This document shows positions 1 through 64,000 of a stretch of DNA of 64,000 nt, in pieces (within the stretch, counting starts at the first letter, position 1; each line of letters starts with the position of its first letter). The notes under the pieces were generated by a model. It was not told where the DNA came from, ran no database searches, and saw only the letters and a list, made by a program, of their open reading frames with translations. The position numbers and the translations under genes were made by a program. The DNA comes from SAR202 cluster bacterium bin87. GTDB taxonomy: Bacteria; Chloroflexota; Dehalococcoidia; Lucifugimonadales; UBA3495. The stretch is taken from contig MPNC01000001.1 of the NCBI GenBank assembly GCA_002238825.1, positions 1-64,000 of the forward strand, in the 5' to 3' direction.

Positions 1-398
1 TCGAGCATTCGCGGCAACCATATGAATCTTGGTGGTCCAGCCTCCTCGGGACTTGCCGATGGATTGAGGCCCCCCTTTTTGGGCGCGCCCGTACCGTCGG
101 GATGCACCTTGACGATAGTGCTGTCCAGCGCTACCGCTTCCAGTTTGATGCGCACGATCTGTTCCCGCTGCAGGTGTTCAAACACCCGGTCCAGCACTCC
201 ATTCTTCGACCAGCGGTTCATCCGCACGTAGATGGTATGCCAGTTGCCAAATCGGGCCGGCAATCCCCGCCACTTGCAGCCATGCTCGGCCACGTAGAGG
301 ATGGCGTTGAGTACCTGCAAATTGGAAACTTTGACGTTGCCACGCTGCACTGGCAGCACCGGAGCGATACGTTCGTACTGCGTTTGTGTAATCTCCAT
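1..398 (-). CDS. IS5-family (IS427-like) transposase, partial, probable -1 frameshift
   Basis: The N-terminal half of an IS5-type DDE transposase runs off the window. From ATG 398 the frame encodes a typical N-terminal helix-turn-helix region (about residues 1-75, with the motif EHGCKWRGLP) and the first catalytic aspartate in ALDSTIVKVH. At 83-68 the minus strand has five A followed by six G. Before this run frame 0 matches the family. After it, the family sequence (GGPQSIGKSRGGWTTKIH) continues only in the -1 frame. This fits the programmed -1 frameshift used by IS427-group elements to make an OrfAB fusion, here on a C AAA AAG slip site. A disabling indel gives the same picture. The protein acts in transposition of its own element. 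Confidence 0.75.
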   Translation of the reverse strand, partial: MEITQTQYERIAPVLPVQRGNVKVSNLQVLNAILYVAEHGCKWRGLPARFGNWHTIYVRMNRWSKNGVLDRVFEHLQREQIVRIKLEAVALDSTIVKVHPDGTGAPKKGGLNPSASPEEAGPPRFIWLPRML

Positions 399-442
399 AC
401 GGGCATCATAACAGTTCAGCAGTCATAGTGTGAACAGACCCT
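1..442 (-). mobile_element. IS5-family insertion sequence, end fragment
   Basis: The left edge of the window cuts through an insertion sequence read on the minus strand. Its outer end is probably the sequence at 426-442, which on the minus strand reads AGGGTCTGTTCACACTA and lies 27 bases before the transposase start. It abuts a CTAG tetranucleotide (441-444), a plausible TA-type target. The other end and the matching inverted repeat lie outside the window, so the border is inferred from position only. The family assignment rests on the encoded protein. Confidence 0.7.
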
Positions 443-502
443 AGTCACGCACTTCCCAGCATACCGATTGGATCGTTTCATATTTGGTTTGGCCAGCCTG
501 GT

Positions 503-1852
503 CTAGCTGGCATTGCCCCACCACCGCCGCAGGCGTTCGGCGATGGCGGCTTCGGAGCCCTGGTCCGAGGGCTCGTAGTACCTGCGATCAGATAACTCGG
601 GCGGCAGGTATTCCTGGGCTTCAAAGTGCCCTTCGTAATCGTGGCTGTACTTGTAGCCCCCGCCGTATCCCATGCCGCGCATGAGGCCGGTGACCGCGTT
701 GCGCAGGTGCAGCGGGACGGGTTCGTGGGGACGCCCGCGTACGTCTTCCAGCGCGCGCTCCAGGCCCATGTACGCCGCGTTGCTCTTGGGTGAGGTGGCC
801 AGGTAAACGGTTGCTTCGGCCAATGGGATGCGCCCCTCGGGCAGACCGATGAAGTGCACCGCCTGTTGGGCCGCCACCGCCACTGGCAGCGCGCCGGGGT
901 TGGCGAGGCCGATGTCCTCCGCCGCCAGGATCACCAGCCGACGGGCGATGAACATGGGGTCTTCGCCGGCTTCCAGCATACGAGCGAGCCAGTAGAGCGC
1001 GCCGTCGGGCGACGAGCCGCGAACCGACTTGATGAAGGCGGAAATCGTGTCGTAGTGGCTGTCACCGGCCTTGTCGTACTGCGGGGTACCGCGTTGCAGG
1101 GCGTCGGCGATGCCGTCCATGGTGACGCGGCGCTGGCCGGCTGTGTCCGGCTCGGCGGCCACCACCGCCATTTCCAGCGCGTTCAACGCGACCCGCGCGT
1201 CGCCGTTGGCGATGTTGACCAGGTGAGCCATCGCGTCCGGTTCCAGCTGCGGCTCCAGCGCCGCCAGGCCGCGGCGGTCATCGGACAGCGCCCGTTGAAT
1301 GATCACCGTGACCGCGTCTTCATCAAGCGCGTTCAGCGTGAACACCCGGCATCGGGAGAGGAGCGGCGCGTTGACCTCGAAGGAGGGATTTTCCGTGGTG
1401 GCGCCGATGAAGGTGACGGTGCCGTCTTCGACGTGGGGGAGGATCACGTCCTGCTGCGCTTTGTTGAAGCGGTGGATCTCGTCGACGAACAGAATTGTGG
1501 ACTGCTGATAGAGGGCCTGGCGTTCCTGGGCTCCGGCCACCGCTTTGCGCAGGTCGGCCACCCCGGCGGACACCGCGCTGACCGGCTCGAAGTAGGAGCG
1601 CGTGACGGTGGCGATGAGCCGGGCTAGCGTGGTCTTGCCGGATCCCGGCGGTCCCCAAAACAGGATGGACGGCACGCGGTCGATTTCGATGGCGCGGCGC
1701 AGGACACGATCTTCGGCAAGGATGTGCGCCTGCCCCACGAACTCGTCGAAGGTGGCAGGCCGCATCCGTTCTGCCAGCGGGGCCATTTCCCGGACTTGCT
1801 GCTCGCGTCCGTGCTCGAAAAGCCCGCCGGAGTTTCGCCGGCCAGTCATCAT
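503..1852 (-). CDS. rarA: Replication-associated recombination protein A (RarA/MgsA/WRNIP1-type AAA+ ATPase)
   Basis: This 449-residue AAA+ ATPase acts at stalled or gapped replication forks, where RarA homologues interact with SSB and clamp-loader-like DNA structures. Walker A is GPPGSGKTT (about residue 62), Walker B is [10 protein letters not shown], and sensor 1 is [12 protein letters not shown]. The C-terminal half has the family's tetramerisation and MgsA-like region, with [19 protein letters not shown] and the [13 protein letters not shown]-type segment. The start was chosen at 1852, where ATG overlaps the TGA of the upstream oxidoreductase gene by one base, suggesting translational coupling. 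Longer in-frame starts would lie wholly inside that gene. Length is normal for the family. The coupling to a flavin oxidoreductase looks like compact genome packing rather than shared function. Confidence 0.93.
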
Positions 1853-2868
1853 CAGTCCTGGAAGTGCGGTATGACCTCGTCGGCGAACAGCCGCATCGAC
1901 CGGCCGACCTCCTCGTTGCTCAGCATGCCGCCTATGTTGAACCAGCACATGAATTCCTGGGGTTGGTACAGCTCCTGGAACTGCTTCAGCCGCTCGGTCA
2001 CCCGTTGCGGTTCTCCGATGGCTCCCAACTCGTTATAGATTCCGTCGTAGGTGAGCTGGCTGGCCCGGCTGGAGCCCCGCGAATTATTCTGCATGCTCCG
2101 CAGGGTGTCGAGGTAGTTGTTCACCGTAGGGGCGAAATCGGCCTTGGCGGCTTCGGAAGTCTCGCCGACGTACACTGGAACGTTGACCACCACCTTCACC
2201 CCCGATTGGTCGTGGCCGTGTTCAGCCAGGGTGTTGCGGTAATGGGCCAGCCCGTCGCTGACGCCCTGCACGGTGATGATCAGCGGAGTTACCAGGATGC
2301 TGTGACCCAGGCTGCCCACCAGCGGGAAAGTGTCGGCGCCGTTGGACGCGATGTATACCGGCGGATGGGGACGCTGGATGGGCTTGGGTTCCAGCCGTAT
2401 GCCTTCGGCATGGTAGTACTGGCCGTCGTAGTCCAGCACGTCTTCCTTCCAGGCTCGGAGGGCCAGGTCCAGGCCTTCAACGAAGCGGTCGTTGCGCTCC
2501 TCGATGGGGATGCCGTAGCCGCGGTAGTGGTTCGGGTTGGATCCGCGCCCGACACCGAACACGGCCCGTCCACCGGACAGGACGTCCAGAGTCGCCACTT
2601 CTTCCGCGATGCGCAGCGGGTGGTGCAGCGGAAGCAGGTTGACCGCAGTGCCAAGCATGATGCGCTCAGTGGTCTGGGACAAAGCCGACGCCATGAGCAG
2701 TGGCGCTGGCATCACCGAGAAGCGGCGGGCGAAATGCAACTCCGCCAGCCAGGCCATGTCGTAGCCCAATCGGTCGGCCAGTTGCACCTGCGCCATCACG
2801 TCTGCGTAACGGTCGGCGGGAGTTTGGCCCTCGCTGCAGGGGATTTGATAAAAGACTCCAAACTCCAT
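1852..2868 (-). CDS. LLM-class flavin-dependent oxidoreductase
   Basis: This 338-residue member of the bacterial luciferase-like superfamily has a TIM barrel that uses reduced FMN or F420. Seen directly: the N-terminal strand FGVFYQIP, the WLAELHF segment (luciferase WLAEHHF type) near residue 41, the HPLRIAEEVATLDVLSGGRAVFGVGRG block near residue 84, and the NHYRGYGIP loop. A GGAG lies seven bases before ATG 2868. The substrate cannot be read from the sequence. Relatives oxidise alkanes, sulfonates or other small organics. It is the first gene of a two-gene unit with rarA. A second, divergent LLM protein occurs at 38460-39464. Confidence 0.88.
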   Translation of the reverse strand: MEFGVFYQIPCSEGQTPADRYADVMAQVQLADRLGYDMAWLAELHFARRFSVMPAPLLMASALSQTTERIMLGTAVNLLPLHHPLRIAEEVATLDVLSGGRAVFGVGRGSNPNHYRGYGIPIEERNDRFVEGLDLALRAWKEDVLDYDGQYYHAEGIRLEPKPIQRPHPPVYIASNGADTFPLVGSLGHSILVTPLIITVQGVSDGLAHYRNTLAEHGHDQSGVKVVVNVPVYVGETSEAAKADFAPTVNNYLDTLRSMQNNSRGSSRASQLTYDGIYNELGAIGEPQRVTERLKQFQELYQPQEFMCWFNIGGMLSNEEVGRSMRLFADEVIPHFQD

Positions 2869-2899
2869 TTGTTCACTCCAGTCGCGCCGGTAGTAACTG

Positions 2900-3322
2900 T
2901 TAGGCGTTTTCGGTAGTTTCCGCTCTTGGCGGCGGCTCGGTGAACGTTTCGCCGCGGTCCTCCGCCTGTTGGCGGCGTTTCAACCAGGCCTCCCACAGAC
3001 GTTGGGTTTCTTCTCTGCCTTGTTCCCGGCCTCGACGAAACGTACGCTTTTCCCAAAGTCCTGCCAGTACCATTCTAATTGCCTCCATGATGGGCCATGT
3101 CATCACGAGCGCCCAAGCTACAATTGAGCTACCGTTATCGAATACGCCTCGCGCTAGGTGTTGCCATGTTGTGACAGTGTGCAGATGATAGCTCAGCAAC
3201 GCCTCGATGGCCGTCGCTGCGGTTATCGCCAGATAGAAAGAAATTAGCGCCTGTCCAATGCGTTGCGGCGGGACGCTCGGGATACCAATCCAAGGTGTCG
3301 TGGTGTTTTTCTGTCCACTCAC
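2900..3322 (-). CDS. Small membrane protein of unknown function
   Basis: I do not recognise a family for this 140-residue protein. Two hydrophobic segments are visible, about residues 21-44 (ALISFYLAITAATAIEALLS) and about 65-90 (VAWALVMTWPIMEAIRMVLAGLW). The C-terminal 50 residues are rich in Arg, Glu and Gln and probably form a charged cytoplasmic helix. The start is GTG at 3322, ten bases after the end of the carboxyltransferase gene on the same strand, so the two may share a transcript. It ends 31 bases before the LLM gene. It is taken as real because the frame is open, membrane-like and fits the tight spacing. Function is unknown. Confidence 0.65.
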   Translation of the reverse strand: MSGQKNTTTPWIGIPSVPPQRIGQALISFYLAITAATAIEALLSYHLHTVTTWQHLARGVFDNGSSIVAWALVMTWPIMEAIRMVLAGLWEKRTFRRGREQGREETQRLWEAWLKRRQQAEDRGETFTEPPPRAETTENA

Positions 3323-3332
3323 TGTGATCCAA

Positions 3333-4901
3333 TTATAGCGGGATGTTGCCGTGTTTCTTGGCCGGCAGGGTGTCCCGCTTGTTTTGCAGCATTTCCAGGG
3401 CTCGGATGATGGTGGCGCGCGTGGACCCCGGGTCGATTACGTCGTCCAGGTAGCCGCGGTTCGCTGCCACGTAGGGGTTGGTGAACCGATCCTGGTAGTC
3501 GGCGATGAGTTCGGCGCGGCGAGCGTTGGGATCCTCTGCGTTGCTGATCTCCTCGCGGTAGATGATGTTCACCGCGCCGTCCGGACCCATGACGGCTATC
3601 TCGGCGCTGGGCCAGGCGAGGTTCACGTCGGAGCGCAGGTGCTTGCTGCTCATGACGATATACGCCCCGCCGTAGGCCTTGCGGGTGATGAGCGCCACCT
3701 TGGGCACCGTGGCCTCCGCGTAGGCGTAGATGAGCTTGGCGCCGTGGCGGATGATGCCACCGTACTCCTGCTCGGTGCCCGGCATGAACCCCGGCACGTC
3801 CACCAGCGTTACCAGCGGAACGTTGAAGCAGTCGCAGAACCGCACGAACCGGGCCGCCTTGGCCGAGGCGTTGATGTCCAGGACGCCGGCCAGGTACGCC
3901 GGCTGATTGCCGACCAGGCCCACGGTACGGCCGGCCATCCTGGCGAAGCCCACCACGACGTTGGGCGCGTATCCGGCCTGGACTTCCATGAAGTCCTCGT
4001 CGTCGACGATGTGGTAGATGATCTCGCGAATGTCGTAGGGCCGATTGGGTTCCGCCGGCACGATGCTGCGGAGAGCCTCGTCGGCGCGGTCGATGGGGTC
4101 TCCGGAGCGGTAGCCTGGAGGGTCGTCGAGGTTGTTCAGCGGCAGGAAGGAGATCAGACGGCGCAGTTCCTCCAGGCACTCTTCCTCGGAGTCATGCACG
4201 AAGTGGGCCACGCCGCTGCGGGCCGCGTGGGCGTCAGCGCCGCCGAGCTGTTCGTGGGTCACGTCTTCGCCGGTGACCGCGCGGACCACGTCCGGCCCGG
4301 TGATGTACATCTGGCCGGTTCCCCGCACCATGAAGATGAAGTCGGTGATGGCCGGAGAGTAGACCGCGCCTCCGGCCGAGGGCCCCATGATGACCGAAAT
4401 CTGGGGAACTACCCCCGAGTACATGGTGTTGCGCAGGAAGATATCGCCGTAGGCGGCCAGGCTCAATGCCCCTTCCTGGATGCGGGCTCCGCCGGAGTCG
4501 CAGATGCCGATCATGGGGCAGCCGGTTTTCGCGGCCAGGTCCATGACCTTGCAGATCTTCTGTCCGACCACCTCGGAAAGCGACCCTCCGAACACCGTGA
4601 AGTCCTGGGCGTAGGCGAAGACCTGGCGGCCGTCGACGTTGCCGTAGCCGGTGACCACCGCGTCGCCGAGGAAGGTGCGGTCCGCCAGGCCGAAATCGGT
4701 GGTGCGGTGGGTCACGAAACGGTCAATCTCGGTGAACGTGCCGTCGTCCATCAGGGCGTTCAGCCGTTCGCGGGCGGTCATCTTGCCGCGCTGGTGCTGC
4801 TGGTCGATGCGACGCTGGCCGCCTCCCAAAGCCGCCTGGTCCTGCAGCTGCAGCAGGTTTTCCAAACCTGGGTCAGTGAACGCTTCTTCTGGTGTGGACA
4901 A
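3333..4901 (-). CDS. Acyl-CoA (propionyl/methylmalonyl-type) carboxylase carboxyltransferase subunit
   Basis: This 522-residue carboxyltransferase moves CO2 from carboxybiotin to an acyl-CoA, probably propionyl-CoA or acetyl-CoA. It is the beta subunit of a PccB/AccD5-type complex and has two crotonase-fold halves. Seen: the leader [18 protein letters not shown], the glycine-rich [21 protein letters not shown] (first acyl-CoA oxyanion region, about residue 147), [12 protein letters not shown], and the second-half [25 protein letters not shown] and [15 protein letters not shown]. The start is TTG 4901, preceded at six bases by GGAGG. The biotin carboxylase/carrier subunit is not nearby, so it must be encoded elsewhere. 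The substrate is an inference from similarity to propionyl-CoA carboxylases. Confidence 0.92.
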
Positions 4902-4986
4902 TTCCGGCCTCCGTGGGCGATGCTAGCGACACGATCCGCACGGCGGCAAACCCAAACGGCGGTTCGTGGCGTCTTAGGCGGCTAAG

Positions 4987-4992
4987 TATAAT
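4987..4992 (+). promoter_or_regulatory. -10 box (TATAAT) of the folP-folK operon
   Basis: A perfect TATAAT with only a weak -35 candidate (TTCGTG, 4963-4968). It covers the ATG at 4991, so that ATG cannot be in a transcript started here. This supports the downstream TTG start of folP. Confidence 0.55.
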
Positions 4993-5032
4993 GGTTTCGG
5001 AATTCCCTCGCCTCGCGGCACTGGAGAGCAAA

Positions 5033-5911
5033 TTGACGGCATACCGGCCACAGGCCCAACACGACGCCCCGCCCTTGCACGTGGCCGGCGGCGAGCCCCT
5101 GGTGTGGGGCCGGCGCACGTACGTGATGGGCGTGATCAACCTGGCCCCCGACTCGTTCTCCGGAGACGGGCTGGAGGGTGACGTGTCGGCTGCCGTTGAG
5201 CAGGCCCGGCGCATGGAAGCAGACGGGGCGGATATGCTGGACGTGGGCGCGGAATCGACGCGACCGGGCAGCACGCCGGTGTCCGCGTCGGCAGAGGCGG
5301 CCCGGTTACTGCCGGCGCTGGAAGCCATTTGCCGCGCCGTGGCGATTCCGGTGAGTGTGGACACCTACAAGGCTCCGGTGGCCCGCCAGGCGATTGTGGC
5401 CGGTGCATCGCTGGTCAACGATGTTTGGGGCCTGCTGGCCGACGGCAACATGGCGCGAGTTATCGCCGCCGCCGGCGTGCCGGCCATCCTGATGCACAAC
5501 CAGCGGGAAGCGCAATACGAAGACCTGGTGCCTGATGTGATCACCGGTCTGCGTCGTATCGCCGAAATCGCTCGTGCGGCCGGGGTCGCCGAACACAACG
5601 TGATCCTCGACCCCGGCATCGGTTTCGGAAAGACCGCCGACCACAACCTCGAACTGCTGCGGCGGATGCCTGAGTTGCAGGAGCTGGGCTACCCGTTGCT
5701 GCTGGGGGTGTCGCGCAAGTCAACCATCGGGCGCGTGCTGAGGCTGCCCGCAGACGACCGTGTGGAAGGAACCGCCGCGGCGGTGGCTATGAGTATCGCG
5801 GGCGGGGCCGACATCGTGCGGGTGCACGACGTGAAACAGATGGTGCGGGTGGCCCGCATGACCGACGCTATTGTGCGCGATTGGAGGCCCGACGGATGGT
5901 CGAACCGGTAA
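5033..5911 (+). CDS. folP: Dihydropteroate synthase
   Basis: DHPS condenses 6-hydroxymethyl-dihydropterin diphosphate with p-aminobenzoate in folate synthesis and is the sulfonamide target. Signature 1 appears as YVMGVINLAPDSFSGDG (the usual form has NxTPDSFSDGG, so the Thr is Ala here). Signature 2 is GADMLDVGAESTRPGS. Also seen are VSVDTYKAPVARQA, NDVWG, ILDPGIGFGKT, GVSRKS and RVHDVKQM. I prefer TTG 5033, which has GGAG at six bases. ATG 4991 lies on the -10 box and has no Shine-Dalgarno. The resulting length of 292 residues is normal. It overlaps folK by 16 bases, and the two form an operon for consecutive folate steps. Confidence 0.9.
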   Translation: MTAYRPQAQHDAPPLHVAGGEPLVWGRRTYVMGVINLAPDSFSGDGLEGDVSAAVEQARRMEADGADMLDVGAESTRPGSTPVSASAEAARLLPALEAICRAVAIPVSVDTYKAPVARQAIVAGASLVNDVWGLLADGNMARVIAAAGVPAILMHNQREAQYEDLVPDVITGLRRIAEIARAAGVAEHNVILDPGIGFGKTADHNLELLRRMPELQELGYPLLLGVSRKSTIGRVLRLPADDRVEGTAAAVAMSIAGGADIVRVHDVKQMVRVARMTDAIVRDWRPDGWSNR

Positions 5912-6411
5912 CAACCTACCTGTGCCTGGGCGGAAACCTGGACGACCGCATGGCGGCGCTCACCGAGGCCCTGCGGCTACTGGACTCGACGGCAGGAATG
6001 CGCCGGACCGCCTGCTCGTCGGTTTACGAAACGGAGCCTTGGGCCGTTGCGGACCAACCGAACTTTCTCAACGTGGTCGCCGCCTACGAGACCACCCTGT
6101 CGCCGGAGGATCTGCTCGCGGCGTGCAAGACCGTGGAGGCGGAGGTCGGCCGCGTTGCCTCCTACCGGTGGGGCCCCCGTCTCATCGACGTGGACATCCT
6201 GCTGTACGGCGATCAGGTGGTGGACTTGGCCGAACCGGACCTGCAGATACCGCACCCGCGGATGACGCAACGGGCATTCGTGCTGGTGCCGCTGGCTGAG
6301 GTAATCCCTGATGTGTCAGTCCCGCCGGATGGCCCGGCCGTGCGGCAGTTGCTGGAGCGCGTGGACGACCGGGCCGGCGTTGTGCTGTGGGGGAACGCGC
6401 CACCAATGTAG
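5896..6411 (+). CDS. folK: 2-amino-4-hydroxy-6-hydroxymethyldihydropteridine diphosphokinase
   Basis: HPPK transfers diphosphate from ATP to 6-hydroxymethyl-dihydropterin, making the substrate of the preceding gene's enzyme. It is 171 residues long, normal for the family. Seen: TYLCLGGNLDDRMAAL at the N-terminus, SSVYETEPWAVADQPNFLNVVAAYET, the metal- and ATP-binding WGPRLIDVDILLYGDQVV, and IPHPRMTQRAFVLVPLAEV. ATG 5896 was chosen because GGAGG (5883-5887) sits eight bases upstream. It lies within the 3' end of folP, which suggests coupled translation. The downstream neighbour is convergent. Confidence 0.95.
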   Translation: MVEPVTTYLCLGGNLDDRMAALTEALRLLDSTAGMRRTACSSVYETEPWAVADQPNFLNVVAAYETTLSPEDLLAACKTVEAEVGRVASYRWGPRLIDVDILLYGDQVVDLAEPDLQIPHPRMTQRAFVLVPLAEVIPDVSVPPDGPAVRQLLERVDDRAGVVLWGNAPPM

Positions 6412-6438
6412 CGCGTTCGCGCCAGCGCCGGCACGGCG

Positions 6439-8595
6439 CTACTGGTCGGTGCGATACAGGTAGCGAATGTCCCAGAGGCCGAAGAAGGTGGGCGTCGTGT
6501 TGCCGAAGACATTTCGGACCGCGACGATGCGTTCGCCCAGCGTGGTATAGATGAGCGGGACGTTTTCAGCGGCGATCTCCTGGGCTTCGTGGTAATACGC
6601 CAACCGCTGCTCGTGGTCAACTTCGGCGCTGGCCAGCACGTACAGCTCGTCGATTCTGGCCTCCCACGTGGTCGCTGGCTGTGACTGATTGGGATGCCAG
6701 AGGTGCAGGTCTCCGCTGCTGTGCCAAACGCTGAAGCCGCCTCCGGGATCACTGCCGCCGGTTAATCCGATCAATACCGCCTCCCACTCATAGGACTGGG
6801 TCAACCGGAACACGAGCTCGCCAAACGGGATAAGCTGGAAGTCCACGTCGAGCCCTATCCGTCGCATTTCCTGGGACACCAGCCGACCGATCGCCTCACG
6901 AACCGGGGTCTCCGCGTTGGTTACCATGGTGAAGCTCATGGGGTTGCCGGCCCGATCTTCCCGGATACCGTCGCCGTCGGTGTCGAGCAAACCCTTGCAG
7001 TCCAGGAACGCGTTGGCCCGCGCGAGGTCGTACAGGTACCGGCGAACGTTCGGGTTGTAAAAGTCACCGGCCGCCGGGCTGATGGGAGACCACTGCGGAA
7101 ATCCGTGGCCGTGCTGCACTTCGTCGACAATGCGGTTTTTGTCAATGACATGGGAAACTGCCTGGCGGAACTCCCTGGTGCGGAACCAACCCAGCTTTTC
7201 GGGCGACACGTAGGGTTCGCCGGAATCGGCGCTGGTCCCAGGGTTCATGTTGAACGCCACGAACTCTTCCCCAAAGCCCGGGCCCCGCTTGTGGATGGTG
7301 AAGTTTTCCGTGGCCTGGAACTGTTCCAGCATGTCGGCTTCCCGCCCCGGAACACCGTAGATGTCGACGGCGCCTTCCCGGAATTTGGCGCGCATGTCGT
7401 CAACGTCCGGAACGGTGATGCGGACGATTTCGTCCAGGTAGGGCAGGCTGTTGCCCTGCTCATCCCTGAGCCAGTAGTTGTGGTTCCGGCTCAGCACCAG
7501 GCGAACGCCGGGCTCGTAGCTCGTGATGGTGAACGGCCCGGTTCCGATGACCTCGGCCGGGTCGGCGTCCTTGTCCCACACCTCTTGGAAGGTGCCACCA
7601 TCAACGTGCTCTTCCAGGATGTGCTTGGGATATATCGCGGTCCCCATGGAGCGCAGGAAAGTGGCGACGGGCGCGGCGGTCACAAACTCGATGGTGTGGT
7701 CGTCGATGACGGTGACGGTCATGTCAACCGCATCCCACACGCTGTCAACCTCGAGTTCATCGTTGTAAATGATCCGGTTGAAGGTGAACTCCACGTCGTG
7801 TGCGGTAAAGGGCTGGCCGTCGTGCCATTGAACGTCCTCGCGCAGGTGGAACGTCCAGGTCAGGCCGTCCCCCGAACTGACCCAACTCTCGGCCAAAAGC
7901 GGTTCCGCACGGTCCGTGAGCCACGAGATCTCGGTCAAACCTTCAAACAGGTAGCCGAGCACGGCCGTGGACCCGGTGTCGCGTGCAAGAGCCAAATTGA
8001 AAGTGAGGGGTTCGCCGAGGGTCGCGACCGTATAAGTCCCGCCGGGAGTTCCTATAGCGTATTCAAAATCCTCGGCATTTCGCTGTAGTTCCGCGATGAC
8101 CCGGTCAACATCTTGCCCTGCGGAAGTATCGGAGCCGGGCGCGCCCGCGTTGTTGCCGGGACCCGGCGCGGCGGGGCATTGGGGTAGTACCGGTTCTTCC
8201 TGCTCCTTGGGGAAGACGATCTGGGTGGGCTCGGCGGCGTCCGCGGTGTCGCCGGGGCGGCGGACGATCAGGTAGCAGACCTCATCCGGCGAGTCGGTTA
8301 TGTATCCGCCGTCGCCTTGCGCGGCCGGGTAGGCGCGGACTGTTGTGTAGCCGTTGCTGTCGGTGCTGCGGACGACAAACCACTTGTCATCGTCGGAGTC
8401 GTCGAAAAAGTCTTCGAATTCTATGTGTCCGAGTCCTTGACCGGGAAAAGATGCGGAGTCTTGTCCCTGAGGCCAGGTGCTGGGGCATTCCGGGCTCGCC
8501 GCTCCAACTCTGGACGGGACAATCAGAAGCGCGCCAATGGCGCAGACCAGGCCGGCGATTGCAATCCAGATCGTCGGCATAGACTTCAACGGCAT
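6439..8595 (-). CDS. Family 5 (peptide/oligopeptide/nickel-type) extracellular solute-binding protein, orphan
   Basis: This 718-residue secreted binding protein probably feeds a DppBC-type importer. The N-terminus is basic then hydrophobic (IWIAIAGLVCAIGALLIVP), ending VGAASP, a Sec signal without a lipobox cysteine. About 150 residues follow that are acidic, proline-rich and not part of the usual fold. The SBP_bac_5 domain then starts near FNLALARDTGSTAVLGYLFEGL and includes LAESWVSSGDGLTWTFHLREDVQWHDGQPF and the C-terminal LAYYHEAQEIAAENVPLIYT. The start at 8595 has a G-run (GGGGGA) four bases upstream. The ATG at 8670 would put 25 residues before the signal peptide. No permease or ATPase genes adjoin it. 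The ligand is unknown. Confidence 0.87.
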   Translation of the reverse strand: MPLKSMPTIWIAIAGLVCAIGALLIVPSRVGAASPECPSTWPQGQDSASFPGQGLGHIEFEDFFDDSDDDKWFVVRSTDSNGYTTVRAYPAAQGDGGYITDSPDEVCYLIVRRPGDTADAAEPTQIVFPKEQEEPVLPQCPAAPGPGNNAGAPGSDTSAGQDVDRVIAELQRNAEDFEYAIGTPGGTYTVATLGEPLTFNLALARDTGSTAVLGYLFEGLTEISWLTDRAEPLLAESWVSSGDGLTWTFHLREDVQWHDGQPFTAHDVEFTFNRIIYNDELEVDSVWDAVDMTVTVIDDHTIEFVTAAPVATFLRSMGTAIYPKHILEEHVDGGTFQEVWDKDADPAEVIGTGPFTITSYEPGVRLVLSRNHNYWLRDEQGNSLPYLDEIVRITVPDVDDMRAKFREGAVDIYGVPGREADMLEQFQATENFTIHKRGPGFGEEFVAFNMNPGTSADSGEPYVSPEKLGWFRTREFRQAVSHVIDKNRIVDEVQHGHGFPQWSPISPAAGDFYNPNVRRYLYDLARANAFLDCKGLLDTDGDGIREDRAGNPMSFTMVTNAETPVREAIGRLVSQEMRRIGLDVDFQLIPFGELVFRLTQSYEWEAVLIGLTGGSDPGGGFSVWHSSGDLHLWHPNQSQPATTWEARIDELYVLASAEVDHEQRLAYYHEAQEIAAENVPLIYTTLGERIVAVRNVFGNTTPTFFGLWDIRYLYRTDQ

Positions 8596-8687
8596 CGTGT
8601 CCCCCGATCCAAGGCGTTTGTGCCAGTTCCACGCGACGGGCATATCTGAAATCTGCATTTTGAAGGGCATGGCTCTATTCGCAGTCG

Positions 8688-8695
8688 ATTATAAT
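8688..8695. promoter_or_regulatory. Palindromic bidirectional -10 (ATTATAAT)
   Basis: ATTATAAT is its own reverse complement, so it offers a TATAAT on both strands between two divergent genes: the solute-binding protein (start 93 bases to the left) and the gamma-glutamyltransferase (start 78 bases to the right). No convincing -35 was seen on either side. It could give mutually exclusive transcription in the two directions. Confidence 0.45.
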
Positions 8696-8772
8696 CACAC
8701 CGTCAACTGTCCCACCAGAAAGCCCGGACTGAGCGTCCGTTTGCTCACCCCACCGTCCCAGGAGGCTGTGCC

Positions 8773-10404
8773 ATGTCCATCACCCAACTCACCCGCAGCG
8801 CCGTTTACGGTCAGAATGGCATGGTCTGCTCCAATTCTCCGCTCGCGGCGGCAGCCGGTCTCCGCGTCCTGCAGGAGGGCGGGAGCGCGTTTGACGCCGC
8901 CCTGGCCGTGGCCGCGGTGGAAAGCGTGACCCTGGTGCCCGTTTGCGGCCTCGGCGGCGACTCTTTCATCCTCGCCTTCGACGCCAAGAGCGGCCAGGTT
9001 ACCAACATCAACAGCAGCGGGGTCGCGGCATCGGGCGCGGAAGCCGAATACTACCGGAGCCAGGGGCTCGCCCTGATGCCCATCCAGGGCCCGCACTCGA
9101 TCTCCGTGCCAGGAGAAGCCGCGGCGTGGGAGACCATGCATCAACGTTTCTGCACCATGCCGTTCGCCGATCTGCTGGCTCCGGCCGTCCAGTACGCGGA
9201 GCGTGGGTTCCCCGTTTCGCCCCGCATCGCGCGGTCCTTCGCCGGCAACGCGGAGCTTCTGGCGCGTTTTGCGGCCACTGCGGACATCTACCTGGCGAAC
9301 GGCGGCCGTCCCCCGCGCGTCGGTGAGGTGCTGGTGAACGGCGACCTGGCGAACACGATCCGCTCCGTGGCCGAGGGCGGCGCGGACGCGTTCTACCGCA
9401 GCGACATCGCGGCGAAAATGGTGGAGGGCATCAACAATGCCGGAGGGTTATTCACCGAGGCGGATTTCGCCGGGCATTACGCCGACGTGGGTGATGCCAT
9501 CAGCACCACGTACCGCGAGCACACGGTGTATCAAACCCGGCCGCCGTCGCAGGGTTTCCTGTTGCTCGAGATGCTGAACATAGTCAGCGGCCACGACCTG
9601 TCGTCGATGACGCCCAACTCGGCGGATTCGATACACCTGCTGGTAGAGGCGAAGAAGATCGCGTATTCGGACCGCAACCGCCTGGCCGGCGACCCCAATT
9701 TCGTCGACTGGCCGCTGGACGGACTGCTGTCGAGCGAGTACGCCGACATGCGGCGCGACCAGATTCATCCCTTCCAGGCCGGCGGGGAGGTGCGCCCTCT
9801 GACGCCCGTGGACGGTCGCGGCGACACCACCTATTTCTGCGTCGCCGATGGCGAGGGCAACGCGGTCAGCTGGATCCACAGCCTGTCCAACGGGTTCGGT
9901 TCCGGCGTCGTAGCCCCGGGCACCGGGGTGCTGTTCAACAACCGGGCCGGCCGCGGTTTCAGCCTCGAGCCGGACCACCCCAACGTCATCGCGCCGGGCA
10001 AGCGCACCATGCACACGCTGAACTGCTACCTGACCACGGTGGGCGGAGAAGTGTCCATTGTCGGCGGCACGCCGGGCGGGGACGTCCAGCCGCAGGTTGG
10101 CCTCCAGATGTTGACCAAATTGATTGACGGGGGACTGCAACCCCAGGACGCGGTGGAATCGCCGCGCTGGCACAGCTTCCCCGGCACCGACCCGGCGACG
10201 ATCAACCGCGCCGGAGAGCTGCGAGTGGAAATAGGCATGCCTGACGACGCGATCCGAGACCTGGGCAGGATGGGTCACAACGTGGTGCAGAACCCGCTGG
10301 GTTCCTACCACGGCGTGGTGCAGCTCATCGTGCGCGACCGGCGTCGCGGCGTGCTGGCGGGAGCCTCCGACCCACGCGGCGACGGGCAGGCCGTGTCCTA
10401 TTGA
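8773..10404 (+). CDS. Gamma-glutamyltransferase-family Ntn hydrolase
   Basis: Members cleave gamma-glutamyl amides such as glutathione, or act as acylases, after self-cleavage at a threonine. The protein has 543 residues. Seen: the N-terminal NGMVCSNSPLAAAAGLRVLQEGGSAFDAALA block, GLGGDSFILAF, the autocleavage region GRGDTTYFCVADGEGNAVSW with the candidate nucleophile Thr at about residue 352, GSGVVAPGTGVLFNNR, and GGTPGGDVQPQ. No convincing signal peptide is present, unlike periplasmic GGTs, so a cytoplasmic role is likely. The TGA overlaps the next gene's ATG by one base. The exact substrate is open. Confidence 0.9.
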   Translation: MSITQLTRSAVYGQNGMVCSNSPLAAAAGLRVLQEGGSAFDAALAVAAVESVTLVPVCGLGGDSFILAFDAKSGQVTNINSSGVAASGAEAEYYRSQGLALMPIQGPHSISVPGEAAAWETMHQRFCTMPFADLLAPAVQYAERGFPVSPRIARSFAGNAELLARFAATADIYLANGGRPPRVGEVLVNGDLANTIRSVAEGGADAFYRSDIAAKMVEGINNAGGLFTEADFAGHYADVGDAISTTYREHTVYQTRPPSQGFLLLEMLNIVSGHDLSSMTPNSADSIHLLVEAKKIAYSDRNRLAGDPNFVDWPLDGLLSSEYADMRRDQIHPFQAGGEVRPLTPVDGRGDTTYFCVADGEGNAVSWIHSLSNGFGSGVVAPGTGVLFNNRAGRGFSLEPDHPNVIAPGKRTMHTLNCYLTTVGGEVSIVGGTPGGDVQPQVGLQMLTKLIDGGLQPQDAVESPRWHSFPGTDPATINRAGELRVEIGMPDDAIRDLGRMGHNVVQNPLGSYHGVVQLIVRDRRRGVLAGASDPRGDGQAVSY

Positions 10405-11531
10405 TGCTCCCAGGGTTGGCGGTCGCGATTGGCGTCGTCCGCAAATTTACCTGGATACTGGCGGCGGCCGGCGCTCTGGCTCTGGCCGCCATCGCCTGCG
10501 AGCCGGATGCGCCGGCAGCTTCGAGCGTTCCACCGTTGACGCCGCCGGCGGTTTCCGCGCCGAGCACGACGGACACGGCGCCAACGCAAGTGTCGTTACC
10601 GGACGCAACGCTTCTACCAGGAGAGGGTGCGACGGTTCCACCGGCTGCAGCATTGGCAGCCGCAGTGTCGCCGACGGTACCGCCGGAGGTCGTGGCGGCA
10701 ACGGAAACAAAGATGGTGGAACTCACCAGCCGGATGCTGCGGGCTCGAAGGGTGGACGTCGACGTGCTGTGGGCGGTGTTCGTCATGAACCGGGCGTTCG
10801 GCATTGGGACCGACTGGGCGCCCGACATCGAAGCGCCGGCCAAGATGCTGGAGATGTGGGACCCGGAGAACGCGTGCTTCGCGATGGTTGAGGGGGACGT
10901 AGAGCGTCTGGGATCAGACAACCACCTGACACCGGTGGACTTCAACGCCTTTGTCGCCCATGTTGGGGACCAGTTGTCGCCCTGCCTGGAGGAACGTTGG
11001 CCGGAGGTCGAGGCCGAGCGGTTCTTCTCCAATCCCGAAAGCGTCCGCGTCGACCGCGTCACAATCTGGTTCGACAGCATTTGGGATCTATCCGTCGGCG
11101 ACTCCCTGGTGAGCCTGGAACAGTGTCGGGAAGGGTTCTACACGCATCTTCCGGTGGCGATAGCAGCCAGCGATCCGCACGGACTCGAAGGAGCCTGGAG
11201 CGCGGCCATGGTCGAATTTTCGGCGTGCCGGCAAGAGGCCCTGCGCGAGGAACTCCCGTTTGTCTACCTAGGAAACTCGCAACTGTTCGCGTTTGAACTC
11301 AACGACCGATACACCCTGATAGCGCTGCAAGCAACCGTGGGCGGTCACCTGGTCGCCATCTCAATGCAACGGCCCTACGGAGAGTGCTGGCCGGACTTCG
11401 CGGCGAGCATACCGGAAATCGCAACGGCGACCGGTCCGGCGCAATTGGTAGAGTCCAGAGATGCAGCGCTGCGCGCGCTTCGTGCCTGCATCGAGGTTCT
11501 TCCCGAACACAACCCGTTCGCCGGGCAGTGA
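10404..11531 (+). CDS. Predicted lipoprotein of unknown function
   Basis: This 375-residue protein has a lipoprotein signal: Arg-Lys, the hydrophobic run FTWILAAAGALALAAIAC, and a lipobox (A-I-A-C) with the cysteine near residue 32. A Pro/Thr/Ser/Ala linker of about 60 residues follows, then a mature domain with several cysteines (residues around ENACFA, LSPCLEERW, EQCREG, SACRQE, YGECW, LRACIE), perhaps disulfide-bonded outside the cell. I recognise no family. The start overlaps the gamma-glutamyltransferase stop as TGATG, so the two are probably translated together. It converges on hpt. Confidence 0.72.
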   Translation: MLPGLAVAIGVVRKFTWILAAAGALALAAIACEPDAPAASSVPPLTPPAVSAPSTTDTAPTQVSLPDATLLPGEGATVPPAAALAAAVSPTVPPEVVAATETKMVELTSRMLRARRVDVDVLWAVFVMNRAFGIGTDWAPDIEAPAKMLEMWDPENACFAMVEGDVERLGSDNHLTPVDFNAFVAHVGDQLSPCLEERWPEVEAERFFSNPESVRVDRVTIWFDSIWDLSVGDSLVSLEQCREGFYTHLPVAIAASDPHGLEGAWSAAMVEFSACRQEALREELPFVYLGNSQLFAFELNDRYTLIALQATVGGHLVAISMQRPYGECWPDFAASIPEIATATGPAQLVESRDAALRALRACIEVLPEHNPFAGQ

Positions 11532-11565
11532 AACCCGGCGCCAGGACGCGGAAAATAGCGGTGGT

Positions 11566-12108
11566 TCAGGCGTCGGGAAAGTAGTAAACCGCCGGTAGCC
11601 CGCGGTATCGTTCGTCGAAGTCCATCCCATAGCCGACCACGAAATGGTTGGGGATGGTGAACCCGACGTAGTCGTACTGCACTTCAACCTCACGGCGTTC
11701 CGGCTTATCCAACAGGGTGCAATAGCGCAATGAAGCCGGGCCCAGCCCGTTGATGTAGTTTTTGACGGCGACGCACGTGTAGCCGGTGTCGGCAATGTCG
11801 TCGACGATGAGCACATGCTGGCCGTTGACATGGCGAGGGTCCAGAGTGCCGGCCAGCCGCACGTCACCTGAGGATTCCGTGCCGCCCCCGTAGCTGCCGG
11901 CCCTCACGAATTCGAGGCGATGCACCTCGGCCTGCAGAACACGCAGCAGGTCGGCGGTGAATATCGTTGCTCCCTTGAGGACGCTGACGATCACCACGCC
12001 TGTCGTCGTGTAGTCCCGGTCAATTTCACGGGCCAGCGTTGCAACGCCGGCCCGCAGTTCATCCTCAGGGATCAAAAGGGTCAAACCGTCACTCGGCATC
12101 GCGGCCAT
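11566..12108 (-). CDS. hpt: Hypoxanthine(-guanine) phosphoribosyltransferase
   Basis: This purine-salvage enzyme makes IMP and GMP from hypoxanthine or guanine and PRPP. It is 180 residues long, the usual size. The PRPP loop is HVLIVDDIADTGYT (a common form has VEDIIDTG). VVIVSVLKGATIFTADLLR carries the family's lysine-glycine loop, and VGFTIPNHFVVGYGMDFDERYRGLPAVYYF is the typical C-terminal base-binding segment. It starts 20 bases after gyrB on the same strand and probably shares its transcript. An ATG three codons further in is also possible. Confidence 0.95.
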   Translation of the reverse strand: MAAMPSDGLTLLIPEDELRAGVATLAREIDRDYTTTGVVIVSVLKGATIFTADLLRVLQAEVHRLEFVRAGSYGGGTESSGDVRLAGTLDPRHVNGQHVLIVDDIADTGYTCVAVKNYINGLGPASLRYCTLLDKPERREVEVQYDYVGFTIPNHFVVGYGMDFDERYRGLPAVYYFPDA

Positions 12109-12128
12109 GACCCAATACCACCGATTGC

Positions 12129-14174
<2,046 letters not shown>

Positions 14175-14201
14175 TTACTGTAACGCAGTACAACAATATC
14201 C

Positions 14202-14230
14202 AGTATAGGCGCAAGTAGCATTATACCAAA
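14202..14230 (-). promoter_or_regulatory. Candidate gyrB-hpt promoter
   Basis: On the minus strand TTTGGT (14230-14225) and TATACT (14207-14202) are 17 bases apart, about 80 bases before gyrB. A second TATAAT (14225-14220) overlaps the -35. The stretch is unusually AT-rich for the window, as gyrase promoters often are. Confidence 0.5.
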
Positions 14231-14332
14231 TCTGCCGTTCCTTTGCTACGCGACAGATGTCAGCAATTTACCGATTTTAGTAAATTTGCCAAATCTCCCG
14301 GTCATATCGGGCGCTTTGGGAGCGAGTTCGCG

Positions 14333-14791
14333 CTAGTCGGAACGGGGCGCGCGCGTCCCTTCTCCCGCGGGCGGGTGGTACCAATCGCCAGAGAGCAGGC
14401 TCGCGATCGCCAGCCGCATCGGTTCGAACAGCGGCTGGGGCGGCTCGCGCAGGGGAAACCAGCCGTAATCGCAGAATGATCCGTCGCTGGCCTGGGGAGC
14501 GGGATCCTGGTCGCCGATATCGCCCAGGAACTCTACATCCATATAGTGGCGGTCATAAGCAACAATGTTGCTCATACACAGCACGCGGAGTTCACCCACC
14601 TCCACTCCCAATTCCTCCAGCGCCTCCCTGCGGGCACACTGCTCCAAAGTTTCTCCGAACTCGAGGTGTCCTCCCGCTGAACCCCAGGTTGCCTCACCGT
14701 GGGCTCCCTTCCGCTGGGCCAGGAAGACCTTGCCGCCCCGCACGAATACCACTCCCACACCCACCAGCGGCCTGTCTGCCTGCGTACTCAC
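14333..14791 (-). CDS. Nudix hydrolase
   Basis: This 152-residue Nudix pyrophosphohydrolase cleaves nucleoside diphosphate-linked compounds. The full Nudix box is present: GGHLEFGETLEQCARREALEELG (GX5EX7REUXEEXGU) at about residues 40-62. RDR-like dGTP/CTP-type homologues share the GVGVVFVRGGKVFLAQRKG start. The substrate is not predictable, and house-cleaning of oxidised nucleotides is only one option. The start is GTG 14791, which lies almost exactly where a transcript from the TATACT at 14803-14798 would begin, so the mRNA may be leaderless. Confidence 0.9.
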   Translation of the reverse strand: MSTQADRPLVGVGVVFVRGGKVFLAQRKGAHGEATWGSAGGHLEFGETLEQCARREALEELGVEVGELRVLCMSNIVAYDRHYMDVEFLGDIGDQDPAPQASDGSFCDYGWFPLREPPQPLFEPMRLAIASLLSGDWYHPPAGEGTRAPRSD

Positions 14792-14797
14792 GGCCGA

Positions 14798-14803
14798 AGT
14801 ATA
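14798..14803 (-). promoter_or_regulatory. -10 box placing a transcription start at the Nudix GTG
   Basis: TATACT on the minus strand ends seven bases before the GTG start codon, so the expected transcription start coincides with the initiation codon and leaves no room for a Shine-Dalgarno. Confidence 0.45.
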
Positions 14804-14853
14804 GCACGCGGTCCGAGGCGCCTGGCGTGGGGTACACGCAGGGTAGTTCGTTT

Positions 14854-14934
14854 GTGATTGCGAGGCCGGGCCGGTTGCGCCACCGCACGCAGAATGTCCT
14901 GGCGACGAGATTGCCGCGCTTCCGTCTCAATGAA
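14854..14934. repeat. Degenerate copy of a dispersed GTCATTGCGAG...CAATGAC repeat
   Basis: The ends GTGATTGCGAG and CTCAATGAAC, and the inner GACGAGATTGCCGCGCTTC, match the better copies at 18951, 27247 and 54580. It is intergenic and non-coding. It fills most of the gap between the Nudix gene and the divergent phosphatase gene. Confidence 0.55.
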
Positions 14935-15043
14935 CATCGGGGAGGTCCAAAAGACCCGGCGGGTACGCCCGGGTTCGGTTGTATGCCGGGAACGGCGAGT
15001 GCTAGACTGCCCGCATCCTGATAGTCCGAATGAGTTTGCCCTG

Positions 15044-15874
15044 ATGCCAACCGAAACCGTCCGCGAATTGCCCATTTCCCGTTCCGGCCAGTCGGCGCTG
15101 GCGGTGTGCGAAACCGCCGCGAGGCGAGCCGGCGAGTTGGTTCTGGGGCGTTTTCGGACTGACGTAGAGGTCAGTCTCAAGGGCCGGGCCAACGTGGTTA
15201 CCGACGCCGACCTGGCGTCCGAAAAGCTGATCCTGGAATATGTAGCCGGCGAATTCCCCGATTTCGGCATTCTCTCGGAGGAATCCGCTCCGGTTCCCGG
15301 CACATCGCCGTATACCTGGGTGGTGGATCCCATCGACGGCACGCGCAATTTCGCTGAGGGCATCCCGCATTTCTGCGTGGTTGTTGCAATCGCGGACGGC
15401 GATCAGGTGGTGTGCGGCGTCACCTACGACCCGGTGCGCGACGAGATGTTTTCGGCGCAGAAGGGACGCGGGTCCACGCTGAACGGGCAGTCCGTCACCG
15501 TGTCCGACCGCGATGACATCGACGAAGCGGTGCTGGGCTTCGACCTGGGCTACAACTTTGACCAGGCCAAACTGCTGCTGGAACTGGCGGCGGGCGTCTG
15601 GCCGCGGGTCCAGGGATACCGGCTGATGGGCTCCAGCGCCCTCAGCCTGGCCTACGCCGCATGCGGCCGCATCGACCTCTACTTTCACCACAGCCTGTCG
15701 GCCTGGGACATCGCGTCGGGCGTGCTGCTGGCGAGGGAAGCCGGCGGCCAGGTGCTGGACCGGGCGACGCTGAAGGACGCCACCCTGTTTTCGCCGGGCC
15801 TCATCGTGTCGAACCCGGCGCTGGTGGAGCAGTTCCTGGCCCTGACGGAAGGAGCCGCCTGGCGCACGATGTGA
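15044..15874 (+). CDS. Inositol monophosphatase-family protein
   Basis: This Mg-dependent, Li-sensitive-type phosphatase of the IMPase/FBPase fold has 276 residues. Metal-site motifs are present: ILSEESAP (Glu pair), the hallmark VVDPIDGTRNFAEGIPHFCV, and the C-terminal SLSAWDIASGVLLAREAGG (WDxAAG motif). Substrates in the family include inositol-1-phosphate, histidinol phosphate, PAP and sugar phosphates, and the sequence does not decide among them. With a lone APS kinase elsewhere in the window, a PAP phosphatase role is possible but speculative. The start ATG 15044 was chosen where homology begins. A TAGACT -10-like box lies at 15003. Confidence 0.88.
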   Translation: MPTETVRELPISRSGQSALAVCETAARRAGELVLGRFRTDVEVSLKGRANVVTDADLASEKLILEYVAGEFPDFGILSEESAPVPGTSPYTWVVDPIDGTRNFAEGIPHFCVVVAIADGDQVVCGVTYDPVRDEMFSAQKGRGSTLNGQSVTVSDRDDIDEAVLGFDLGYNFDQAKLLLELAAGVWPRVQGYRLMGSSALSLAYAACGRIDLYFHHSLSAWDIASGVLLAREAGGQVLDRATLKDATLFSPGLIVSNPALVEQFLALTEGAAWRTM

Positions 15875-15921
15875 ACGCCGGCCCGTGCCGGATCGGCGCT
15901 TGACCGTAGATAAAAGGAGGG

Positions 15922-17040
15922 TTGTCCATGGTCACTCAGATTTTCGAAATGGTCCGCGAGGTGGGCCGGGTGCCGTCGTCGGAGGTTCCGCTCAGCGCCG
16001 CCGAGCAGACCCGCTTCGAGCGGATCATGGACCAGGCGGTGATGATCGACGTTCACCAGCACCCCTTCCTGTTGCCTGAGGACATGGACCGGTTCATCGA
16101 GTTCCTGCGGACCAGCCGCTACCAGTATGGCTACCAGGCGGTGGAGGCCGGAGGCTGGTCGGCGGTGACCACGGCCAGCGCGTTCAGCGGGTTCAAGAGC
16201 ACCACCGACATGTCCTTTATGGAGTATGAGGACATCGCCGCGGAGGTTGGCGGGATGCTGGCCGACGTGGCCACGCAGGACAACATCGTGCGGGTGGGCA
16301 ACGCCGACGAGATCCTGGCGGCGCGCCAGCAGGGCAAGATCGGTTTCCTGCCCACGCTGGAACACCTGGCCATCGGAAATCGCATCGAGCGGGTGGACGC
16401 CCTGTTTGGCATGGGCGTGCGCCTGGCCGGCATCACCTACAACCGCCGCAACTTCATCGGCGACGGCCAGACGGAGCGCAACCCGGGTGGGCTTAGCAAC
16501 TTCGGCGTGGAGGTCGTCCACCGCATGAACGACCTTGGCATGGCTGTGGACCTGTCCCACGCCTCGACCCCCACGGCGATGGACGCCATCGAAGTCTCCC
16601 GTGCACCTACGGTGTTCAGCCACAACGCCTCCTATACGCTGCGCCCCAACGGCCGCACGCGCCGGGACGAGGAACTGGTCGCCTGCGCACGCAACGGCGG
16701 CCTGGTATGCATCACCGCAGTGCCCAACTCGCTGAGCGACGACCCCGAGCAGGACATCGAGTGTGTGTTGGACCACTACGACTACATGGTGAACCTGGTG
16801 GGCGTCGATCACGTGGGCATCGGCACCGACACCACCGTGGGCGACCACGTGGCGTTCCACCGGGTCCTGCTGGGACGAGGCCCGGACCAATTGCCGGCGC
16901 CGTATCTGAACGGCCTCGAGTCACCCGCCGACGGCAAGAACATCGTGCGCGGGTTGATCCGGCGCGGCCACTGCGACGAGGACGTGCTCAAGATCGTGGG
17001 CGGCAACGCCCTGGACTACTTCCGCCGCGTGATCGGCTAG
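15922..17040 (+). CDS. M19-family membrane (renal) dipeptidase homologue
   Basis: This zinc dipeptidase of the amidohydrolase-like M19 family is 372 residues long. Members hydrolyse dipeptides, including D-amino-acid ones. Metal ligands are seen in VMIDVHQHPFLLPEDM (His-x-His), in the glutamate-bearing segment LPTLEHLAIGN (about residue 147), and in VDLSHAS and VFSHNASY. VGIGTDTTVGDHVAF supplies the late Asp. GGAGG lies eight bases before ATG. It has no signal peptide, so the bacterial enzyme is likely cytoplasmic. It is followed at 33 bases by a MetE-like gene and then a PNPOx-like gene, probably one transcript. Confidence 0.9.
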   Translation: MSMVTQIFEMVREVGRVPSSEVPLSAAEQTRFERIMDQAVMIDVHQHPFLLPEDMDRFIEFLRTSRYQYGYQAVEAGGWSAVTTASAFSGFKSTTDMSFMEYEDIAAEVGGMLADVATQDNIVRVGNADEILAARQQGKIGFLPTLEHLAIGNRIERVDALFGMGVRLAGITYNRRNFIGDGQTERNPGGLSNFGVEVVHRMNDLGMAVDLSHASTPTAMDAIEVSRAPTVFSHNASYTLRPNGRTRRDEELVACARNGGLVCITAVPNSLSDDPEQDIECVLDHYDYMVNLVGVDHVGIGTDTTVGDHVAFHRVLLGRGPDQLPAPYLNGLESPADGKNIVRGLIRRGHCDEDVLKIVGGNALDYFRRVIG

Positions 17041-17073
17041 GCTCGGACTCGAAGCGGCGCACGCGGAGGCCAC

Positions 17074-18129
17074 ATGCCTGACGCCAAGAGCTGGGCGCAC
17101 CTGGTGGGCAGTGTTCCGCTACCGGATGCGGAAACCGTCTTCCGCACGGTGAGCGGCGCCTGGGGGCCGCACCTGCGCCGGATCTCCGACGGCGAGACCG
17201 GACGCCGAGGCCGTTGGATATGGTTCCAGCGGGAGATGCTGGAGCGGCATCCGGCTATGGAACCCGACCCGGACGAGCCGCCATATGCCCTGTATCAGTG
17301 GGACGGCCAGTTGCTGCGGGAGACGCCGTACATGCGCTTCAGGCCGGGCGTTGATCCGGCCAAGGTTGACTTTCCTACCGGTTACGCCGAGGCGGCGCTG
17401 GAGTCGTTTGACCTGTACGCGGGCCTGCAGGACGCAGGCGTGATACCGGGGGATGCTCGTTTCCAGGTGTCCCTGCCCACGCCCATGGCCACGGCGTACA
17501 TGTACGTGAGCCCGTCGGCTCGCGACGCCTACCTACCCGCCTACGAACGGTCATTGCTGTCGGCGGTGGACGAAATTCTCGCGTCCGCCCCGAATGACCG
17601 CCTGTCGATCCAGTGGGACGTTTGTCAGGAGGTGCTGCTGTTCGAGGACTACTTCCCGCACCGGCCCGCAGACTACCGGGCGCAGGTCTTCGCGGAGTTG
17701 GGTCGCCTGGGTGACGCCATACCCGAGGCGGTGGACCTGGGCTATCACCTGTGCTACGGATCGCCGCGCGACGAACACCTGGTGATGCCGAGGGACATGG
17801 GCATCCTGGTCGAGATTGCCAACGGGATCGGCGACCGGCTGGACCGGCGTCTGGACTTCGTTCACATGCCAGTGCCCCAGGACCGGACGGACCGCGAATA
17901 TTTCGCGCAGCTTGATGGTCTGCGTCTGCCCGGTGAAACTGAGCTGATCCTGGGGCTGGTCCACCATGACGACACAGCCGGCGACCGCGCCCGCATCGAT
18001 GCCGCGCGCACCTTCGTGGGCTCCTTCGGCGTGGCCAGCGAATGCGGTTGGGGCCGAACTGACCCGGCGCGGGTCCCCGGCCTGCTCGATAGCCACCGTC
18101 GGGCGGTGGAGTACATCAACGCCGGATGA
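17074..18129 (+). CDS. MetE/UROD-superfamily zinc protein of unknown substrate
   Basis: This 351-residue protein is a single TIM barrel resembling the catalytic half of cobalamin-independent methionine synthase. The N-terminus has GSVPLPDAETVFRTV and RRISDGETGRRGRW. Two spots look like the MetE zinc-thiolate site: GYHLCYGS (His-x-Cys-Tyr, as in MetE HxCY) and ASECGWGR (as in PDCGLKT). ELILGLVHHDD matches the strand before the last helix. It lacks the long MetE N-terminal half, so it may take a methyl group from something other than polyglutamyl folate, or demethylate a small thioether. I cannot name the substrate. It sits between a dipeptidase and a PNPOx-like gene. Confidence 0.65.
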   Translation: MPDAKSWAHLVGSVPLPDAETVFRTVSGAWGPHLRRISDGETGRRGRWIWFQREMLERHPAMEPDPDEPPYALYQWDGQLLRETPYMRFRPGVDPAKVDFPTGYAEAALESFDLYAGLQDAGVIPGDARFQVSLPTPMATAYMYVSPSARDAYLPAYERSLLSAVDEILASAPNDRLSIQWDVCQEVLLFEDYFPHRPADYRAQVFAELGRLGDAIPEAVDLGYHLCYGSPRDEHLVMPRDMGILVEIANGIGDRLDRRLDFVHMPVPQDRTDREYFAQLDGLRLPGETELILGLVHHDDTAGDRARIDAARTFVGSFGVASECGWGRTDPARVPGLLDSHRRAVEYINAG

Positions 18130-18154
18130 CCACCGGCAACCGGAGGGGGTTGAG

Positions 18155-18598
18155 ATGATCCAGTTGACCGAGGAAATGTCGAGCCTGATCAACCGGGCCC
18201 GAGACGACGGCTACCCCTGTATCGTGGCGACCGCCTCCGATGACGGGACGCCTAACTGCGGCTACATCGGCACCGTGCTCACGGTGGGTGACGATACGCT
18301 GATCTACCGCGACCGCACCGGCCGGGACCCGCTGGACCACATCGAGGAGAACCCGAAGGTCATCGTACTGTTCCGCAACACCGACAAAGACGCCGGCTGG
18401 AAGTTCCGCTGCACCGCCACCGTGCACCGCGATGGGCAGGTGTTCGAGGACATGACCGACCGGCTGCTGGAATCGGGTCTGGTAAAGGAACGCTACCTGC
18501 AGGGCAGCGTCGGCGCCATCGTCGTGCTGCGCATCGACCAGGTGCTCACGCTGTTCGGAGAACTGTTGCAGGAGCGGGAGCCCGGTTTGCAGTGGTGA
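18155..18598 (+). CDS. Pyridoxamine 5'-phosphate oxidase-like flavin/heme-binding protein
   Basis: This 147-residue split-barrel protein of the PNPOx-like superfamily usually binds FMN, F420 or heme. The N-terminal half reads PCIVATASDDGTPNCGYIGTV and LIYRDRTGRDPLDHIEENPKVIVLFR, a standard arrangement of substrate strand followed by flavin-phosphate-binding residues. It is too short and divergent to be PdxH. GGAGG (18142) precedes ATG 18155 at a normal distance. It ends the short operon before tRNA-Ser on the other strand. A general oxidoreductase or stress role is likely but unproven. Confidence 0.75.
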   Translation: MIQLTEEMSSLINRARDDGYPCIVATASDDGTPNCGYIGTVLTVGDDTLIYRDRTGRDPLDHIEENPKVIVLFRNTDKDAGWKFRCTATVHRDGQVFEDMTDRLLESGLVKERYLQGSVGAIVVLRIDQVLTLFGELLQEREPGLQW

Positions 18599-18615
18599 TC
18601 GGGCCATTGCCCGAT

Positions 18616-18703
18616 TGGCGGAGGGAGTGGGATTCGAACCCACGAACCCGTGAGGGTTAACGGTTTTCAAGACCGTCGCAATCGTCCACTCTGCCATCCC
18701 TCC
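18616..18703 (-). tRNA. tRNA-Ser(UGA)
   Basis: On the minus strand the acceptor GGAGGGA pairs with TCCCTCC, followed by discriminator G and an encoded CCA. The anticodon loop CTTGAAA gives anticodon TGA inside an ACGGT/ACCGT stem. There is a long variable arm (TAACCCTCACGGGTTCG region), as expected for a class II serine tRNA, and a GTGGGTTCGAATCCCAC T-arm. It reads UCA and other UCN codons. Confidence 0.97.
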
Positions 18704-18817
18704 GCGACAGCGGACATCCATTGTAAAGCCGCCGGCCCGCAGGCGTACAGGCCGGGCGTCCGGTTGTGAGGGCCTTCCGATTGCCATAGGACTTACGCAG
18801 TTGGGCAGCCTAACAAC

Positions 18818-18921
18818 CGTCATTCCCGCGAAAGCGGGAATCCAGTGGCCGAATTCGTTAACAGTGTTCCAGATTCGTTCACTGGAAAGACTATGGATTC
18901 CTGCGAAAGCAGGAATGACGG
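18818..18921. repeat. Inverted REP-like element with GAAA-capped hairpins
   Basis: Two hairpins, TTCCCGC-GAAA-GCGGGAA at the left and TTCCTGC-GAAA-GCAGGAA at the right, face each other within about 104 bases. The outer ends CCGTCATTCC and GGAATGACGG are inverted copies. This looks like a paired REP/BIME or short MITE. It lies in the gene-free stretch 18704-19169, whose remainder is another repeat and the promoter of the next gene. Confidence 0.8.
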
Positions 18922-18950
18922 GTTTGTAATTTCAAGTGCGTAATCCCTAT

Positions 18951-19056
18951 GTCATTGCGAGGCGCTTGCGCCGTGGCAATCTCGTTGGGTCCAGGGCCGC
19001 ATCTCGCGAGGATTGCTCCATTCTGCACGAGATTAGCGCGCTTCGCTCGAAATGAC
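18951..19056. repeat. Dispersed GTCATTGCGAG...CGAAATGAC repeat
   Basis: The ends GTCATTGCGAGGCGCTTGCG and CGCGCTTCGCTCGAAATGAC form a long imperfect inverted pair, with an internal GTGGCAATCTCG / GAGGATTGCTCC pair. Relatives occur at 14854, 27247 and 54580. It is non-coding and strongly foldable. Confidence 0.8.
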
Positions 19057-19131
19057 AGATGCCCACAATCGAAAGACCCTGTCCGGTTCGGGCTTGGGTT
19101 ATCCACTGATGGGGCGTGCCTATACCCCGGC

Positions 19132-19137
19132 TATAAT
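19132..19137 (+). promoter_or_regulatory. -10 box (TATAAT) of the flavin-dependent hydroxylase gene
   Basis: A perfect TATAAT lies 33 bases before the ATG at 19170. No clear -35 is visible. Confidence 0.45.
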
Positions 19138-19169
19138 GTCCGGCACAGCATCACCCACGGAGCCGCCAA

Positions 19170-20336
19170 ATGCCCGAAGACCTGGTCCGCGTTGCCGAAA
19201 GCCTTGTGCCGGAAATCCTGGCGAACCGCGACCGAATCGACGCGGAGTGTCAACTTCCGCCCGATCTCGCCGACCGCATGGCGAACCATAACCTCTTTTG
19301 CCTGTATGCGCCGCAGGAATTGGGCGGCCCCGAGCTCGATCCGCTGACCGCGTTTCGGGTGGTGGAGACCATATCGCGGGCCGACGGGTCCGCCGGATGG
19401 TGCGTGTTCAACGGCAGTGCGATTACCGCAGCGCTGTCACGCCTCACCGTCGACGCCGTCAAGGAGATCTTCGGCGACCCGCCGGCCATGTTGGGTTCCG
19501 GGTCGGCCAGGCCGGAAGGCACCGCGACCATCACCGAGGGTGGGTATGTCATCAACGGATGCTGGAACTACCTCAGCGGCATCGACCACTCCACCGCACT
19601 GTTCCTCAACTGCCGGCTGCTCAAGCACGACGGGTCTCCGGCGCGCAACGACGACGGCAGTCCAGCCACGCAGGTAGTCGTGGCGCCCGTCGCATCGGGG
19701 ACGGTGATCGACAACTGGACCACCCTGGGGATGCGAGGCACCGCCAGCAACGACTGCGAGTACTCCGACGTGTTCGTGCCGTCGCGCCACTCCTACCGAC
19801 GCGGTGACCCGTCGTATCATCCCGGCCCGCTGTACAACCCGGCCCAAACTTCCATCCTGATCAGCTGGACCCTGGCGGCGGCCAACGCGCTGGGCATGGC
19901 CCGCGGCGCGATGAACGCGTTCCGCGATCTGGCCACCGGAGCTGGCACCACCAACTCGCCCATGCTGCTGCGCGACCGTAACTACGTTCAGATCACATAC
20001 GGCGAATGCGAGGCGATCCTGGACGGGGCGCGCACCTACGTGTTGGACGCCGTGGGCAGCATGTGGGACGCCCAGGTACACCAGAAGGACGACCTGATGG
20101 ATCGGGCCGTGCGGGCTCGGCTGGCCATAACCCATGGCATCCGTCGCTCCGTGGACGTGGTGGACCGGCTGTTCAACGTGGCCGGCACCAACGCCATCCA
20201 CCGCTCGGTGGGGCTGGAACGGTTCTTCCGTGACCTGCATGTGAGCGGACAGCACATATCCGGGCTGCCCAACAACTTCGAGCACGGTGGGCAGGTGCTG
20301 ATGGGCGCCGAGACCACCGCATCGCTGTACACCTGA
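19170..20336 (+). CDS. Acyl-CoA-dehydrogenase-fold flavin-dependent monooxygenase/hydroxylase
   Basis: This 388-residue protein has the acyl-CoA dehydrogenase fold. Its early LFCLYAPQELGGPELDPLTAFRVVETISRADGSAGWCVFNGSA and late GLERFFRDLHVSGQHI are typical of the group D flavin monooxygenases (HsaA, DszC, HpaB-like oxygenases) rather than true dehydrogenases. The catalytic-base glutamate region of acyl-CoA dehydrogenases is not evident. Such enzymes use FMNH2 supplied by a separate reductase, and none is adjacent. Its neighbours, a duplicated EthD-like protein, a Baeyer-Villiger-type monooxygenase and MFS carriers, suggest oxidation of an imported organic compound. The substrate is unknown. 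Confidence 0.82.
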   Translation: MPEDLVRVAESLVPEILANRDRIDAECQLPPDLADRMANHNLFCLYAPQELGGPELDPLTAFRVVETISRADGSAGWCVFNGSAITAALSRLTVDAVKEIFGDPPAMLGSGSARPEGTATITEGGYVINGCWNYLSGIDHSTALFLNCRLLKHDGSPARNDDGSPATQVVVAPVASGTVIDNWTTLGMRGTASNDCEYSDVFVPSRHSYRRGDPSYHPGPLYNPAQTSILISWTLAAANALGMARGAMNAFRDLATGAGTTNSPMLLRDRNYVQITYGECEAILDGARTYVLDAVGSMWDAQVHQKDDLMDRAVRARLAITHGIRRSVDVVDRLFNVAGTNAIHRSVGLERFFRDLHVSGQHISGLPNNFEHGGQVLMGAETTASLYT

Positions 20337-20356
20337 CCGATATCCGTTGAAAACCA

Positions 20357-20380
20357 GGGGGCGGCCAGCTGGCCGCCCCC
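20357..20380. terminator. Palindromic terminator between convergent genes
   Basis: A perfect 12+12 base palindrome (GGGGGCGGCCAG and its complement) lies between the hydroxylase and the convergent EthD-like gene. On the minus strand it is followed by TGGTTTTC, so it best serves the minus-strand gene. Confidence 0.65.
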
Positions 20381-20405
20381 CGCAGATCGCCAGGCGTGGC
20401 GGTTC

Positions 20406-21080
20406 CTATTCGGGGAAGATACGCTGGTATACCCCGGGCGAACCTTCGCCGTGGACCATGTGGGGGCGCACCTCGTGGGTCCAGACCGGGGTCACGATGG
20501 TGCTCCAGTTCTTCCAGGCATCGCTTTCGGCGATCTGCAGCGATTCCATCTCGTGGACCGTGGCGTACTTGGGCTCGCCCATCACCGCCTGGAACCGGCG
20601 GGCGCGGATGTAGCCGGGAATGTCGACGGCCATGGGCAGCCGTTCGTTGTTGTAGGCGTCGTTCCACTTGGCCTCAAGGTGGTCTGGGATCGACATCCGG
20701 CCCACCAGGATCAGGGGAGACATGCCGGCCTGCGCCGTCTCCTCGGATAGATCCTGGGGATGCACCCGCTTGTACAGGTTGCGGATGTACTCCGTGCCGA
20801 TCACGCTGGGAGACATGCGCCGCGACCACTCGGTGGGCTCTTTCAGCCACTTCTGCCACTCGTCCGAATACCACGCTTCGTGGCTGTCCAGCTCGTAGGC
20901 CGCCAGGTACTTGGGCCCTCCCTGTACCGCCTGGTAGCGGGCAGCATCGAGCACGCCCGGAATCGACAGACGCTCCGGGATGTGCTCCTCGTTGTACCAG
21001 CGGTTGTACTCCTCGTCGTTCTCCGGCGCCACGTCGCTGTAAACCAGCAACAAGCCGTCGCCCTTTCGCTTCGTCGCCAT
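20406..21080 (-). CDS. Duplicated dimeric alpha/beta-barrel (EthD-like) protein
   Basis: This 224-residue protein is built from two similar halves. The motif YNRWYNEEHIPERLSIPGVL (about residue 24) recurs as WNDAYNNERLPMAVDIPGYI (about residue 137), each followed by RYQAVQGGPKYLAAYELDS or RRFQAVMGEPKYATVHEMES. Each half looks like one ferredoxin-like domain of the EthD/ABM dimeric-barrel superfamily, so a single chain may form the barrel that others make as dimers. Relatives help degrade ethers or act as small oxygenases or isomerases. GGAG precedes ATG 21080 at seven bases. It likely assists one of the flanking oxygenases. Confidence 0.75.
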   Translation of the reverse strand: MATKRKGDGLLLVYSDVAPENDEEYNRWYNEEHIPERLSIPGVLDAARYQAVQGGPKYLAAYELDSHEAWYSDEWQKWLKEPTEWSRRMSPSVIGTEYIRNLYKRVHPQDLSEETAQAGMSPLILVGRMSIPDHLEAKWNDAYNNERLPMAVDIPGYIRARRFQAVMGEPKYATVHEMESLQIAESDAWKNWSTIVTPVWTHEVRPHMVHGEGSPGVYQRIFPE

Positions 21081-21190
21081 GTTTCTACTCCGTCTGTCGG
21101 TGCGCTGCGGGCGCCACCGCGTTGTCAATCTGGGCCGCAGTATAGCACCGGGGTGGGACACCGCCGCCGGCTGGCCATCGGTTTGTTCTT

Positions 21191-21314
21191 ACATCGATAT
21201 ACACGATGGACAGGATTGGGGTGGATAAATTGATTGTCTCTGCACTTTGGATAATGGCGTAGTTTGAACCTTTATCGCGCCCGTCAATATCCTGTCCATC
21301 CTGTGCATCGATGT
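21191..21314. repeat. MITE-like element with 26-base inverted ends
   Basis: ACATCGAT...ATGGACAGGAT at 21191-21216 is repeated in inverted form at 21289-21314, differing only in the seven bases after ACATCGAT. The inner 72 bases are AT-rich for the region and carry no gene. With the flanking promoter bases it accounts for the 369-base gap between the EthD-like and monooxygenase genes. Confidence 0.75.
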
Positions 21315-21386
21315 CAGATTATGGCCGTCGTACAAGCGATAGCCAGAGAGAGCGATTTGGCCGCCGCCGATGTCTGGTTTCCGGTG

Positions 21387-21392
21387 TATAAT
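21387..21392 (+). promoter_or_regulatory. -10 box (TATAAT) of the Baeyer-Villiger-type monooxygenase gene
   Basis: A perfect TATAAT gives a leader of about 50 bases. The leader contains a TCGGCC/GGCCGA stem before the AGGAGG ribosome binding site. Confidence 0.5.
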
Positions 21393-21449
21393 CGGCCCAC
21401 CGTAACAACTTTTTGGCCGACGCGTGTCACCAGATAACAGGAGGGATTT

Positions 21450-23084
21450 ATGGCTACGTCGTTGCAGCAATCGTCTACCAATGGTCATTCCGGCGGAGGC
21501 GTGGAGGAATTTGACGTTGTCGTCATCGGCGCCGGCGTCACCGGGTTGTATTCCCTTTACCGGCTGCGCCGGTTGGGGTTCTCGGTGATGTCCCTGGAGG
21601 AAGGCGACGGCGTGGGAGGCACGTGGTACTGGAACCGGTACCCCGGGGCTCGCTTCGACTCCGAGAGCTACACCTACGGGTATTCCTTCTCAGAGGAGCT
21701 GCTCCAGGAGTGGGAGTGGAAGGAACACTACTCCGCCCAGCCCGAGAACGAGCAGTACCTGAACTACGTGGCCGACAAGTTCGACCTGCGCCGCAACATC
21801 CGGTTCAACTCCAGGGTCGCATCCCTGGTTTATGACGAATCCGCCAACCGCTGGAACGTCACGACCGACGATGGCTACCGGGCCCGGGCGCAGTTCGTGA
21901 TCACTGCGATCGGCATCCTGTCGGCCCGCTACATCCCGGAGTTCGAAGGCCTGGAGAGTTATGAAGGGTCGTGGTGCCATACCAACCGGTGGCCCAAGGA
22001 GGGCATGGACCTCGCCGGCAAGCGTGTTGGCGTCATCGGAACCGGCGCAACCGCTGTTCAGTTGATCCCGGAGATCGTGGGCGAAGTCGCCCATCTGACG
22101 GTCTTCCAGCGGACCGCCAACTACTGCGTACCTCTGCGCAATGCTGTGATCGACCGTGAGACGCAGGACTACATCAAGAGTCACTACCCGGAGATTATTG
22201 AACAGTGCTTGTCCACCCCCGGCTCCTTCATGCACGAGTTTGATCCCCGTTCTGCGCTGGCGGTTTCCGAAGAGGAGAAGCTGGAACAGTACGAGCGCCT
22301 CTGGGCCGAGCCGGGTTTCAAGAAGTGGCTGTCCAATTTCTACGACATCATGATGCCCGGCGAGGCCAACGAAGACTACGCCGAGTTCGTGCGCAACAAG
22401 ATCCGTGAGCGCGTCCACGACCCCGAAGTAGCCGAGAAGCTGGTGCCCAAGAACCACATGTTCGGCTCCAAGCGCCTGCCCTGTGAAAGCGGCTACTATG
22501 AGGTCTACAACCGCGACAACGTCCTGCTGGTTGACGTCCGCGAAGACCCGATTGCGCGGCTGACCCCCCGGGGCATCCAGCTGGAAAGCGGCAGCGATTA
22601 CGAGTTCGACGTCATCATCTTCGCCACCGGTTACGACGCCGTCACCGGCCCTCTCAACCTGATTCAAATCGAGGGTATTGGCGGCGAGGTTCTCAAGGAG
22701 AAGTTCGCCAACGGCCCCCGCACCTACATGGGAATGTCCAGCTACGGCTTCCCCAACCTTTTCACCATCAACGCCGCCTCCGTGGGCAACTTCCCACGGT
22801 CCGCGGAGCCGCTGGTAGAGTGGGTGACCGACGCCATCGCCCACGTGCGTGACACCGGGCACACGCGGATCATGGCCACACCTGACGCCGAGGAAGCATG
22901 GGTGCAGCACATGAAGGATGACAGCGAGAACATCCTGCGGACGCAGGCCGACTCCTGGTTCGTGGGCGCCAACATCCCCGGCAAGGCCCGGGTGCTCCTC
23001 ACGGCTCCGGACACCGCGCCGGTCATGCGCGCCAAGCGCGCCGAGGTGGCGGCCAACGGCTACGATGGCTTCACCTTGGATTAG
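21450..23084 (+). CDS. Baeyer-Villiger-type flavin monooxygenase (NAD(P)H, FAD)
   Basis: This 544-residue class B flavoprotein inserts oxygen next to a ketone, as in cyclohexanone or steroid monooxygenases. The first Rossmann motif is VIGAGVTGLYSLYRLRRLG, followed by GVGGTWYWNRYPGARFDSES, the usual FAD-loop. The BVMO fingerprint is present in the form YEGSWCHTNRWP (family: FxGxxxHxxxWP, here Tyr first). The NADPH Rossmann motif is GVIGTGATAVQLIPEI, then TVFQRTANYCVP. FATGYDAVTG closes the FAD domain. AGGAGG precedes ATG by seven bases. It neighbours another oxygenase and MFS carriers. Confidence 0.92.
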   Translation: MATSLQQSSTNGHSGGGVEEFDVVVIGAGVTGLYSLYRLRRLGFSVMSLEEGDGVGGTWYWNRYPGARFDSESYTYGYSFSEELLQEWEWKEHYSAQPENEQYLNYVADKFDLRRNIRFNSRVASLVYDESANRWNVTTDDGYRARAQFVITAIGILSARYIPEFEGLESYEGSWCHTNRWPKEGMDLAGKRVGVIGTGATAVQLIPEIVGEVAHLTVFQRTANYCVPLRNAVIDRETQDYIKSHYPEIIEQCLSTPGSFMHEFDPRSALAVSEEEKLEQYERLWAEPGFKKWLSNFYDIMMPGEANEDYAEFVRNKIRERVHDPEVAEKLVPKNHMFGSKRLPCESGYYEVYNRDNVLLVDVREDPIARLTPRGIQLESGSDYEFDVIIFATGYDAVTGPLNLIQIEGIGGEVLKEKFANGPRTYMGMSSYGFPNLFTINAASVGNFPRSAEPLVEWVTDAIAHVRDTGHTRIMATPDAEEAWVQHMKDDSENILRTQADSWFVGANIPGKARVLLTAPDTAPVMRAKRAEVAANGYDGFTLD

Positions 23085-23134
23085 GCTGGAGCAATCTCGC
23101 GGGCCACGAAGTTTTGGAGGCTTGGCACAAAATG

Positions 23135-23165
23135 CAGGGGCGGGTTAAAAATCCTGCCCCTGTTT
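23135..23165 (+). terminator. Rho-independent terminator after the monooxygenase gene
   Basis: CAGGGGCGGG pairs with TCCTGCCCCTG around an A-rich loop and is followed by TTTGCGTTTC, 50 bases past the stop codon. Confidence 0.7.
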
Positions 23166-23223
23166 GCGTTTCGGGCTGGTGCAGTGCGTCGATAATAGTT
23201 CGACCTGAACGCTGGGCTACGAG

Positions 23224-24552
23224 ATGGATAATCCGGTAACCGCAGGTGAGTCTCCGCCGTCGCCCCGGAGACGGTTCTACGGGTGGCGCCTGGTTCTGGT
23301 CGGAGCCTTTGTACTGGCGCTGACCGGCGATGGTTTCGGCGTGCCGAAAATCGCCGGTGAATTGCTGGGCGATCAACCGTCTTACGGTTCGGGCGGTAAC
23401 GGGTTCGTGGTCGGGCTAGCGCTGCTGCGGTCCGTGTTCCCCGCGGTGCTTTTACCATTCGTGGGGTGGGCGGTTGACCGGTGGGGAGCCCGCCGCATGG
23501 TCGTATGGGGATTTGCGTCCATGGGCGGCGGGTTTGCGCTCCTGGCGGCGTCGGGCTTCACGCCTATCTACTACCTGTCTCTACTGGCGCTGGTCGGCGG
23601 CTCGACTGCTGGTTCGCAGTTGCCGATGGCGGCGGCGGTGAACAACTGGTTCCGGCGACGTCGAGCTACTGCTATGGGCGTGATGCTGTTGCCCTCGGTG
23701 GCGTCGGTCTTTTTCGTTCCGTTGCTCAGCGCTGCGGCCGGGTTGCTGGGGTCTGTCAATTCTCCGGCGGCATGGTTGGTCGTGGCTGCGGTTGTTCTGG
23801 CGCTCATCTGGCCCCTGTCAAGATTTGTGAGAAATCGACCGGAGGACCACGGCCAGCGTCCTGATGGCATCGCTCCTGTCAGCAACGTGGAGGCTGCGTC
23901 GGAACGATCCGACAACGGCGTCGAATTTTCCGAGTACACGTGGCGCGAGGCGATCAGGACAAGGCAATTCTGGCTGATGATCCTGGGTATCGGCCTCAGC
24001 TCGTCCATGTCGGTTGCGGTTATCTTCGTTATTCCGCTGTTACTGGAAGAACGCGGATTTTCATCGTTGGGAAGCGGCACAGTATTTTTGGTAATGACGG
24101 TGAGTTCATTGGTAGGAACCGGAGTGGCGGGGATGATTGGCGATCGTGTGCCCATACGGTGGGCGATGTTCGGCTGCGCTGCGCTGCAGGTTGTGGCGAC
24201 CGGCTTGCAGCTATTCGCTGGTACATATCCGACAGTGTTCCCATTCGCGGTGCTTATGGGCGTTGGTTCCGGGGGCTTAATCACGTTGGCGCTGGCGGGG
24301 CGCGGCGTTTATTTCGGGAGGAGGAACTTTGCGACGATCACAGGGATATCCGTCGTGCCATCCCATTTGATCCAACTGTTCGCGCCAGTAGCGGCTGGCT
24401 TGATCATCGAGTTCCAACAATCGTGGTTCATGTTTTCAGCGGCTACGATGGTCGTTGGCGCCGTTGGGTGTCTTTGCTTTGCCCTGCTGGGCAACCCGCG
24501 CCTGTCGCCGTCTCAGTCCCGCGACGTTGAGCTCCCGGGACTGCGGGCCTGA
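23224..24552 (+). CDS. MFS transporter (monocarboxylate/OFA-like)
   Basis: This 442-residue major facilitator has about 12 hydrophobic segments. The start RRFYGWRLVLVGAFVLALTG and the loop VGWAVDRWGARRMVVWGF (MFS motif A after TM2) are typical of the monocarboxylate/OFA-like branch. The central cytoplasmic loop (about residues 195-235) is charged and ends SEYTWREAIRTRQFWLMILG, the usual entry to TM7. The TM7-12 half is LLEERGFSSLGSGTVFLVMT onward. Its position after the monooxygenase suggests uptake of its substrate or export of its product. It converges on a related carrier. Confidence 0.85.
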   Translation: MDNPVTAGESPPSPRRRFYGWRLVLVGAFVLALTGDGFGVPKIAGELLGDQPSYGSGGNGFVVGLALLRSVFPAVLLPFVGWAVDRWGARRMVVWGFASMGGGFALLAASGFTPIYYLSLLALVGGSTAGSQLPMAAAVNNWFRRRRATAMGVMLLPSVASVFFVPLLSAAAGLLGSVNSPAAWLVVAAVVLALIWPLSRFVRNRPEDHGQRPDGIAPVSNVEAASERSDNGVEFSEYTWREAIRTRQFWLMILGIGLSSSMSVAVIFVIPLLLEERGFSSLGSGTVFLVMTVSSLVGTGVAGMIGDRVPIRWAMFGCAALQVVATGLQLFAGTYPTVFPFAVLMGVGSGGLITLALAGRGVYFGRRNFATITGISVVPSHLIQLFAPVAAGLIIEFQQSWFMFSAATMVVGAVGCLCFALLGNPRLSPSQSRDVELPGLRA

Positions 24553-24584
24553 GAAGTCGGTGGCAAGGCAGTCGATCGGAGCGT

Positions 24585-25862
24585 TCACCGGATTGCGGGT
24601 CTTCGCGCCAGCACGTAGCACAGGCCCGATGCCAGTTGCATCCCGGCGGCTGCCAGTAGCGCGGCGCCGTACGTGCCAGTCTGCGCAAAGATCCATCCCG
24701 CCGCCGCCGGAGCCACCAACGACCCGAGGCCGAAGCTCACGGTCATGATACCGACCAGGGATCCGAAGCTGCGCCGGCCGAAGTACTCGCCCACCGCCAG
24801 CCATCCCAGGGTGGCGATTCCCTCGGTGGCGGCGATGGACAGCACGAACATCACGGCGGCCCCGTAGCCGGAGCCGGCCATGAACGCCACCGTTCCGATC
24901 GCTCCCACCGACATGCCGCCGATCAGGAGCCATCGGGACGGGACCCAGGTTGCCGCCAACCCCATCGCGATCCGTATGGGTATGATCGCCAGGAAGGTCG
25001 ACGAAAGATAGAAGGCCGCCTGGTCCTGGGGGATGCCCTTCCACACCAGCATCGGTATCTGGTTGATCACCAGGGCGTCCGCTGATGCGATGCGCAGCGT
25101 GACCGCCGCCGTCATCAGCCAGAACGCGGGAGTAGATACTGCTTGTCGCAGCGTAAAGTCGGAGTCGGAATAGACGGGTTCGATGCGTCGAATGCGTGTC
25201 GCCGGCGCGGTGGCCGCCGGCGGGCGCGCGCCGTCGGGCAGCAACCCGATGTCCTCCGGCCGGCTCCTGATCACCACGGCCGCGCCGACGACCAGCAGCC
25301 CGGACAGGCCTCCCACACAAAGGATGGTTACCCGCCATCCGAACTCGCCCTCGCACCAGGCAAGCAACGGGACCATCACCGCCGCTCCACCCGCGAAGGC
25401 GGTGTTCAACAGGGTCATGGTCAGCGCTTTCCGACGTACGAACCACTGGTTGGCTATCGTCATCAGGTTGGGCACGATTCCGATGCCGCGGCCGATGGCG
25501 GCGAGTCCGGAGTAAGCCAGCACCAGTTGCCAGTAGGAGTTCGCGCCGGCCACCGCCGCAAACCCGGCGCAACTCAGCAGCCCGCCGATCAGGACCAACC
25601 GTCGCCCGCCATACCGGTCGGCCAACCATCCCGCTCCCAGCGCCGCCACGTTGCCCACGGCCCAGGCTGCGCCCACGACGAAGGCGAAACGGGCCGAATC
25701 GATGCCCAGTTGCTCGCCGATTGGCGCCGCAAATACCAGGAACCCGGGGATCATGGCGCCGAAACCCAGAAAACCCGTAACGCCCCCGGCAAGCAGCACC
25801 CACCAGCCGTAGTAAACGCTCCTCGGCCGGAACGGAGCCCGGCGCGCCGGCCGCATTGCCAT
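24585..25862 (-). CDS. MFS transporter (monocarboxylate/OFA-like), tandem paralogue 1
   Basis: This 425-residue MFS carrier has the start VYYGWWVLLAGGVTGFLGFG, motif A GWLADRYGGRRLVLIGG, and a charged middle loop before FTLRQAVSTPAFWLMTAAV. It resembles the next gene along its length (shared YGWWVL start, GxxVxxLxAGWLADRYGxRRL, NQIPxLxWKGxxxxxxxxYLS and GEYFGRRSFGxLVGxMT), so the two arose by tandem duplication. Only 14 bases separate them, so they are probably co-transcribed. The substrate is unknown, likely an organic anion. Confidence 0.85.
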   Translation of the reverse strand: MAMRPARRAPFRPRSVYYGWWVLLAGGVTGFLGFGAMIPGFLVFAAPIGEQLGIDSARFAFVVGAAWAVGNVAALGAGWLADRYGGRRLVLIGGLLSCAGFAAVAGANSYWQLVLAYSGLAAIGRGIGIVPNLMTIANQWFVRRKALTMTLLNTAFAGGAAVMVPLLAWCEGEFGWRVTILCVGGLSGLLVVGAAVVIRSRPEDIGLLPDGARPPAATAPATRIRRIEPVYSDSDFTLRQAVSTPAFWLMTAAVTLRIASADALVINQIPMLVWKGIPQDQAAFYLSSTFLAIIPIRIAMGLAATWVPSRWLLIGGMSVGAIGTVAFMAGSGYGAAVMFVLSIAATEGIATLGWLAVGEYFGRRSFGSLVGIMTVSFGLGSLVAPAAAGWIFAQTGTYGAALLAAAGMQLASGLCYVLARRPAIR

Positions 25863-25876
25863 GGTCTCGCTGGCCG

Positions 25877-27187
25877 TCAGGAAGGCGTGGGCGAACCGTC
25901 GACAACCGGCCGCTTTGCCAGCAGGAACGCGGCTGCAGATATCATCTGCAACACGCCTACGGCCACCAGGACCGGGACGAAGCTGCCCGTGCGGTCAAAC
26001 ACCCATCCCGCAGCCGCCGGGACGATCGGACCACTGACGCCGTAGAACAGCGTCATGACACCCACCAGAGTCCCGAAGCTGCGCCGTCCGAAGTATTCGC
26101 CTACGGTGATCCAGGCCAGAGCGCTCACGCCCTGTCCGGTGGCCGATGAGACGATCAGGAACCAGGCCACCTCGTCCCCGTCCAGTAGCAGAGCGGCGAC
26201 CGAGCAAAGGGCGACCAGGGCCATGGCTCCGCTGAGCAGCCAGCGCGGTGACGCCCACGTGGCGGCGAGCCCCATGCCGAACCGGGCCGGGATGGTGGCG
26301 AAATAGGTGATTGAGAGGTAGATGGAGGTCCGTTCTTCGGCCACGCCTTTCCAGATCAGGATGGGAATCTGGTTGATGACCAGCACGTCGGACGGAACCG
26401 TGCGCAGGGCTGCGCCCACGGTCAGCGCCCAAAAGGAAAGCGTCACCAGCGCCTGGGTCGCGGAGTATTCCAGCCGCCGGGATCCGGCGGTGCCGGCGAG
26501 CCTTGAGCCTCTCCGGGACGTGGCGGGTTCGATCACGCCCAAGCCGTAAGGTTGCAGGCCCAGGTCCTCCGGTCGACTTCGGATAATGGCGGCGGCGGGG
26601 ATCGTCAATGCGCATACCATGAGGCCGGCGAAGATCGCCGTGGGCCTCCAGCCAATCTGCTCCGAGGCGATGCTCAACGCCGGGAGTATGGCCGCCGCGC
26701 CGGCCACCACGGCAGTATTGATCACCGCCAGGGCGAGGGCCTTGCGCTGCTCGAACCACTGGTTGACGACCGTCATCAGGGTCGGGAAAATCCCGAGGCC
26801 GCGTCCCAAAGAAGCGGCCACCGAGTACACTGCCACGATGGACCAGAACGAGTCGGCGAAACCCAGGGCGGCGAAACCGAGCCCGGAGAGCAGGCCCCCA
26901 GCCAGGATCAATCGGCGGGCGCCGTAGCGATCGGCCAACCACCCCGCCACCAGCGACGTGACGTCGCCCACTCCCCACGCGGCCCCGACCACAAAGGCGG
27001 ATTGACCAGAGGTCAGGCCGAGTTCATCACGAATGTGAACCGAAAAAGCGAGATATCCCGGGATCACCACTCCAAAGGCGAAGAAGCCCAGGACAACTGC
27101 GGCGGCCAGTACCCACCAACCGTAGAAGACACCGCCCGGGGCGTCTGGGTCCCGGGCGGAGATCAGGCGGTGATACAGGCCGCGCAC
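25877..27187 (-). CDS. MFS transporter (monocarboxylate/OFA-like), tandem paralogue 2
   Basis: This 436-residue MFS carrier is the first of the tandem pair. Its start is VFYGWWVLAAAVVLGFFAFG. Motif A is GWLADRYGARRLILAGG, the TM7 entry is YSATQALVTLSFWALTVGA, and the second half contains NQIPILIWKGVAEERTSIYLS and TVGEYFGRRSFGTLVGVMT. ATG 27187 is close to the start of family homology. A dispersed repeat lies immediately upstream. Two such similar carriers side by side may handle related substrates or form a hetero-oligomer, but nothing in the sequence decides this. Confidence 0.85.
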   Translation of the reverse strand: MRGLYHRLISARDPDAPGGVFYGWWVLAAAVVLGFFAFGVVIPGYLAFSVHIRDELGLTSGQSAFVVGAAWGVGDVTSLVAGWLADRYGARRLILAGGLLSGLGFAALGFADSFWSIVAVYSVAASLGRGLGIFPTLMTVVNQWFEQRKALALAVINTAVVAGAAAILPALSIASEQIGWRPTAIFAGLMVCALTIPAAAIIRSRPEDLGLQPYGLGVIEPATSRRGSRLAGTAGSRRLEYSATQALVTLSFWALTVGAALRTVPSDVLVINQIPILIWKGVAEERTSIYLSITYFATIPARFGMGLAATWASPRWLLSGAMALVALCSVAALLLDGDEVAWFLIVSSATGQGVSALAWITVGEYFGRRSFGTLVGVMTLFYGVSGPIVPAAAGWVFDRTGSFVPVLVAVGVLQMISAAAFLLAKRPVVDGSPTPS

Positions 27188-27246
27188 GGCGTTATTCCGA
27201 GGTCATGGCAGCCACGTCCTCACGCGTACCCGGTTTCGCTGGAATC

Positions 27247-27337
27247 GTCATTGCGAGCGAAGCGTGGCAATCCCGTTGCAGGTGTACCGATCGCTGCGGC
27301 TACGAGATCGCGGCGTCGCTGTGTTCCTCGCGATGAC
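27247..27337. repeat. Dispersed GTCATTGCGAG...CGCGATGAC repeat
   Basis: The left end GTCATTGCGAGCGAAGCGTG and right end TTCCTCGCGATGAC are an inverted pair of the same family as the copies at 14854, 18951 and 54580. It occupies the gap upstream of the MFS pair. The rest of that gap shows nothing I recognise. Confidence 0.8.
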
Positions 27338-27437
27338 AGGCGGGGTATGCGTGGTGGCTGTGCCAGGCCAGGGGTCGGCCGCACGGAGCGCGGGACAGGT
27401 TCGGCTTTGCTACCCGGTTGGATTGTGATTCGGTTGC

Positions 27438-27806
27438 TTAGTCCGCCAGCGGGATAACCAGGTACACTCTTTGCTCGTCGCCGACCACGCGGGTCGTGTG
27501 GCCCGCGCCTGTCAAATCTTCGGCCAGGAGGACGTCGCCGGGCCCTACCCGGTACGTGGTGCCATCGCTCAGCCCGATTTCGGCCTGCCCGGCGAGGGTC
27601 ACGGTGTACTGCCGCCGGGGCGCGCAGTGAAAGTCGAGAAAGTAGTCGGGCGGCGAAATGCGGATCGTCAGGCCGCTGGTGGCCTGCATGGGCGTTCCGC
27701 GCCCGTACGAGCCTTCAGTGTCCAGGAAATCCTCGAAGGGCGGTTCGTAGTGCTCCAGACGGGACTGACCGTCCGGGCCGGTGAAAACGCGCACGAACTG
27801 AGGCAT
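27438..27806 (-). CDS. Cupin-domain protein
   Basis: This 122-residue protein is a single cupin barrel. The HCAPRRQYTVTLAGQAEIGL stretch (motif 1-like, with His at about residue 60) and YRVGPGDVLLAEDLTGAGHTTRV (motif 2 with His) are present. Motif 1 has a reduced set of metal ligands (H-x5-Q), so metal binding is uncertain. Relatives are small sensors, isomerases or dioxygenase-like proteins. A TATAAT lies on the minus strand at 27845-27840. Function is not predictable. Confidence 0.75.
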   Translation of the reverse strand: MPQFVRVFTGPDGQSRLEHYEPPFEDFLDTEGSYGRGTPMQATSGLTIRISPPDYFLDFHCAPRRQYTVTLAGQAEIGLSDGTTYRVGPGDVLLAEDLTGAGHTTRVVGDEQRVYLVIPLAD

Positions 27807-27839
27807 AAGACAACTCCTGGATGATACGGATTGCCGCCA

Positions 27840-27845
27840 ATTATA
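27840..27845 (-). promoter_or_regulatory. -10 box (TATAAT) of the cupin gene
   Basis: A perfect TATAAT on the minus strand lies 33 bases before ATG 27806, at the 3' edge of the preceding membrane-protein gene. Confidence 0.45.
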
Positions 27846-27851
27846 CCCGCG

Positions 27852-28208
27852 CTATTCGCCGGGGCGGTCATCCGTTGTAGGGCGCTGAGTTACCCAGGAT
27901 ACTTTGTCGGCTTTGCCTCCCTTGCCCTGGGTTCGGCGCAGGGATTCCACCGCCCGGTTGATCAACACCGCGCCAAACAGACCGGCCGCGGCTCCCAAGG
28001 GGAAGGCCAGGATTCCACCGGTCACACACAGCACGACCAGCACGTGAGGCTCCACGATGGCCCGGTCGTTCAGCTCGGCGATCCTGGCGAACCGCGAGGC
28101 GATGGCCCAGGCCACGTAGCCGGCGGCCGCGCTGCCGACCACGGCCGCGCTGATGATGTAAAACAGTTTCGTGGGTGTGAACATGATTGCTTTTCCGATT
28201 GCCTTCAT
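27852..28208 (-). CDS. Small two-TM membrane protein of unknown function
   Basis: From ATG 28208 this gives 118 residues (an ATG eight codons further in, at 28184, is also possible). There are two hydrophobic segments, FYIISAAVVGSAAAGYVAWAIA and HVLVVLCVTGGILAFPLGAAAGLFGAVL, and a charged C-terminal tail. I recognise no family. Neither start has a good Shine-Dalgarno. It is kept because the membrane segments are well formed and the frame is open, but it is one of the less certain genes here. Confidence 0.55.
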   Translation of the reverse strand: MKAIGKAIMFTPTKLFYIISAAVVGSAAAGYVAWAIASRFARIAELNDRAIVEPHVLVVLCVTGGILAFPLGAAAGLFGAVLINRAVESLRRTQGKGGKADKVSWVTQRPTTDDRPGE

Positions 28209-28398
28209 GTTTTGAGGGTAGGATTCGACACCAACAATGCTAGCACATTGGTTAGTGGAATTGGCTTGCGAGTTGGCATGAATTCGTAACCCAATCTTGA
28301 CAACCAAGCGTTATCCCCGTTTAATCGTTCGACATCCGTAACGCGACGGCATCATTTGCCGTCTGCTATTTCAGTAAAGCAGGAGGAGAAACCAAACA

Positions 28399-30207
28399 AT
28401 GGGATTGAGACGATATTTTAACGTTCGGCTGCTGGCCGCGCTGGGTCTGGGAGCAGGCCTGATCGCCGCAGTCGCCTGCGGGGGCGCGTCTGAGGCTCCC
28501 GCCGCTCCGGCTGCGGCCCCCACTGCCGCCCCGGCCAGTTCGGATTCGGCGGCGCCGACCGCCATGCCTGAGGCCACCGCGGCCATGATGGCCGAGGAAA
28601 CCGGCGGCCACGTAACTTTGCTGGTCACCAACATCGGTAACGGCAAATTCGACCCGCTGCTGACTGAAGGCGAAGACCTGAAGTTCCAGCGCATCTTTCA
28701 GACCGCGCTCGTTGGCGGAGCCGGCGGCAGCGAACTCACCCCGGCCGTCGCCAAGGACTGGTCGGTCAGCGACGACGGGAAGGTCTGGACATTCTCCGTC
28801 AACGACGGGTTCATTACTTCCCACGATGGCAACGTTATCACCCGCGACGATGTGTATTTCAACCTGAACAGCCGGCTCGGCGCGGAAGCCTTTCAACTGC
28901 TGGATGCAGGGTACTACGAACCACGCGACGTGGCCCTGGCAAACCTCATCGAGGGCGTCAGCAAAGGCCCGGCCGACGACCAGGTACAGGTCACCTTCAA
29001 GACCGTGCGCCTGGACTTCGCCTTCAACTGGTCCGAGAACTCCCAGGGCGCCAGCCCGATGATCGTTCCCGAAGCCACCATGCGTGAACGCGCCGGCGAC
29101 ACCGGCTTCGAAGGCTACGAAAGCGACCCCATAGGGATCGGGCCCATGAGCGTGACCGATTTCGTGCTGGAGCAGAAGTACTCCTTCGAGAAGTTTGACG
29201 ACTTCTTCTGGACCACCGCGAACGGCTTCTCCGAAGACCGCAGCGTCACCTTCGACACCCTGACAATCGAGGTCGTTCCCGAGCCTGCCGGTCGGTTGGC
29301 CGCTCTCCGCAATGGGCAGGCCCAGTTGATCGAATCGAACATCAACATGATCCCCGACCTCCAGAGCATCGATGGAGCGTCCATTGCCTGGCAGAAGGAG
29401 TCGTCCTACAACTGGGTGGTCTACGTGGACTGTTGGGTCGAGGAACTGTGGTGCTTCCCGGTTGAAGCCCGCCAGGCCGCCGAACACGCCATTGACAAGG
29501 ACGCCATCGTCAACGGCCTGTACTCGCCGGAGTCGGTGAACGCCGACAGCTGGGCCCACGTCACCCCCAACTCTCTGGGTTGGAGCGAAGACCTGCGGCC
29601 GCGAGCCTACGATGTTGACCGTGCCCGCGAACTGCTCATGTCCATCGGGTATGGCGGAGCCGACGGCAGCGACGGCACCGACGCCAACGGCGAGCAGATA
29701 TCCTTCACCATCTACACCTGGGAAGCCGGGGACCTTCCCCTGCTGCCCGACCTGGCTCAGCTCTACAAGGACTTCTGGACCCAGGGCCTGGGCTGGGACG
29801 TAGACGTGGTGGTTGGCGACGCCGCCGCCACCCGCCAGGCCTGGAACAACCGTGAGTATCCCGGTGACTTGCTGGTGCGCACCAACGAAGGTCGCTTCGA
29901 TGGCACCTCCATCACTCAGGGTGGCTACCTCAACCCCGATATCGCCTGGCGTGCGGTGGACAACTTCGAAAACGAGCCCTGGGCCAGCACCACCACTCCG
30001 GTCGTGCAAAAAGGCCTGTCGGACCTCAATCCCGACACGCGCGCCGCCTCGTATGCAGAAATGTACGCATACCTGAAGGAACAGACCTACTGGGGCGACG
30101 GGTTCAACACCAACGTTCCGTGGGGCCTGGGGGCCGACGTGGCCTCATACGAGCCCTGGAGCCTGGTTCCCTACGTCACCGCGATCTGGACGCTGAAACT
30201 GAAGTAG
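28399..30207 (+). CDS. Family 5 ABC-transporter solute-binding lipoprotein
   Basis: This 602-residue binding protein of a dipeptide/oligopeptide/nickel-type importer has a lipoprotein signal RRYFNVRLLAALGLGAGLIAAVAC with the cysteine near residue 28, then an Ala/Pro/Thr linker of about 45 residues that spaces it from the membrane. The SBP_bac_5 fold starts at about residue 75: FQTALVGGAGGSELTPAVAKDWSVSDDGKVWTFSV, with HAIDKDAIVNGLYS and DTRAASYAEMYAYLKEQTYW later. GGAGG precedes ATG at about ten bases. Two permease genes follow, but no ATPases. The ligand is unknown. Confidence 0.9.
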   Translation: MGLRRYFNVRLLAALGLGAGLIAAVACGGASEAPAAPAAAPTAAPASSDSAAPTAMPEATAAMMAEETGGHVTLLVTNIGNGKFDPLLTEGEDLKFQRIFQTALVGGAGGSELTPAVAKDWSVSDDGKVWTFSVNDGFITSHDGNVITRDDVYFNLNSRLGAEAFQLLDAGYYEPRDVALANLIEGVSKGPADDQVQVTFKTVRLDFAFNWSENSQGASPMIVPEATMRERAGDTGFEGYESDPIGIGPMSVTDFVLEQKYSFEKFDDFFWTTANGFSEDRSVTFDTLTIEVVPEPAGRLAALRNGQAQLIESNINMIPDLQSIDGASIAWQKESSYNWVVYVDCWVEELWCFPVEARQAAEHAIDKDAIVNGLYSPESVNADSWAHVTPNSLGWSEDLRPRAYDVDRARELLMSIGYGGADGSDGTDANGEQISFTIYTWEAGDLPLLPDLAQLYKDFWTQGLGWDVDVVVGDAAATRQAWNNREYPGDLLVRTNEGRFDGTSITQGGYLNPDIAWRAVDNFENEPWASTTTPVVQKGLSDLNPDTRAASYAEMYAYLKEQTYWGDGFNTNVPWGLGADVASYEPWSLVPYVTAIWTLKLK

Positions 30208-30303
30208 GCAATATCCGTTGTACCCGAGCGGTCGGCGTCATCCCGAAACACGGATAGACGTCGACCGCTCCCAGACTAGTAAATCATCTGTTAGGTTAGG
30301 TTT

Positions 30304-31269
30304 ATGACCACATACATCGTGCGACGCATTGGCGAGGGGGTGATCATCCTGATCGCCCTCAGCTTTGTCGTTTTCGGCAGTGTGCATCTGACTGGGGATC
30401 CGGCCCGGTTCCTGCTGCCCATCTCCGCGGAGCACGATGAGTCGGTATACGAGGCTCAGAAGGCCGCTTATGGCCTGGATAAGCCGTTCATCGTCCAGTA
30501 CTGGAACTTTCTGATCAAGGCGGTGCGCCTGGACTTCGGCCAGTCGTTTACGGCCCGCCGGCCGGTGCAGGAAATACTGCTGGAGCGAATTCCGGCCACG
30601 GTGCATCTGGCCATCGCCGGAACCATTCTGGCCATTGGCATCGGAGTTCCGTTAGGGATTATCTCGGCGGTAAAGCGCGACACCGTACTGGACAGGGTGT
30701 GCAAGATCTTTGCCGTCTTCGGCATGGCCGCGCCCCAATTTTGGGTAGCGATCATGCTGATCATTGTTTTTGCCGGCTATTGGGGGTGGCTCCCGGCATT
30801 CGGGAGAGGCGATATGACGGGATGGTTCCCGTCATGGTCACAAATTCCGAATATGCTGGCTCATCTGGTTTTGCCGGCATTTGTTCTCGCCCTGGCCATC
30901 ATCGCCGCGATCATGCGGCTGGCCCGGTCGGCGATGCTGGAAGTCCTGGACAGCGACTACGTCAAGTTCGCCCAGGTCAAAGGAATGAGCGACCGGGTGG
31001 TCATCTGGAAACACGCCGCGCGCAACGCGCTCATACCGGTCATCACCTTTGGCGGGATCAGCCTCGCCGGCCTGCTTAACGGATCGGTCGTCGTTGAGGT
31101 GGTGTTTGCCTGGCCTGGCGTTGGCCTCATGCTCCTTGAGGGCGTGCTTTCGAATAACTTCCCTCAGGTTGAGGGGGCAATCATGGTTTCGGGCGCGGCC
31201 TACATCCTGACCGCGCTGGTCGTTGATATTCTCTACGGTTACGCCGACCCTCGGGTCCGGATGAACTAG
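30304..31269 (+). CDS. DppB-type ABC transporter permease
   Basis: This 321-residue inner-membrane permease has the family's N-terminal YIVRRIGEGVIILIALSFVVFGSVHLTGDPA. The cytoplasmic EAA loop is DYVKFAQVKGMSDRVVIWKHAARNALIPV (about residue 220), which docks on the ATPase. The C-terminal half has GSVVVEVVFAWPGVGLMLLEGVL. It is followed at 23 bases by its partner permease. The transporter is presumably a heterodimeric pore for the solute bound by the preceding lipoprotein. Confidence 0.92.
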   Translation: MTTYIVRRIGEGVIILIALSFVVFGSVHLTGDPARFLLPISAEHDESVYEAQKAAYGLDKPFIVQYWNFLIKAVRLDFGQSFTARRPVQEILLERIPATVHLAIAGTILAIGIGVPLGIISAVKRDTVLDRVCKIFAVFGMAAPQFWVAIMLIIVFAGYWGWLPAFGRGDMTGWFPSWSQIPNMLAHLVLPAFVLALAIIAAIMRLARSAMLEVLDSDYVKFAQVKGMSDRVVIWKHAARNALIPVITFGGISLAGLLNGSVVVEVVFAWPGVGLMLLEGVLSNNFPQVEGAIMVSGAAYILTALVVDILYGYADPRVRMN

Positions 31270-31292
31270 CGATCCCCACCGGGAGGGTAAAC

Positions 31293-32177
31293 TTGGCTGC
31301 AGAAACTCCAGCGCTGGTTCTTGAAGAGCGCGCTCCCGTCTCTCTGGCGCAGCGCGTCAAGGACGCACGGCTGCCCTGGGTTCCAATCACGATCCTGCTG
31401 ATCATCGTCTTCTGCGCCGCCTTCGCGAACCTGGTTGCTCCCCACGATCCCCGCGCCAACGACGTGCGCAACAAGTTGCAGCCGCCGTTCGCCAGTTCCG
31501 AGCACGTCCTCGGCACTGACCGACTGGGCAAGGACATGCTCAGCCGCCTGATATTCGGGGCCCGCACCATGCTGCAGGTGACGGCGCCGTCGATAATCGT
31601 CGCCATCCTGGCCGGAACCATAGTCGGGTTGGTATCGGGCTACTCAGGCCGGTGGGCCGACTCGGTGCTGATGCGCATAACCGACGCGGTATTAGGATTT
31701 CCATCGATTCTGGTGGCGTTGTTGATCGTCACCTACTTGGGAACCGGCGTGTGGAACGTAATGATCGCCATCGCGGCCACCCAGTGGGCCCGGTTCGCGC
31801 GCATGATTCGAGGTGAAGTACTCGCCATACGCGACCGGGACTTCGTGGTGTTGGCGCAGATCTACGGGGTTTCGCCCGGCATGATCGTGTACCGCCACCT
31901 GTTCCCCAACGTCATCAACACCCTGATGGTGCTTACCAGCGTCAGCGTCGGCCAGGTCATTCTGCTGGAGGCATCGCTGAGCTTCCTCGGCCTGGGCCTC
32001 GCCCCCGGTGATCCGGCGTGGGGCATCCTGGTGGCGGAAGGACGCGAGTTCCTGACCCAGGCGTGGTGGATCGCATTGTTCCCCGGCCTGGTGATCACGG
32101 TCGTCGTGATGGCGTTCAACTTCTTCGGCGACTGGCTGCGGGACTACCTGGATCCGCGCCTCCGGCGGGCCGGCTAA
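31293..32177 (+). CDS. DppC-type ABC transporter permease
   Basis: This 294-residue partner permease shows the DppC hallmark LVAPHDPRANDVRNKLQPPFASSEHVLGTDRLGKDMLSRLIFGART, then the EAA loop RDRDFVVLAQIYGVSPGMIVYRHLFPNVINTL, and the end LGLAPGDPAWGILVAEGREFL. The start is TTG 31293, with GGGAGGG seven bases upstream. The usual DppD/DppF ATPase genes do not follow; valS comes next on the same strand. The ATPases must be encoded elsewhere and shared. Confidence 0.92.
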   Translation: MAAETPALVLEERAPVSLAQRVKDARLPWVPITILLIIVFCAAFANLVAPHDPRANDVRNKLQPPFASSEHVLGTDRLGKDMLSRLIFGARTMLQVTAPSIIVAILAGTIVGLVSGYSGRWADSVLMRITDAVLGFPSILVALLIVTYLGTGVWNVMIAIAATQWARFARMIRGEVLAIRDRDFVVLAQIYGVSPGMIVYRHLFPNVINTLMVLTSVSVGQVILLEASLSFLGLGLAPGDPAWGILVAEGREFLTQAWWIALFPGLVITVVVMAFNFFGDWLRDYLDPRLRRAG

Positions 32178-32468
32178 ACGATCTACCCATGGGCAGGCGG
32201 TGGTCTCGACTCCGCCTGTCTTCGATTGTGGCGCGCCTGGCGGAAGGGACCGGCCCGACTGGCCCCAGCATCCACACGGCGCGGGCAACCGGTCCCGTTC
32301 GATTGAGAGGCACGGCAATCAGTCGGGTAATGCCGTAAGCAGGTATCTGCGTGTGGACAATGCCGATTGCCCGGTGCTACCATTTTTTGAAAGATTTTCA
32401 ATAGTCGACGTGTCGCCGGATGAGGTAGGGTATCCCTCCTCGCTGGCGCTCATCTGTGGGACGGTACG
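32178..32468 (+). other. Leader region of valS
   Basis: There are 291 bases without a supported gene. A TTGCCC/TACCAT pair at about 32366-32391 could be a promoter. I looked for a T-box (AGGGTGGNACCGCG) and found none. The rest is unexplained. Confidence 0.3.
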
Positions 32469-35186
32469 ATGACTGCTTCTGCTTCCGCCATGCCCCGCGC
32501 CTATGATGCTGCCTCGGTCGAACAGCGCATCTATCAGACCTGGTGGGACGCCGGATACTTCGTACCGAAAATCGACCCTGAGCGACAGCCTTTCTGCGTG
32601 GTGATGCCCCCGCCCAACGTAACCGGGGAACTGCACCTGGGCCATGCGCTCACCGCCAGCCTCCAGGACTCGCTGGCTCGCTGGCACCGGATGTGCGGCG
32701 ACCCCACCCTATGGCTGCCCGGCAAGGATCACGCCGGCATTGCCACCCAGTGGGTGGTGGAACGCGCCCTGGCCGCCGAAGGGACCAGCCGCCACGACCT
32801 TGGCCGCGAGAAGTTCGAGGAACGTGTCTGGGAGTGGGTGCGTCTCTACGGGAACACCATCGACGAGCAGCACCGCCGGTTGGGTGCCTCCTGCGACTGG
32901 TCCCGCCTGCGGTTCACGCTGGATTCGGGCCCGATGCGTGCCGTGCGCACGACCTTTGTGAACCTGTTCAACAAGGGCCTCATCTATCGCCATGAACGCA
33001 TCATCAACTGGTGCCCTCGTTGCGCGACCGCGCTTTCCGATCTCGAAGTCGATTATGAGGAACAGGACGGCAAGCTGTACCACATTCGCTACCCCTCGGC
33101 CGGCAATCCGGACGACGGCGTCACCGTGGCGACCACGCGTCCCGAGTCCATGCTGGGCGACACCGGGGTCGCGGTTCATCCCGATGACGAGCGGTACGGC
33201 GACAAGATCGGCGGCATGGTCACCTTGCCCATCGTGGGTCGGCAGATCCCGGTGGTTGGCGACACCGCCATCGAGATGGAGTTCGGGACCGGCGCGCTGA
33301 AGGTCACGCCCGGCCACGACATCGTCGACTTCGAAATCGGAGAACGACATAACCTGCCCATAATGACCGTGATCGGATTTGATGGGTGTATGACCGATGA
33401 GGCCGGCCCCAAGTACGCCGGCATGGAGCGTTTTGCCGCTCGTGCCGCCGTGGTCGCTGATCTGGAAGCCATCGGGGCGCTGCAAGGCGTGGAAGACTAC
33501 CACCACTCGGTGGGCCACTGCCAACGCTGCAACGAGGTGGTGGAACCGCTCATCAGCCTGCAGTGGTTCCTGAACGTGGGCAAGCACGACCAACCGGGCA
33601 CCATCGCGGGCAACGCCTACGCCGCCGTGGTCAATCAGGATATCGAAATCGTGCCCGACCGGTTCTCGCGCGTTTATCTGAACTGGCTGGAGAACATCCG
33701 CGACTGGTGCATCAGTCGGCAGCTGTGGTGGGGGCATCGCATACCGGTCTGGTACTGCGCTGCGTGTGGCGATTACTCCGCCCAGGTCGACGATCCGGAG
33801 GCGTGTCCAAAGTGCGGCAGCTCGGATATCGAGCAGGAAAGCGACGTCCTGGATACCTGGTTCAGCAGCGGCCTGTGGCCTCATTCGACCCTGGGATGGC
33901 CGGATGCTGAATCGGCGGACCTCGAGTACTTCTACCCCAACTCGGTGCTGGAAACGGGTTACGACATCCTGTTCTTCTGGGTTGCCCGCATGATCATGCT
34001 GGGCATCGAAAACACGGGCGACGTCCCGTTCCGTTCGGTGTACCTGCACGGCATGGTCCTGGATGCCGAGGGCCAGAAGATGAGCAAGACCCGTGGCAAC
34101 ACCCTGGACCCGCTGGACCTGCTGGATCAGTACGGCACCGACGCGCTGCGGTTCGCGCTGACCACCGGCACCGCGCCCGGCAACAACCTGCGGCTCGGGG
34201 ACGAGAAGCTGGAATCGGCGCGCAATTTCGCCAACAAGATCTGGAATGCCGCGCGTTACGTGATCAGCGTCATCGACGCCCGGGCGGCTGCCGGCCAGGG
34301 TGAACTGGGCGACTGGTACCACCTCCCCGATCCGGCGCACCGCGAGGACCGTTGGATTGTCAGCCGCCTGGATGATCTCACCGTCACCGTGAACCAGGCG
34401 CTGGCCACGTTTGAACTGGGCGAGGCCCAGCAGAAGATCTACGACTTCGCGTGGAACGATTTCTGCGACTGGTATATCGAGATGGCCAAGGTGCGGCTCC
34501 GCGACGCCGATTCCGTCCATTCCACCCCGGCAGCGACGACTTTGGTTCATGTCCTGGAGCGTTTGCTCCGCCTGCTGCACCCGTTCATGCCCTTCGTCAC
34601 CGAGGAGATCTGGCAGAACCTCACGGCCCGGATACCGGCGCCGGAGGTCGGACTCCCCGCGTCCATCATGGTGTCGCCATATCCTGAGGTCGATGCGCCG
34701 CGCTCGGCTCCGGACGCCGAGGCTGACGTGGACATCGTGATGCAGACGGTGCGGGCGGTGCGCAATATGCGCGCCCAATTGCGCATCCCCGCGGCCCAAA
34801 AATTGGAGGCCGCGATTGAAACCAACGGCATGCGGTCGGTCGTAGAGGAGGAGCAGGAGGTGATCTGTGCCCTGGCCCGTGTGGAACCGTTGCGGGTATT
34901 GGACGCCGGCGAAGCGGATGCCATGTCCGGTGTCAGCCTGGTGATCAATCCGCTGGTTGTGCGTCTGCCCCTTGAAGGAGTGGACCTGCACGCCGAGTCC
35001 GATCGGTTGCTCCGCGAGCTGGAATCCAAGCGTCAGGACGCAGCACGCAAGGAACAGCTGCTGGCAAATCCCAACTTCGTTGCCAAAGCCCGCCCTGAGG
35101 TGGTTGAAAATGAACGCCAACGCCTGCGCTCACTGACCGAGGAGCGTCAGCGTATCGAGGACATCATCGCTCAGCTTGGCGTGTAG
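32469..35186 (+). CDS. valS: Valyl-tRNA synthetase
   Basis: This class Ia synthetase charges tRNA-Val and edits mischarged threonine. It is 905 residues long, normal. The ATP motif PPPNVTGELHLGHAL (HIGH) is near residue 49 and KMSKTRGN (KMSKS) near residue 539. The CP1 editing domain contains VATTRPESMLGDTGVAVHPDDERY and GTGALKVTPGHD. A zinc knuckle-like CAACGDYSAQVDDPEACPKCG appears before DVLDTWFSSGLWP. The C-terminal coiled arm (ESDRLLRELESKRQDAARKEQLLANPNFVAKAR) is the usual ValS tRNA-binding coiled coil. Confidence 0.97.
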   Translation: MTASASAMPRAYDAASVEQRIYQTWWDAGYFVPKIDPERQPFCVVMPPPNVTGELHLGHALTASLQDSLARWHRMCGDPTLWLPGKDHAGIATQWVVERALAAEGTSRHDLGREKFEERVWEWVRLYGNTIDEQHRRLGASCDWSRLRFTLDSGPMRAVRTTFVNLFNKGLIYRHERIINWCPRCATALSDLEVDYEEQDGKLYHIRYPSAGNPDDGVTVATTRPESMLGDTGVAVHPDDERYGDKIGGMVTLPIVGRQIPVVGDTAIEMEFGTGALKVTPGHDIVDFEIGERHNLPIMTVIGFDGCMTDEAGPKYAGMERFAARAAVVADLEAIGALQGVEDYHHSVGHCQRCNEVVEPLISLQWFLNVGKHDQPGTIAGNAYAAVVNQDIEIVPDRFSRVYLNWLENIRDWCISRQLWWGHRIPVWYCAACGDYSAQVDDPEACPKCGSSDIEQESDVLDTWFSSGLWPHSTLGWPDAESADLEYFYPNSVLETGYDILFFWVARMIMLGIENTGDVPFRSVYLHGMVLDAEGQKMSKTRGNTLDPLDLLDQYGTDALRFALTTGTAPGNNLRLGDEKLESARNFANKIWNAARYVISVIDARAAAGQGELGDWYHLPDPAHREDRWIVSRLDDLTVTVNQALATFELGEAQQKIYDFAWNDFCDWYIEMAKVRLRDADSVHSTPAATTLVHVLERLLRLLHPFMPFVTEEIWQNLTARIPAPEVGLPASIMVSPYPEVDAPRSAPDAEADVDIVMQTVRAVRNMRAQLRIPAAQKLEAAIETNGMRSVVEEEQEVICALARVEPLRVLDAGEADAMSGVSLVINPLVVRLPLEGVDLHAESDRLLRELESKRQDAARKEQLLANPNFVAKARPEVVENERQRLRSLTEERQRIEDIIAQLGV

Positions 35187-35290
35187 CCCAAGATTGCCAT
35201 AATCTGCACGCGGCGCTTGGAGCAATGAGGGTCCCAAACTGGCAGAATATCTCTCGTTGATCTATATCGCCCGTGAGCAGGAGACCCTAG

Positions 35291-35941
35291 ATGTCGCGCA
35301 AAGTCGCTCGTGTTTCGATTTTAGGTGTAATCGCCGTACTTGTCGTCGCCGCCACCACCGGCTGTTTCTTTGGAGGCGGAGAGGAACCCGAACCCACTCC
35401 CACACCCGACCTCGCGGCCACCATAGCCGCTGCCGTTGCAGCCGCGGTGCCCACCGCAACCCCCATACCCCCTACAGATACGCCCGAACCCCCGACTCCT
35501 GAACCAACGCCTGATCTGCAGGCCACCGTGATTGCCATGCTCGCGGCTGCAGAAGCGGCACGTCCCACTGCTACTCCGGTGCCCACTCCGACCCCCGCGC
35601 CGACCAATACTCCCGCGCCGACGGCCACACCCGCTCCGACCGCGGTTCCCACCCCCACGCCCATTGGAAACCCGGCCAGCCAGATACCGTGCATCGTGGT
35701 TGGTGTCGTCACTGACGCCGGCGAGCCGGTCTTCAATGCGCCGGTGTTGGCCATGAGCAGAGATGGCAACAACCGGATCGTGGCGGACGCCAGATCCGAC
35801 CGGGAGGGCCGGTACCAGCTGTCGATCACCGAGTTCGATCAATTCTTCGACATTTTCATCGGAGCTGACGACACCGGAGTGGATACGCCGAGAACCTCCA
35901 CCGGTTGCCGCGAAATCCGCGACCTGAGAGTGCCGAACTAG
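35291..35941 (+). CDS. Predicted lipoprotein with Pro/Thr-rich stalk and carboxypeptidase-regulatory-like domain
   Basis: This 216-residue protein begins with a signal peptide ending VVAATTGC (lipid-modified Cys near residue 25). A stalk of about 110 residues follows, dominated by Pro-Thr dipeptides (PTPTPDLAAT, TATPVPTPTPAPTNTPAP), interrupted twice by DLxATxxAxxAA segments. The last 80 residues, starting IPCIVVGVVTDAGEPVFNAPVLAMSRDG, resemble a small beta-sandwich of the CarboxypepD_reg type. It is probably displayed on the cell surface. Function is unknown. A clear terminator follows. Confidence 0.75.
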   Translation: MSRKVARVSILGVIAVLVVAATTGCFFGGGEEPEPTPTPDLAATIAAAVAAAVPTATPIPPTDTPEPPTPEPTPDLQATVIAMLAAAEAARPTATPVPTPTPAPTNTPAPTATPAPTAVPTPTPIGNPASQIPCIVVGVVTDAGEPVFNAPVLAMSRDGNNRIVADARSDREGRYQLSITEFDQFFDIFIGADDTGVDTPRTSTGCREIRDLRVPN

Positions 35942-35959
35942 CGTGTAGCGATGCTCAGC

Positions 35960-35993
35960 AAGCCCCGGAGGTCATCCGCCTCCGGGGCTTTCT
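35960..35993 (+). terminator. Rho-independent terminator
   Basis: AAGCCCCGGAGG pairs with CCTCCGGGGCTT (12 bp, 7-base loop) and runs into TTCT just after the lipoprotein gene. Confidence 0.85.
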
Positions 35994-36002
35994 ACTGTCT
36001 GG

Positions 36003-36008
36003 TAGAAT
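36003..36008 (+). promoter_or_regulatory. -10 box (TAGAAT) of the aroE-aroC operon
   Basis: TAGAAT lies 10 bases after the terminator and 48 bases before the aroE ATG. No -35 is clear. Confidence 0.35.
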
Positions 36009-36056
36009 GACGCGCGTCCCTCGACCGTTCACACCGTTTGGTTTCCGTCGCTCGGC

Positions 36057-36929
36057 ATGAAGATCAACTCAGCCCTCGGCATCATCGGCCACCCCATTGG
36101 CCACTCCATATCCCCCCGGTTCCAGCAGGCCGGGCTGGATCATCTGTCTGTCGATCACCGATACCTGGCCTACGAGGTGCATCCCGGCTTGGTGGCGGAT
36201 TTCGTCGCGTCCCTGCGTTCCGATGCGGTGCGCGGCATCAACGTTACCGTGCCTCACAAAGAGGCGGTCATACCGTTCCTGGACGAGATCGACGAGTGGG
36301 CAGCGGAAGCGGGAGCGGTCAATACCATAGTCAATCGCGAGGAGCGGTTGGTGGGCTACAACACCGACGGCTACGGTTTTCTCCGAGCGCTCCGTGAGTC
36401 GGCAGGGCTCGATCCCGCCGGCAAGCGGGCTGTAATCCTGGGAGCCGGAGGGTCCGCGCGCGGCGTGGCGCAAGCGCTGCTCCGGGCCGGCGTCGCCGAG
36501 CTCGTCATCGCGAACCGGACCCTGGAGCGGGCCCAAGCGTTGGCCGAACTGGCCGCCAACCGCGGCGTGCCGGCGCGGGCAATCGAGTTAAGCGCGCTCC
36601 GGTCAAACGGCGTCACCGGTGAGGTCGACCTGATCGTCAACTGCACGTCGCTGGGGATGCACCACGGACCCGACGAAGACGCTTCGCCACTGCGAGCGTC
36701 GCAAATACCTCAGTCAGCCCTGGTCTATGACCTCGTGTATAATCCGATGCTGACGCCGCTGATCAGGGAGGCCCACTCAATCGGGGCACCGACTCTGGGC
36801 GGCATTTCCATGCTGGTGTACCAGGGCGCCGCATCCTTTGAGCTGTGGCTGGAACGGCCCGCGCCCGTTGCCGTGATGATGGACGCGGCGATGGCGGCGA
36901 TGCGAGAACGCGAAGCCCAGGCACGATAA
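36057..36929 (+). CDS. aroE: Shikimate dehydrogenase
   Basis: NADPH-dependent reduction of 3-dehydroshikimate to shikimate in aromatic amino-acid synthesis. The protein has 290 residues. Seen: GIIGHPIGHSISPRFQQAGL at the N-terminus, the catalytic lysine in INVTVPHKEAV (Lys68), VGYNTDGYGFLRAL (Asp104), the Rossmann GAGGSARGVAQALL, ANRTLERAQALAEL with the NADP-type Arg, and the C-terminal GGISMLVYQGAASFELW. It is followed at 25 bases by aroC, a later step of the same pathway, in one transcription unit. Confidence 0.96.
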   Translation: MKINSALGIIGHPIGHSISPRFQQAGLDHLSVDHRYLAYEVHPGLVADFVASLRSDAVRGINVTVPHKEAVIPFLDEIDEWAAEAGAVNTIVNREERLVGYNTDGYGFLRALRESAGLDPAGKRAVILGAGGSARGVAQALLRAGVAELVIANRTLERAQALAELAANRGVPARAIELSALRSNGVTGEVDLIVNCTSLGMHHGPDEDASPLRASQIPQSALVYDLVYNPMLTPLIREAHSIGAPTLGGISMLVYQGAASFELWLERPAPVAVMMDAAMAAMREREAQAR

Positions 36930-36954
36930 TCCCACTTCCGGAGGGCAAGACTCG

Positions 36955-38142
36955 ATGATACGTTGGTTTACGGCGGGCGAATCCCACGGTCAGGGCCTGA
37001 TGATTATCGTCGAAGGCGTGCCGGCCTACCTGCCGTTGGATGAAGACTACATTGCCCACCACCTGGGACGCCGTCAGCGCGGTTACGGTCGTGGCGGGCG
37101 TCAGCAGATCGAGCGCGACCACGCCCACATCCAGACCGGCGTCCGTCACGGCTACACGCTGGGCAGCCCCATTGGGATGCTTTTGGAGAACCGGGACTGG
37201 GTCAACTGGCAGGACGCCATGGCGGTCGAGTACATTGAAAACCCGTCCCAGGAAGGCCGCAACCGCCGTGTCACTCGCATCCGTCCCGGTCACGCGGATC
37301 TCCCGGGGGCGATGAAATACGGTTTTCATGATGTGCGCAACTCCCTGGAGCGCGCCTCCGCCCGCGAGACCGCCGGGCGGGTGGCTGCCGGAGCCGTGGC
37401 CATGCGCCTGCTGGAGGAGTTCGGCATCAAGCTGCACAGCCATGTCATCTCCATCGGCCGCGTTCACGCCGACCCTCCGGAGCACGAAGCCATCGATTGG
37501 GAGGCCGTGGAAGAATCCCCGGTCCACTGCGCCGACAACGTCGCCGCAGAGAAGATGATGGCCGAGGTGGACGCCGCGCGTGACGCCGGCGACACCGTGG
37601 GCGGTACGGTGGAAGTGATCGCGGAAAATGTGCCCATCGGTCTCGGATCCCATGTTCACTGGGACCGCAAGATTGACGCCAAGATCGCCCAGGCCCTGAT
37701 GAGCATCAACGCCGTCAAGGCGGTGAGCATCGGCCCCGGCTGGGAGTTGATGGACGCCTGGGGTTCCGAATTCCAGGACGTCATCGAGCCCGTCACCGAC
37801 CCGGACAACCCCTGGCAGCGCAAGACCAATCGCGCCGGCGGTACCGAAGGCGGTATGACCAGCGGTCCGCCCCTGGTGGCCCGTTTCGGCATCAAGCCCA
37901 TTGCCACCCTGCACAATCCGCTGCCCTCGGTCGATCTGGATACCGGCGAGCCTGTGCAGGCCCATTTCGAACGCAGCGACGTGTGTCAGGCCCCGCCGGC
38001 GGGCGTCATTGGCGAGGCCATGGTTGCGCTGGTCCTGGCCGACGCCTTCATGGAAAAGTTCGGCGGCGACAGCATCTCCGAAACCCGCCGCAACTTCGAG
38101 GGCTACCAGGCCACTGTTGGCCCACGCCTACGCTATAGCTGA
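36955..38142 (+). CDS. aroC: Chorismate synthase
   Basis: This enzyme converts EPSP to chorismate with reduced FMN. The protein has 395 residues. Seen: FTAGESHGQGLMIIVEGVP at the N-terminus, RRQRGYGRGGRQQIERD, the GHADLPGAMKYGFHDVRNSLERASARETAGRVAAGA block, and GGTEGGMTSGPPLVARFGIKPI. These are the family's FMN- and substrate-binding signatures. CGGAGGG precedes ATG by nine bases. It is the second gene after aroE. Other shikimate-pathway genes are not in the window. Confidence 0.97.
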   Translation: MIRWFTAGESHGQGLMIIVEGVPAYLPLDEDYIAHHLGRRQRGYGRGGRQQIERDHAHIQTGVRHGYTLGSPIGMLLENRDWVNWQDAMAVEYIENPSQEGRNRRVTRIRPGHADLPGAMKYGFHDVRNSLERASARETAGRVAAGAVAMRLLEEFGIKLHSHVISIGRVHADPPEHEAIDWEAVEESPVHCADNVAAEKMMAEVDAARDAGDTVGGTVEVIAENVPIGLGSHVHWDRKIDAKIAQALMSINAVKAVSIGPGWELMDAWGSEFQDVIEPVTDPDNPWQRKTNRAGGTEGGMTSGPPLVARFGIKPIATLHNPLPSVDLDTGEPVQAHFERSDVCQAPPAGVIGEAMVALVLADAFMEKFGGDSISETRRNFEGYQATVGPRLRYS

Positions 38143-38459
38143 CGGTGGTCGGTTGGGACGTGCGCTGGGTTGATGGGAAATGCGCCGGGTGGCTCCGCAG
38201 CGTAGCCCGCCGTGTGGGCGGCACACGGGCCGTGGACACGGAGCGTGCCCGCCGCCGGCGGGAGTTGGCCCGTTCGGAGAATCAGGCCGGCCATAACCTG
38301 ACCGTGCAAACCACCATTGACATGGCCCGCACCCAAACCTGGACCGGTGGCGCATAGTCACCAGCCAATCTGAATCGGCTGTCTGCCGGGCCCAGTTTCA
38401 GGCAAGCGGTCGTCCAACCGATCTCAATCCTTGGATACAGGACGCAACCCCAACGGATT
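38143..38459 (+). other. Intergenic stretch, no feature recognised
   Basis: There are 317 bases between aroC and the LLM gene. A 70-codon frame (38145-38357) has no ribosome binding site, homology or plausible composition. I looked for a B12-box or other riboswitch core and found none. Confidence 0.4.
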
Positions 38460-39464
38460 ATGAAGTACGGCGTAACCCTTTTGCCCAATTCTTACGAATC
38501 CTTCCGTCGTCATGTTCGGCTGGCGGAGGAGGTCGGTTTCGACTACATCGGCGTGGCGGATTCCCAGTCGCTCTTTCGCGAGTTGTTCGTTTCGCTGGCG
38601 GTGGCCGCCACCGACACCACGCGAGTGCATCTCGGCCCGTCGGTTACCAACCCGCTGACCCGGCACCCCGCGGTGACGGCGTCGGCGATCGCCTCGCTGC
38701 AGGAACTGTCGGAGGGACGGGCCTTCCTCGGCATTGGCACCGGTGACAGCGCCATCCTGAACCTGGGGCTCCGGCCGGCACGGATGCGTGCGCTGGGCGA
38801 TTACGTCACCGCAGTTCGTGCCTTCTTGGCCGGCGACAACGCGGAGTATCTGGGTAGGGACGCGCATGTTCGTTGGAGCCGAGACCACGTACCGATAATG
38901 ATGTCCGCGGAAGGTCCCCGTACCCTGCGCATGGCCGGCGAAATCGCTGACCGGACCATGATCCACACCGGGCTTACGCCGGAAATACTGGCCGATACCG
39001 TGGCACGCATTCGGGAAGGCGAGGCGGGCGCTGGCAAGCCGGCCGGGTCCACGGAGATCTGGGCATTCGCCAAGTGCAACATTGCCGACGACCACGCCGA
39101 CGCCATCGACGAAATTCGCATGGCCCTGGCCGCCAGCGCGCACCACGCCTTCCGTTTCACGCTCGAGGGGAAGCACGTCCCGCCCGAGCTTCACGAGGCG
39201 ATGCAGATCATCCAGGGGGAGTACGTTCCTGCCGAGCACGAGCAGGTGGGCGAAACCCGCAACGCCGCATTGTCCGACGAACTCGGCGTGACGGATTATC
39301 TGGCGGACCGGTTCGCGGTGGTCGGTACGCCTGACGAGTGTCGCGCCAAGGTTTCCCAGATCGACGAGTCCGGCGCGGACGTCCTGCAGATCACTGCTAT
39401 CAGCCATGATCCGGGCGACATCATCCGCCGCTTTGGAGAGGAAGTCATCGCTTACCGGTCATAG
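38460..39464 (+). CDS. LLM-class flavin-dependent oxidoreductase
   Basis: This 334-residue luciferase-like protein has the pattern of F420-dependent reductases of the methylene-tetrahydromethanopterin reductase type. Seen: MKYGVTLLPNSYESFRRHVRLAEEVGFDYIGVAD, the RVHLGPSVTNPLTRHPAVTASAIASLQELSEGRAFLGIGTGDS block, and the C-terminal FAVVGTPDECRAKVSQIDESGADVLQI. Cofactor choice (FMN or F420) cannot be fixed by eye. It differs clearly from the LLM protein at 1852-2868. No ribosome binding site is obvious before ATG 38460. Confidence 0.87.
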   Translation: MKYGVTLLPNSYESFRRHVRLAEEVGFDYIGVADSQSLFRELFVSLAVAATDTTRVHLGPSVTNPLTRHPAVTASAIASLQELSEGRAFLGIGTGDSAILNLGLRPARMRALGDYVTAVRAFLAGDNAEYLGRDAHVRWSRDHVPIMMSAEGPRTLRMAGEIADRTMIHTGLTPEILADTVARIREGEAGAGKPAGSTEIWAFAKCNIADDHADAIDEIRMALAASAHHAFRFTLEGKHVPPELHEAMQIIQGEYVPAEHEQVGETRNAALSDELGVTDYLADRFAVVGTPDECRAKVSQIDESGADVLQITAISHDPGDIIRRFGEEVIAYRS

Positions 39465-39487
39465 CAGCGACGTGAAACGACAAAGAC

Positions 39488-39515
39488 GTAGGGGCGAATG
39501 ATCATTCGCCCCTAC
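39488..39515. terminator. Perfect 28-base palindrome between convergent genes
   Basis: The half-site GTAGGGGCGAATGA is followed at once by its exact complement. It lies between the LLM gene and the convergent ferredoxin gene. There is no T-run, so it may be a bidirectional hairpin or a small dispersed repeat that serves as one. Confidence 0.6.
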
Positions 39516-39537
39516 TGCTTGCCGCTGTGTCGACGCT

Positions 39538-39762
39538 CTACGGGAACAGGATCTCTCCGGTCTCCGCGTCCTCCACAGTAATCGCTGTCACCGGGCAGTT
39601 CTCAGCCGCTTCGATGATGGTCTCCTCGGGGTCGCCGGCCGCGTCCTTTACGTAAGATTGCCGGTCCTCATTCAGGCCAAACGTGTTTTCCGCAAAGGTC
39701 TCGCACATGGCGTTGCCCACGCACACGTTGTAGTCCACGGTGATTTTCAACTGTCGGGCCAT
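39538..39762 (-). CDS. [3Fe-4S]-type ferredoxin, P450 partner
   Basis: This 74-residue ferredoxin carries three cluster cysteines: Cys14 and Cys20 in NVCVGNAMCE and Cys56 in ENCPVTAI. The spacing C-x5-C-x35-C-P is the single-cluster [3Fe-4S] type used by actinobacterial P450 systems, with Asn at the variable position. It lies 69 bases after the first P450 gene on the same strand, with GGAGG before ATG. It probably passes electrons to one or all of the four P450s. A ferredoxin reductase gene is not in the window. Confidence 0.93.
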   Translation of the reverse strand: MARQLKITVDYNVCVGNAMCETFAENTFGLNEDRQSYVKDAAGDPEETIIEAAENCPVTAITVEDAETGEILFP

Positions 39763-39831
39763 CGGGGTAACCTCCTCATGATGGTCAGGCTAATCGGGAG
39801 TATTTGCCAATTTGATAGCGGCGACCGGTTG

Positions 39832-41061
39832 CTAGCGAGTTGCAACCGGCAGGTTCAGCAGAGTGCGCTGCCCAACGCTGGGCAGATATTCCAGATTGTT
39901 CGGGTCGGTTTCCAGTTCAAACCCCTCGAACCGGCGGGCGAGTTCTGCAAAAGCCTCCTGCCCTTCCAGTCTCGCCAGGGTCGCCCCGAGGCAGTGGTGC
40001 ACGCCGCTCCCGAAGGAAACGTGGGGGTTCGGGTTGCGCGTGATATCCAGTTCGTTGGGGTCCTCGAAAACCTCGGGGTCGCGATTAGCCGAAGAAATAA
40101 CCCAGCGCACGCGATCGTCCTTGCCGACTGTCTGCCCGCCGCCCATGTCCACATCGTGCGTCGCGATCCTCTGGATGGATTTCAGGGGCGAATCGTATCG
40201 CAGCACTTCCTCGACGGCGTTTACGATGTGGGAGTCCGGGTCGGTTCTCAGCAACTCGAACTGGTTGGAGTGTTGGGCGAACGCCAGCACGCCGTTGGAT
40301 ATCAGGTCGTTGGTCGTTTCGTGGCCGGCGACCAGCAGCAAGAGGGCGTTGGCCAGGACCTCGTCGCGGGTGTAGGCGCCCATGATCTCGCCCTGGCAGA
40401 TGACCGACAGGAGGTCTTCGCCGGGGTCGCGGACCCGTTCGGCGACAATGGGCGCGAGGTAGTCGGTAACCGCCTGCACGCCTTCGGCATACATCCGGAT
40501 CCGGTCAGGCTGGTTCCCGTCGAAACCGCACATGCTACTGCACAGTTTTTTGACAAACGCGCGGTCGCTGGGAGGTATGTCCATCAGGCCGGCGATGATG
40601 CTGTAGGTGAGCGGGGTGGCGAAATCATGCATGACGTCCATTCGGCCCGCGCCCTGCAGATCGTCCAACAGGTCGTTCACCGTCTCACGAACCAGGGGCC
40701 GCCAGGTTTCCATGGCTTTGGGAGTGAAGTATCCGTGGACAACCTTGCGCTTCTCCTTATGCTTGGCGCCGTCGTTCTGGGTGAACCGGGCGGCCATCCA
40801 GTTCCGCACGGCGCCAAAGAGTTCCATGTCCTCTTCCGGGATCGAGGGCGAAGGCGGGTTAATGTCCCGCAGAGCCACCTCAGAAGAGAAGTACTCCGGG
40901 TGGCGGGCCGTCCACACGAGGCGCTCGTAGCTGGTCACCACCCACATCTGGTACTGGTCGTTCCAGTGGACCGGCTTCTCGGACCGCAATGCTCCGAAAT
41001 AACCGTAGGGATCTCGGATGGCTTCGGGGGAGAACAGGTCGTCGTGGATGTTGGCGGGCAT
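39832..41061 (-). CDS. Cytochrome P450 (array member 1)
   Basis: This soluble bacterial class I P450 monooxygenase has 409 residues. Heme-thiolate loop: FGSGVHHCLGATLARLEGQ. I-helix oxygen-activation motif: LLLVAGHETTNDLI. K-helix ExxR: EEVLRYDSPLKSIQR. The N-terminal PFxYFxxLR-type start reads DPYGYFGALRSEKPVHWNDQYQMWVVTSYE. It is the most divergent of the four copies and the one next to the ferredoxin. A TGTGATAAT extended -10 lies upstream on the minus strand near 41107. The substrate is unknown; related enzymes hydroxylate terpenes, steroids or fatty acids. Confidence 0.94.
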   Translation of the reverse strand: MPANIHDDLFSPEAIRDPYGYFGALRSEKPVHWNDQYQMWVVTSYERLVWTARHPEYFSSEVALRDINPPSPSIPEEDMELFGAVRNWMAARFTQNDGAKHKEKRKVVHGYFTPKAMETWRPLVRETVNDLLDDLQGAGRMDVMHDFATPLTYSIIAGLMDIPPSDRAFVKKLCSSMCGFDGNQPDRIRMYAEGVQAVTDYLAPIVAERVRDPGEDLLSVICQGEIMGAYTRDEVLANALLLLVAGHETTNDLISNGVLAFAQHSNQFELLRTDPDSHIVNAVEEVLRYDSPLKSIQRIATHDVDMGGGQTVGKDDRVRWVISSANRDPEVFEDPNELDITRNPNPHVSFGSGVHHCLGATLARLEGQEAFAELARRFEGFELETDPNNLEYLPSVGQRTLLNLPVATR

Positions 41062-41211
41062 GGTGAACCCCTCATTCGTCGGGCCTGGCTGGCGTCAAAA
41101 TTATCACAAGCGGTTCGACAATTCAAACTGAGTCCGTGCTCAAAAACATTGCCGACGGCCACTGATGCGACCGTCGGCTCATTGTTGGAGAGGGACTTGC
41201 CGGCGCGTTGG

Positions 41212-42483
41212 TTATGCGCTGGTTACCTTCACTGGCAGGCTCTCCACCGCACGGAAGGTGAGCACGTGGTCGTACTCGACCTGCTCCACCGGGATTTCCA
41301 GTTCGACGTTTTCGAACCGGTTGGCCAGGTTGCGGAAGATTTCCTGTCCTTCGAGGCGGGCCAGCGTGGCACCCAGGCAGTGATGGACACCGCTGCCGAA
41401 GGCGACGTGCTGGTTCGGGTAGCGTTCGATGTCGAAGTCATCGGCGCGGTCGAACACCTTGGGGTCGCGGTTGGCGCCAGGAATGAACCAGCGGACCCGG
41501 TCGTTCTTCTTGATCAGCTGGCCGTTCATCTCGATGTCATCCGTGGCGATGCGCTGGATGGACCGCACCGGCGAGTCGTACCGGAGGGCTTCCTCGGTGG
41601 CTCGGACGGTCTTCCCTTCGGGATCGGACTTCAGAATGGCCCACTGTTCCGGGTGCTGCGTGAATGCCAGCGTCCCGTTGCAGATCAGGTTGATGGTGGT
41701 CTCGTGGCCGGCCGACAGCAACAGCATGATGTTGTTGATAGTCATGTCACGGCTGAACACACCCTGACGCTCACCCTCGCAGACCACGGACATCAGGTCG
41801 GTGGCGTCGAAATTCTCGGGGCTGGAGATACGATCCTCGACCATCGGCGCGATGAAGTCCTGCAGATTCTGCACCGCCTGGGTGAGCGGCTTCATCCGGT
41901 CCGGGCCTTCGCGATTGAGGAAGCGCAGGTCCTTGGCCAGCTCGCGAAGGCGTTCCCGCTCGCTGTCCGGAATGCCGAGCATACGGGCGATGACCAGCAG
42001 GGGCAGCGGCGTGGCCAGATCGGCCATCACGTCCATGCGCCCCTTTTCTTCCACGGCGTCCAGCAGCTCGTCAATGGCTGACTGCACCAGGGGCCGCCAC
42101 ATTTCGATGGACTTGGGCGTGAAGTAGCCATGCATCACCCGACGCATGTCAACATGGTCGGAGCCGGTTACGTCGGGGTTGTACCGGCGCTGGTCGTGCT
42201 GGATGAACCGGGAGACCTGCCACTTCTTGATGAAGTTGTAGAGCTCGAGGTCGTCTTCATCAATGGGCGGGTTGGGCGCGCGCGTGTCCCGCGCGTACAC
42301 GCTGGACGAGAACGCCTCGGGATGCCGGGTAACCCATACCAGATGTTCCCACGAGGTGATCATCCACACCTCGAACTGCTCGTTGTAATACACCGGTTGG
42401 TGGTCTCGCAGCCGGTTGTAGAAGTCATACGGCTTGTAGATCGCTTCCGGCGAAAACGGATTATCGTTAAAGGTGGTTACCAT
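41212..42483 (-). CDS. Cytochrome P450 (array member 2)
   Basis: This 423-residue P450 has heme loop FGSGVHHCLGATLARLEGQ, I-helix LLLSAGHETTINLI, and ExxR in TEEALRYDSPVRSIQR. It is closely similar to member 3 throughout (for example DHVDMRRVMHGYFTPKS, MDVMADLATPLPLLVIARMLGIPDS), so the two are recent duplicates. ATG 42483 was chosen because GGAGG lies nine bases upstream and because members 3 and 4 start with the same TxNxNxFSPE pattern. The longer frame would add 62 residues with no P450 character. Confidence 0.95.
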   Translation of the reverse strand: MVTTFNDNPFSPEAIYKPYDFYNRLRDHQPVYYNEQFEVWMITSWEHLVWVTRHPEAFSSSVYARDTRAPNPPIDEDDLELYNFIKKWQVSRFIQHDQRRYNPDVTGSDHVDMRRVMHGYFTPKSIEMWRPLVQSAIDELLDAVEEKGRMDVMADLATPLPLLVIARMLGIPDSERERLRELAKDLRFLNREGPDRMKPLTQAVQNLQDFIAPMVEDRISSPENFDATDLMSVVCEGERQGVFSRDMTINNIMLLLSAGHETTINLICNGTLAFTQHPEQWAILKSDPEGKTVRATEEALRYDSPVRSIQRIATDDIEMNGQLIKKNDRVRWFIPGANRDPKVFDRADDFDIERYPNQHVAFGSGVHHCLGATLARLEGQEIFRNLANRFENVELEIPVEQVEYDHVLTFRAVESLPVKVTSA

Positions 42484-42552
42484 TGGTGTACCTCCGGTGG
42501 TACGTTGAAACGGCCACGGACCGGAAAGACCGCAACCCCGCTTGATTGCCCG

Positions 42553-42558
42553 ATTATA
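42553..42558 (-). promoter_or_regulatory. -10 box (TATAAT) of P450 member 2
   Basis: A perfect TATAAT on the minus strand lies about 70 bases before the start codon, so this gene can be transcribed separately from member 3. Confidence 0.45.
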
Positions 42559-42633
42559 ACCGATATTCGCACCGATTGCAGTCGCGCGCGCATCGTTTCG
42601 TCTTCTGGCAGTCGGCGTGTCCCCACTAATGTG

Positions 42634-42670
42634 AGTGCGCCGGGGTGGGTTTAACCCACCCCGGCGCACT
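42634..42670. terminator. Strong 18-bp hairpin between P450 members 2 and 3
   Basis: AGTGCGCCGGGGTGGGTT, one base, then its exact complement. It lies 27 bases past the stop of member 3 (minus strand). No T-run follows, but a stem this long should stop or insulate transcription. Confidence 0.65.
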
Positions 42671-42697
42671 ACATCGCCCCGGGGCGGTGTTGCCCTA

Positions 42698-43957
42698 TCA
42701 GGCGTTGGTCACTTTGACCGGCAGGCTCTCCAGAGCCCGCAGACCGATCAACTGGTCGTATTCCAGCGTTTCAGTCGGCACCTCAAGCTCCAGGCTTTCG
42801 AACCGGTTGGCCAGGTTCCGGAAGATCTCCTGCCCTTCCAGGCGCGCCAGGGTGGCCCCGAGGCAGTGGTGGATGCCGCTGCCGAAGGCGACGTGCATAT
42901 TGGGATAGCGTTCCACGTCGAAATCGTCCGCCCGGTCGAACACCTTGGGGTCGCGGTTGGCTCCGGAAATGAACCAGCGTACCCGGTCGTTCTTCCTGAT
43001 CTGCTGACCGTTCAGATCGATGTCCTCCATGGCGATGCGTTGGATGGATTTCACCGGCGAGTCGTAGCGCAGCGCCTCTTCCGTCGCGCGCACGGTCTTG
43101 CCCTCGGGGTCCGACTTCAGGGTAGCCCACTGGTCCGGGTGCTGCGTGAACGCCAGCGTGCCATTGCAGATCAGGTTGATGGTGGTCTCGTGCCCCGCCG
43201 ACAGCAGGAGCATCACGTTGTTCACCACCATGTCGCGGTCGAAGATGCCCCGGCGCGCACCCTCCGCGACGACCGAGATCAGGTCGTCCCTGGGGTTGTC
43301 GATGCGCTCGTCGACCAACGGGCCCAGGTAGTCCTGCAGATTCTGGACCGATTCGGACAGCGGACCCATCCGGTCCGGCCCGGTCCGGTTCAGGTGGCGG
43401 AGGTCCTTGGCCAGCCGGCGCATGATGGGCCGGTCGCTGTCCGGGATGCCCAGCATCCGGGCGATGACGAGCAGGGGCAGCGGCGTCGCCAGGTCCGCCA
43501 TTACATCCATGCGGCCCTTTTCCTGCACCACGTCCAGCAGTTCGTCGATAGCCGACTGCACCAGCGGCCGCCACATCTCCATGGACTTGGGGGTGAAGTA
43601 GCCGTGCATCACCCTGCGCATGTCCACATGGTCGGGTCCGCTGATCTCAGTATTGTAACGGCGCTGATCGTGCTGAATGAACCGGGAGACCTGCCACTTC
43701 TTGATGTAGTTGTAGATCTCCATGTCGTCTTCGTCAATCGGCGGGTTTGGCGGTCGGACATCCCGGGCGAACACACTGGACGAGAAGACCTCCGGATGCC
43801 GGGTCACCCATACCAGGTGCTCCCAGTCGGTTACCATCCAGACTTCGTACTCCTCGTTGTAGTGTACCGGCTCCCACTCGCGCAGCCGCGCGAAGAATTC
43901 GTAGGGTTGGTACATCGCTTCCAGAGAGAATGGGTTGTCGTTGATCGTGCTAACCAT
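42698..43957 (-). CDS. Cytochrome P450 (array member 3)
   Basis: This 419-residue P450 has heme loop FGSGIHHCLGATLARLEGQ, I-helix LLLSAGHETTINLI, and ExxR in TEEALRYDSPVKSIQR. It is a near neighbour in sequence of member 2. Variation is concentrated in the F-G region (RPIMRRLAKDLRHLNRTGPDRMGPL) and the late PTETLEYDQLIGLRAL, regions that often set substrate choice in P450s. GGAGG precedes ATG 43957, and a TATAAT lies at 44035-44030 on the minus strand. A 14-base palindrome sits between promoter and start. Confidence 0.95.
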   Translation of the reverse strand: MVSTINDNPFSLEAMYQPYEFFARLREWEPVHYNEEYEVWMVTDWEHLVWVTRHPEVFSSSVFARDVRPPNPPIDEDDMEIYNYIKKWQVSRFIQHDQRRYNTEISGPDHVDMRRVMHGYFTPKSMEMWRPLVQSAIDELLDVVQEKGRMDVMADLATPLPLLVIARMLGIPDSDRPIMRRLAKDLRHLNRTGPDRMGPLSESVQNLQDYLGPLVDERIDNPRDDLISVVAEGARRGIFDRDMVVNNVMLLLSAGHETTINLICNGTLAFTQHPDQWATLKSDPEGKTVRATEEALRYDSPVKSIQRIAMEDIDLNGQQIRKNDRVRWFISGANRDPKVFDRADDFDVERYPNMHVAFGSGIHHCLGATLARLEGQEIFRNLANRFESLELEVPTETLEYDQLIGLRALESLPVKVTNA

Positions 43958-44003
43958 TTTCTGCGACCTCCGGTGTGCGACACGCAATTTGACGACGAAA
44001 TGC

Positions 44004-44017
44004 GCAGCATATGCTGC
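44004..44017. promoter_or_regulatory. Palindromic operator candidate for P450 member 3
   Basis: GCAGCATATGCTGC is a perfect 14-base palindrome located just downstream of the minus-strand TATAAT (44035-44030) and upstream of the start codon, where a repressor would block transcription. No regulator gene is nearby. Confidence 0.35.
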
Positions 44018-44068
44018 AATGATGCACCGATTATATTCTTGGCGCGTTGTACGCGCAAGCGATAAACG

Positions 44069-44100
44069 ACGAGGCCCGGCGAATGTTCGCCGGGCCTCGT
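44069..44100 (-). terminator. Terminator of P450 member 4
   Basis: A 15-bp perfect stem (ACGAGGCCCGGCGAA and its complement, two-base centre) begins 27 bases after the stop of the minus-strand gene and is followed on that strand by CGTTTATC. Confidence 0.7.
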
Positions 44101-44126
44101 AACCCTCGGGGTATTTTGCGAACCGG

Positions 44127-45413
44127 TTACGACAGGCTCACCGGGAGGGTCTCCAGCGTCCGGAACGTGATGCTGGAGGTGTAGCTCAGGTCGTCGGGGC
44201 TGCAGTTCATGTTCAGGTTCGGGAACCTATCGGCCAGTGCCTTGAACGCTTCCTGCCCTTCCAGCCGCGCCAGGGTGGCGCCCAGGCAGTGGTGGATGCC
44301 GGAGCCGAAGGCCACGTGGGGGTTCGGGTACCGCTCGACGTCGAAGTCGTCGGGGCGGTCGAACACCTCAGGGTCGCGGTTGGCGGAGGTGACGAACCAG
44401 CGCATCCGCTCGTCCTTCTGGATGAGCTTGCCGCCCAGCTCGACGTCCTCACCGGCGATGCGGGTGATGGACTTGACCGGCGGGTCGTACCGCAGACACT
44501 CTTCGGTGGCGCGGATCATCTTGCCAGCCGGGTCGGTCTTGAACAGTTCCCACTGATCCGGGTGTTCCATGAACGCCCGGGTGCCGTTGCAGATCAGGTT
44601 GATGGTGGTCTCGTGACCGGCCAGCAGCAGCAGGATGGCGTTGGCCACCACCTGCTCCTCATCCATGATCCGCTTGCCGGCCGCGTTGGTGGTGCGGGCG
44701 GCATCGGTCATCTTGTCCAGCAGGTCGCCGTTGGGGTTGTCCAGGCGGGCCTTGACCATGGGCCGCAGGTAGTCCTGCAACTCGGTGATGCCCTCGGACA
44801 GAGGCTGCATGCGGTCGGCGTTGCCCCGGCCGATGAACAGCAGCTTCTCGGCCAGCGAGCGAATGAACTGCCGGTCGTAGGTCTCGATGCCCATCATGGC
44901 CGCGATGACCAGCAGAGGCAGCGGGGTGGCGTAGTCGCGCATCACGTCCATGCTGCCGCGCTCTTCCGCCTCGTCCAGCAACTGCTTGATGGCCGACTGA
45001 ACCAGCGGGCGCCAGAGTTCCATGGCCTTCGGCGTGAAGTAGCCGTGGATGACTTTGCGCATGTCGGTATGGTCCGGCCCGCCGTGCTCGCGGATTTCTT
45101 CATGCGTGCTCACCGCGCGCCGGTCGGTCTGGATGAACCATTGGCTGAAGAAATTCCGCACGTCCTCATAGAGGCCCATGTCGGACTCGTCGATCGAGGG
45201 ATACGGAGGCAGCGGGTCGCGGGTGAACACCTCGGACGAGAACGCCTCGGGCCGCCGGGTAACCCAGACCAAGTCCTTGTACTTGGTGATGACCCACAGC
45301 TTGTAGGGGTCGTTCCAGTGAACCGGGTCTTCCTCGCGCATCCGTCCAAAGTACGTATACGGGTCCTGGATCACCTCAGGGGAAAACAGGTTTTCGTTAA
45401 AGGTGGTAACCAT
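44127..45413 (-). CDS. Cytochrome P450 (array member 4)
   Basis: This 428-residue P450 has heme loop FGSGIHHCLGATLARLEGQ, I-helix LLLAGHETTINLICNG, and ExxR in TEECLRYDPPVKSITR. It shares the array's N-terminal pattern (FNENLFSPEVIQDPYTYFGRMREEDPVHW) but differs in the middle (DRRAVSTHEEIREHGGPDH, DNPNGDLLDKMTDAARTTNAAGKRI), so it is an older duplicate than members 2 and 3. GGGAGGG precedes ATG. It has the clearest promoter of the array. The substrate is unknown. Confidence 0.95.
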   Translation of the reverse strand: MVTTFNENLFSPEVIQDPYTYFGRMREEDPVHWNDPYKLWVITKYKDLVWVTRRPEAFSSEVFTRDPLPPYPSIDESDMGLYEDVRNFFSQWFIQTDRRAVSTHEEIREHGGPDHTDMRKVIHGYFTPKAMELWRPLVQSAIKQLLDEAEERGSMDVMRDYATPLPLLVIAAMMGIETYDRQFIRSLAEKLLFIGRGNADRMQPLSEGITELQDYLRPMVKARLDNPNGDLLDKMTDAARTTNAAGKRIMDEEQVVANAILLLLAGHETTINLICNGTRAFMEHPDQWELFKTDPAGKMIRATEECLRYDPPVKSITRIAGEDVELGGKLIQKDERMRWFVTSANRDPEVFDRPDDFDVERYPNPHVAFGSGIHHCLGATLARLEGQEAFKALADRFPNLNMNCSPDDLSYTSSITFRTLETLPVSLS

Positions 45414-45496
45414 AAAGTCCCTCCCGTTGACTTTCCATGGTCAAACTCGCCGCCGGGCATGGAATGACCAGCGGCAATAGTCGCCGCGTTTCCGCA

Positions 45497-45525
45497 ATTG
45501 TAACAATCGGCATATTTGGGGTCAA
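45497..45525 (-). promoter_or_regulatory. Promoter of P450 member 4
   Basis: On the minus strand TTGACC (45525-45520), a 17-base spacer and TACAAT (45502-45497) make a near-consensus sigma70-type promoter about 85 bases before the start codon. Confidence 0.7.
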
Positions 45526-45822
45526 TTACGATTCGCGCATAGTACCGCTGCGTTAGCATCGCCGTAACGAATGCCGCCGCAGTGAATGCAGCAGATTCAC
45601 GCCGGCGTGGGGCTGCCCGGGTCGACATGGACGAACACCGGCAGCCGCGGTAACCGATGAGACGCCGAGGTCGTCGGGCAGTGACTGTCGGGCCGTATCT
45701 TCGCGATCGACGTTCCGCTTGCCCAGCTTCAGCCTGTCTGTGCTACAATCCGCCAAAACATCCGGCGATCCCCGGCCAACTGCCTGGGCCCGTCGGCAAA
45801 CCCATGATTGGGAGGTGCCACA
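45526..45822 (+). other. Divergent upstream region of the DsbA-like selenoprotein gene
   Basis: This is the remainder of a 409-base gene-free gap between P450 member 4 and the DsbA-like gene. A TACAAT at 45744-45749 with a TTGCCC 19 bases upstream is a possible plus-strand promoter. Nothing else was recognised. Confidence 0.35.
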
Positions 45823-46455
45823 ATGGCCGAATCCGATTTCACCGTTTATTACGACTTTCGTTGACCCTTCGTGTACAACGCTGCCATGTGGTGGGCGAAA
45901 GTACGCGAGAATACCGACCACGCAATCGACGTGGATCTGAAGCCGTTCTCGCTGGTTCAGGTAAATCACGACAACAACAATGACGACGGGTTCAAGTTCT
46001 GGGAGCAGGACGATTCGGACAACGCGCTGCTCGAGTTGCGCGCCGGTATCGCTGCCCAGCGCCAGGGCCAAGAGATCTTCGATCGCTTCTTCATCAACCT
46101 GCTGAGGGCCCGGCACGAAGATCGCATCGACCTGACCGACGCGGACGCCATCAACGCCGTGGCCGAGGCCTCCGGGGTTGACATGGGCCAGTTCGCCGAG
46201 GATCTGGCCGATCCCGATGTGATGCGCGAGATCGGCGAGAGCCACACCGAGGCCGTGGAAGTCCATGGCGCTTTCGGTGTGCCGCTCTACGTCTTCCCCA
46301 ACGGGAACTCCGCCTTCGTCAAGATGTTTATCCCGTCGGATGACGAATCCGGCCCCATCTACGACAACCTGGTCGAGATGATGGCGGACCACAGGCACGT
46401 CGGCGAGGTCAAGCGGCCGTCACCGCCATGGCCCTATGAGGGTGTGCGCGGATAA
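45823..46455 (+). CDS. DsbA-fold thioredoxin-like selenoprotein, Sec at codon 14 (in-frame UGA)
   Basis: From ATG 45823, which has GGGAGG seven bases upstream, the frame encodes AESDFTVYYDFR, then UGA (45862-45864), then PFVYNAAMWWAKVREN and on to a normal stop at 46455, 210 residues in all. In DsbA/FrnE/2-hydroxychromene-isomerase-like proteins the strand 'YxDFxCPxxY' carries the redox cysteine, and here UGA stands exactly at that Cys. The downstream half keeps the fold: the helical insert, then GAFGVPLYVFPNG (the cis-Pro-like VP loop). The second Cys of CxxC is Val (U-P-F-V), so it is a mono-selenol type. The only later start, GTG 45871, has no ribosome binding site and would lose strand 1 and the active site. 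Read as selenocysteine. A sequencing error or a broken gene is the alternative. A SECIS hairpin was not resolved by eye. Confidence 0.8.
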
Positions 46456-46471
46456 CGCCGCTCGACACCAA

Positions 46472-47185
46472 ATGAGTTCGCCCGGCGCACATCGCCCGGC
46501 TGCCGAACTGGAACAAGCCCTGGGCCTGAGCTTTCGGGACCGGGGCTTGCTCATTCAGGCGCTGACGCACCGTTCGTACGTCAACGAGACCGGTGGCTCC
46601 GACACCGATTCCTATGAAAGGCTCGAGTTCCTTGGCGATGTCGTCGTTCGCCTCATCGTCAGCGAGGAACTGTTTCGCCGTCTGCCCGAATGTGACGAGG
46701 GCGGTCTGACCCGACGCTGGACCACTCTGCTCAGCCAGCGCGCGCTCGCCGCCGCCGCCAGGGATCTGGGCCTGGCTGAGTACATCCTCCTGGGCCGAGG
46801 TTTCGAAGCATCCGGGGGACGAAGCGGCGACGCTGTACTGGGCGACGTGATGGAATCCGTGATCGCCGCGATCTACCTGGACCAGGGAAACACGGCGGCT
46901 TGCGATTTCGTCCTGAGGGCTCTCGAAGCGTCCCTCGACGCGGCCTGTCGGCCCGACTGGCGCCCCGACAACCCCAAGGCGGAACTCCAGGAACTGCTGC
47001 AAGGCCAGGGCAAGCCCACCCCCGGCTACCGCGTCGTGGCATCTTCCGGGCCATCGCATCAGCCCAGCTTCGAAGTCGAGGTTGCGACCGGAGAGCAGGT
47101 TCTCGGTTCTGGAGCCGGCTCCAGCAAGAGCGCGGCCGAAGTCGCCGCCGCCCGGGCCGCCCTGGCAGCGCTGTCTGAGGGTTGA
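46472..47185 (+). CDS. rnc: Ribonuclease III
   Basis: This double-strand-specific endoribonuclease processes rRNA precursors. The protein has 237 residues. The signature is YERLEFLGDVVVRLIVSE (family ERLEFLGDAVL) with catalytic Glu and Asp, and the second acidic pair lies in LGDVMESVIAAIYLDQG. The C-terminal dsRNA-binding domain is PKAELQELLQGQGKPTPGYRVV ... FEVEVATGEQVLGSGAGSSKSAAEVAAARAALAAL. It begins 17 bases after the selenoprotein gene. ATG 46472 was chosen at the start of homology. ATG 46436 would overlap the upstream gene. Confidence 0.95.
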   Translation: MSSPGAHRPAAELEQALGLSFRDRGLLIQALTHRSYVNETGGSDTDSYERLEFLGDVVVRLIVSEELFRRLPECDEGGLTRRWTTLLSQRALAAAARDLGLAEYILLGRGFEASGGRSGDAVLGDVMESVIAAIYLDQGNTAACDFVLRALEASLDAACRPDWRPDNPKAELQELLQGQGKPTPGYRVVASSGPSHQPSFEVEVATGEQVLGSGAGSSKSAAEVAAARAALAALSEG

Positions 47186-47254
47186 TATCAATTCACCGCG
47201 CCGGATCGCGGACGGCCTACGGCAAACTGCTCACGAGGACGCGTAGCGCGCCGA

Positions 47255-47283
47255 TTGATTGGCCCGGCGGCGACGGATATAAT
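47255..47283 (+). promoter_or_regulatory. pdxS-pdxT promoter
   Basis: TTGATT (47255-47260), a 17-base spacer and a perfect TATAAT (47278-47283), 39 bases before the pdxS ATG. One of the two best sigma70-type promoters in the window. Confidence 0.8.
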
Positions 47284-47321
47284 GTCTGCACTATTCGTTT
47301 TGTCTTTGAGGAGGCGCGCAC

Positions 47322-48215
47322 ATGGTTGCTGACGTCCTGACCGGTACCTTTACCGTCAAATCCGGCCACGCTCAGATGCTCAAGGGCGGCGTCATTATGG
47401 ACGTCGTGAACGCCGAGCAGGCCCGTATCGCCCAGGAAGCCGGCGCGGTCGCCGTAATGGCTTTGGAAAGGGTGCCCGCGGATATTCGGGCGGATGGCGG
47501 TGTTGCGCGCATGAGCGATCCTTCCATGATCGCCGCGATCATCGATTCCGTTTCCATTCCGGTGATGGCCAAGTGCCGTATCGGTCATTTCGTAGAGGCG
47601 CAGATCCTCCAGGCCATGGGTGTGGACTACGTGGACGAGTCCGAGGTCTTGACCCCTGCCGACGAACAGCACCACGTCTGGAAGCACGACTTCACCGTCC
47701 CCTTCGTCTGCGGGTGCCGCGACCTTGGGGAGGCCCTGCGCCGTGTCTCGGAAGGCGCCGCCATGATTCGCACCAAGGGCGAGGCTGGCACCGGTGATGT
47801 GGTCGAAGCCGTGCGCCACATGCGGGCGGTGCAGGACGCCATCCGCAAGCTTCGTAACTTGCCCGACGACGAGTTGGTGGTCGAAGCGCGCGATATGCGC
47901 GTGAGCCTCGACCTCCTGATGCAGACCCGAGAGGAAGGTCGCATGCCCGTGGTTAACTTCGCTGCCGGCGGCGTGGCCACCCCGGCCGATGCTGCGCTCA
48001 TGATGCAGCTGGGAGCCGATGGCGTCTTCGTGGGTTCCGGCATCTTCAAGTCCGGCGACCCGGTGAGTCGGGGTCATGCCATCGTTCAGGCGGTTACGCA
48101 CTACAACGACCCGCACATTCTGGCCGACGTGTCCAAGGACTTGGGCGAGCCCATGGTGGGGCGCAGCGTCCGCGAGCTTTCTGAAGCGGAACTGCTCGCC
48201 ACCCGCAGCGTCTGA
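47322..48215 (+). CDS. pdxS: Pyridoxal 5'-phosphate synthase, PdxS (lyase) subunit
   Basis: PdxS makes PLP from ribose 5-phosphate, glyceraldehyde 3-phosphate and ammonia supplied by PdxT, in a 24-subunit complex. The protein has 297 residues. Catalytic lysines are seen in [16 protein letters not shown] (Lys84) and [56 protein letters not shown] is the conserved N-terminal barrel. GAGG lies eight bases before ATG. The next gene is its glutaminase partner, so this organism uses the DXP-independent PLP route. Confidence 0.97.
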
Positions 48216-48273
48216 CCGGCCTTCCCATCAGTAGCAACTTATCGAGCTCGAGTCAGAGAGGCTGTTCGGTTAG

Positions 48274-48894
48274 TTGAACATCGGCGTCTTAGCAGTTCAG
48301 GGCGATTTCGCGGAGCACTGCCACGTGCTCCGCAGCGTCGGCGTCGCGGCCACCGAGGTCCGTTTGCCGAAGCACCTCGAGGGCCTGGACGGGCTCATCA
48401 TCCCCGGAGGCGAGAGCACCACGCTCAGCCGCCTGATGTCGCTGTACGAGCTCCGCGAACCGGTCGCGGAGATGGTCAAACGCGGTAAGGCCGTGTGGGG
48501 AACATGCGCTGGCATGATCATGCTCGCGAATGAAATCACCGAGGAAGACCCGGTACCCATGAAGCTCATGGACGTGGGCGTCCAACGCAACGCCTTCGGA
48601 CGCCAGGTCGATTCCTTCGAACAGGACCTGGTAATCAAGGGGTTGGGCGACCAGGAATACCACGCCATATTCATCCGCGCCCCGGTCATCATTCGTATCG
48701 GCGACACGGTCGACGTCCTGGCCGCGCTACCGGATGGTCGCCCGGTCGCGGTGCAACAGGGCAACATGATGGCCACATCGTTCCATCCCGAATTGACTGC
48801 CGACGCCCGCATTCACCGCTATTTTGTGTCGTTGGCCGGCGGACCCGCCTACGATCCCGAAGCGCCCCTCATCGATACGCCTCGCGTCCGTTAG
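48274..48894 (+). CDS. pdxT: Pyridoxal 5'-phosphate synthase, PdxT (glutaminase) subunit
   Basis: This class I glutamine amidotransferase delivers ammonia to PdxS. The protein has 206 residues. The start is TTG 48274, giving NIGVLAVQGDFAEHCHVL, the standard N-terminus. GLIIPGGESTTLSRLM is the PdxT oxyanion-strand signature. The nucleophile is Cys78 in WGTCAGMIMLA, and the catalytic His-Glu pair lies in TSFHPELTADARIH. No ATG exists near the family's start, so the TTG is favoured. It is in one operon with pdxS. Confidence 0.96.
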   Translation: MNIGVLAVQGDFAEHCHVLRSVGVAATEVRLPKHLEGLDGLIIPGGESTTLSRLMSLYELREPVAEMVKRGKAVWGTCAGMIMLANEITEEDPVPMKLMDVGVQRNAFGRQVDSFEQDLVIKGLGDQEYHAIFIRAPVIIRIGDTVDVLAALPDGRPVAVQQGNMMATSFHPELTADARIHRYFVSLAGGPAYDPEAPLIDTPRVR

Positions 48895-48977
48895 CCGTCG
48901 GCTCCGCCCATAACGTATTGTTCGAAAGACGCCCGCAACCATACCTCGACGACAAACAGCTCCACCAGGAGGCATAG

Positions 48978-50648
48978 TTGGTAACGGTCGAACAGCTGGC
49001 CCAGGATGAATTGCAGCAACTGCTGGCCGTGCTCCCGGAACGCATCACTCAGCTACTCCGGGAACAGGAAGAGCTTGATGACCTGTTAGAAGTTATCCTT
49101 GACTTGGGCCGCCTGCCGGAGGCCCGCTTCTCCCACGGCGATGTGATGCTGGGAGAGGAGCCGGTTGGCCGGGAGGACCTAGAGTACGTCGTCTCCGGCA
49201 TCGGCAGTTTCGGCGGTGACAACCGCGCCGGCATGGAGCGGACCCTGCACCGGATCTCGGCGATCCGCAACCGCAGCGGCAACGTGGTGGGCATCACCTG
49301 CCGTGTTGGGCGCGCCGTATTCGGCACCATCAAGATCATTGAGGACCTGGCCTACGGTGGCCAGAACATCCTCCTGCTGGGCCGCCCCGGCGTGGGCAAG
49401 ACCACCATGCTCCGCGAGGTTGCCCGCGTCCTCGCCGACGAAGCCCACAAGCGCGTGATAATCGTCGACACATCCAACGAAATCGCTGGCGACGGGGACA
49501 TCCCGCACCCGGCCATCGGACATTCCCGCCGCATGCAGGTTCCGACGCCGACTGAACAGCACGGCGTGATGATCGAAGCCGTGGAAAACCACATGCCCCA
49601 GGTGATCATCATCGATGAGATGGGCACCACCCAGGAAGCGGCGGCCGCGCGCACCATTGCCGAGCGCGGCGTCCAGTTGGTCGCCACTGCCCACGGCAAC
49701 ACCCTGGACAACCTCATCATGAACCCCACGCTGTCCGACCTGGTGGGTGGCGTTCAGACCGTCACCCTCGGCGATCAGGAGGCCCGTTTCCGCGGCACGC
49801 AGAAGACCGTGCTGGAGCGCAAGGCCCCTCCCACCTTCGACGTGGTGGTCGAAATCCGCGATTGGGACGAGGTCCTGGTCCACGAGGACGTCGCCCAGGT
49901 GGTCGACCAGTGGCTGCGCGGCTATCCCGTCGAGCCTGAGGTGCGCCGCATGGACACCGACGGCAACGTGTCGCGCACTGCTGCTTCGCGCCCCAGCGAG
50001 GTTGGTCAGACACCATGGTCAGCCAACGACATCCGAGGTCGACGCGGACGCAAGCGGTCCAACAACGGCGACACCGAATACGACCGGTACCCGCCTGAGA
50101 CCTTCCGCGACGAACCGGACGCCAGCGGCACCGCCGGCCGTCGCCTGGACGCCCGTTTGTTCCTCTTCGGCGTCAGCCGGGACAAGGTGGAGGCAGCGCT
50201 GGCCGAGCGCGAAGCCACCGCCGAGATCGTCAGCGAGCTCCGCCGCGCCAGCCTGCTGCTCACGACCAAGAACCATTACCGGCGAGGGAGCCAGTTGGTG
50301 CGGATCGCCGAGAGCAACAACGTGCCGGTGTATGTTCTGCGGAAGAACACCGTGCCCCAGGTGTCGGAGTTCCTGACGTCGCTGGCCCGCGACCAGGGCA
50401 TCGACCTGGCTCCGCCGCGCAGCCGGTCTGAGGCGCGAGAGGAAGCCGACGCTGATGCCATGGCCGCGGCCCGCGCCGAGGTTGAAGATGCCGCCCGGCG
50501 GGTGCTGGACGGCGAATTTAGCGTCCAACTCGAACCGCAACGGCCCTACATTCGCCGCCTGCAGCACCTGCTGGTCGAAGAGTTCAACCTGGCCTCCACC
50601 AGCCGCGGGCGTGACCCCCAGCGCGGCGTGTTGATATACCGCCCGTAG
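48978..50648 (+). CDS. R3H-domain AAA ATPase (Ycf45/SpoIIIAA-like)
   Basis: This 556-residue protein has a RecA-like ATPase domain: Walker A LLGRPGVGKTTMLREVARVLAD (about residue 132), DTSNEIAGDGDIPHPAIGHSRRMQV, Walker B MPQVIIIDEMGTTQEAAAARTIAERGVQLVATAHG, as in stage III sporulation protein AA and plastid Ycf45. A low-complexity linker of about 50 residues (about 335-385) follows, then a second domain and an R3H nucleic-acid-binding end IRRLQHLLVEEFNLASTSRG. The start is TTG 48978, with CAGGAGG just upstream. The family is widespread in Cyanobacteria and Chloroflexota, and its job is not established; RNA or ssDNA binding is implied by R3H. Sporulation is not implied. Confidence 0.88.
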   Translation: MVTVEQLAQDELQQLLAVLPERITQLLREQEELDDLLEVILDLGRLPEARFSHGDVMLGEEPVGREDLEYVVSGIGSFGGDNRAGMERTLHRISAIRNRSGNVVGITCRVGRAVFGTIKIIEDLAYGGQNILLLGRPGVGKTTMLREVARVLADEAHKRVIIVDTSNEIAGDGDIPHPAIGHSRRMQVPTPTEQHGVMIEAVENHMPQVIIIDEMGTTQEAAAARTIAERGVQLVATAHGNTLDNLIMNPTLSDLVGGVQTVTLGDQEARFRGTQKTVLERKAPPTFDVVVEIRDWDEVLVHEDVAQVVDQWLRGYPVEPEVRRMDTDGNVSRTAASRPSEVGQTPWSANDIRGRRGRKRSNNGDTEYDRYPPETFRDEPDASGTAGRRLDARLFLFGVSRDKVEAALAEREATAEIVSELRRASLLLTTKNHYRRGSQLVRIAESNNVPVYVLRKNTVPQVSEFLTSLARDQGIDLAPPRSRSEAREEADADAMAAARAEVEDAARRVLDGEFSVQLEPQRPYIRRLQHLLVEEFNLASTSRGRDPQRGVLIYRP

Positions 50649-50728
50649 CGGCGTGCGGCCCGGTGACGGGCCGTGGGCCGCGCGGGTCGCACCGTCGCCT
50701 CGGCGAACCGAAAGACAACTGGCGATCC

Positions 50729-51412
50729 ATGTCCGCATCCGGCTTGTTCATAGCGTTCGAGGGCGGCGAGGGCGCCGGCAAATCCACGCAGGCCAGCATC
50801 CTGCACGACGCGCTACAGCGGGAAGGCTATTGCACGACGCTCCTGCGGGAGCCGGGTTCCACAAATCTGGGGGACTATTTACGAGAGTATCTAATTGGAG
50901 AGCAGCCCGTTACGTCGCTCGCGGAATTGCTGCTGTTCGAGGCTTCCCGCGCCCAGTTGATGACCGAGCGGATTGAGCCGTTGCTTAACGACGGTGCGGT
51001 GGTTATAGCCGACCGTTTCGCCGGTTCAACCGTCGCCTATCAGGGATACGGTCGCAAAATCGATTTGGAGCGGATCCAATGGCTGAATGATTATGCAACC
51101 GGCGGACGCTATCCGGACCTGACTATTCTGCTGGATGTTGATCCGCAGGTGGGATTGGGCCGTGTCAACAGCCGGCAACTGCAACTCCCGCTGCTCATCG
51201 CGGATACCGGCGATCGTTTTGAAGATGAAGAGATAGCCTTCCACAATGCGGTTCGCCAAGGGTTCCGCGACCAGGAAGTCAGATCAGCCACTTGGTGTTC
51301 GGTGGAAGGGAACCACTCAATCGATGATGTGGCCGCCGCGGTTTGGTCGCGGGTTTGTCCGCTGCTCGCTGATCGGGTCATCGCAAAACTCGCGGAGGCT
51401 GAGAAGGGTTAG
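50729..51412 (+). CDS. tmk: Thymidylate kinase
   Basis: dTMP to dTDP with ATP, for DNA synthesis. The protein has 227 residues. The P-loop is AFEGGEGAGKSTQASIL (about residue 10). The substrate loop is LLREPGSTNLGDYLRE (usual REPGGT, here Ser). The DR motif is VVIADRFAGSTVAYQGYGR, and the LID region is RVNSRQLQLPLLIADTGDRFEDEE. ATG 50729 is the family's start; the open frame extends upstream without homology. It is followed by a terminator shared with the convergent SelW-like gene. Confidence 0.95.
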   Translation: MSASGLFIAFEGGEGAGKSTQASILHDALQREGYCTTLLREPGSTNLGDYLREYLIGEQPVTSLAELLLFEASRAQLMTERIEPLLNDGAVVIADRFAGSTVAYQGYGRKIDLERIQWLNDYATGGRYPDLTILLDVDPQVGLGRVNSRQLQLPLLIADTGDRFEDEEIAFHNAVRQGFRDQEVRSATWCSVEGNHSIDDVAAAVWSRVCPLLADRVIAKLAEAEKG

Positions 51413-51426
51413 CCCGCTGCAGGCAC

Positions 51427-51459
51427 AAAAAGAGCCGCCGCCCGGTTACGGGCGGCGGC
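51427..51459 (-). terminator. Terminator of the SelW-like gene (bidirectional)
   Basis: GCCGCCGCCCG pairs with CGGGCGGCGGC around GTTA. On the minus strand the stem is followed by TCTTTTTG, a proper T-tract for the selenoprotein gene. It may also act on tmk from the other side. Confidence 0.85.
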
Positions 51460-51484
51460 TTGCAATTCCGTCTGGTGTGCTCGA

Positions 51485-51772
51485 CTAGTTGTCGGCAGCA
51501 ACGGCCAGGTCGGCGTTCGCGATCTTCGCGGAGATGACTTCCTTCATCTTGCGGACGCGGCCCAACTCCGGATAGATGTTCCCCTCGGCCTTCTTGTCAA
51601 AGATCTTCTCGCCGTCCACGAACACTTCCATGATGCCCTGGCCGCGCGGGGAGATCGTGATGGCGGCGTCGCCGCCGTAGGCCCGGAAAAACTCGTTCGC
51701 CATCCACGTGGCGGTAGCGTGGTGCTGTCAAGGCACGCAGTAGGTAATCTCGATCTGGACTTTGCCTTCCAT
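51485..51772 (-). CDS. SelW/Rdx-family selenoprotein, Sec at codon 15 (in-frame UGA)
   Basis: On the minus strand GGAGGAG stands four bases before ATG 51772. The frame reads EGKVQIEITYCVP, then UGA (51730-51728), then QHHATATWMANEFF and ends at 51485, 95 residues. The Rdx family (SelW, SelT, SelH; bacterial members of about 75-100 residues) has a beta strand ending in Y-C-x-x-C or Y-C-x-x-U; here Cys12-Val-Pro-Sec15 is exactly that. The rest fits too: ISPRGQGIMEVFVDGEKIFDKKAEGNIYPE matches the G-x-FEV...G..IF.KK..G.FPE pattern. Ordinary gene calling would start at the internal ATG 51703 and miss the active site. The family is thought to act as small selenol/thiol redox proteins. A 5-bp stem with a 9-base loop lies five bases after UGA (51722-51704), but it is not a convincing bacterial SECIS by eye. 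Confidence 0.87.
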
Positions 51773-52122
51773 ATTTCTCCTCCGAATGGAGCGTGTATTT
51801 TGGCGCCTGCCTTGCGAATTTTATCACAAATGGAAAGAGGTTCCAACAACCCCGCTAGTATCACGGATCGCGATGGCGACGCCTTCGAGCATCGTTGGGG
51901 TACATCTTCACAATGGCGCCTATGGCAGCCCGGTTTGTGATTCCGATCGGCGACCAACGCCGAATCACGGGCGCCTTCGCGATGATGGTGCGCAGGGGAT
52001 TGAAGCTCTTCGGCCTTGACGTCGCCTCGCCGAAAAGTCGACCCGAGCCATCGTTTGAGTTGGGTTGTTGGCGGCCCGTCTGCGATATAATCGCCCGCGA
52101 TAACTGATCCTTGGGGTGCGAT
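51773..52122. other. Gene-free divergent region between the SelW-like gene and cysC
   Basis: 350 bases. A TGTGATAAA extended -10-like box on the minus strand near 51828 may serve the selenoprotein gene, and a TATAAT at 52086 serves cysC. Between them no gene, hairpin or riboswitch was recognised. Confidence 0.4.
52086..52091 (+). promoter_or_regulatory. -10 box (TATAAT) of cysC
   Basis: A perfect TATAAT 37 bases before ATG 52123. The only -35-like hexamer (TTGTTG) is at a short 15-base spacing. Confidence 0.45.
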
Positions 52123-52767
52123 ATGAGCGAGCACTCAGAAGTTTATTGGCAGGACTACGCCATATCCCGGCGCGACCGGGCCGCGCTGCTCGACCAGGAG
52201 CCGTTGGTGCTCTGGTTCACCGGGTTGTCGGGCGCGGGAAAGACGACGCTGGCCAACGGCTTGGCCAAGCGGCTGTACGACTGCGGCTATGCGACGTATG
52301 TGCTGGACGGCGACAACCTGCGCCACGGTCTGAATCGTGATTTGGATTTCAGCGTGAAGGCGCGCCACGAGAACGTGCGGCGCATGGCGGAAGTCGTAGG
52401 CCTCATGTACGACGCCGGCCTGATCACGCTGGCGGCGTGCATCTCTCCCTTCAAAGCGGAACGAGACTTTGCCCGGAGTTTGGCGCCGGCCGGCAGGTTC
52501 GTCGAGGTGTTTGTCGACACGCCGCTGGCGCTCTGCGAGGAACGGGACAACAAGGGCCTGTATCGTCGTGCACGGGCCGGCGAGATCAGCGATTTCACGG
52601 GCATCGACTCGCCTTTCGAACGCCCGGAGGAACCGGAGATCGCGATCAACACCAGTGGGCGCTCGCCCGGTCAGTGCGTCGATACCATCCTGGATTACCT
52701 GATCGCCCGACGGCTCATATCGCCGGCCGGGACGGAGGCGCATGGCGCAGCAAGGAGACAAGCGTAG
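52123..52767 (+). CDS. cysC: Adenylyl-sulfate (APS) kinase
   Basis: Phosphorylates APS to PAPS, the donor for sulfotransferases and one route of sulfate assimilation. The protein has 214 residues. The P-loop is LWFTGLSGAGKTTLANGLAKRL, and the APS-binding block is VLDGDNLRHGLNRDLDFSVKARHENVRRMAEV. Also seen is SPFKAERDFARS followed by FVEVFVDTPLALCEERDNKGLYRRARAGEI. No ATP sulfurylase (cysD/N or sat) adjoins it. Free-standing cysC genes often supply PAPS for sulfated metabolites. The arylsulfotransferase-like gene at 55813 is PAPS-independent in known relatives, so no direct link is implied. Confidence 0.95.
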   Translation: MSEHSEVYWQDYAISRRDRAALLDQEPLVLWFTGLSGAGKTTLANGLAKRLYDCGYATYVLDGDNLRHGLNRDLDFSVKARHENVRRMAEVVGLMYDAGLITLAACISPFKAERDFARSLAPAGRFVEVFVDTPLALCEERDNKGLYRRARAGEISDFTGIDSPFERPEEPEIAINTSGRSPGQCVDTILDYLIARRLISPAGTEAHGAARRQA

Positions 52768-52831
52768 AATTGACCGGGCGCGATTCGGGTTCACGATGCC
52801 CGATTTTTCGCCTCCGCGCGTCCCGGCTCGA

Positions 52832-52861
52832 TTGGCAACACTCACCGCGCAACGGTATAAT
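52832..52861 (+). promoter_or_regulatory. ilvE promoter
   Basis: TTGGCA (52832-52837), an 18-base spacer and TATAAT (52856-52861), 33 bases before the GTG start. Confidence 0.75.
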
Positions 52862-52893
52862 GCCTCGAATTCTTTGCTCAAAGGGGGCATTAC

Positions 52894-53859
52894 GTGACTA
52901 CCAATGGCCAGGCTTCCTTCAACGCCGATGAACTGCAGGTGTTTTTCCGCGGGCAGTTCGTACCAGCCAGCGAGGCCAGGGTAAGCGTAATGACCCACGC
53001 CCTCCACTACGGGACAGGTGTATTCGAGGGTATCCGCGGCAACTGGAACGAAGGACAGGAGGCGATCAACATCTTCCGCATGCGGGAGCACTACGAGCGC
53101 CTTCTTGACGGATGTCGCATTCTCATGCTGGACATCCCCTACTCCGCTGACCAACTCTGCGACATTACCGTCGAGCTGGTCGAGCGCAACCGCCACGATT
53201 CCGACATATACATCCGGCCCCTCGCCTACAAGAGCGAGGAGTTGGTGGCAAACCTGAAGCTGCAGGAGTTGTCCTCGGACTTCACCCTGATCACCGTCCC
53301 GTTCGGCAACTATCTCGGCAGCGACCGGCTGCGCTGTTGCACTTCGTCCTGGCGCCGTGTCGACGATCCCATGATCCCGGCGCGCATCAAGGCCTGCGGC
53401 ATCTACATCAACAGCATCCTCGCCAAGACCGAAGCCACCATCGCCGGCTTCGACGAGGCCATCCTGCTCAACCACGATGGCCATGTGTCGGAAGGGTCTG
53501 GCGAGAACATCTTCATGGTGAAGAAAGGGGTGATCTACACGCCCCCGCTGGAAGACAACGTTCTCGGCGGCATCACGCGCGACACCATCATGCAGCTGGC
53601 CTCCGCCGAGATGGGGATGGAAGTGCAGATGCGCACCATCGACCGCAGCGAGTTGTACCTTGCCGACGAGGTGTTCCTCAGTGGCACCGCGGCTCATCTG
53701 ACACCGGTCATCGAGTTGGATTTCCGGCCCATCGCTGACGGCCAACCCGGGCCGATCACGACGCAGTTGCAGCGCATGTACTTCGATATTGTGGTTGGCA
53801 ACAATCCCAAGTACCGGCATTGGTGCACCCAGGTAAGGCAGCCTGTAGTAGCCACCTGA
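52894..53859 (+). CDS. ilvE: Branched-chain amino acid aminotransferase (class IV)
   Basis: PLP-dependent fold IV aminotransferase interconverting Leu/Ile/Val and their 2-oxo acids. The protein has 321 residues. Seen: FRGQFVPASEARVSVMTHALHYGTGVFEGIRG at the N-terminus, IRPLAYKS, and the block ARIKACGIYINSILAKTEATIAGFDEAILLNHDGHVSEGSGENIFMVKKG with the E-GSGEN motif that binds PLP phosphate. LADEVFLSGTAAHLTPV is the late substrate loop. The start is GTG 52894 with AAGGGGG six bases upstream. It uses the cofactor made by the pdxST operon, and plsY follows at 42 bases. Confidence 0.93.
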   Translation: MTTNGQASFNADELQVFFRGQFVPASEARVSVMTHALHYGTGVFEGIRGNWNEGQEAINIFRMREHYERLLDGCRILMLDIPYSADQLCDITVELVERNRHDSDIYIRPLAYKSEELVANLKLQELSSDFTLITVPFGNYLGSDRLRCCTSSWRRVDDPMIPARIKACGIYINSILAKTEATIAGFDEAILLNHDGHVSEGSGENIFMVKKGVIYTPPLEDNVLGGITRDTIMQLASAEMGMEVQMRTIDRSELYLADEVFLSGTAAHLTPVIELDFRPIADGQPGPITTQLQRMYFDIVVGNNPKYRHWCTQVRQPVVAT

Positions 53860-53901
53860 CCATGTAACCCGCGGGGGCATCGCGAGGTTGGAGGTCGTGC
53901 C

Positions 53902-54549
53902 ATGATATGGCTGACCGGCGCAGCACTCGTAATCGGCTATCTGGTGGGCAGCCTGCCTACTGCGTATTGGGCTGCCCGCCGCGCTGCCCGCAGGGTCAAC
54001 GACATTCGCGAACTTGGCGACGGTAATGCCGGCGCCGGCAACGTGGGTCGCCTCTATGGACGCCGCTGGGGCGTTGCCGTCGGGGCGGTCGATATTGCCA
54101 AGGGGGCGGCTCCCGTCTTCGCGCTGAACATCCTGGCGAACCTGATATCCACCGACGCGCCGGATTCAGCAGACGCTCTGCCGGAACTGTCGGGATCGGG
54201 GATGCTGGCCGGCGTCTCCGCCATGGCGGGGCACATCTGGCCCGTCTGGCTGCGTTTCCGTGGTGGACGCGGCGCGGCAACCGCGCTGGGCGTGACCGGG
54301 GCTGTGCTAACCGGCCCGGTGCTGCTCATGGCCCTGCCGGCCCTGGTGATCCTGTGGACGTCCCGCAGCACGACGATTACGCTGGCGTTTGTCTACGTCT
54401 CGTCCATAATCATCGCCAAGGCGATTTTCGATATTTCCTGGTTGCCCGTCTGGTATTGCGTGGGGATCTTTGTCTCCGTTGGAGTCGTGCATTTCTGGAC
54501 GCTGAAATACCGGGCCAGTCCGTCGGCGGAATCGGCGCCGGCCGCCTAA
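53902..54549 (+). CDS. plsY: Glycerol-3-phosphate acyltransferase PlsY
   Basis: Integral membrane enzyme that acylates glycerol 3-phosphate from acyl-phosphate, the first step of phospholipid synthesis. The protein has 215 residues with about five to seven hydrophobic segments. The family motifs are VGSLPTAYWAARRAARRVND (motif 1, GSIPxxxxxxR type), GDGNAGAGNVGRLYG (motif 2, usual GSGNxGATNVxR) and WLRFRGGRGAATALGV (motif 3). TTGGAGG lies just before ATG. Bacterial-type lipids are therefore expected in this organism. Confidence 0.93.
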   Translation: MIWLTGAALVIGYLVGSLPTAYWAARRAARRVNDIRELGDGNAGAGNVGRLYGRRWGVAVGAVDIAKGAAPVFALNILANLISTDAPDSADALPELSGSGMLAGVSAMAGHIWPVWLRFRGGRGAATALGVTGAVLTGPVLLMALPALVILWTSRSTTITLAFVYVSSIIIAKAIFDISWLPVWYCVGIFVSVGVVHFWTLKYRASPSAESAPAA

Positions 54550-54579
54550 CCGTTCCCGTTCCTCTCGCGTACCCAGTTC

Positions 54580-54669
54580 GTCATCGCGAGGAGTGGATCG
54601 ACGCGGCGATCTGGTAGCCACCGCGGCCGCTGTACCCGCAGCGAGATTGCTTCGCTGCGTTCTCAATGA
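54580..54669. repeat. Dispersed GTCATCGCGAG...CTCAATGAGAAC repeat
   Basis: It begins GTCATCGCGAGGAGTGGATC and ends GAGATTGCTTCGCTGCGTTC then TCAATGAGAA. The right half is the classic GAGATTGCTTCG form, the left half more degenerate. It is the fourth member of the family in the window and separates plsY from the convergent transporter. Confidence 0.75.
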
Positions 54670-54756
54670 GAACTCAGCCGAAACTGGTGGCGCGCGGGAT
54701 TCACATACACGCCGGGCTGGCAGCCTGGCGTGATCCGCGCCTGCGCCAAATGCGGG

Positions 54757-55653
54757 CTACCAGGCGGCGAGGATTATCGTCCCGCCAACGATCATCACGA
54801 TGGCGATGCCCTTGGCCGCGAGCGCCCCGGGGCTCAGCGATTCCTGCATCATCCCAAACGTCCGCCAGCTCAGCAGGGTTCCCACCACGAACACGAACAG
54901 CGGCCGTGTGGCCAGGATCGCCGACGCCAACGACACTGGTCCGAGGCTGAAGGACCAGACAAACAGCATGATGGCCAACTGGGGCAGCAGGCCCTCCCCG
55001 ATCACGAAAGTTGCGAGGCCCGGGCCGGAACGCAATCCGTTGAACAACCGGCGCCAGTTCTGTGGCCGTCCGAAAACCGCGAACGCAGGCACCATGCCCA
55101 ACTCCTGCAACCCGAAAACCTCCCAGGGCGTCAGGTCGGTCAGGACCAGCTTGGCCAGGAAGAACGACAGACCCAGGGTGATGGAACTGCCCACCAGCAC
55201 GGTCAGCCCAGGGGTCAGTTTCAGCAGCCCCCGGCCGAACCCTTCGATGGAAACGAGCCCAACGCCCGCAATCACCAGCGCAATCGCCGCCCACTGCGGT
55301 CCCGTGATCGTCTCACCCAGTACCGCCATCGCCAGCAGCGCCACGAGTATCGGGTTGGTCTGACTAACCGCCACCGCTCGCGAAGCCTCGCCCAGTTTCA
55401 GGCCAAGGAACAGCAGCAGGAGCCCCGACCCGAGGCTTACACCCGACAGCAGGGCGATGACAACCGATTGGGCCGGCGCTCCCACCGGCCATCCCACAGC
55501 GATCAGGATGATTGCCGCGCATATTGAACGGGTCAGAATCGACCCGGCGCCCAGTGCCCCCACGCCTTCAAGGTAGTTGTCCAGCAACCGCTTGTGGGCG
55601 ATGTTCGCGAGGCCGAGCGAAGCGGCGCTGCAGATGGCGAGGAAGATCCACAT
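54757..55653 (-). CDS. EamA/DMT-superfamily transporter
   Basis: This 298-residue membrane protein has ten hydrophobic segments in two EamA repeats: FLAICSAASLGLANIAHKRLL in the first and TVLVGSSITLGLSFFLAKLVL in the second. AVAVSQTNPILVALLAMAVLGETIT and SLASAILATRPLFVFVVGTLL are the paired helix-loop motifs at the ends of the repeats. Members export metabolites or amino acids. ATG 55653 was chosen because 32 upstream codons are Arg-rich and unlike a membrane start. The substrate is unknown. Confidence 0.85.
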   Translation of the reverse strand: MWIFLAICSAASLGLANIAHKRLLDNYLEGVGALGAGSILTRSICAAIILIAVGWPVGAPAQSVVIALLSGVSLGSGLLLLFLGLKLGEASRAVAVSQTNPILVALLAMAVLGETITGPQWAAIALVIAGVGLVSIEGFGRGLLKLTPGLTVLVGSSITLGLSFFLAKLVLTDLTPWEVFGLQELGMVPAFAVFGRPQNWRRLFNGLRSGPGLATFVIGEGLLPQLAIMLFVWSFSLGPVSLASAILATRPLFVFVVGTLLSWRTFGMMQESLSPGALAAKGIAIVMIVGGTIILAAW

Positions 55654-55774
55654 TGGGAGTGCAGTTGCCTCAGGAGTGTGACCACGCCGCCACTCGCGAA
55701 CTCCGTGCTCGCGGACGCCAGCGGCCGGCGCAGTATAGCGTGTACGCAAGAAGGGTCGGCTCGTGCGCCCCTGC

Positions 55775-55780
55775 TATAAT
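55775..55780 (+). promoter_or_regulatory. -10 box (TATAAT) of the arylsulfotransferase-like gene
   Basis: A perfect TATAAT 33 bases before ATG, followed by GGAGGG as ribosome binding site. Confidence 0.5.
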
Positions 55781-55812
55781 CGCGCCGGAATTGAAATAGC
55801 GGAGGGAAACTA

Positions 55813-56940
55813 ATGGGCTGGTCAATTCACCATCCGGTCGGGCTGATCCACCACACGCCGGCGGCGTGCCAGCGGGGTTACACGCTATTCTCCACCACTC
55901 GCGGCGGCAAGGACGCATACCTCATCGACATGGAGGGCAACGTAGTTCACCGCTGGAATTCCCCTGAGGGCATTCACTACTCCTATCTGCTGGATAACGG
56001 CAACCTGCTCTGCCGGACCATGCCCCCGGTGGACGCCGGTGGCGTCGAAACGGTCGGCGGCTCGTCGGCCAGCATCATCGAACTGGACTGGGACAGCAAT
56101 CTGGTCTGGGCTTACCGGGACAACACGCTCCACCATGACTACGAGCGACTGCCCAACGGCAACACCCTGCTGCTCATGTGGGACCCCGTTCCCGCGGATC
56201 TGGTGCCCCGGGTTCAGGGTGGATTCGATGTGGATTTCGCACCGGGCATGCTCGGCGACGTGGTTCGGGAAGTCACGCCGGAAGGCGCCACCGTGTGGGA
56301 ATGGCGGTCGTGGGAGCATCTCGACCCGGCCGAGGACGTCATCTGTCCGCTGGAGGCCCGTCGGGAATGGACCCACGGCAACTGCCTGAATGTCACGCCG
56401 GACGGAGACCTGCTGGTGAGCTACCGTCTCACCAGCACCGTGGGCATCGTCGACCGAGCCACCGGCGCCTTCAAATGGAAGTGGGGCCCAGGCGAGATTT
56501 ATCACCAGCACCATCCCACTTGGCTGGACAACGGACGCGTGCTGATCTTCGATAACGGCGGTCACCGGCGGGGCGCCAGCTTCTCCCGCATCGTGGAGGT
56601 CGACCCGGCTACCAACGACATCCACTGGGAATACCAGGGCATGCCGGCCATCTCCTTCTACAGCTACAACATCAGCAGCGCCGAGCGGCAGCCCAACGGC
56701 AACACGCTGATATGCGAAGGCGCGCCGGGCCGCATGTTCGAGGTCACCCCACGTGGTGAGGTCGTCTGGGAGTACATCAACCCGTTCTTCATGTACAGCG
56801 ACGCGGCCGGTGGAGGCGGCGGCACCGAATACACCAATGCCACCTTCCGCTGCCACCGCTACACCCCCGACCACCCCGCGCTGGCCGGCAAGGACCTGGA
56901 CCCGGGAAGGCACGCTGGCTTAAACAACGTGATGCGATGA
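55813..56940 (+). CDS. Arylsulfotransferase (ASST)-family beta-propeller protein
   Basis: This 375-residue protein has repeated beta-propeller blades of the ASST family. Seen: GYTLFSTTRGGKDAYLIDMEGNVVHRW, DNTLHHDYERLPNGNTLLL, GEIYHQHHPTWLDNGRVLIFDNGGHRRGASFSRIVEVDP, and RQPNGNTLICEGAPGRMFEV. His residues in the HHDY and HQHHP motifs correspond to the ASST active-site histidines, which take a sulfuryl group from a phenolic sulfate without PAPS. It is shorter than the enterobacterial enzyme (about 600 residues) and has no signal peptide, so its site and real activity are uncertain. It stands alone, with its own promoter. Confidence 0.82.
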   Translation: MGWSIHHPVGLIHHTPAACQRGYTLFSTTRGGKDAYLIDMEGNVVHRWNSPEGIHYSYLLDNGNLLCRTMPPVDAGGVETVGGSSASIIELDWDSNLVWAYRDNTLHHDYERLPNGNTLLLMWDPVPADLVPRVQGGFDVDFAPGMLGDVVREVTPEGATVWEWRSWEHLDPAEDVICPLEARREWTHGNCLNVTPDGDLLVSYRLTSTVGIVDRATGAFKWKWGPGEIYHQHHPTWLDNGRVLIFDNGGHRRGASFSRIVEVDPATNDIHWEYQGMPAISFYSYNISSAERQPNGNTLICEGAPGRMFEVTPRGEVVWEYINPFFMYSDAAGGGGGTEYTNATFRCHRYTPDHPALAGKDLDPGRHAGLNNVMR

Positions 56941-56970
56941 CTAAAACCCTGGCCGTGAGTCCCGGAATGG

Positions 56971-57612
56971 TCAGGCGGCGTCCAGAGTGTCCAAAAACCT
57001 GTGGACGTCGTCGAATGCCGGGCTGTTCCAAGGAATGATTCCGGCATCAATCGCTTGGCCGGGTTGCCGGGTCGGGTCGCCCGGGTCGGAAGCTAGAAAA
57101 GCATGGAGCTTCGCTTTGCGTTCGTATTGAACGTTTTGGCCCTGCGCCTTGAGACACTCGACGTAATTCTCAACGCATTCCAAGGCAGGTCTGCCTTCGA
57201 CGGCCCGAAGGATCAGGGTTTCGAGATCGCCGCTCGATGCATTGTCGGGGAGGATGTAGGCGGCAACGGAGATTTCATCACCATCAAGCAGCCCATGTGC
57301 CGGTGTGGCTGGAGCGTCCGGGACAGGCAAGCCGGAGCGTCGGAGAGAGTCTCTGACGCTTTGGAATGCTCGGTCGTAAGCATCATCGGCGTCTCTCACC
57401 ACTCCGATCATTCGGACCAAATTCGTAGCCCTGACACGTGGGACTAGGACATCCGTCAAAAACGCACTCAGCCTGTCCTTCCCACCAAATGCGATGACTT
57501 GAACCCTTGTCTCCTGACGACGTGCGGCGAGCCGGCGAAAAAACTGAACATCGTCGTTGCCTTCAACCAACAGCAGGCGAGATTGTTCGATTTGGAAACG
57601 CGCTGGCGTCAT
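56971..57612 (-). CDS. DUF3226/TOPRIM-like protein of an ATPase-nuclease cassette
   Basis: This 213-residue protein starts MTPARFQIEQSRLLLVEGNDDVQFFRRL. LLVEGNDD carries the TOPRIM-type glutamate (Glu17), and GVVRDADDAYDRA (about residue 70) supplies the D-x-D pair expected of a TOPRIM metal site. ILPDNASSGDLETLIL is typical of DUF3226/DUF4435-like proteins. ATG 57612 lies 14 bases after the ATPase stop on the same strand, so the two are co-transcribed. ATPase plus separate TOPRIM protein is the layout of split OLD-type systems such as PARIS (AriA/AriB). A nuclease effector role is inferred from this. The DNA here looks less GC-rich than the surroundings. Confidence 0.75.
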   Translation of the reverse strand: MTPARFQIEQSRLLLVEGNDDVQFFRRLAARRQETRVQVIAFGGKDRLSAFLTDVLVPRVRATNLVRMIGVVRDADDAYDRAFQSVRDSLRRSGLPVPDAPATPAHGLLDGDEISVAAYILPDNASSGDLETLILRAVEGRPALECVENYVECLKAQGQNVQYERKAKLHAFLASDPGDPTRQPGQAIDAGIIPWNSPAFDDVHRFLDTLDAA

Positions 57613-57626
57613 AGAAAGCGCGACCC

Positions 57627-58763
57627 CTACCGCAGTTCCCAAAGGTACTCGATGTTGGTATCCAAAGCTTCCTTGGTGTAAGTAATCGCTTTTACGGACT
57701 CGGAAGGACTGCGGCGATACAGCCGATGCAGGTGCAGGTGGTTTGATCCCAGTTCGGAAAAGGCTGCATTCGCGGCAACAATGCACTCGTAACTGTGTGT
57801 GGTGGCAAAGACTTGGACGTTAAACGTGTGGGACAGTCGGTTTACTGCTTGCCACACGTCGGTCAGCACTGAGTGATGTAATCCGTTTTCAATCTCATCC
57901 ACCATGATGGAGCCATTACTCACCTCCGCAAACGCCAGTGTCAACTCAAGAAGCCGAGAAAATCCACTGCCCATCAGCGCAATCGGAATAATGCGGCCGG
58001 CTCCTACGTCTCCGTAAATCAATGCCGGGCCATCAGCACTAGGTACGGCTGTGAGACGACGCAACCGAGGTTCGATCAAGCGCATCACGCCTTCTACATC
58101 GCTGATGTATCCGGCGATTTCCGCTCGCCCGAACCGAGCTGCGAGTTCAGGTGGTGCGATGCGTCCGAGTGATTGCATGAACACGCTGCTTTTTCGATCT
58201 GAGCTGCTGATTCCACGCTCTGCGCGCACGGTAGGGACGTTGCCATCAAATTGCATACCAGGGGGAACTGGTAAATCGAAAGGCAAGGAAGTAAGTTCGA
58301 CCCAAGCCCGCGAGGCAAATGTCTGCCCGGAATCGTCCTCATAATCGAATAGGACTTCATGGTCGGACATGTTGTCGGAGGGAGACCTTCGGTTCTCCCC
58401 TGCCGCCGAAACGCCTGGAGCCAGAGTAGTAGTTCTGTCTGCGATACGGCGGCGGACAATGTTCAAAACCCCGGCGGTAGAACCACCGTCGTGTGATGCA
58501 GCGAGTTGGATGGGTAGATCGGTTTGGTAATCCCTGAACAACTCCGAAAACAGCTCTCCTGGTTCGCTAGCAGGCAGGCCTCGCCAAATGTTGATCCTCT
58601 GCGCCAAATCGGGGGTATTTTGCCCGCTGTGCAACCAAATCGCCTCTAGCAAAGCCGTCTTGCCGGCGTTGTTTTGGCCCGCGATCAGGTTGACGCGGGC
58701 CAAGGGTTCCACCGTCAGTTGGTCAAACAGGCGGAAGTTTTCGATGCTGAATGACGTGTACAT
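57627..58763 (-). CDS. AAA15/OLD-like ABC-type ATPase of an ATPase-nuclease cassette
   Basis: This 378-residue SMC/ABC-class ATPase has Walker A LIAGQNNAGKTALLEAIWL (about residue 26), a signature-like region ALMGSGFSRLLELTLAFAEV, Walker B SIMVDEIENGLHHSVLTDVW and switch histidine VFATTHSYECI. GxNNAGKT and the DEIENGLHHS form are hallmarks of AAA15/AAA21 ATPases that pair with TOPRIM nucleases in OLD, Gabija and PARIS defence. It has no TOPRIM domain of its own; the next gene supplies one. ATG 58763 starts the canonical SFSIENFRLFDQL; the frame continues upstream into the CoA-transferase gene with no homology. It begins 14 bases after that gene, with no clear Shine-Dalgarno. Confidence 0.85.
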   Translation of the reverse strand: MYTSFSIENFRLFDQLTVEPLARVNLIAGQNNAGKTALLEAIWLHSGQNTPDLAQRINIWRGLPASEPGELFSELFRDYQTDLPIQLAASHDGGSTAGVLNIVRRRIADRTTTLAPGVSAAGENRRSPSDNMSDHEVLFDYEDDSGQTFASRAWVELTSLPFDLPVPPGMQFDGNVPTVRAERGISSSDRKSSVFMQSLGRIAPPELAARFGRAEIAGYISDVEGVMRLIEPRLRRLTAVPSADGPALIYGDVGAGRIIPIALMGSGFSRLLELTLAFAEVSNGSIMVDEIENGLHHSVLTDVWQAVNRLSHTFNVQVFATTHSYECIVAANAAFSELGSNHLHLHRLYRRSPSESVKAITYTKEALDTNIEYLWELR

Positions 58764-58777
58764 GGTCGACCGCGCGG

Positions 58778-59467
58778 CTACGCCGGCCGCACCCGTATCT
58801 CCCGCAGGTCGTCGGCGATGATGAGCTCCGCCTCGGTTTGCTCCTGGATGTCCTCGGGGGACCAGCCGGGGGCGTGTTCGCGCAGCACGAAGCCGTCCTC
58901 GGTGATTTCGAACAGCCCGAGATCCGTCGCCAGCAGCTTTACCACTCCCGGCGCGGTGATGGGCAGGCTGCACTGCTTGAGGACACGCGGCGCGCCGTTG
59001 CGCTGGTTGTGCTCCATGGCGATGAACACGCGCTTGGCGCATGCGGCCAGGTCCATGGCGCCGCCGATGCCGCCGCCCTTGCGCACTGGTATGCGCCAGT
59101 TGGCGAAATCGCCGTTCTGCGCTACCTCGTACGCTCCCATCACCGTCACGTCGACCATGCCCTTCCGGATGATCCCGAAGGAGTCGGCGTGGTGCACTAT
59201 GGCCATGCCGGGCAGGGCAACCACGTTCTGGCCGCCCGCGTTGACCAGGTGCCGGTCTTCTTCCCCGGCCGGCGCCAACGGGCCGAACCCGATCACTCCG
59301 TTTTCGGAGTGAAAAATGATCTCCAGGTCCGGTTCGGACTCCAGGTAGTTGGAGCAAAGAGTTGGCATACCCACGCCCAGGTTCACGATCCAACCGTCCT
59401 GGAACTCCATGGCGAGGCGGTCGCACATGGTTTGCCGGGAGAGGCGGGGCTTGTCCGCGGTAGTCAT
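58778..59467 (-). CDS. 3-oxoacid CoA-transferase, subunit B
   Basis: This 229-residue family I CoA-transferase beta subunit works with the next gene upstream. The active-site glutamate is in FHSENGVIGFGPLAP (family SENGxxGxGP) and forms a thioester with CoA. Also seen are GWIVNLGVGMPTLCSNYL, RGKMVDVTVMGAYEVAQNGDFANW-like, and VRKGGGIGGAMDLAACAKRVFIAMEH. It transfers CoA between an acyl-CoA (probably succinyl-CoA) and a 3-oxo acid, useful for the products of the oxygenase pathways. Exact substrate pair unknown (ScoB, AtoA or PcaJ-like). Confidence 0.92.
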   Translation of the reverse strand: MTTADKPRLSRQTMCDRLAMEFQDGWIVNLGVGMPTLCSNYLESEPDLEIIFHSENGVIGFGPLAPAGEEDRHLVNAGGQNVVALPGMAIVHHADSFGIIRKGMVDVTVMGAYEVAQNGDFANWRIPVRKGGGIGGAMDLAACAKRVFIAMEHNQRNGAPRVLKQCSLPITAPGVVKLLATDLGLFEITEDGFVLREHAPGWSPEDIQEQTEAELIIADDLREIRVRPA

Positions 59468-59534
59468 CGTAGTACTCCTTGTGTTCCTAATCGCGTACCC
59501 GAAACGGCGCCGATGCCGATTTGAACCGGCGTCT

Positions 59535-60233
59535 TCAGTCCCAAAGCCCGTCTTCCGGGATCTTTACCAGTCGATCAACATAGATTCCCGGTACGTGCAC
59601 GCAGTCCGGGTCAATTTCCCCGGGTTCAACGATGCTGTCCTCGACCTCGACCACGGTGATGTCGGCGGCCATGGCCATTACGGGGTTGAAGTTGCGCTGG
59701 GTGAGGCGGAACTGCAGGTTGCCAAAGGTGTCGGCGCGATATGCGCGGATCAGCGCGAAATCGGCCGGCAACGGATACTCGAGCACGTAGGTGCGGCCGT
59801 TGATTTCGCGGTGTTCCTTGCCTTCCGCCAGCTCAGTGCCTACGCTGGCCGGGGTGTAGAAGGCCCCGATGCCGGCCGCCGCGGCCCGCATGCGCTCAGC
59901 CAAGGTCCCCTGGGGTACCAGTTCCGCGTCCAATTCGTCGTCGTTGTACATCTGGACGAAGGGGGTGATCTGCGACGGATGCGTCGGCGCGGTGAACGCG
60001 CAGATCATCTTCTTGACCTGGCGGGCTTCGATCAACGTACCGACGTCCACCCGGTCGTCCATTGAGCCGGCGTTGTTGGAAATGCCCGTGAGGTCCTTGA
60101 CGCCCAGCCGATGCACCGCGGCCAGGAGATTGCGGGCGAGGCCTACGTTGCCGAAACCGGGCGACATGAACGTCATGCCGTCGGTCATGTCGGCTACTGC
60201 GGAGTCGAAATCGGGGAAAACCTTGTTCTTCAT
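59535..60233 (-). CDS. 3-oxoacid CoA-transferase, subunit A
   Basis: This 232-residue alpha subunit of a family I CoA-transferase has the start KVFPDFDSAVADMTDGMTFMSPGFGNVGLARNLL. The usual G-G-F-G oxyanion loop is SPGFG here. ISNNAGSMDDRVDVGTLIEARQVKKMICAF and LVPQGTLAERMRAAAAGIGAFYTPASVGTELAEGKE are the family's central signatures. ATG 60233 was chosen over 60386 because GGAGGG precedes it and homology starts here. It lies 67 bases upstream of the B subunit, and the two form a heterodimer. Confidence 0.92.
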   Translation of the reverse strand: MKNKVFPDFDSAVADMTDGMTFMSPGFGNVGLARNLLAAVHRLGVKDLTGISNNAGSMDDRVDVGTLIEARQVKKMICAFTAPTHPSQITPFVQMYNDDELDAELVPQGTLAERMRAAAAGIGAFYTPASVGTELAEGKEHREINGRTYVLEYPLPADFALIRAYRADTFGNLQFRLTQRNFNPVMAMAADITVVEVEDSIVEPGEIDPDCVHVPGIYVDRLVKIPEDGLWD

Positions 60234-60312
60234 CGGGGTGGGCTCCCTCCTGGTGTCGCCGCTATTAGCCTGCGGCGATGCCGTCGTCGCCAGCGGCGCG
60301 GCGGGTGCGGCC

Positions 60313-60340
60313 ATTATACAAGCAACATAACCACTCGCAA
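60313..60340 (-). promoter_or_regulatory. Promoter of the CoA-transferase operon
   Basis: On the minus strand TTGCGA (60340-60335), a 16-base spacer and TATAAT (60318-60313), 80 bases before the subunit A start. It may also drive the ATPase/TOPRIM pair downstream. Confidence 0.6.
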
Positions 60341-60398
60341 CGCGCCTGACGCCACTGACTGATTGCGATGAAACGTACTCGGACACGATTGCAAGCGG

Positions 60399-61310
60399 TC
60401 ATCGACCGTCGTCCACTCCGGTTTGCAGCCTGAGCGGAGCTATGGGGTTGGCATCTTGCGGCGGCAGCGCCAGGTCCCGGGTCCGACCACGCCAGCGGTC
60501 CGCCAGGGGCCAGGACAGCAATGGCGACTGACCCGCGTCGCCTCCGGCGTCGGCAAGGTTGGCATTCCCGGCGTCATGGTCGTCTTCCGGATTGTCGGCG
60601 TCCGGATGCCAGGGCCACGGAAGATGCCGCCGCCAGGGATCCGAGCCGCCGTACCCGTTGGCCTCGGCGACCACGGCCATCACCTGGTGGGGCCGATACA
60701 CACGGTGGGTCGGTTGCTCGGCCAGGATGGCTCCCTGGTCGATGGTGGCCCACAGGGCGGCGACGGACGTCGCTCCAACCCTGCGGGCACAGGCGATGTC
60801 CTGGGGCCCGTCGCCCACGTACATGGCGTCTGCCGGCTCGATGGCCATATTCTCGAGGACATCCACCAAGCCGTCGGGCGCCGGTTTGTAGGGCCGGTCG
60901 TCGGTTTTGAAGTTTGCGTACTCGACCAGCGGGGCCATCCCGGACTCCCGCAGTTCGATCTCACCGAAGTACGGGATCTTGTCGGAAAGGATGCCCACGC
61001 GTATCCCGCGCCGCCGGAAGGCGTTCAGCAACGTGGCAACTCCCGGGTACAGGTAACGGCGATGCCCGTCAATCGCGTGGTAGTGGCTCAGGTAGATGGG
61101 AAGGATGCCGTCCAACTCGTTCTCGGCGTCCGGATGGCTCCCAAAGAACCACAGGAGATGCTGGTGAAACGGGCGATGGAACTCGGCGGCCACTGCTTCG
61201 GCGGTGGGCGGAGCAATTCCCAACTCCGCCGCGGTGCTTTCCATCAGGCCCAGATGGATGCCCCAACTGTTCCACAGGGTCAAATCCCAGTCGAAAATGA
61301 CCGCTTGCAT
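60399..61310 (-). CDS. HAD-superfamily hydrolase with C-terminal extension
   Basis: This 303-residue protein has a HAD phosphatase core of about 220 residues: motif I FDWDLTLWNSWG (nucleophile Asp), motif II VGILSDK, motif III lysine in DDRPYKPAPDGL, and motif IV YVGDGPQDIACARRVG. A phosphoglycolate-phosphatase-like activity is plausible. The last 80 residues (GYGGSDPWRRHLPWPWHPD, then a low-complexity Asp/Asn/Ala stretch) do not belong to the family. They may be an added tail or the result of a lost stop codon. ATG 61310 was chosen as the start of motif I's strand. Confidence 0.82.
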   Translation of the reverse strand: MQAVIFDWDLTLWNSWGIHLGLMESTAAELGIAPPTAEAVAAEFHRPFHQHLLWFFGSHPDAENELDGILPIYLSHYHAIDGHRRYLYPGVATLLNAFRRRGIRVGILSDKIPYFGEIELRESGMAPLVEYANFKTDDRPYKPAPDGLVDVLENMAIEPADAMYVGDGPQDIACARRVGATSVAALWATIDQGAILAEQPTHRVYRPHQVMAVVAEANGYGGSDPWRRHLPWPWHPDADNPEDDHDAGNANLADAGGDAGQSPLLSWPLADRWRGRTRDLALPPQDANPIAPLRLQTGVDDGR

Positions 61311-61371
61311 CACCGTCTGACGCCTCTCGACCAAGCGGTGTCTGGCTGAAACGCGATTGCCGAGGAGTGTT

Positions 61372-62175
61372 TCAGCAGTGGCCGGGGTGACTCTGTCCCC
61401 CGCCCTGGTAGTCGATGGCGCTGGGCATCACGGTGGTGCCGGGGTGCTCGGACCGCCCGAGTTTGACGGTGACTGCTCCGCTGGCGTAGTGCAGCACGCC
61501 GCTGACCTCGAGCGTGGGCGAGTCGGCGAGGTAGGTGATGTCGCCGCCGGCTTCCACCCGGAACGGCCGGTCGTGGCCGGGATAAATGGTGTTGGCCGCC
61601 GCGACGATCTTCTGGATGCTGGCACGGGCGTCGGCCTCGCTCCAGAAGATGATGGCCGGCGTGCCTCTCCCGATGGCGCCGGCGTCTGACATGGCGTCGC
61701 CGCCGATGCACACCGAGCCAGCTTCCGTTTCGACCACCACGCTGATGTGCCCGCGCGTATGGCCCGGGGTCTCGATTATCCTGACGCCGGGCTCCAGCTC
61801 GGTTTCACCGCTGACCGCGTTCACGTTTTGATTCAGCAGGGTGTCGGCGAAGTACCTCGCGGTAGCCAGGTCTCCGACCCTGGGGTTGCGGCTGTATTCC
61901 AGCTCGTCGGCGTGGATCACGATTTCCGCGTTGGGGAAAAGATCGGTATTCTGGGAGTGATCCCAGTGGGCGTGGGTCAAAATCACCCGCCCGATGTCGT
62001 CGGTGGAACTACCGTGGGCGGCCAATTCGTCGACCAGCATGTTGCGGCGACCAAAATGCGCCACGTCCACAATGGACAGTACCTCGCCGCGGATCAGCGT
62101 CACGGTGCACAGCCCCAACCGAGTCTGGTCCGTGTTCATCGAGTATCCGCCCATTATGATTTCCAGTTCCGGCAT
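61372..62175 (-). CDS. Metallo-beta-lactamase-fold hydrolase
   Basis: This 267-residue MBL protein carries the zinc motif ILTHAHWDHSQN (HxHxDH), the later His in ETPGHTRGHISVVVE, the metal-bridging Asp in VCIGGDAMSD, and IYPGHDRPFRV near the end. GGAGGG precedes ATG 62175. Relatives include lactonases, glyoxalase II and sulfatases. A lactonase would act on Baeyer-Villiger products, but that link is speculation. The upstream minus-strand TATAAT gives a leader of about 50 bases. Confidence 0.87.
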   Translation of the reverse strand: MPELEIIMGGYSMNTDQTRLGLCTVTLIRGEVLSIVDVAHFGRRNMLVDELAAHGSSTDDIGRVILTHAHWDHSQNTDLFPNAEIVIHADELEYSRNPRVGDLATARYFADTLLNQNVNAVSGETELEPGVRIIETPGHTRGHISVVVETEAGSVCIGGDAMSDAGAIGRGTPAIIFWSEADARASIQKIVAAANTIYPGHDRPFRVEAGGDITYLADSPTLEVSGVLHYASGAVTVKLGRSEHPGTTVMPSAIDYQGGGQSHPGHC

Positions 62176-62228
62176 AATATCCCTCCGCCAGAAGTCACAA
62201 CTCGCTGCTGAATAGCACAATCGGCGCG

Positions 62229-62234
62229 ATTATA
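62229..62234 (-). promoter_or_regulatory. -10 box (TATAAT) of the MBL hydrolase gene
   Basis: A perfect TATAAT on the minus strand, 53 bases before the start and 50 bases from the divergent amidohydrolase ATG. Confidence 0.45.
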
Positions 62235-62283
62235 GCACCGCGCCAGGTGCGACTCAGCGAAGCCGCTGCTTTGCTACGTTCAG

Positions 62284-63804
62284 ATGACGCCCTCCGCCGA
62301 AATCGTCTTGCTCAACGGTAAAGTCCCTGCTGCCGACGGCCATCACACCGCGCTGGCCGTTGCCGGCGGAACTGTCGTGGCAACTGGCGGCGACCGCGAA
62401 ATCATGCGGCTGGTGGTGCCAGATACCACCGTTCTGGACTGCAGCGGACACAGGGTCATACCCGGCATCGTGGACGCCCATTGCCACGTGTTGGCCGCCG
62501 CAACAACCAGTCTGCGAGTGGATTGCCGACCCGCAGCTACGCCCGACATCGAGTCGATCATTGCCGCCCTACGAGAGGACGCAACTTCCCAAAATGGTTG
62601 GATACGCGGTTACGGCTACGACGACTCGCCGACAGGATTGGGCCGGCATCTGCACCGGAAAGACCTGGACCGCGTTTCCACCACGCGACCGGTCCGGGTG
62701 GATCATCGCTCCGGTCACGCGTGCGCGCTCAACAGCCGCGCTCTGGCGACTGTAGGTATCGATCGCGAGACTTCGGACCCGTCCGGAGGTGTGATTGTCC
62801 GCGACGCCGACGGAGAACCAACGGGACTGTTGCTGGAAATGTCCGACCGGCTGCGTGACCGGACGGCGGGATCCGAAGGCGCATGCCGCAAGGCCATTAA
62901 AGAATCCCTGAGCAATTACGGTGGGCGGATGCTTGCGTACGGCGTCACGGCGGTCACCGACGCCGGGCCTAGCAATGGTCTGGATCGCTGGCGCTACTTC
63001 CAGGAAGCGACCGGCGACGGCACGCTGCCCCTGCGGGTGACCATGATGGTCGGTTGGAACCGTGTGGAAGAGATGCGGGCGGCTGGCCTGGGTTATGGGG
63101 CTACCGCAAGCGCGGGTATGTTGTCGGTGGGCCACGCGAAGGTCATGCTCACGGCGTCAACCGGGCAGCTGCGCCCGGACCCGTCCCATTTATCCGAAAT
63201 GGTGGCGCACGCTCACGAACTGGGATTTCCGGTGGCGATCCACGCGGTGGAGCGCGACGTCATCGTGGCGGCGGCGCTGGCGATTGGCGACGCCAGGGCG
63301 GTCAAGGCAGGCGAGTTCGGACGGCCACTGGATCGCATCGAGCACTGCGCGGAGTGCCCGCCCGACGTTCTCGAACTGGTGGCGCAAAGCGGCGCGATAG
63401 TGGTCCCCAATCCAGGGTTCCTGCACTACGATGGCGAGCGGTACGTCCATACCGTCGCACCCGATCTCGTGCCGCACCTCTACCCGGTGGGCGCGCTGGT
63501 CGCGCGAGGGATACCTACCGTCCTGGGCTCCGACGCGCCGGTTGTGGAACCGAACCCGTGGGCGTCGATGGCGGCAGCGGTATCTCGCAAATCGCTCGGC
63601 GGCGTTGATCTCGGTGGCGTGGGAGTGAGGTCGGTGGCCGAGGCGCTGAGCCTGCACTCCGGTGGGTGGCGCATCGCCCCGGGTGTGCCGGCGGACCTGG
63701 CGGTGGTAGAACCTGACCCGCTGGCGATTTCGGCGGCCGAGCTGCCTGCCGTGCATGCGGTAGCGACCATCCTAGCCGGCCAGCTTGCCTGGCGCGATGG
63801 GTAG
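62284..63804 (+). CDS. Amidohydrolase (YtcJ/Amidohydro_3-type)
   Basis: This 506-residue metal-dependent hydrolase has the N-terminal composite barrel EIVLLNGKVPAADGHHTALAVAGGTVVATG and the first metal motif GIVDAHCHVLAA (HxH written H-C-H). DHRSGHACALNSRALA is the YtcJ-type signature. The later metal/active-site region includes IHAVERDVIVAAALA, DRIEHCAECPPDV and VLGSDAPVVEPNPWASMAAAV. The substrate is unknown: family members deacylate amides, formamides or cyclic imides. ATG 62284 is the only start near the family's N-terminus and has a short 5' region shared with the divergent MBL promoter. Confidence 0.9.
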   Translation: MTPSAEIVLLNGKVPAADGHHTALAVAGGTVVATGGDREIMRLVVPDTTVLDCSGHRVIPGIVDAHCHVLAAATTSLRVDCRPAATPDIESIIAALREDATSQNGWIRGYGYDDSPTGLGRHLHRKDLDRVSTTRPVRVDHRSGHACALNSRALATVGIDRETSDPSGGVIVRDADGEPTGLLLEMSDRLRDRTAGSEGACRKAIKESLSNYGGRMLAYGVTAVTDAGPSNGLDRWRYFQEATGDGTLPLRVTMMVGWNRVEEMRAAGLGYGATASAGMLSVGHAKVMLTASTGQLRPDPSHLSEMVAHAHELGFPVAIHAVERDVIVAAALAIGDARAVKAGEFGRPLDRIEHCAECPPDVLELVAQSGAIVVPNPGFLHYDGERYVHTVAPDLVPHLYPVGALVARGIPTVLGSDAPVVEPNPWASMAAAVSRKSLGGVDLGGVGVRSVAEALSLHSGGWRIAPGVPADLAVVEPDPLAISAAELPAVHAVATILAGQLAWRDG

Positions 63805-63805
63805 C

Positions 63806-64000
63806 CTAGTCAATCAACACGTCACCACCTGCCCACATTTGCACGGTCAACGTTCTGCCCTCGACCAGATTTGTGCCTAGCAGAAACTGATTCCTCGACT
63901 CCATCACATCAACAGTCAAGTGTTCGCCATCCCAAACTGCCGTCGCCTGATATTGATTGGTCTCGACCGTTTGGCCGTCAGCCAGCGTAGCATCCACTTG
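63806..64000 (-). CDS. Retropepsin-like (clan AA) aspartic protease, partial
   Basis: The 3' end of a minus-strand gene runs off the window. The visible 64 residues (ADGQTVETNQYQATAVWDGEHL then VMESRNQFLLGTNLVEGRTLTVQMWAGGDVLID) match the C-terminal half of bacterial clan AA proteases: the flap-like strands, the L-G-x-x-L motif that packs against the active site, and the terminal V-x-I-x-F/W-x-G-G-x-V. The catalytic D-T/S-G would lie upstream, outside the window. Such proteins are often encoded beside a small antitoxin-like gene. Confidence 0.6.
   Translation of the reverse strand, partial: QVDATLADGQTVETNQYQATAVWDGEHLTVDVMESRNQFLLGTNLVEGRTLTVQMWAGGDVLID

Follow-up and report, generated by a model that had tools for sequence, protein, structure and literature searches.

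DsbA-like selenoproteins have already been tabulated in the literature. The 2008 GOS survey lists, under the name 'DsbA 3', a group with the Pfam domain PF01323 and the motif UxxV, comprising 5 selenoproteins and 72 Cys homologues (PMC2398784 Table 2), and a 2026 review table contains a 'DsbA-like protein form 2' with the motif DxxUP, represented by MDP6049977.1 (PMC13188914). Also relevant for comparison are DR2335 of Deinococcus radiodurans (PDB 7dk9, 7dka), for which no function was reported (PMC8945050); Rv2466c, a mycothiol-dependent nitroreductase (PF22234); and the thioredoxin-like (seleno)lipoprotein Rcas_1661 (NF041057), a Chloroflexota (seleno)protein of related fold.

The window analysed here is a stretch of 64,000 nucleotides from SAR202 cluster bacterium bin87 (contig MPNC01000001.1, positions 1 to 64,000). 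We consider it very probable that a gene on its plus strand, at 45823 to 46455, encodes a cytoplasmic DsbA-fold selenoprotein in which UGA at codon 14 is recoded to selenocysteine (Sec), and which acts as a mono-selenol oxidoreductase. The likeness to 'DsbA 3' lies in PF01323, the UxxV motif and the marine source, while the earlier entry is based on five reads, without genome, context or structure (PMC2398784); the two are likely to be the same family, matched by domain and motif description only. Form 2 of the review, again compared by description, shares PF01323 and D-x-x-U-P (D-F-R-U-P here), but MDP6049977.1 is annotated as a member of the crotonase/enoyl-CoA hydratase family (PMC13188914). 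With both entries in the literature, the UxxV configuration is not new. The preliminary description's view of a mono-selenol arrangement foreign to ordinary DsbA therefore holds in part: with Val at the partner position and without any further conserved Cys, the mono-selenol label is right, but UxxV had been tabulated before. Our literature search found no earlier report of a UxxV DsbA selenoprotein for this lineage, and what is new here is the order-wide ancestry proposed for Sec, the conservation of a candidate hairpin, the pairing with rnc and about four apparent losses of Sec to Cys. A crotonase fusion, considered because of the name of the review's record, was rejected, since in most homologues the open frame extends upstream for only 13 to 90 codons; long upstream frames occur in a few (L055, L064). 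Membership of NF041057 was likewise rejected, the window protein being unmatched at E 0.001 or better and the best homologue reaching 30.7 bits where the cut-off is 190. Across NCBIfam the window protein has no match at E up to 1.

The gene opens at ATG 45823, preceded by a Shine-Dalgarno-like GGGAGG (45810 to 45815; homologues mostly have a purine-rich GGAG at the equivalent site), and runs through 13 codons, the TGA (45862 to 45864), 196 sense codons and a TAA (46453 to 46455). This gives 210 residues including Sec14, which lies in the motif D-F-R-U-P-F-V. The codon for Val17, GTG at 45871 to 45873, is at once the UxxV partner position and a false start: the mechanical ORF list offers a 194-residue remnant from this GTG and nothing longer, just as had been predicted of an automatic caller. 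Taken by itself, the window sequence is within chance, with 18 open frames that contain exactly one TGA plus 150 or more further codons, against 17 with one TAA and 10 with one TAG, and the case consequently rests on comparison. Those of the other TGA-joined frames in the window that bear domains are two adjacent ordinary genes or ordinary single-domain proteins, so that no second selenoprotein was found in the window by that route. In a comparison of six close relatives, pN/pS falls from 0.95 over the 13 codons preceding the ATG to 0.21 over codons 1 to 13 and 0.0 over codons 15 to 30, and is 0.07 to 0.13 further on. Judged by these ratios, codons 1 to 13 are under purifying selection, and the low values on both sides of the TGA argue that both are translated as one protein. 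The proposal that GGGAGG-ATG, 13 codons, UGA and 196 codons form a single gene is thus borne out by sequence and by comparison with homologues.

A search of the genomes of the same order found a homologue in 101 of 147. Across the 98 homologous genes extracted, the aligned codon 14 is TGA in 90 and TGT or TGC in 8; there is exactly one TGA per gene in the 90, at this codon, with identity down to about 32%, and the +3 partner position is Val except for Ala in five genes. As comparative data, 90 TGA codons at one aligned site with Cys in the other 8 are far beyond chance. The alignment also settles that relatives do have Cys at codon 14, and it upholds the placing of the UGA at the family's Cys site, where the exchange is only with TGT or TGC. 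The relatives found in a separate, named collection belong to SAR202 cluster bacteria, Dehalococcoidia and other Chloroflexota assemblies, some of them from sponges or deep water to judge by isolate name; of 76 parsed, 73 have TGA and 3 have Cys, many of the genomes being shared with the 147-genome set. Outside the order, Sec forms (L199, L201) and Cys forms both exist, and their partner residue is V, A or T. Other Chloroflexota carry separate DsbA-like selenoproteins with U-P-W-C (L215-L218) or U-P-W-A (L214). No relatives were found in viral contigs, and plasmid records yielded only distant DsbA-family proteins from Deinococcus and Cupriavidus.

All four components of the selenium machinery that the preliminary description proposed looking for are present in the organism's own genome: SelB, SelA and SelD score above their profile cut-offs (352.7, 544.5 and 373.1 bits, respectively), and there is a tRNA-Sec with anticodon TCA. 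The selD gene (L197, C42:681408-682328) has one in-frame TGA, which implies that the selenophosphate synthetase is itself a selenoprotein in this genome. The presence of this machinery is no proof that the UGA at codon 14 is read efficiently. Throughout the order, 132 of 147 genomes have a SelB above the profile cut-off. Two near-complete genomes without both SelA and SelB (G028, G058) have the Cys form; these are small SAR202-type genomes of 1.3-1.4 Mb in which the gene has switched to Cys. The TGA form occurs without a full SelB in three genomes (G110, G120, G131), all of them fragmented; SelA is present in G120 and G131, and a fragment of SelB in G110. Since SelB persists in five genomes with the Cys form, loss of the machinery does not by itself account for the exchange between Sec and Cys.

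Just 3' of the TGA lies a predicted SECIS-like hairpin (45868 to 45909, plus strand; −18.4 kcal/mol), with a lower stem of 45868-45876 paired to 45901-45909, an upper stem of 45879-45885 paired to 45890-45897 with one bulged G, and the apical loop AUGU at 45886-45889; Sec homologues have an equivalent apical stem-loop. The window's 48-nt hairpin, at this energy, has a z of −2.76 (2 of 200 shuffles as low), and a longer 71-nt stretch has a z of −0.92. Most Sec forms have CAGCC-GUGU-GGCUG, 19-32 nt downstream of the first TGA base. All five stem positions are paired in 67% of 95 unique Sec sequences versus none of 8 Cys sequences, a count that leaves out the window's genus because its Trp24 codon alters the stem. 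Sliding the partner by 1-3 bases reduces full pairing to 6% or less, and when 3' arms were swapped among sequences, none of 1000 trials reached the observed 67% (mean 58%). Synonymous-codon shuffles, which keep the protein unchanged and ignore shared descent, give a mean z of −2.2 for Sec forms and −0.4 for Cys forms. Within the genus of the window, the apical hairpin of 21 nt is by itself no stronger than synonymous shuffles (z about 0.1); here the support for the candidate hairpin is the longer 48-nt stem together with the other genera. A search of the TGA region against Rfam returned nothing meaningful. The proposed check for a SECIS element thus produced a bacterial-type candidate hairpin at the right distance, one that is lost in Cys forms.

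These data bear on what the TGA is. It might be a genuine stop or the mark of a decayed gene, leaving a pseudogene or a shorter gene from GTG 45871, as the ORF caller's 194-residue frame and the chance frequency of single-TGA frames in the window would allow. Set against this are TGA at the identical codon in 90 genes across dozens of genera, with frames otherwise intact, the exchange with Cys codons only, the strong selection on codons 1 to 13, and the ribosome site that most homologues have at the upstream ATG. We regard this reading as already contradicted by the sequence comparison, and as very improbable. We give still less credence, indeed next to none, to the idea that the UGA is read as an amino acid other than Sec, be it Trp or the product of readthrough by a near-cognate tRNA. 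The inserted residue is not deducible from sequence alone, but the only other codons at this site, which is that of the catalytic Cys, are TGT and TGC; the genome encodes SelA, SelB, a Sec-type SelD and tRNA-Sec; at other sites, such as the end of rnc, UGA serves as an ordinary stop; and the hairpin is lost in Cys forms. We therefore infer incorporation of Sec at codon 14: SelB and tRNA-Sec would recode the UGA, with the hairpin just downstream as the guide.

The protein matches PF01323 over residues 8-168 (59.1 bits, cut-off 25.6, E 6.6e-16). This domain matches 52 of 52 homologues, and PF22234 weakly matches 36 of 52. An AlphaFold2 model (pLDDT 91.3) has a thioredoxin fold with a helical insertion, and its best structure matches are of the DsbA family. 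The top hit is DR2335 (Z 22.8 over 195 residues, 27% identity), which shares the fold over almost the full length and a C-terminal 'rRP.P' motif; its single Cys stands at the Sec position and the resolving Cys is absent from both proteins, the difference being Cys for Sec and CPYA versus UPFV. Rv2466c follows at Z 17-18, alike in fold but with CPWC where the window protein has UPFV and no resolving Cys, and YjbH, kappa GST and HCCA isomerase lie at 14-16. The label DsbA/FrnE-like, given from the sequence, was apt as regards the DsbA-like fold, but the nearest relatives are of the single-Cys DR2335 type, neither FrnE nor canonical DsbA. Invariant in the family are, among others, D11, U/C14, P15, F151, G152, P154 and K167, together with the C-terminal KRPQPPWP motif. 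Pro154 (46282 to 46284, plus strand), in the conserved F-G-[VT]-P motif, is presumably a cis-proline that faces Sec14. The homologues have no conserved Cys other than that at position 14, and the CXXC pair of canonical DsbA is not present, its place being taken by UxxV or CxxV. The N-terminus, MAESDFTVYYDFR, shows no hydrophobic signal peptide of the kind that canonical, periplasmic DsbA carries, and Sec already stands at residue 14.

Fold and motif point to a redox activity for the predicted protein. In the model, Sec14 would sit at the start of helix 1 of the thioredoxin-type fold, opposite the presumed cis-Pro154, and its selenolate would reduce a peroxide, a disulfide or a mixed disulfide, passing through a selenenic acid or a selenenylsulfide. 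With Val at the partner position and no second conserved Cys, an internal bond of the disulfide type found in DsbA is impossible, and an external thiol must reset the enzyme by acting on Sec14. A mono-selenol oxidoreductase in the cytoplasm, with an external thiol as resolver, is thus the most likely description. The missing internal resolving Cys would also suit a relay of two proteins in which the Cys for Sec14 is supplied by a partner such as thioredoxin or a dedicated protein, and the organism's own genome, where a profile search did not find BshC and found MshC only below its cut-off (324 bits against 485), is in keeping with such a relay. The only conserved neighbours, however, are rnc and, further on, ftsY, neither of which is a redox partner, and we rate the relay as a serious but minority possibility. 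Kappa GST and 2-hydroxychromene-2-carboxylate (HCCA) isomerase, like the window protein, have no CXXC. An enzyme of that non-redox kind, with Sec14 as nucleophile or thiol binder, would share the fold (Z 15.5 for kappa GST, 14.7 to 14.8 for HCCA isomerase), but these scores fall well below those of DR2335 and Rv2466c, and Sec at a Cys site normally signifies redox chemistry; we think this alternative improbable.

The gene's end overlaps rnc (46436 to 47185, plus strand), whose RNase III product matches the Pfam RNase III and dsrm domains. Of the 98 loci, 92 have rnc immediately downstream in the same orientation, frequently with an overlap or a gap of no more than 30 bases, and 36 have ftsY after it; beside the homologues outside the order no rnc was found. 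Across nearly the whole order the selenoprotein gene would share a transcript with rnc, and the pairing may be simple co-transcription. That it reflects a functional link, in which the protein would for instance protect RNA processing or place it under redox control, or that a new Sec-dependent chemistry explains the Sec ancestry, seems to us a long shot. Upstream of the selenoprotein gene, on the minus strand at 41212-45413, stand three tandem cytochrome P450-like genes with similar N-termini, of which Pfam was applied to the nearest one only.

In a tree of 108 proteins, the order's sequences and one from another order of the class form a clade of 98 that is mostly Sec. Cys forms arise in this clade in about four places (twice in f29, once each in f9 and f35), with some long-branch joins uncertain, and the Cys-form genomes within it are all of 1.2-1.5 Mb. 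On this tree, the ancestral state in the order is Sec, which has been lost to Cys about four times. One pair of adjacent UxxV gene copies, both with TGA (L083 and L084), suggests by its position in the tree an old duplication.

Both the deep ocean and sponges harbour SAR202-type Chloroflexota in abundance, and roughly two in three of the genomes sampled from the order have the protein. Gene callers that take UGA as a stop drop its first 16 residues, active site included, so that in databases it likely resembles an inactive DsbA remnant. Where the earlier UxxV entry comprised 5 reads (PMC2398784), a well-populated family is now available, whose naturally occurring Sec and Cys forms would make it possible to test what advantage Sec confers when no resolving Cys is present.
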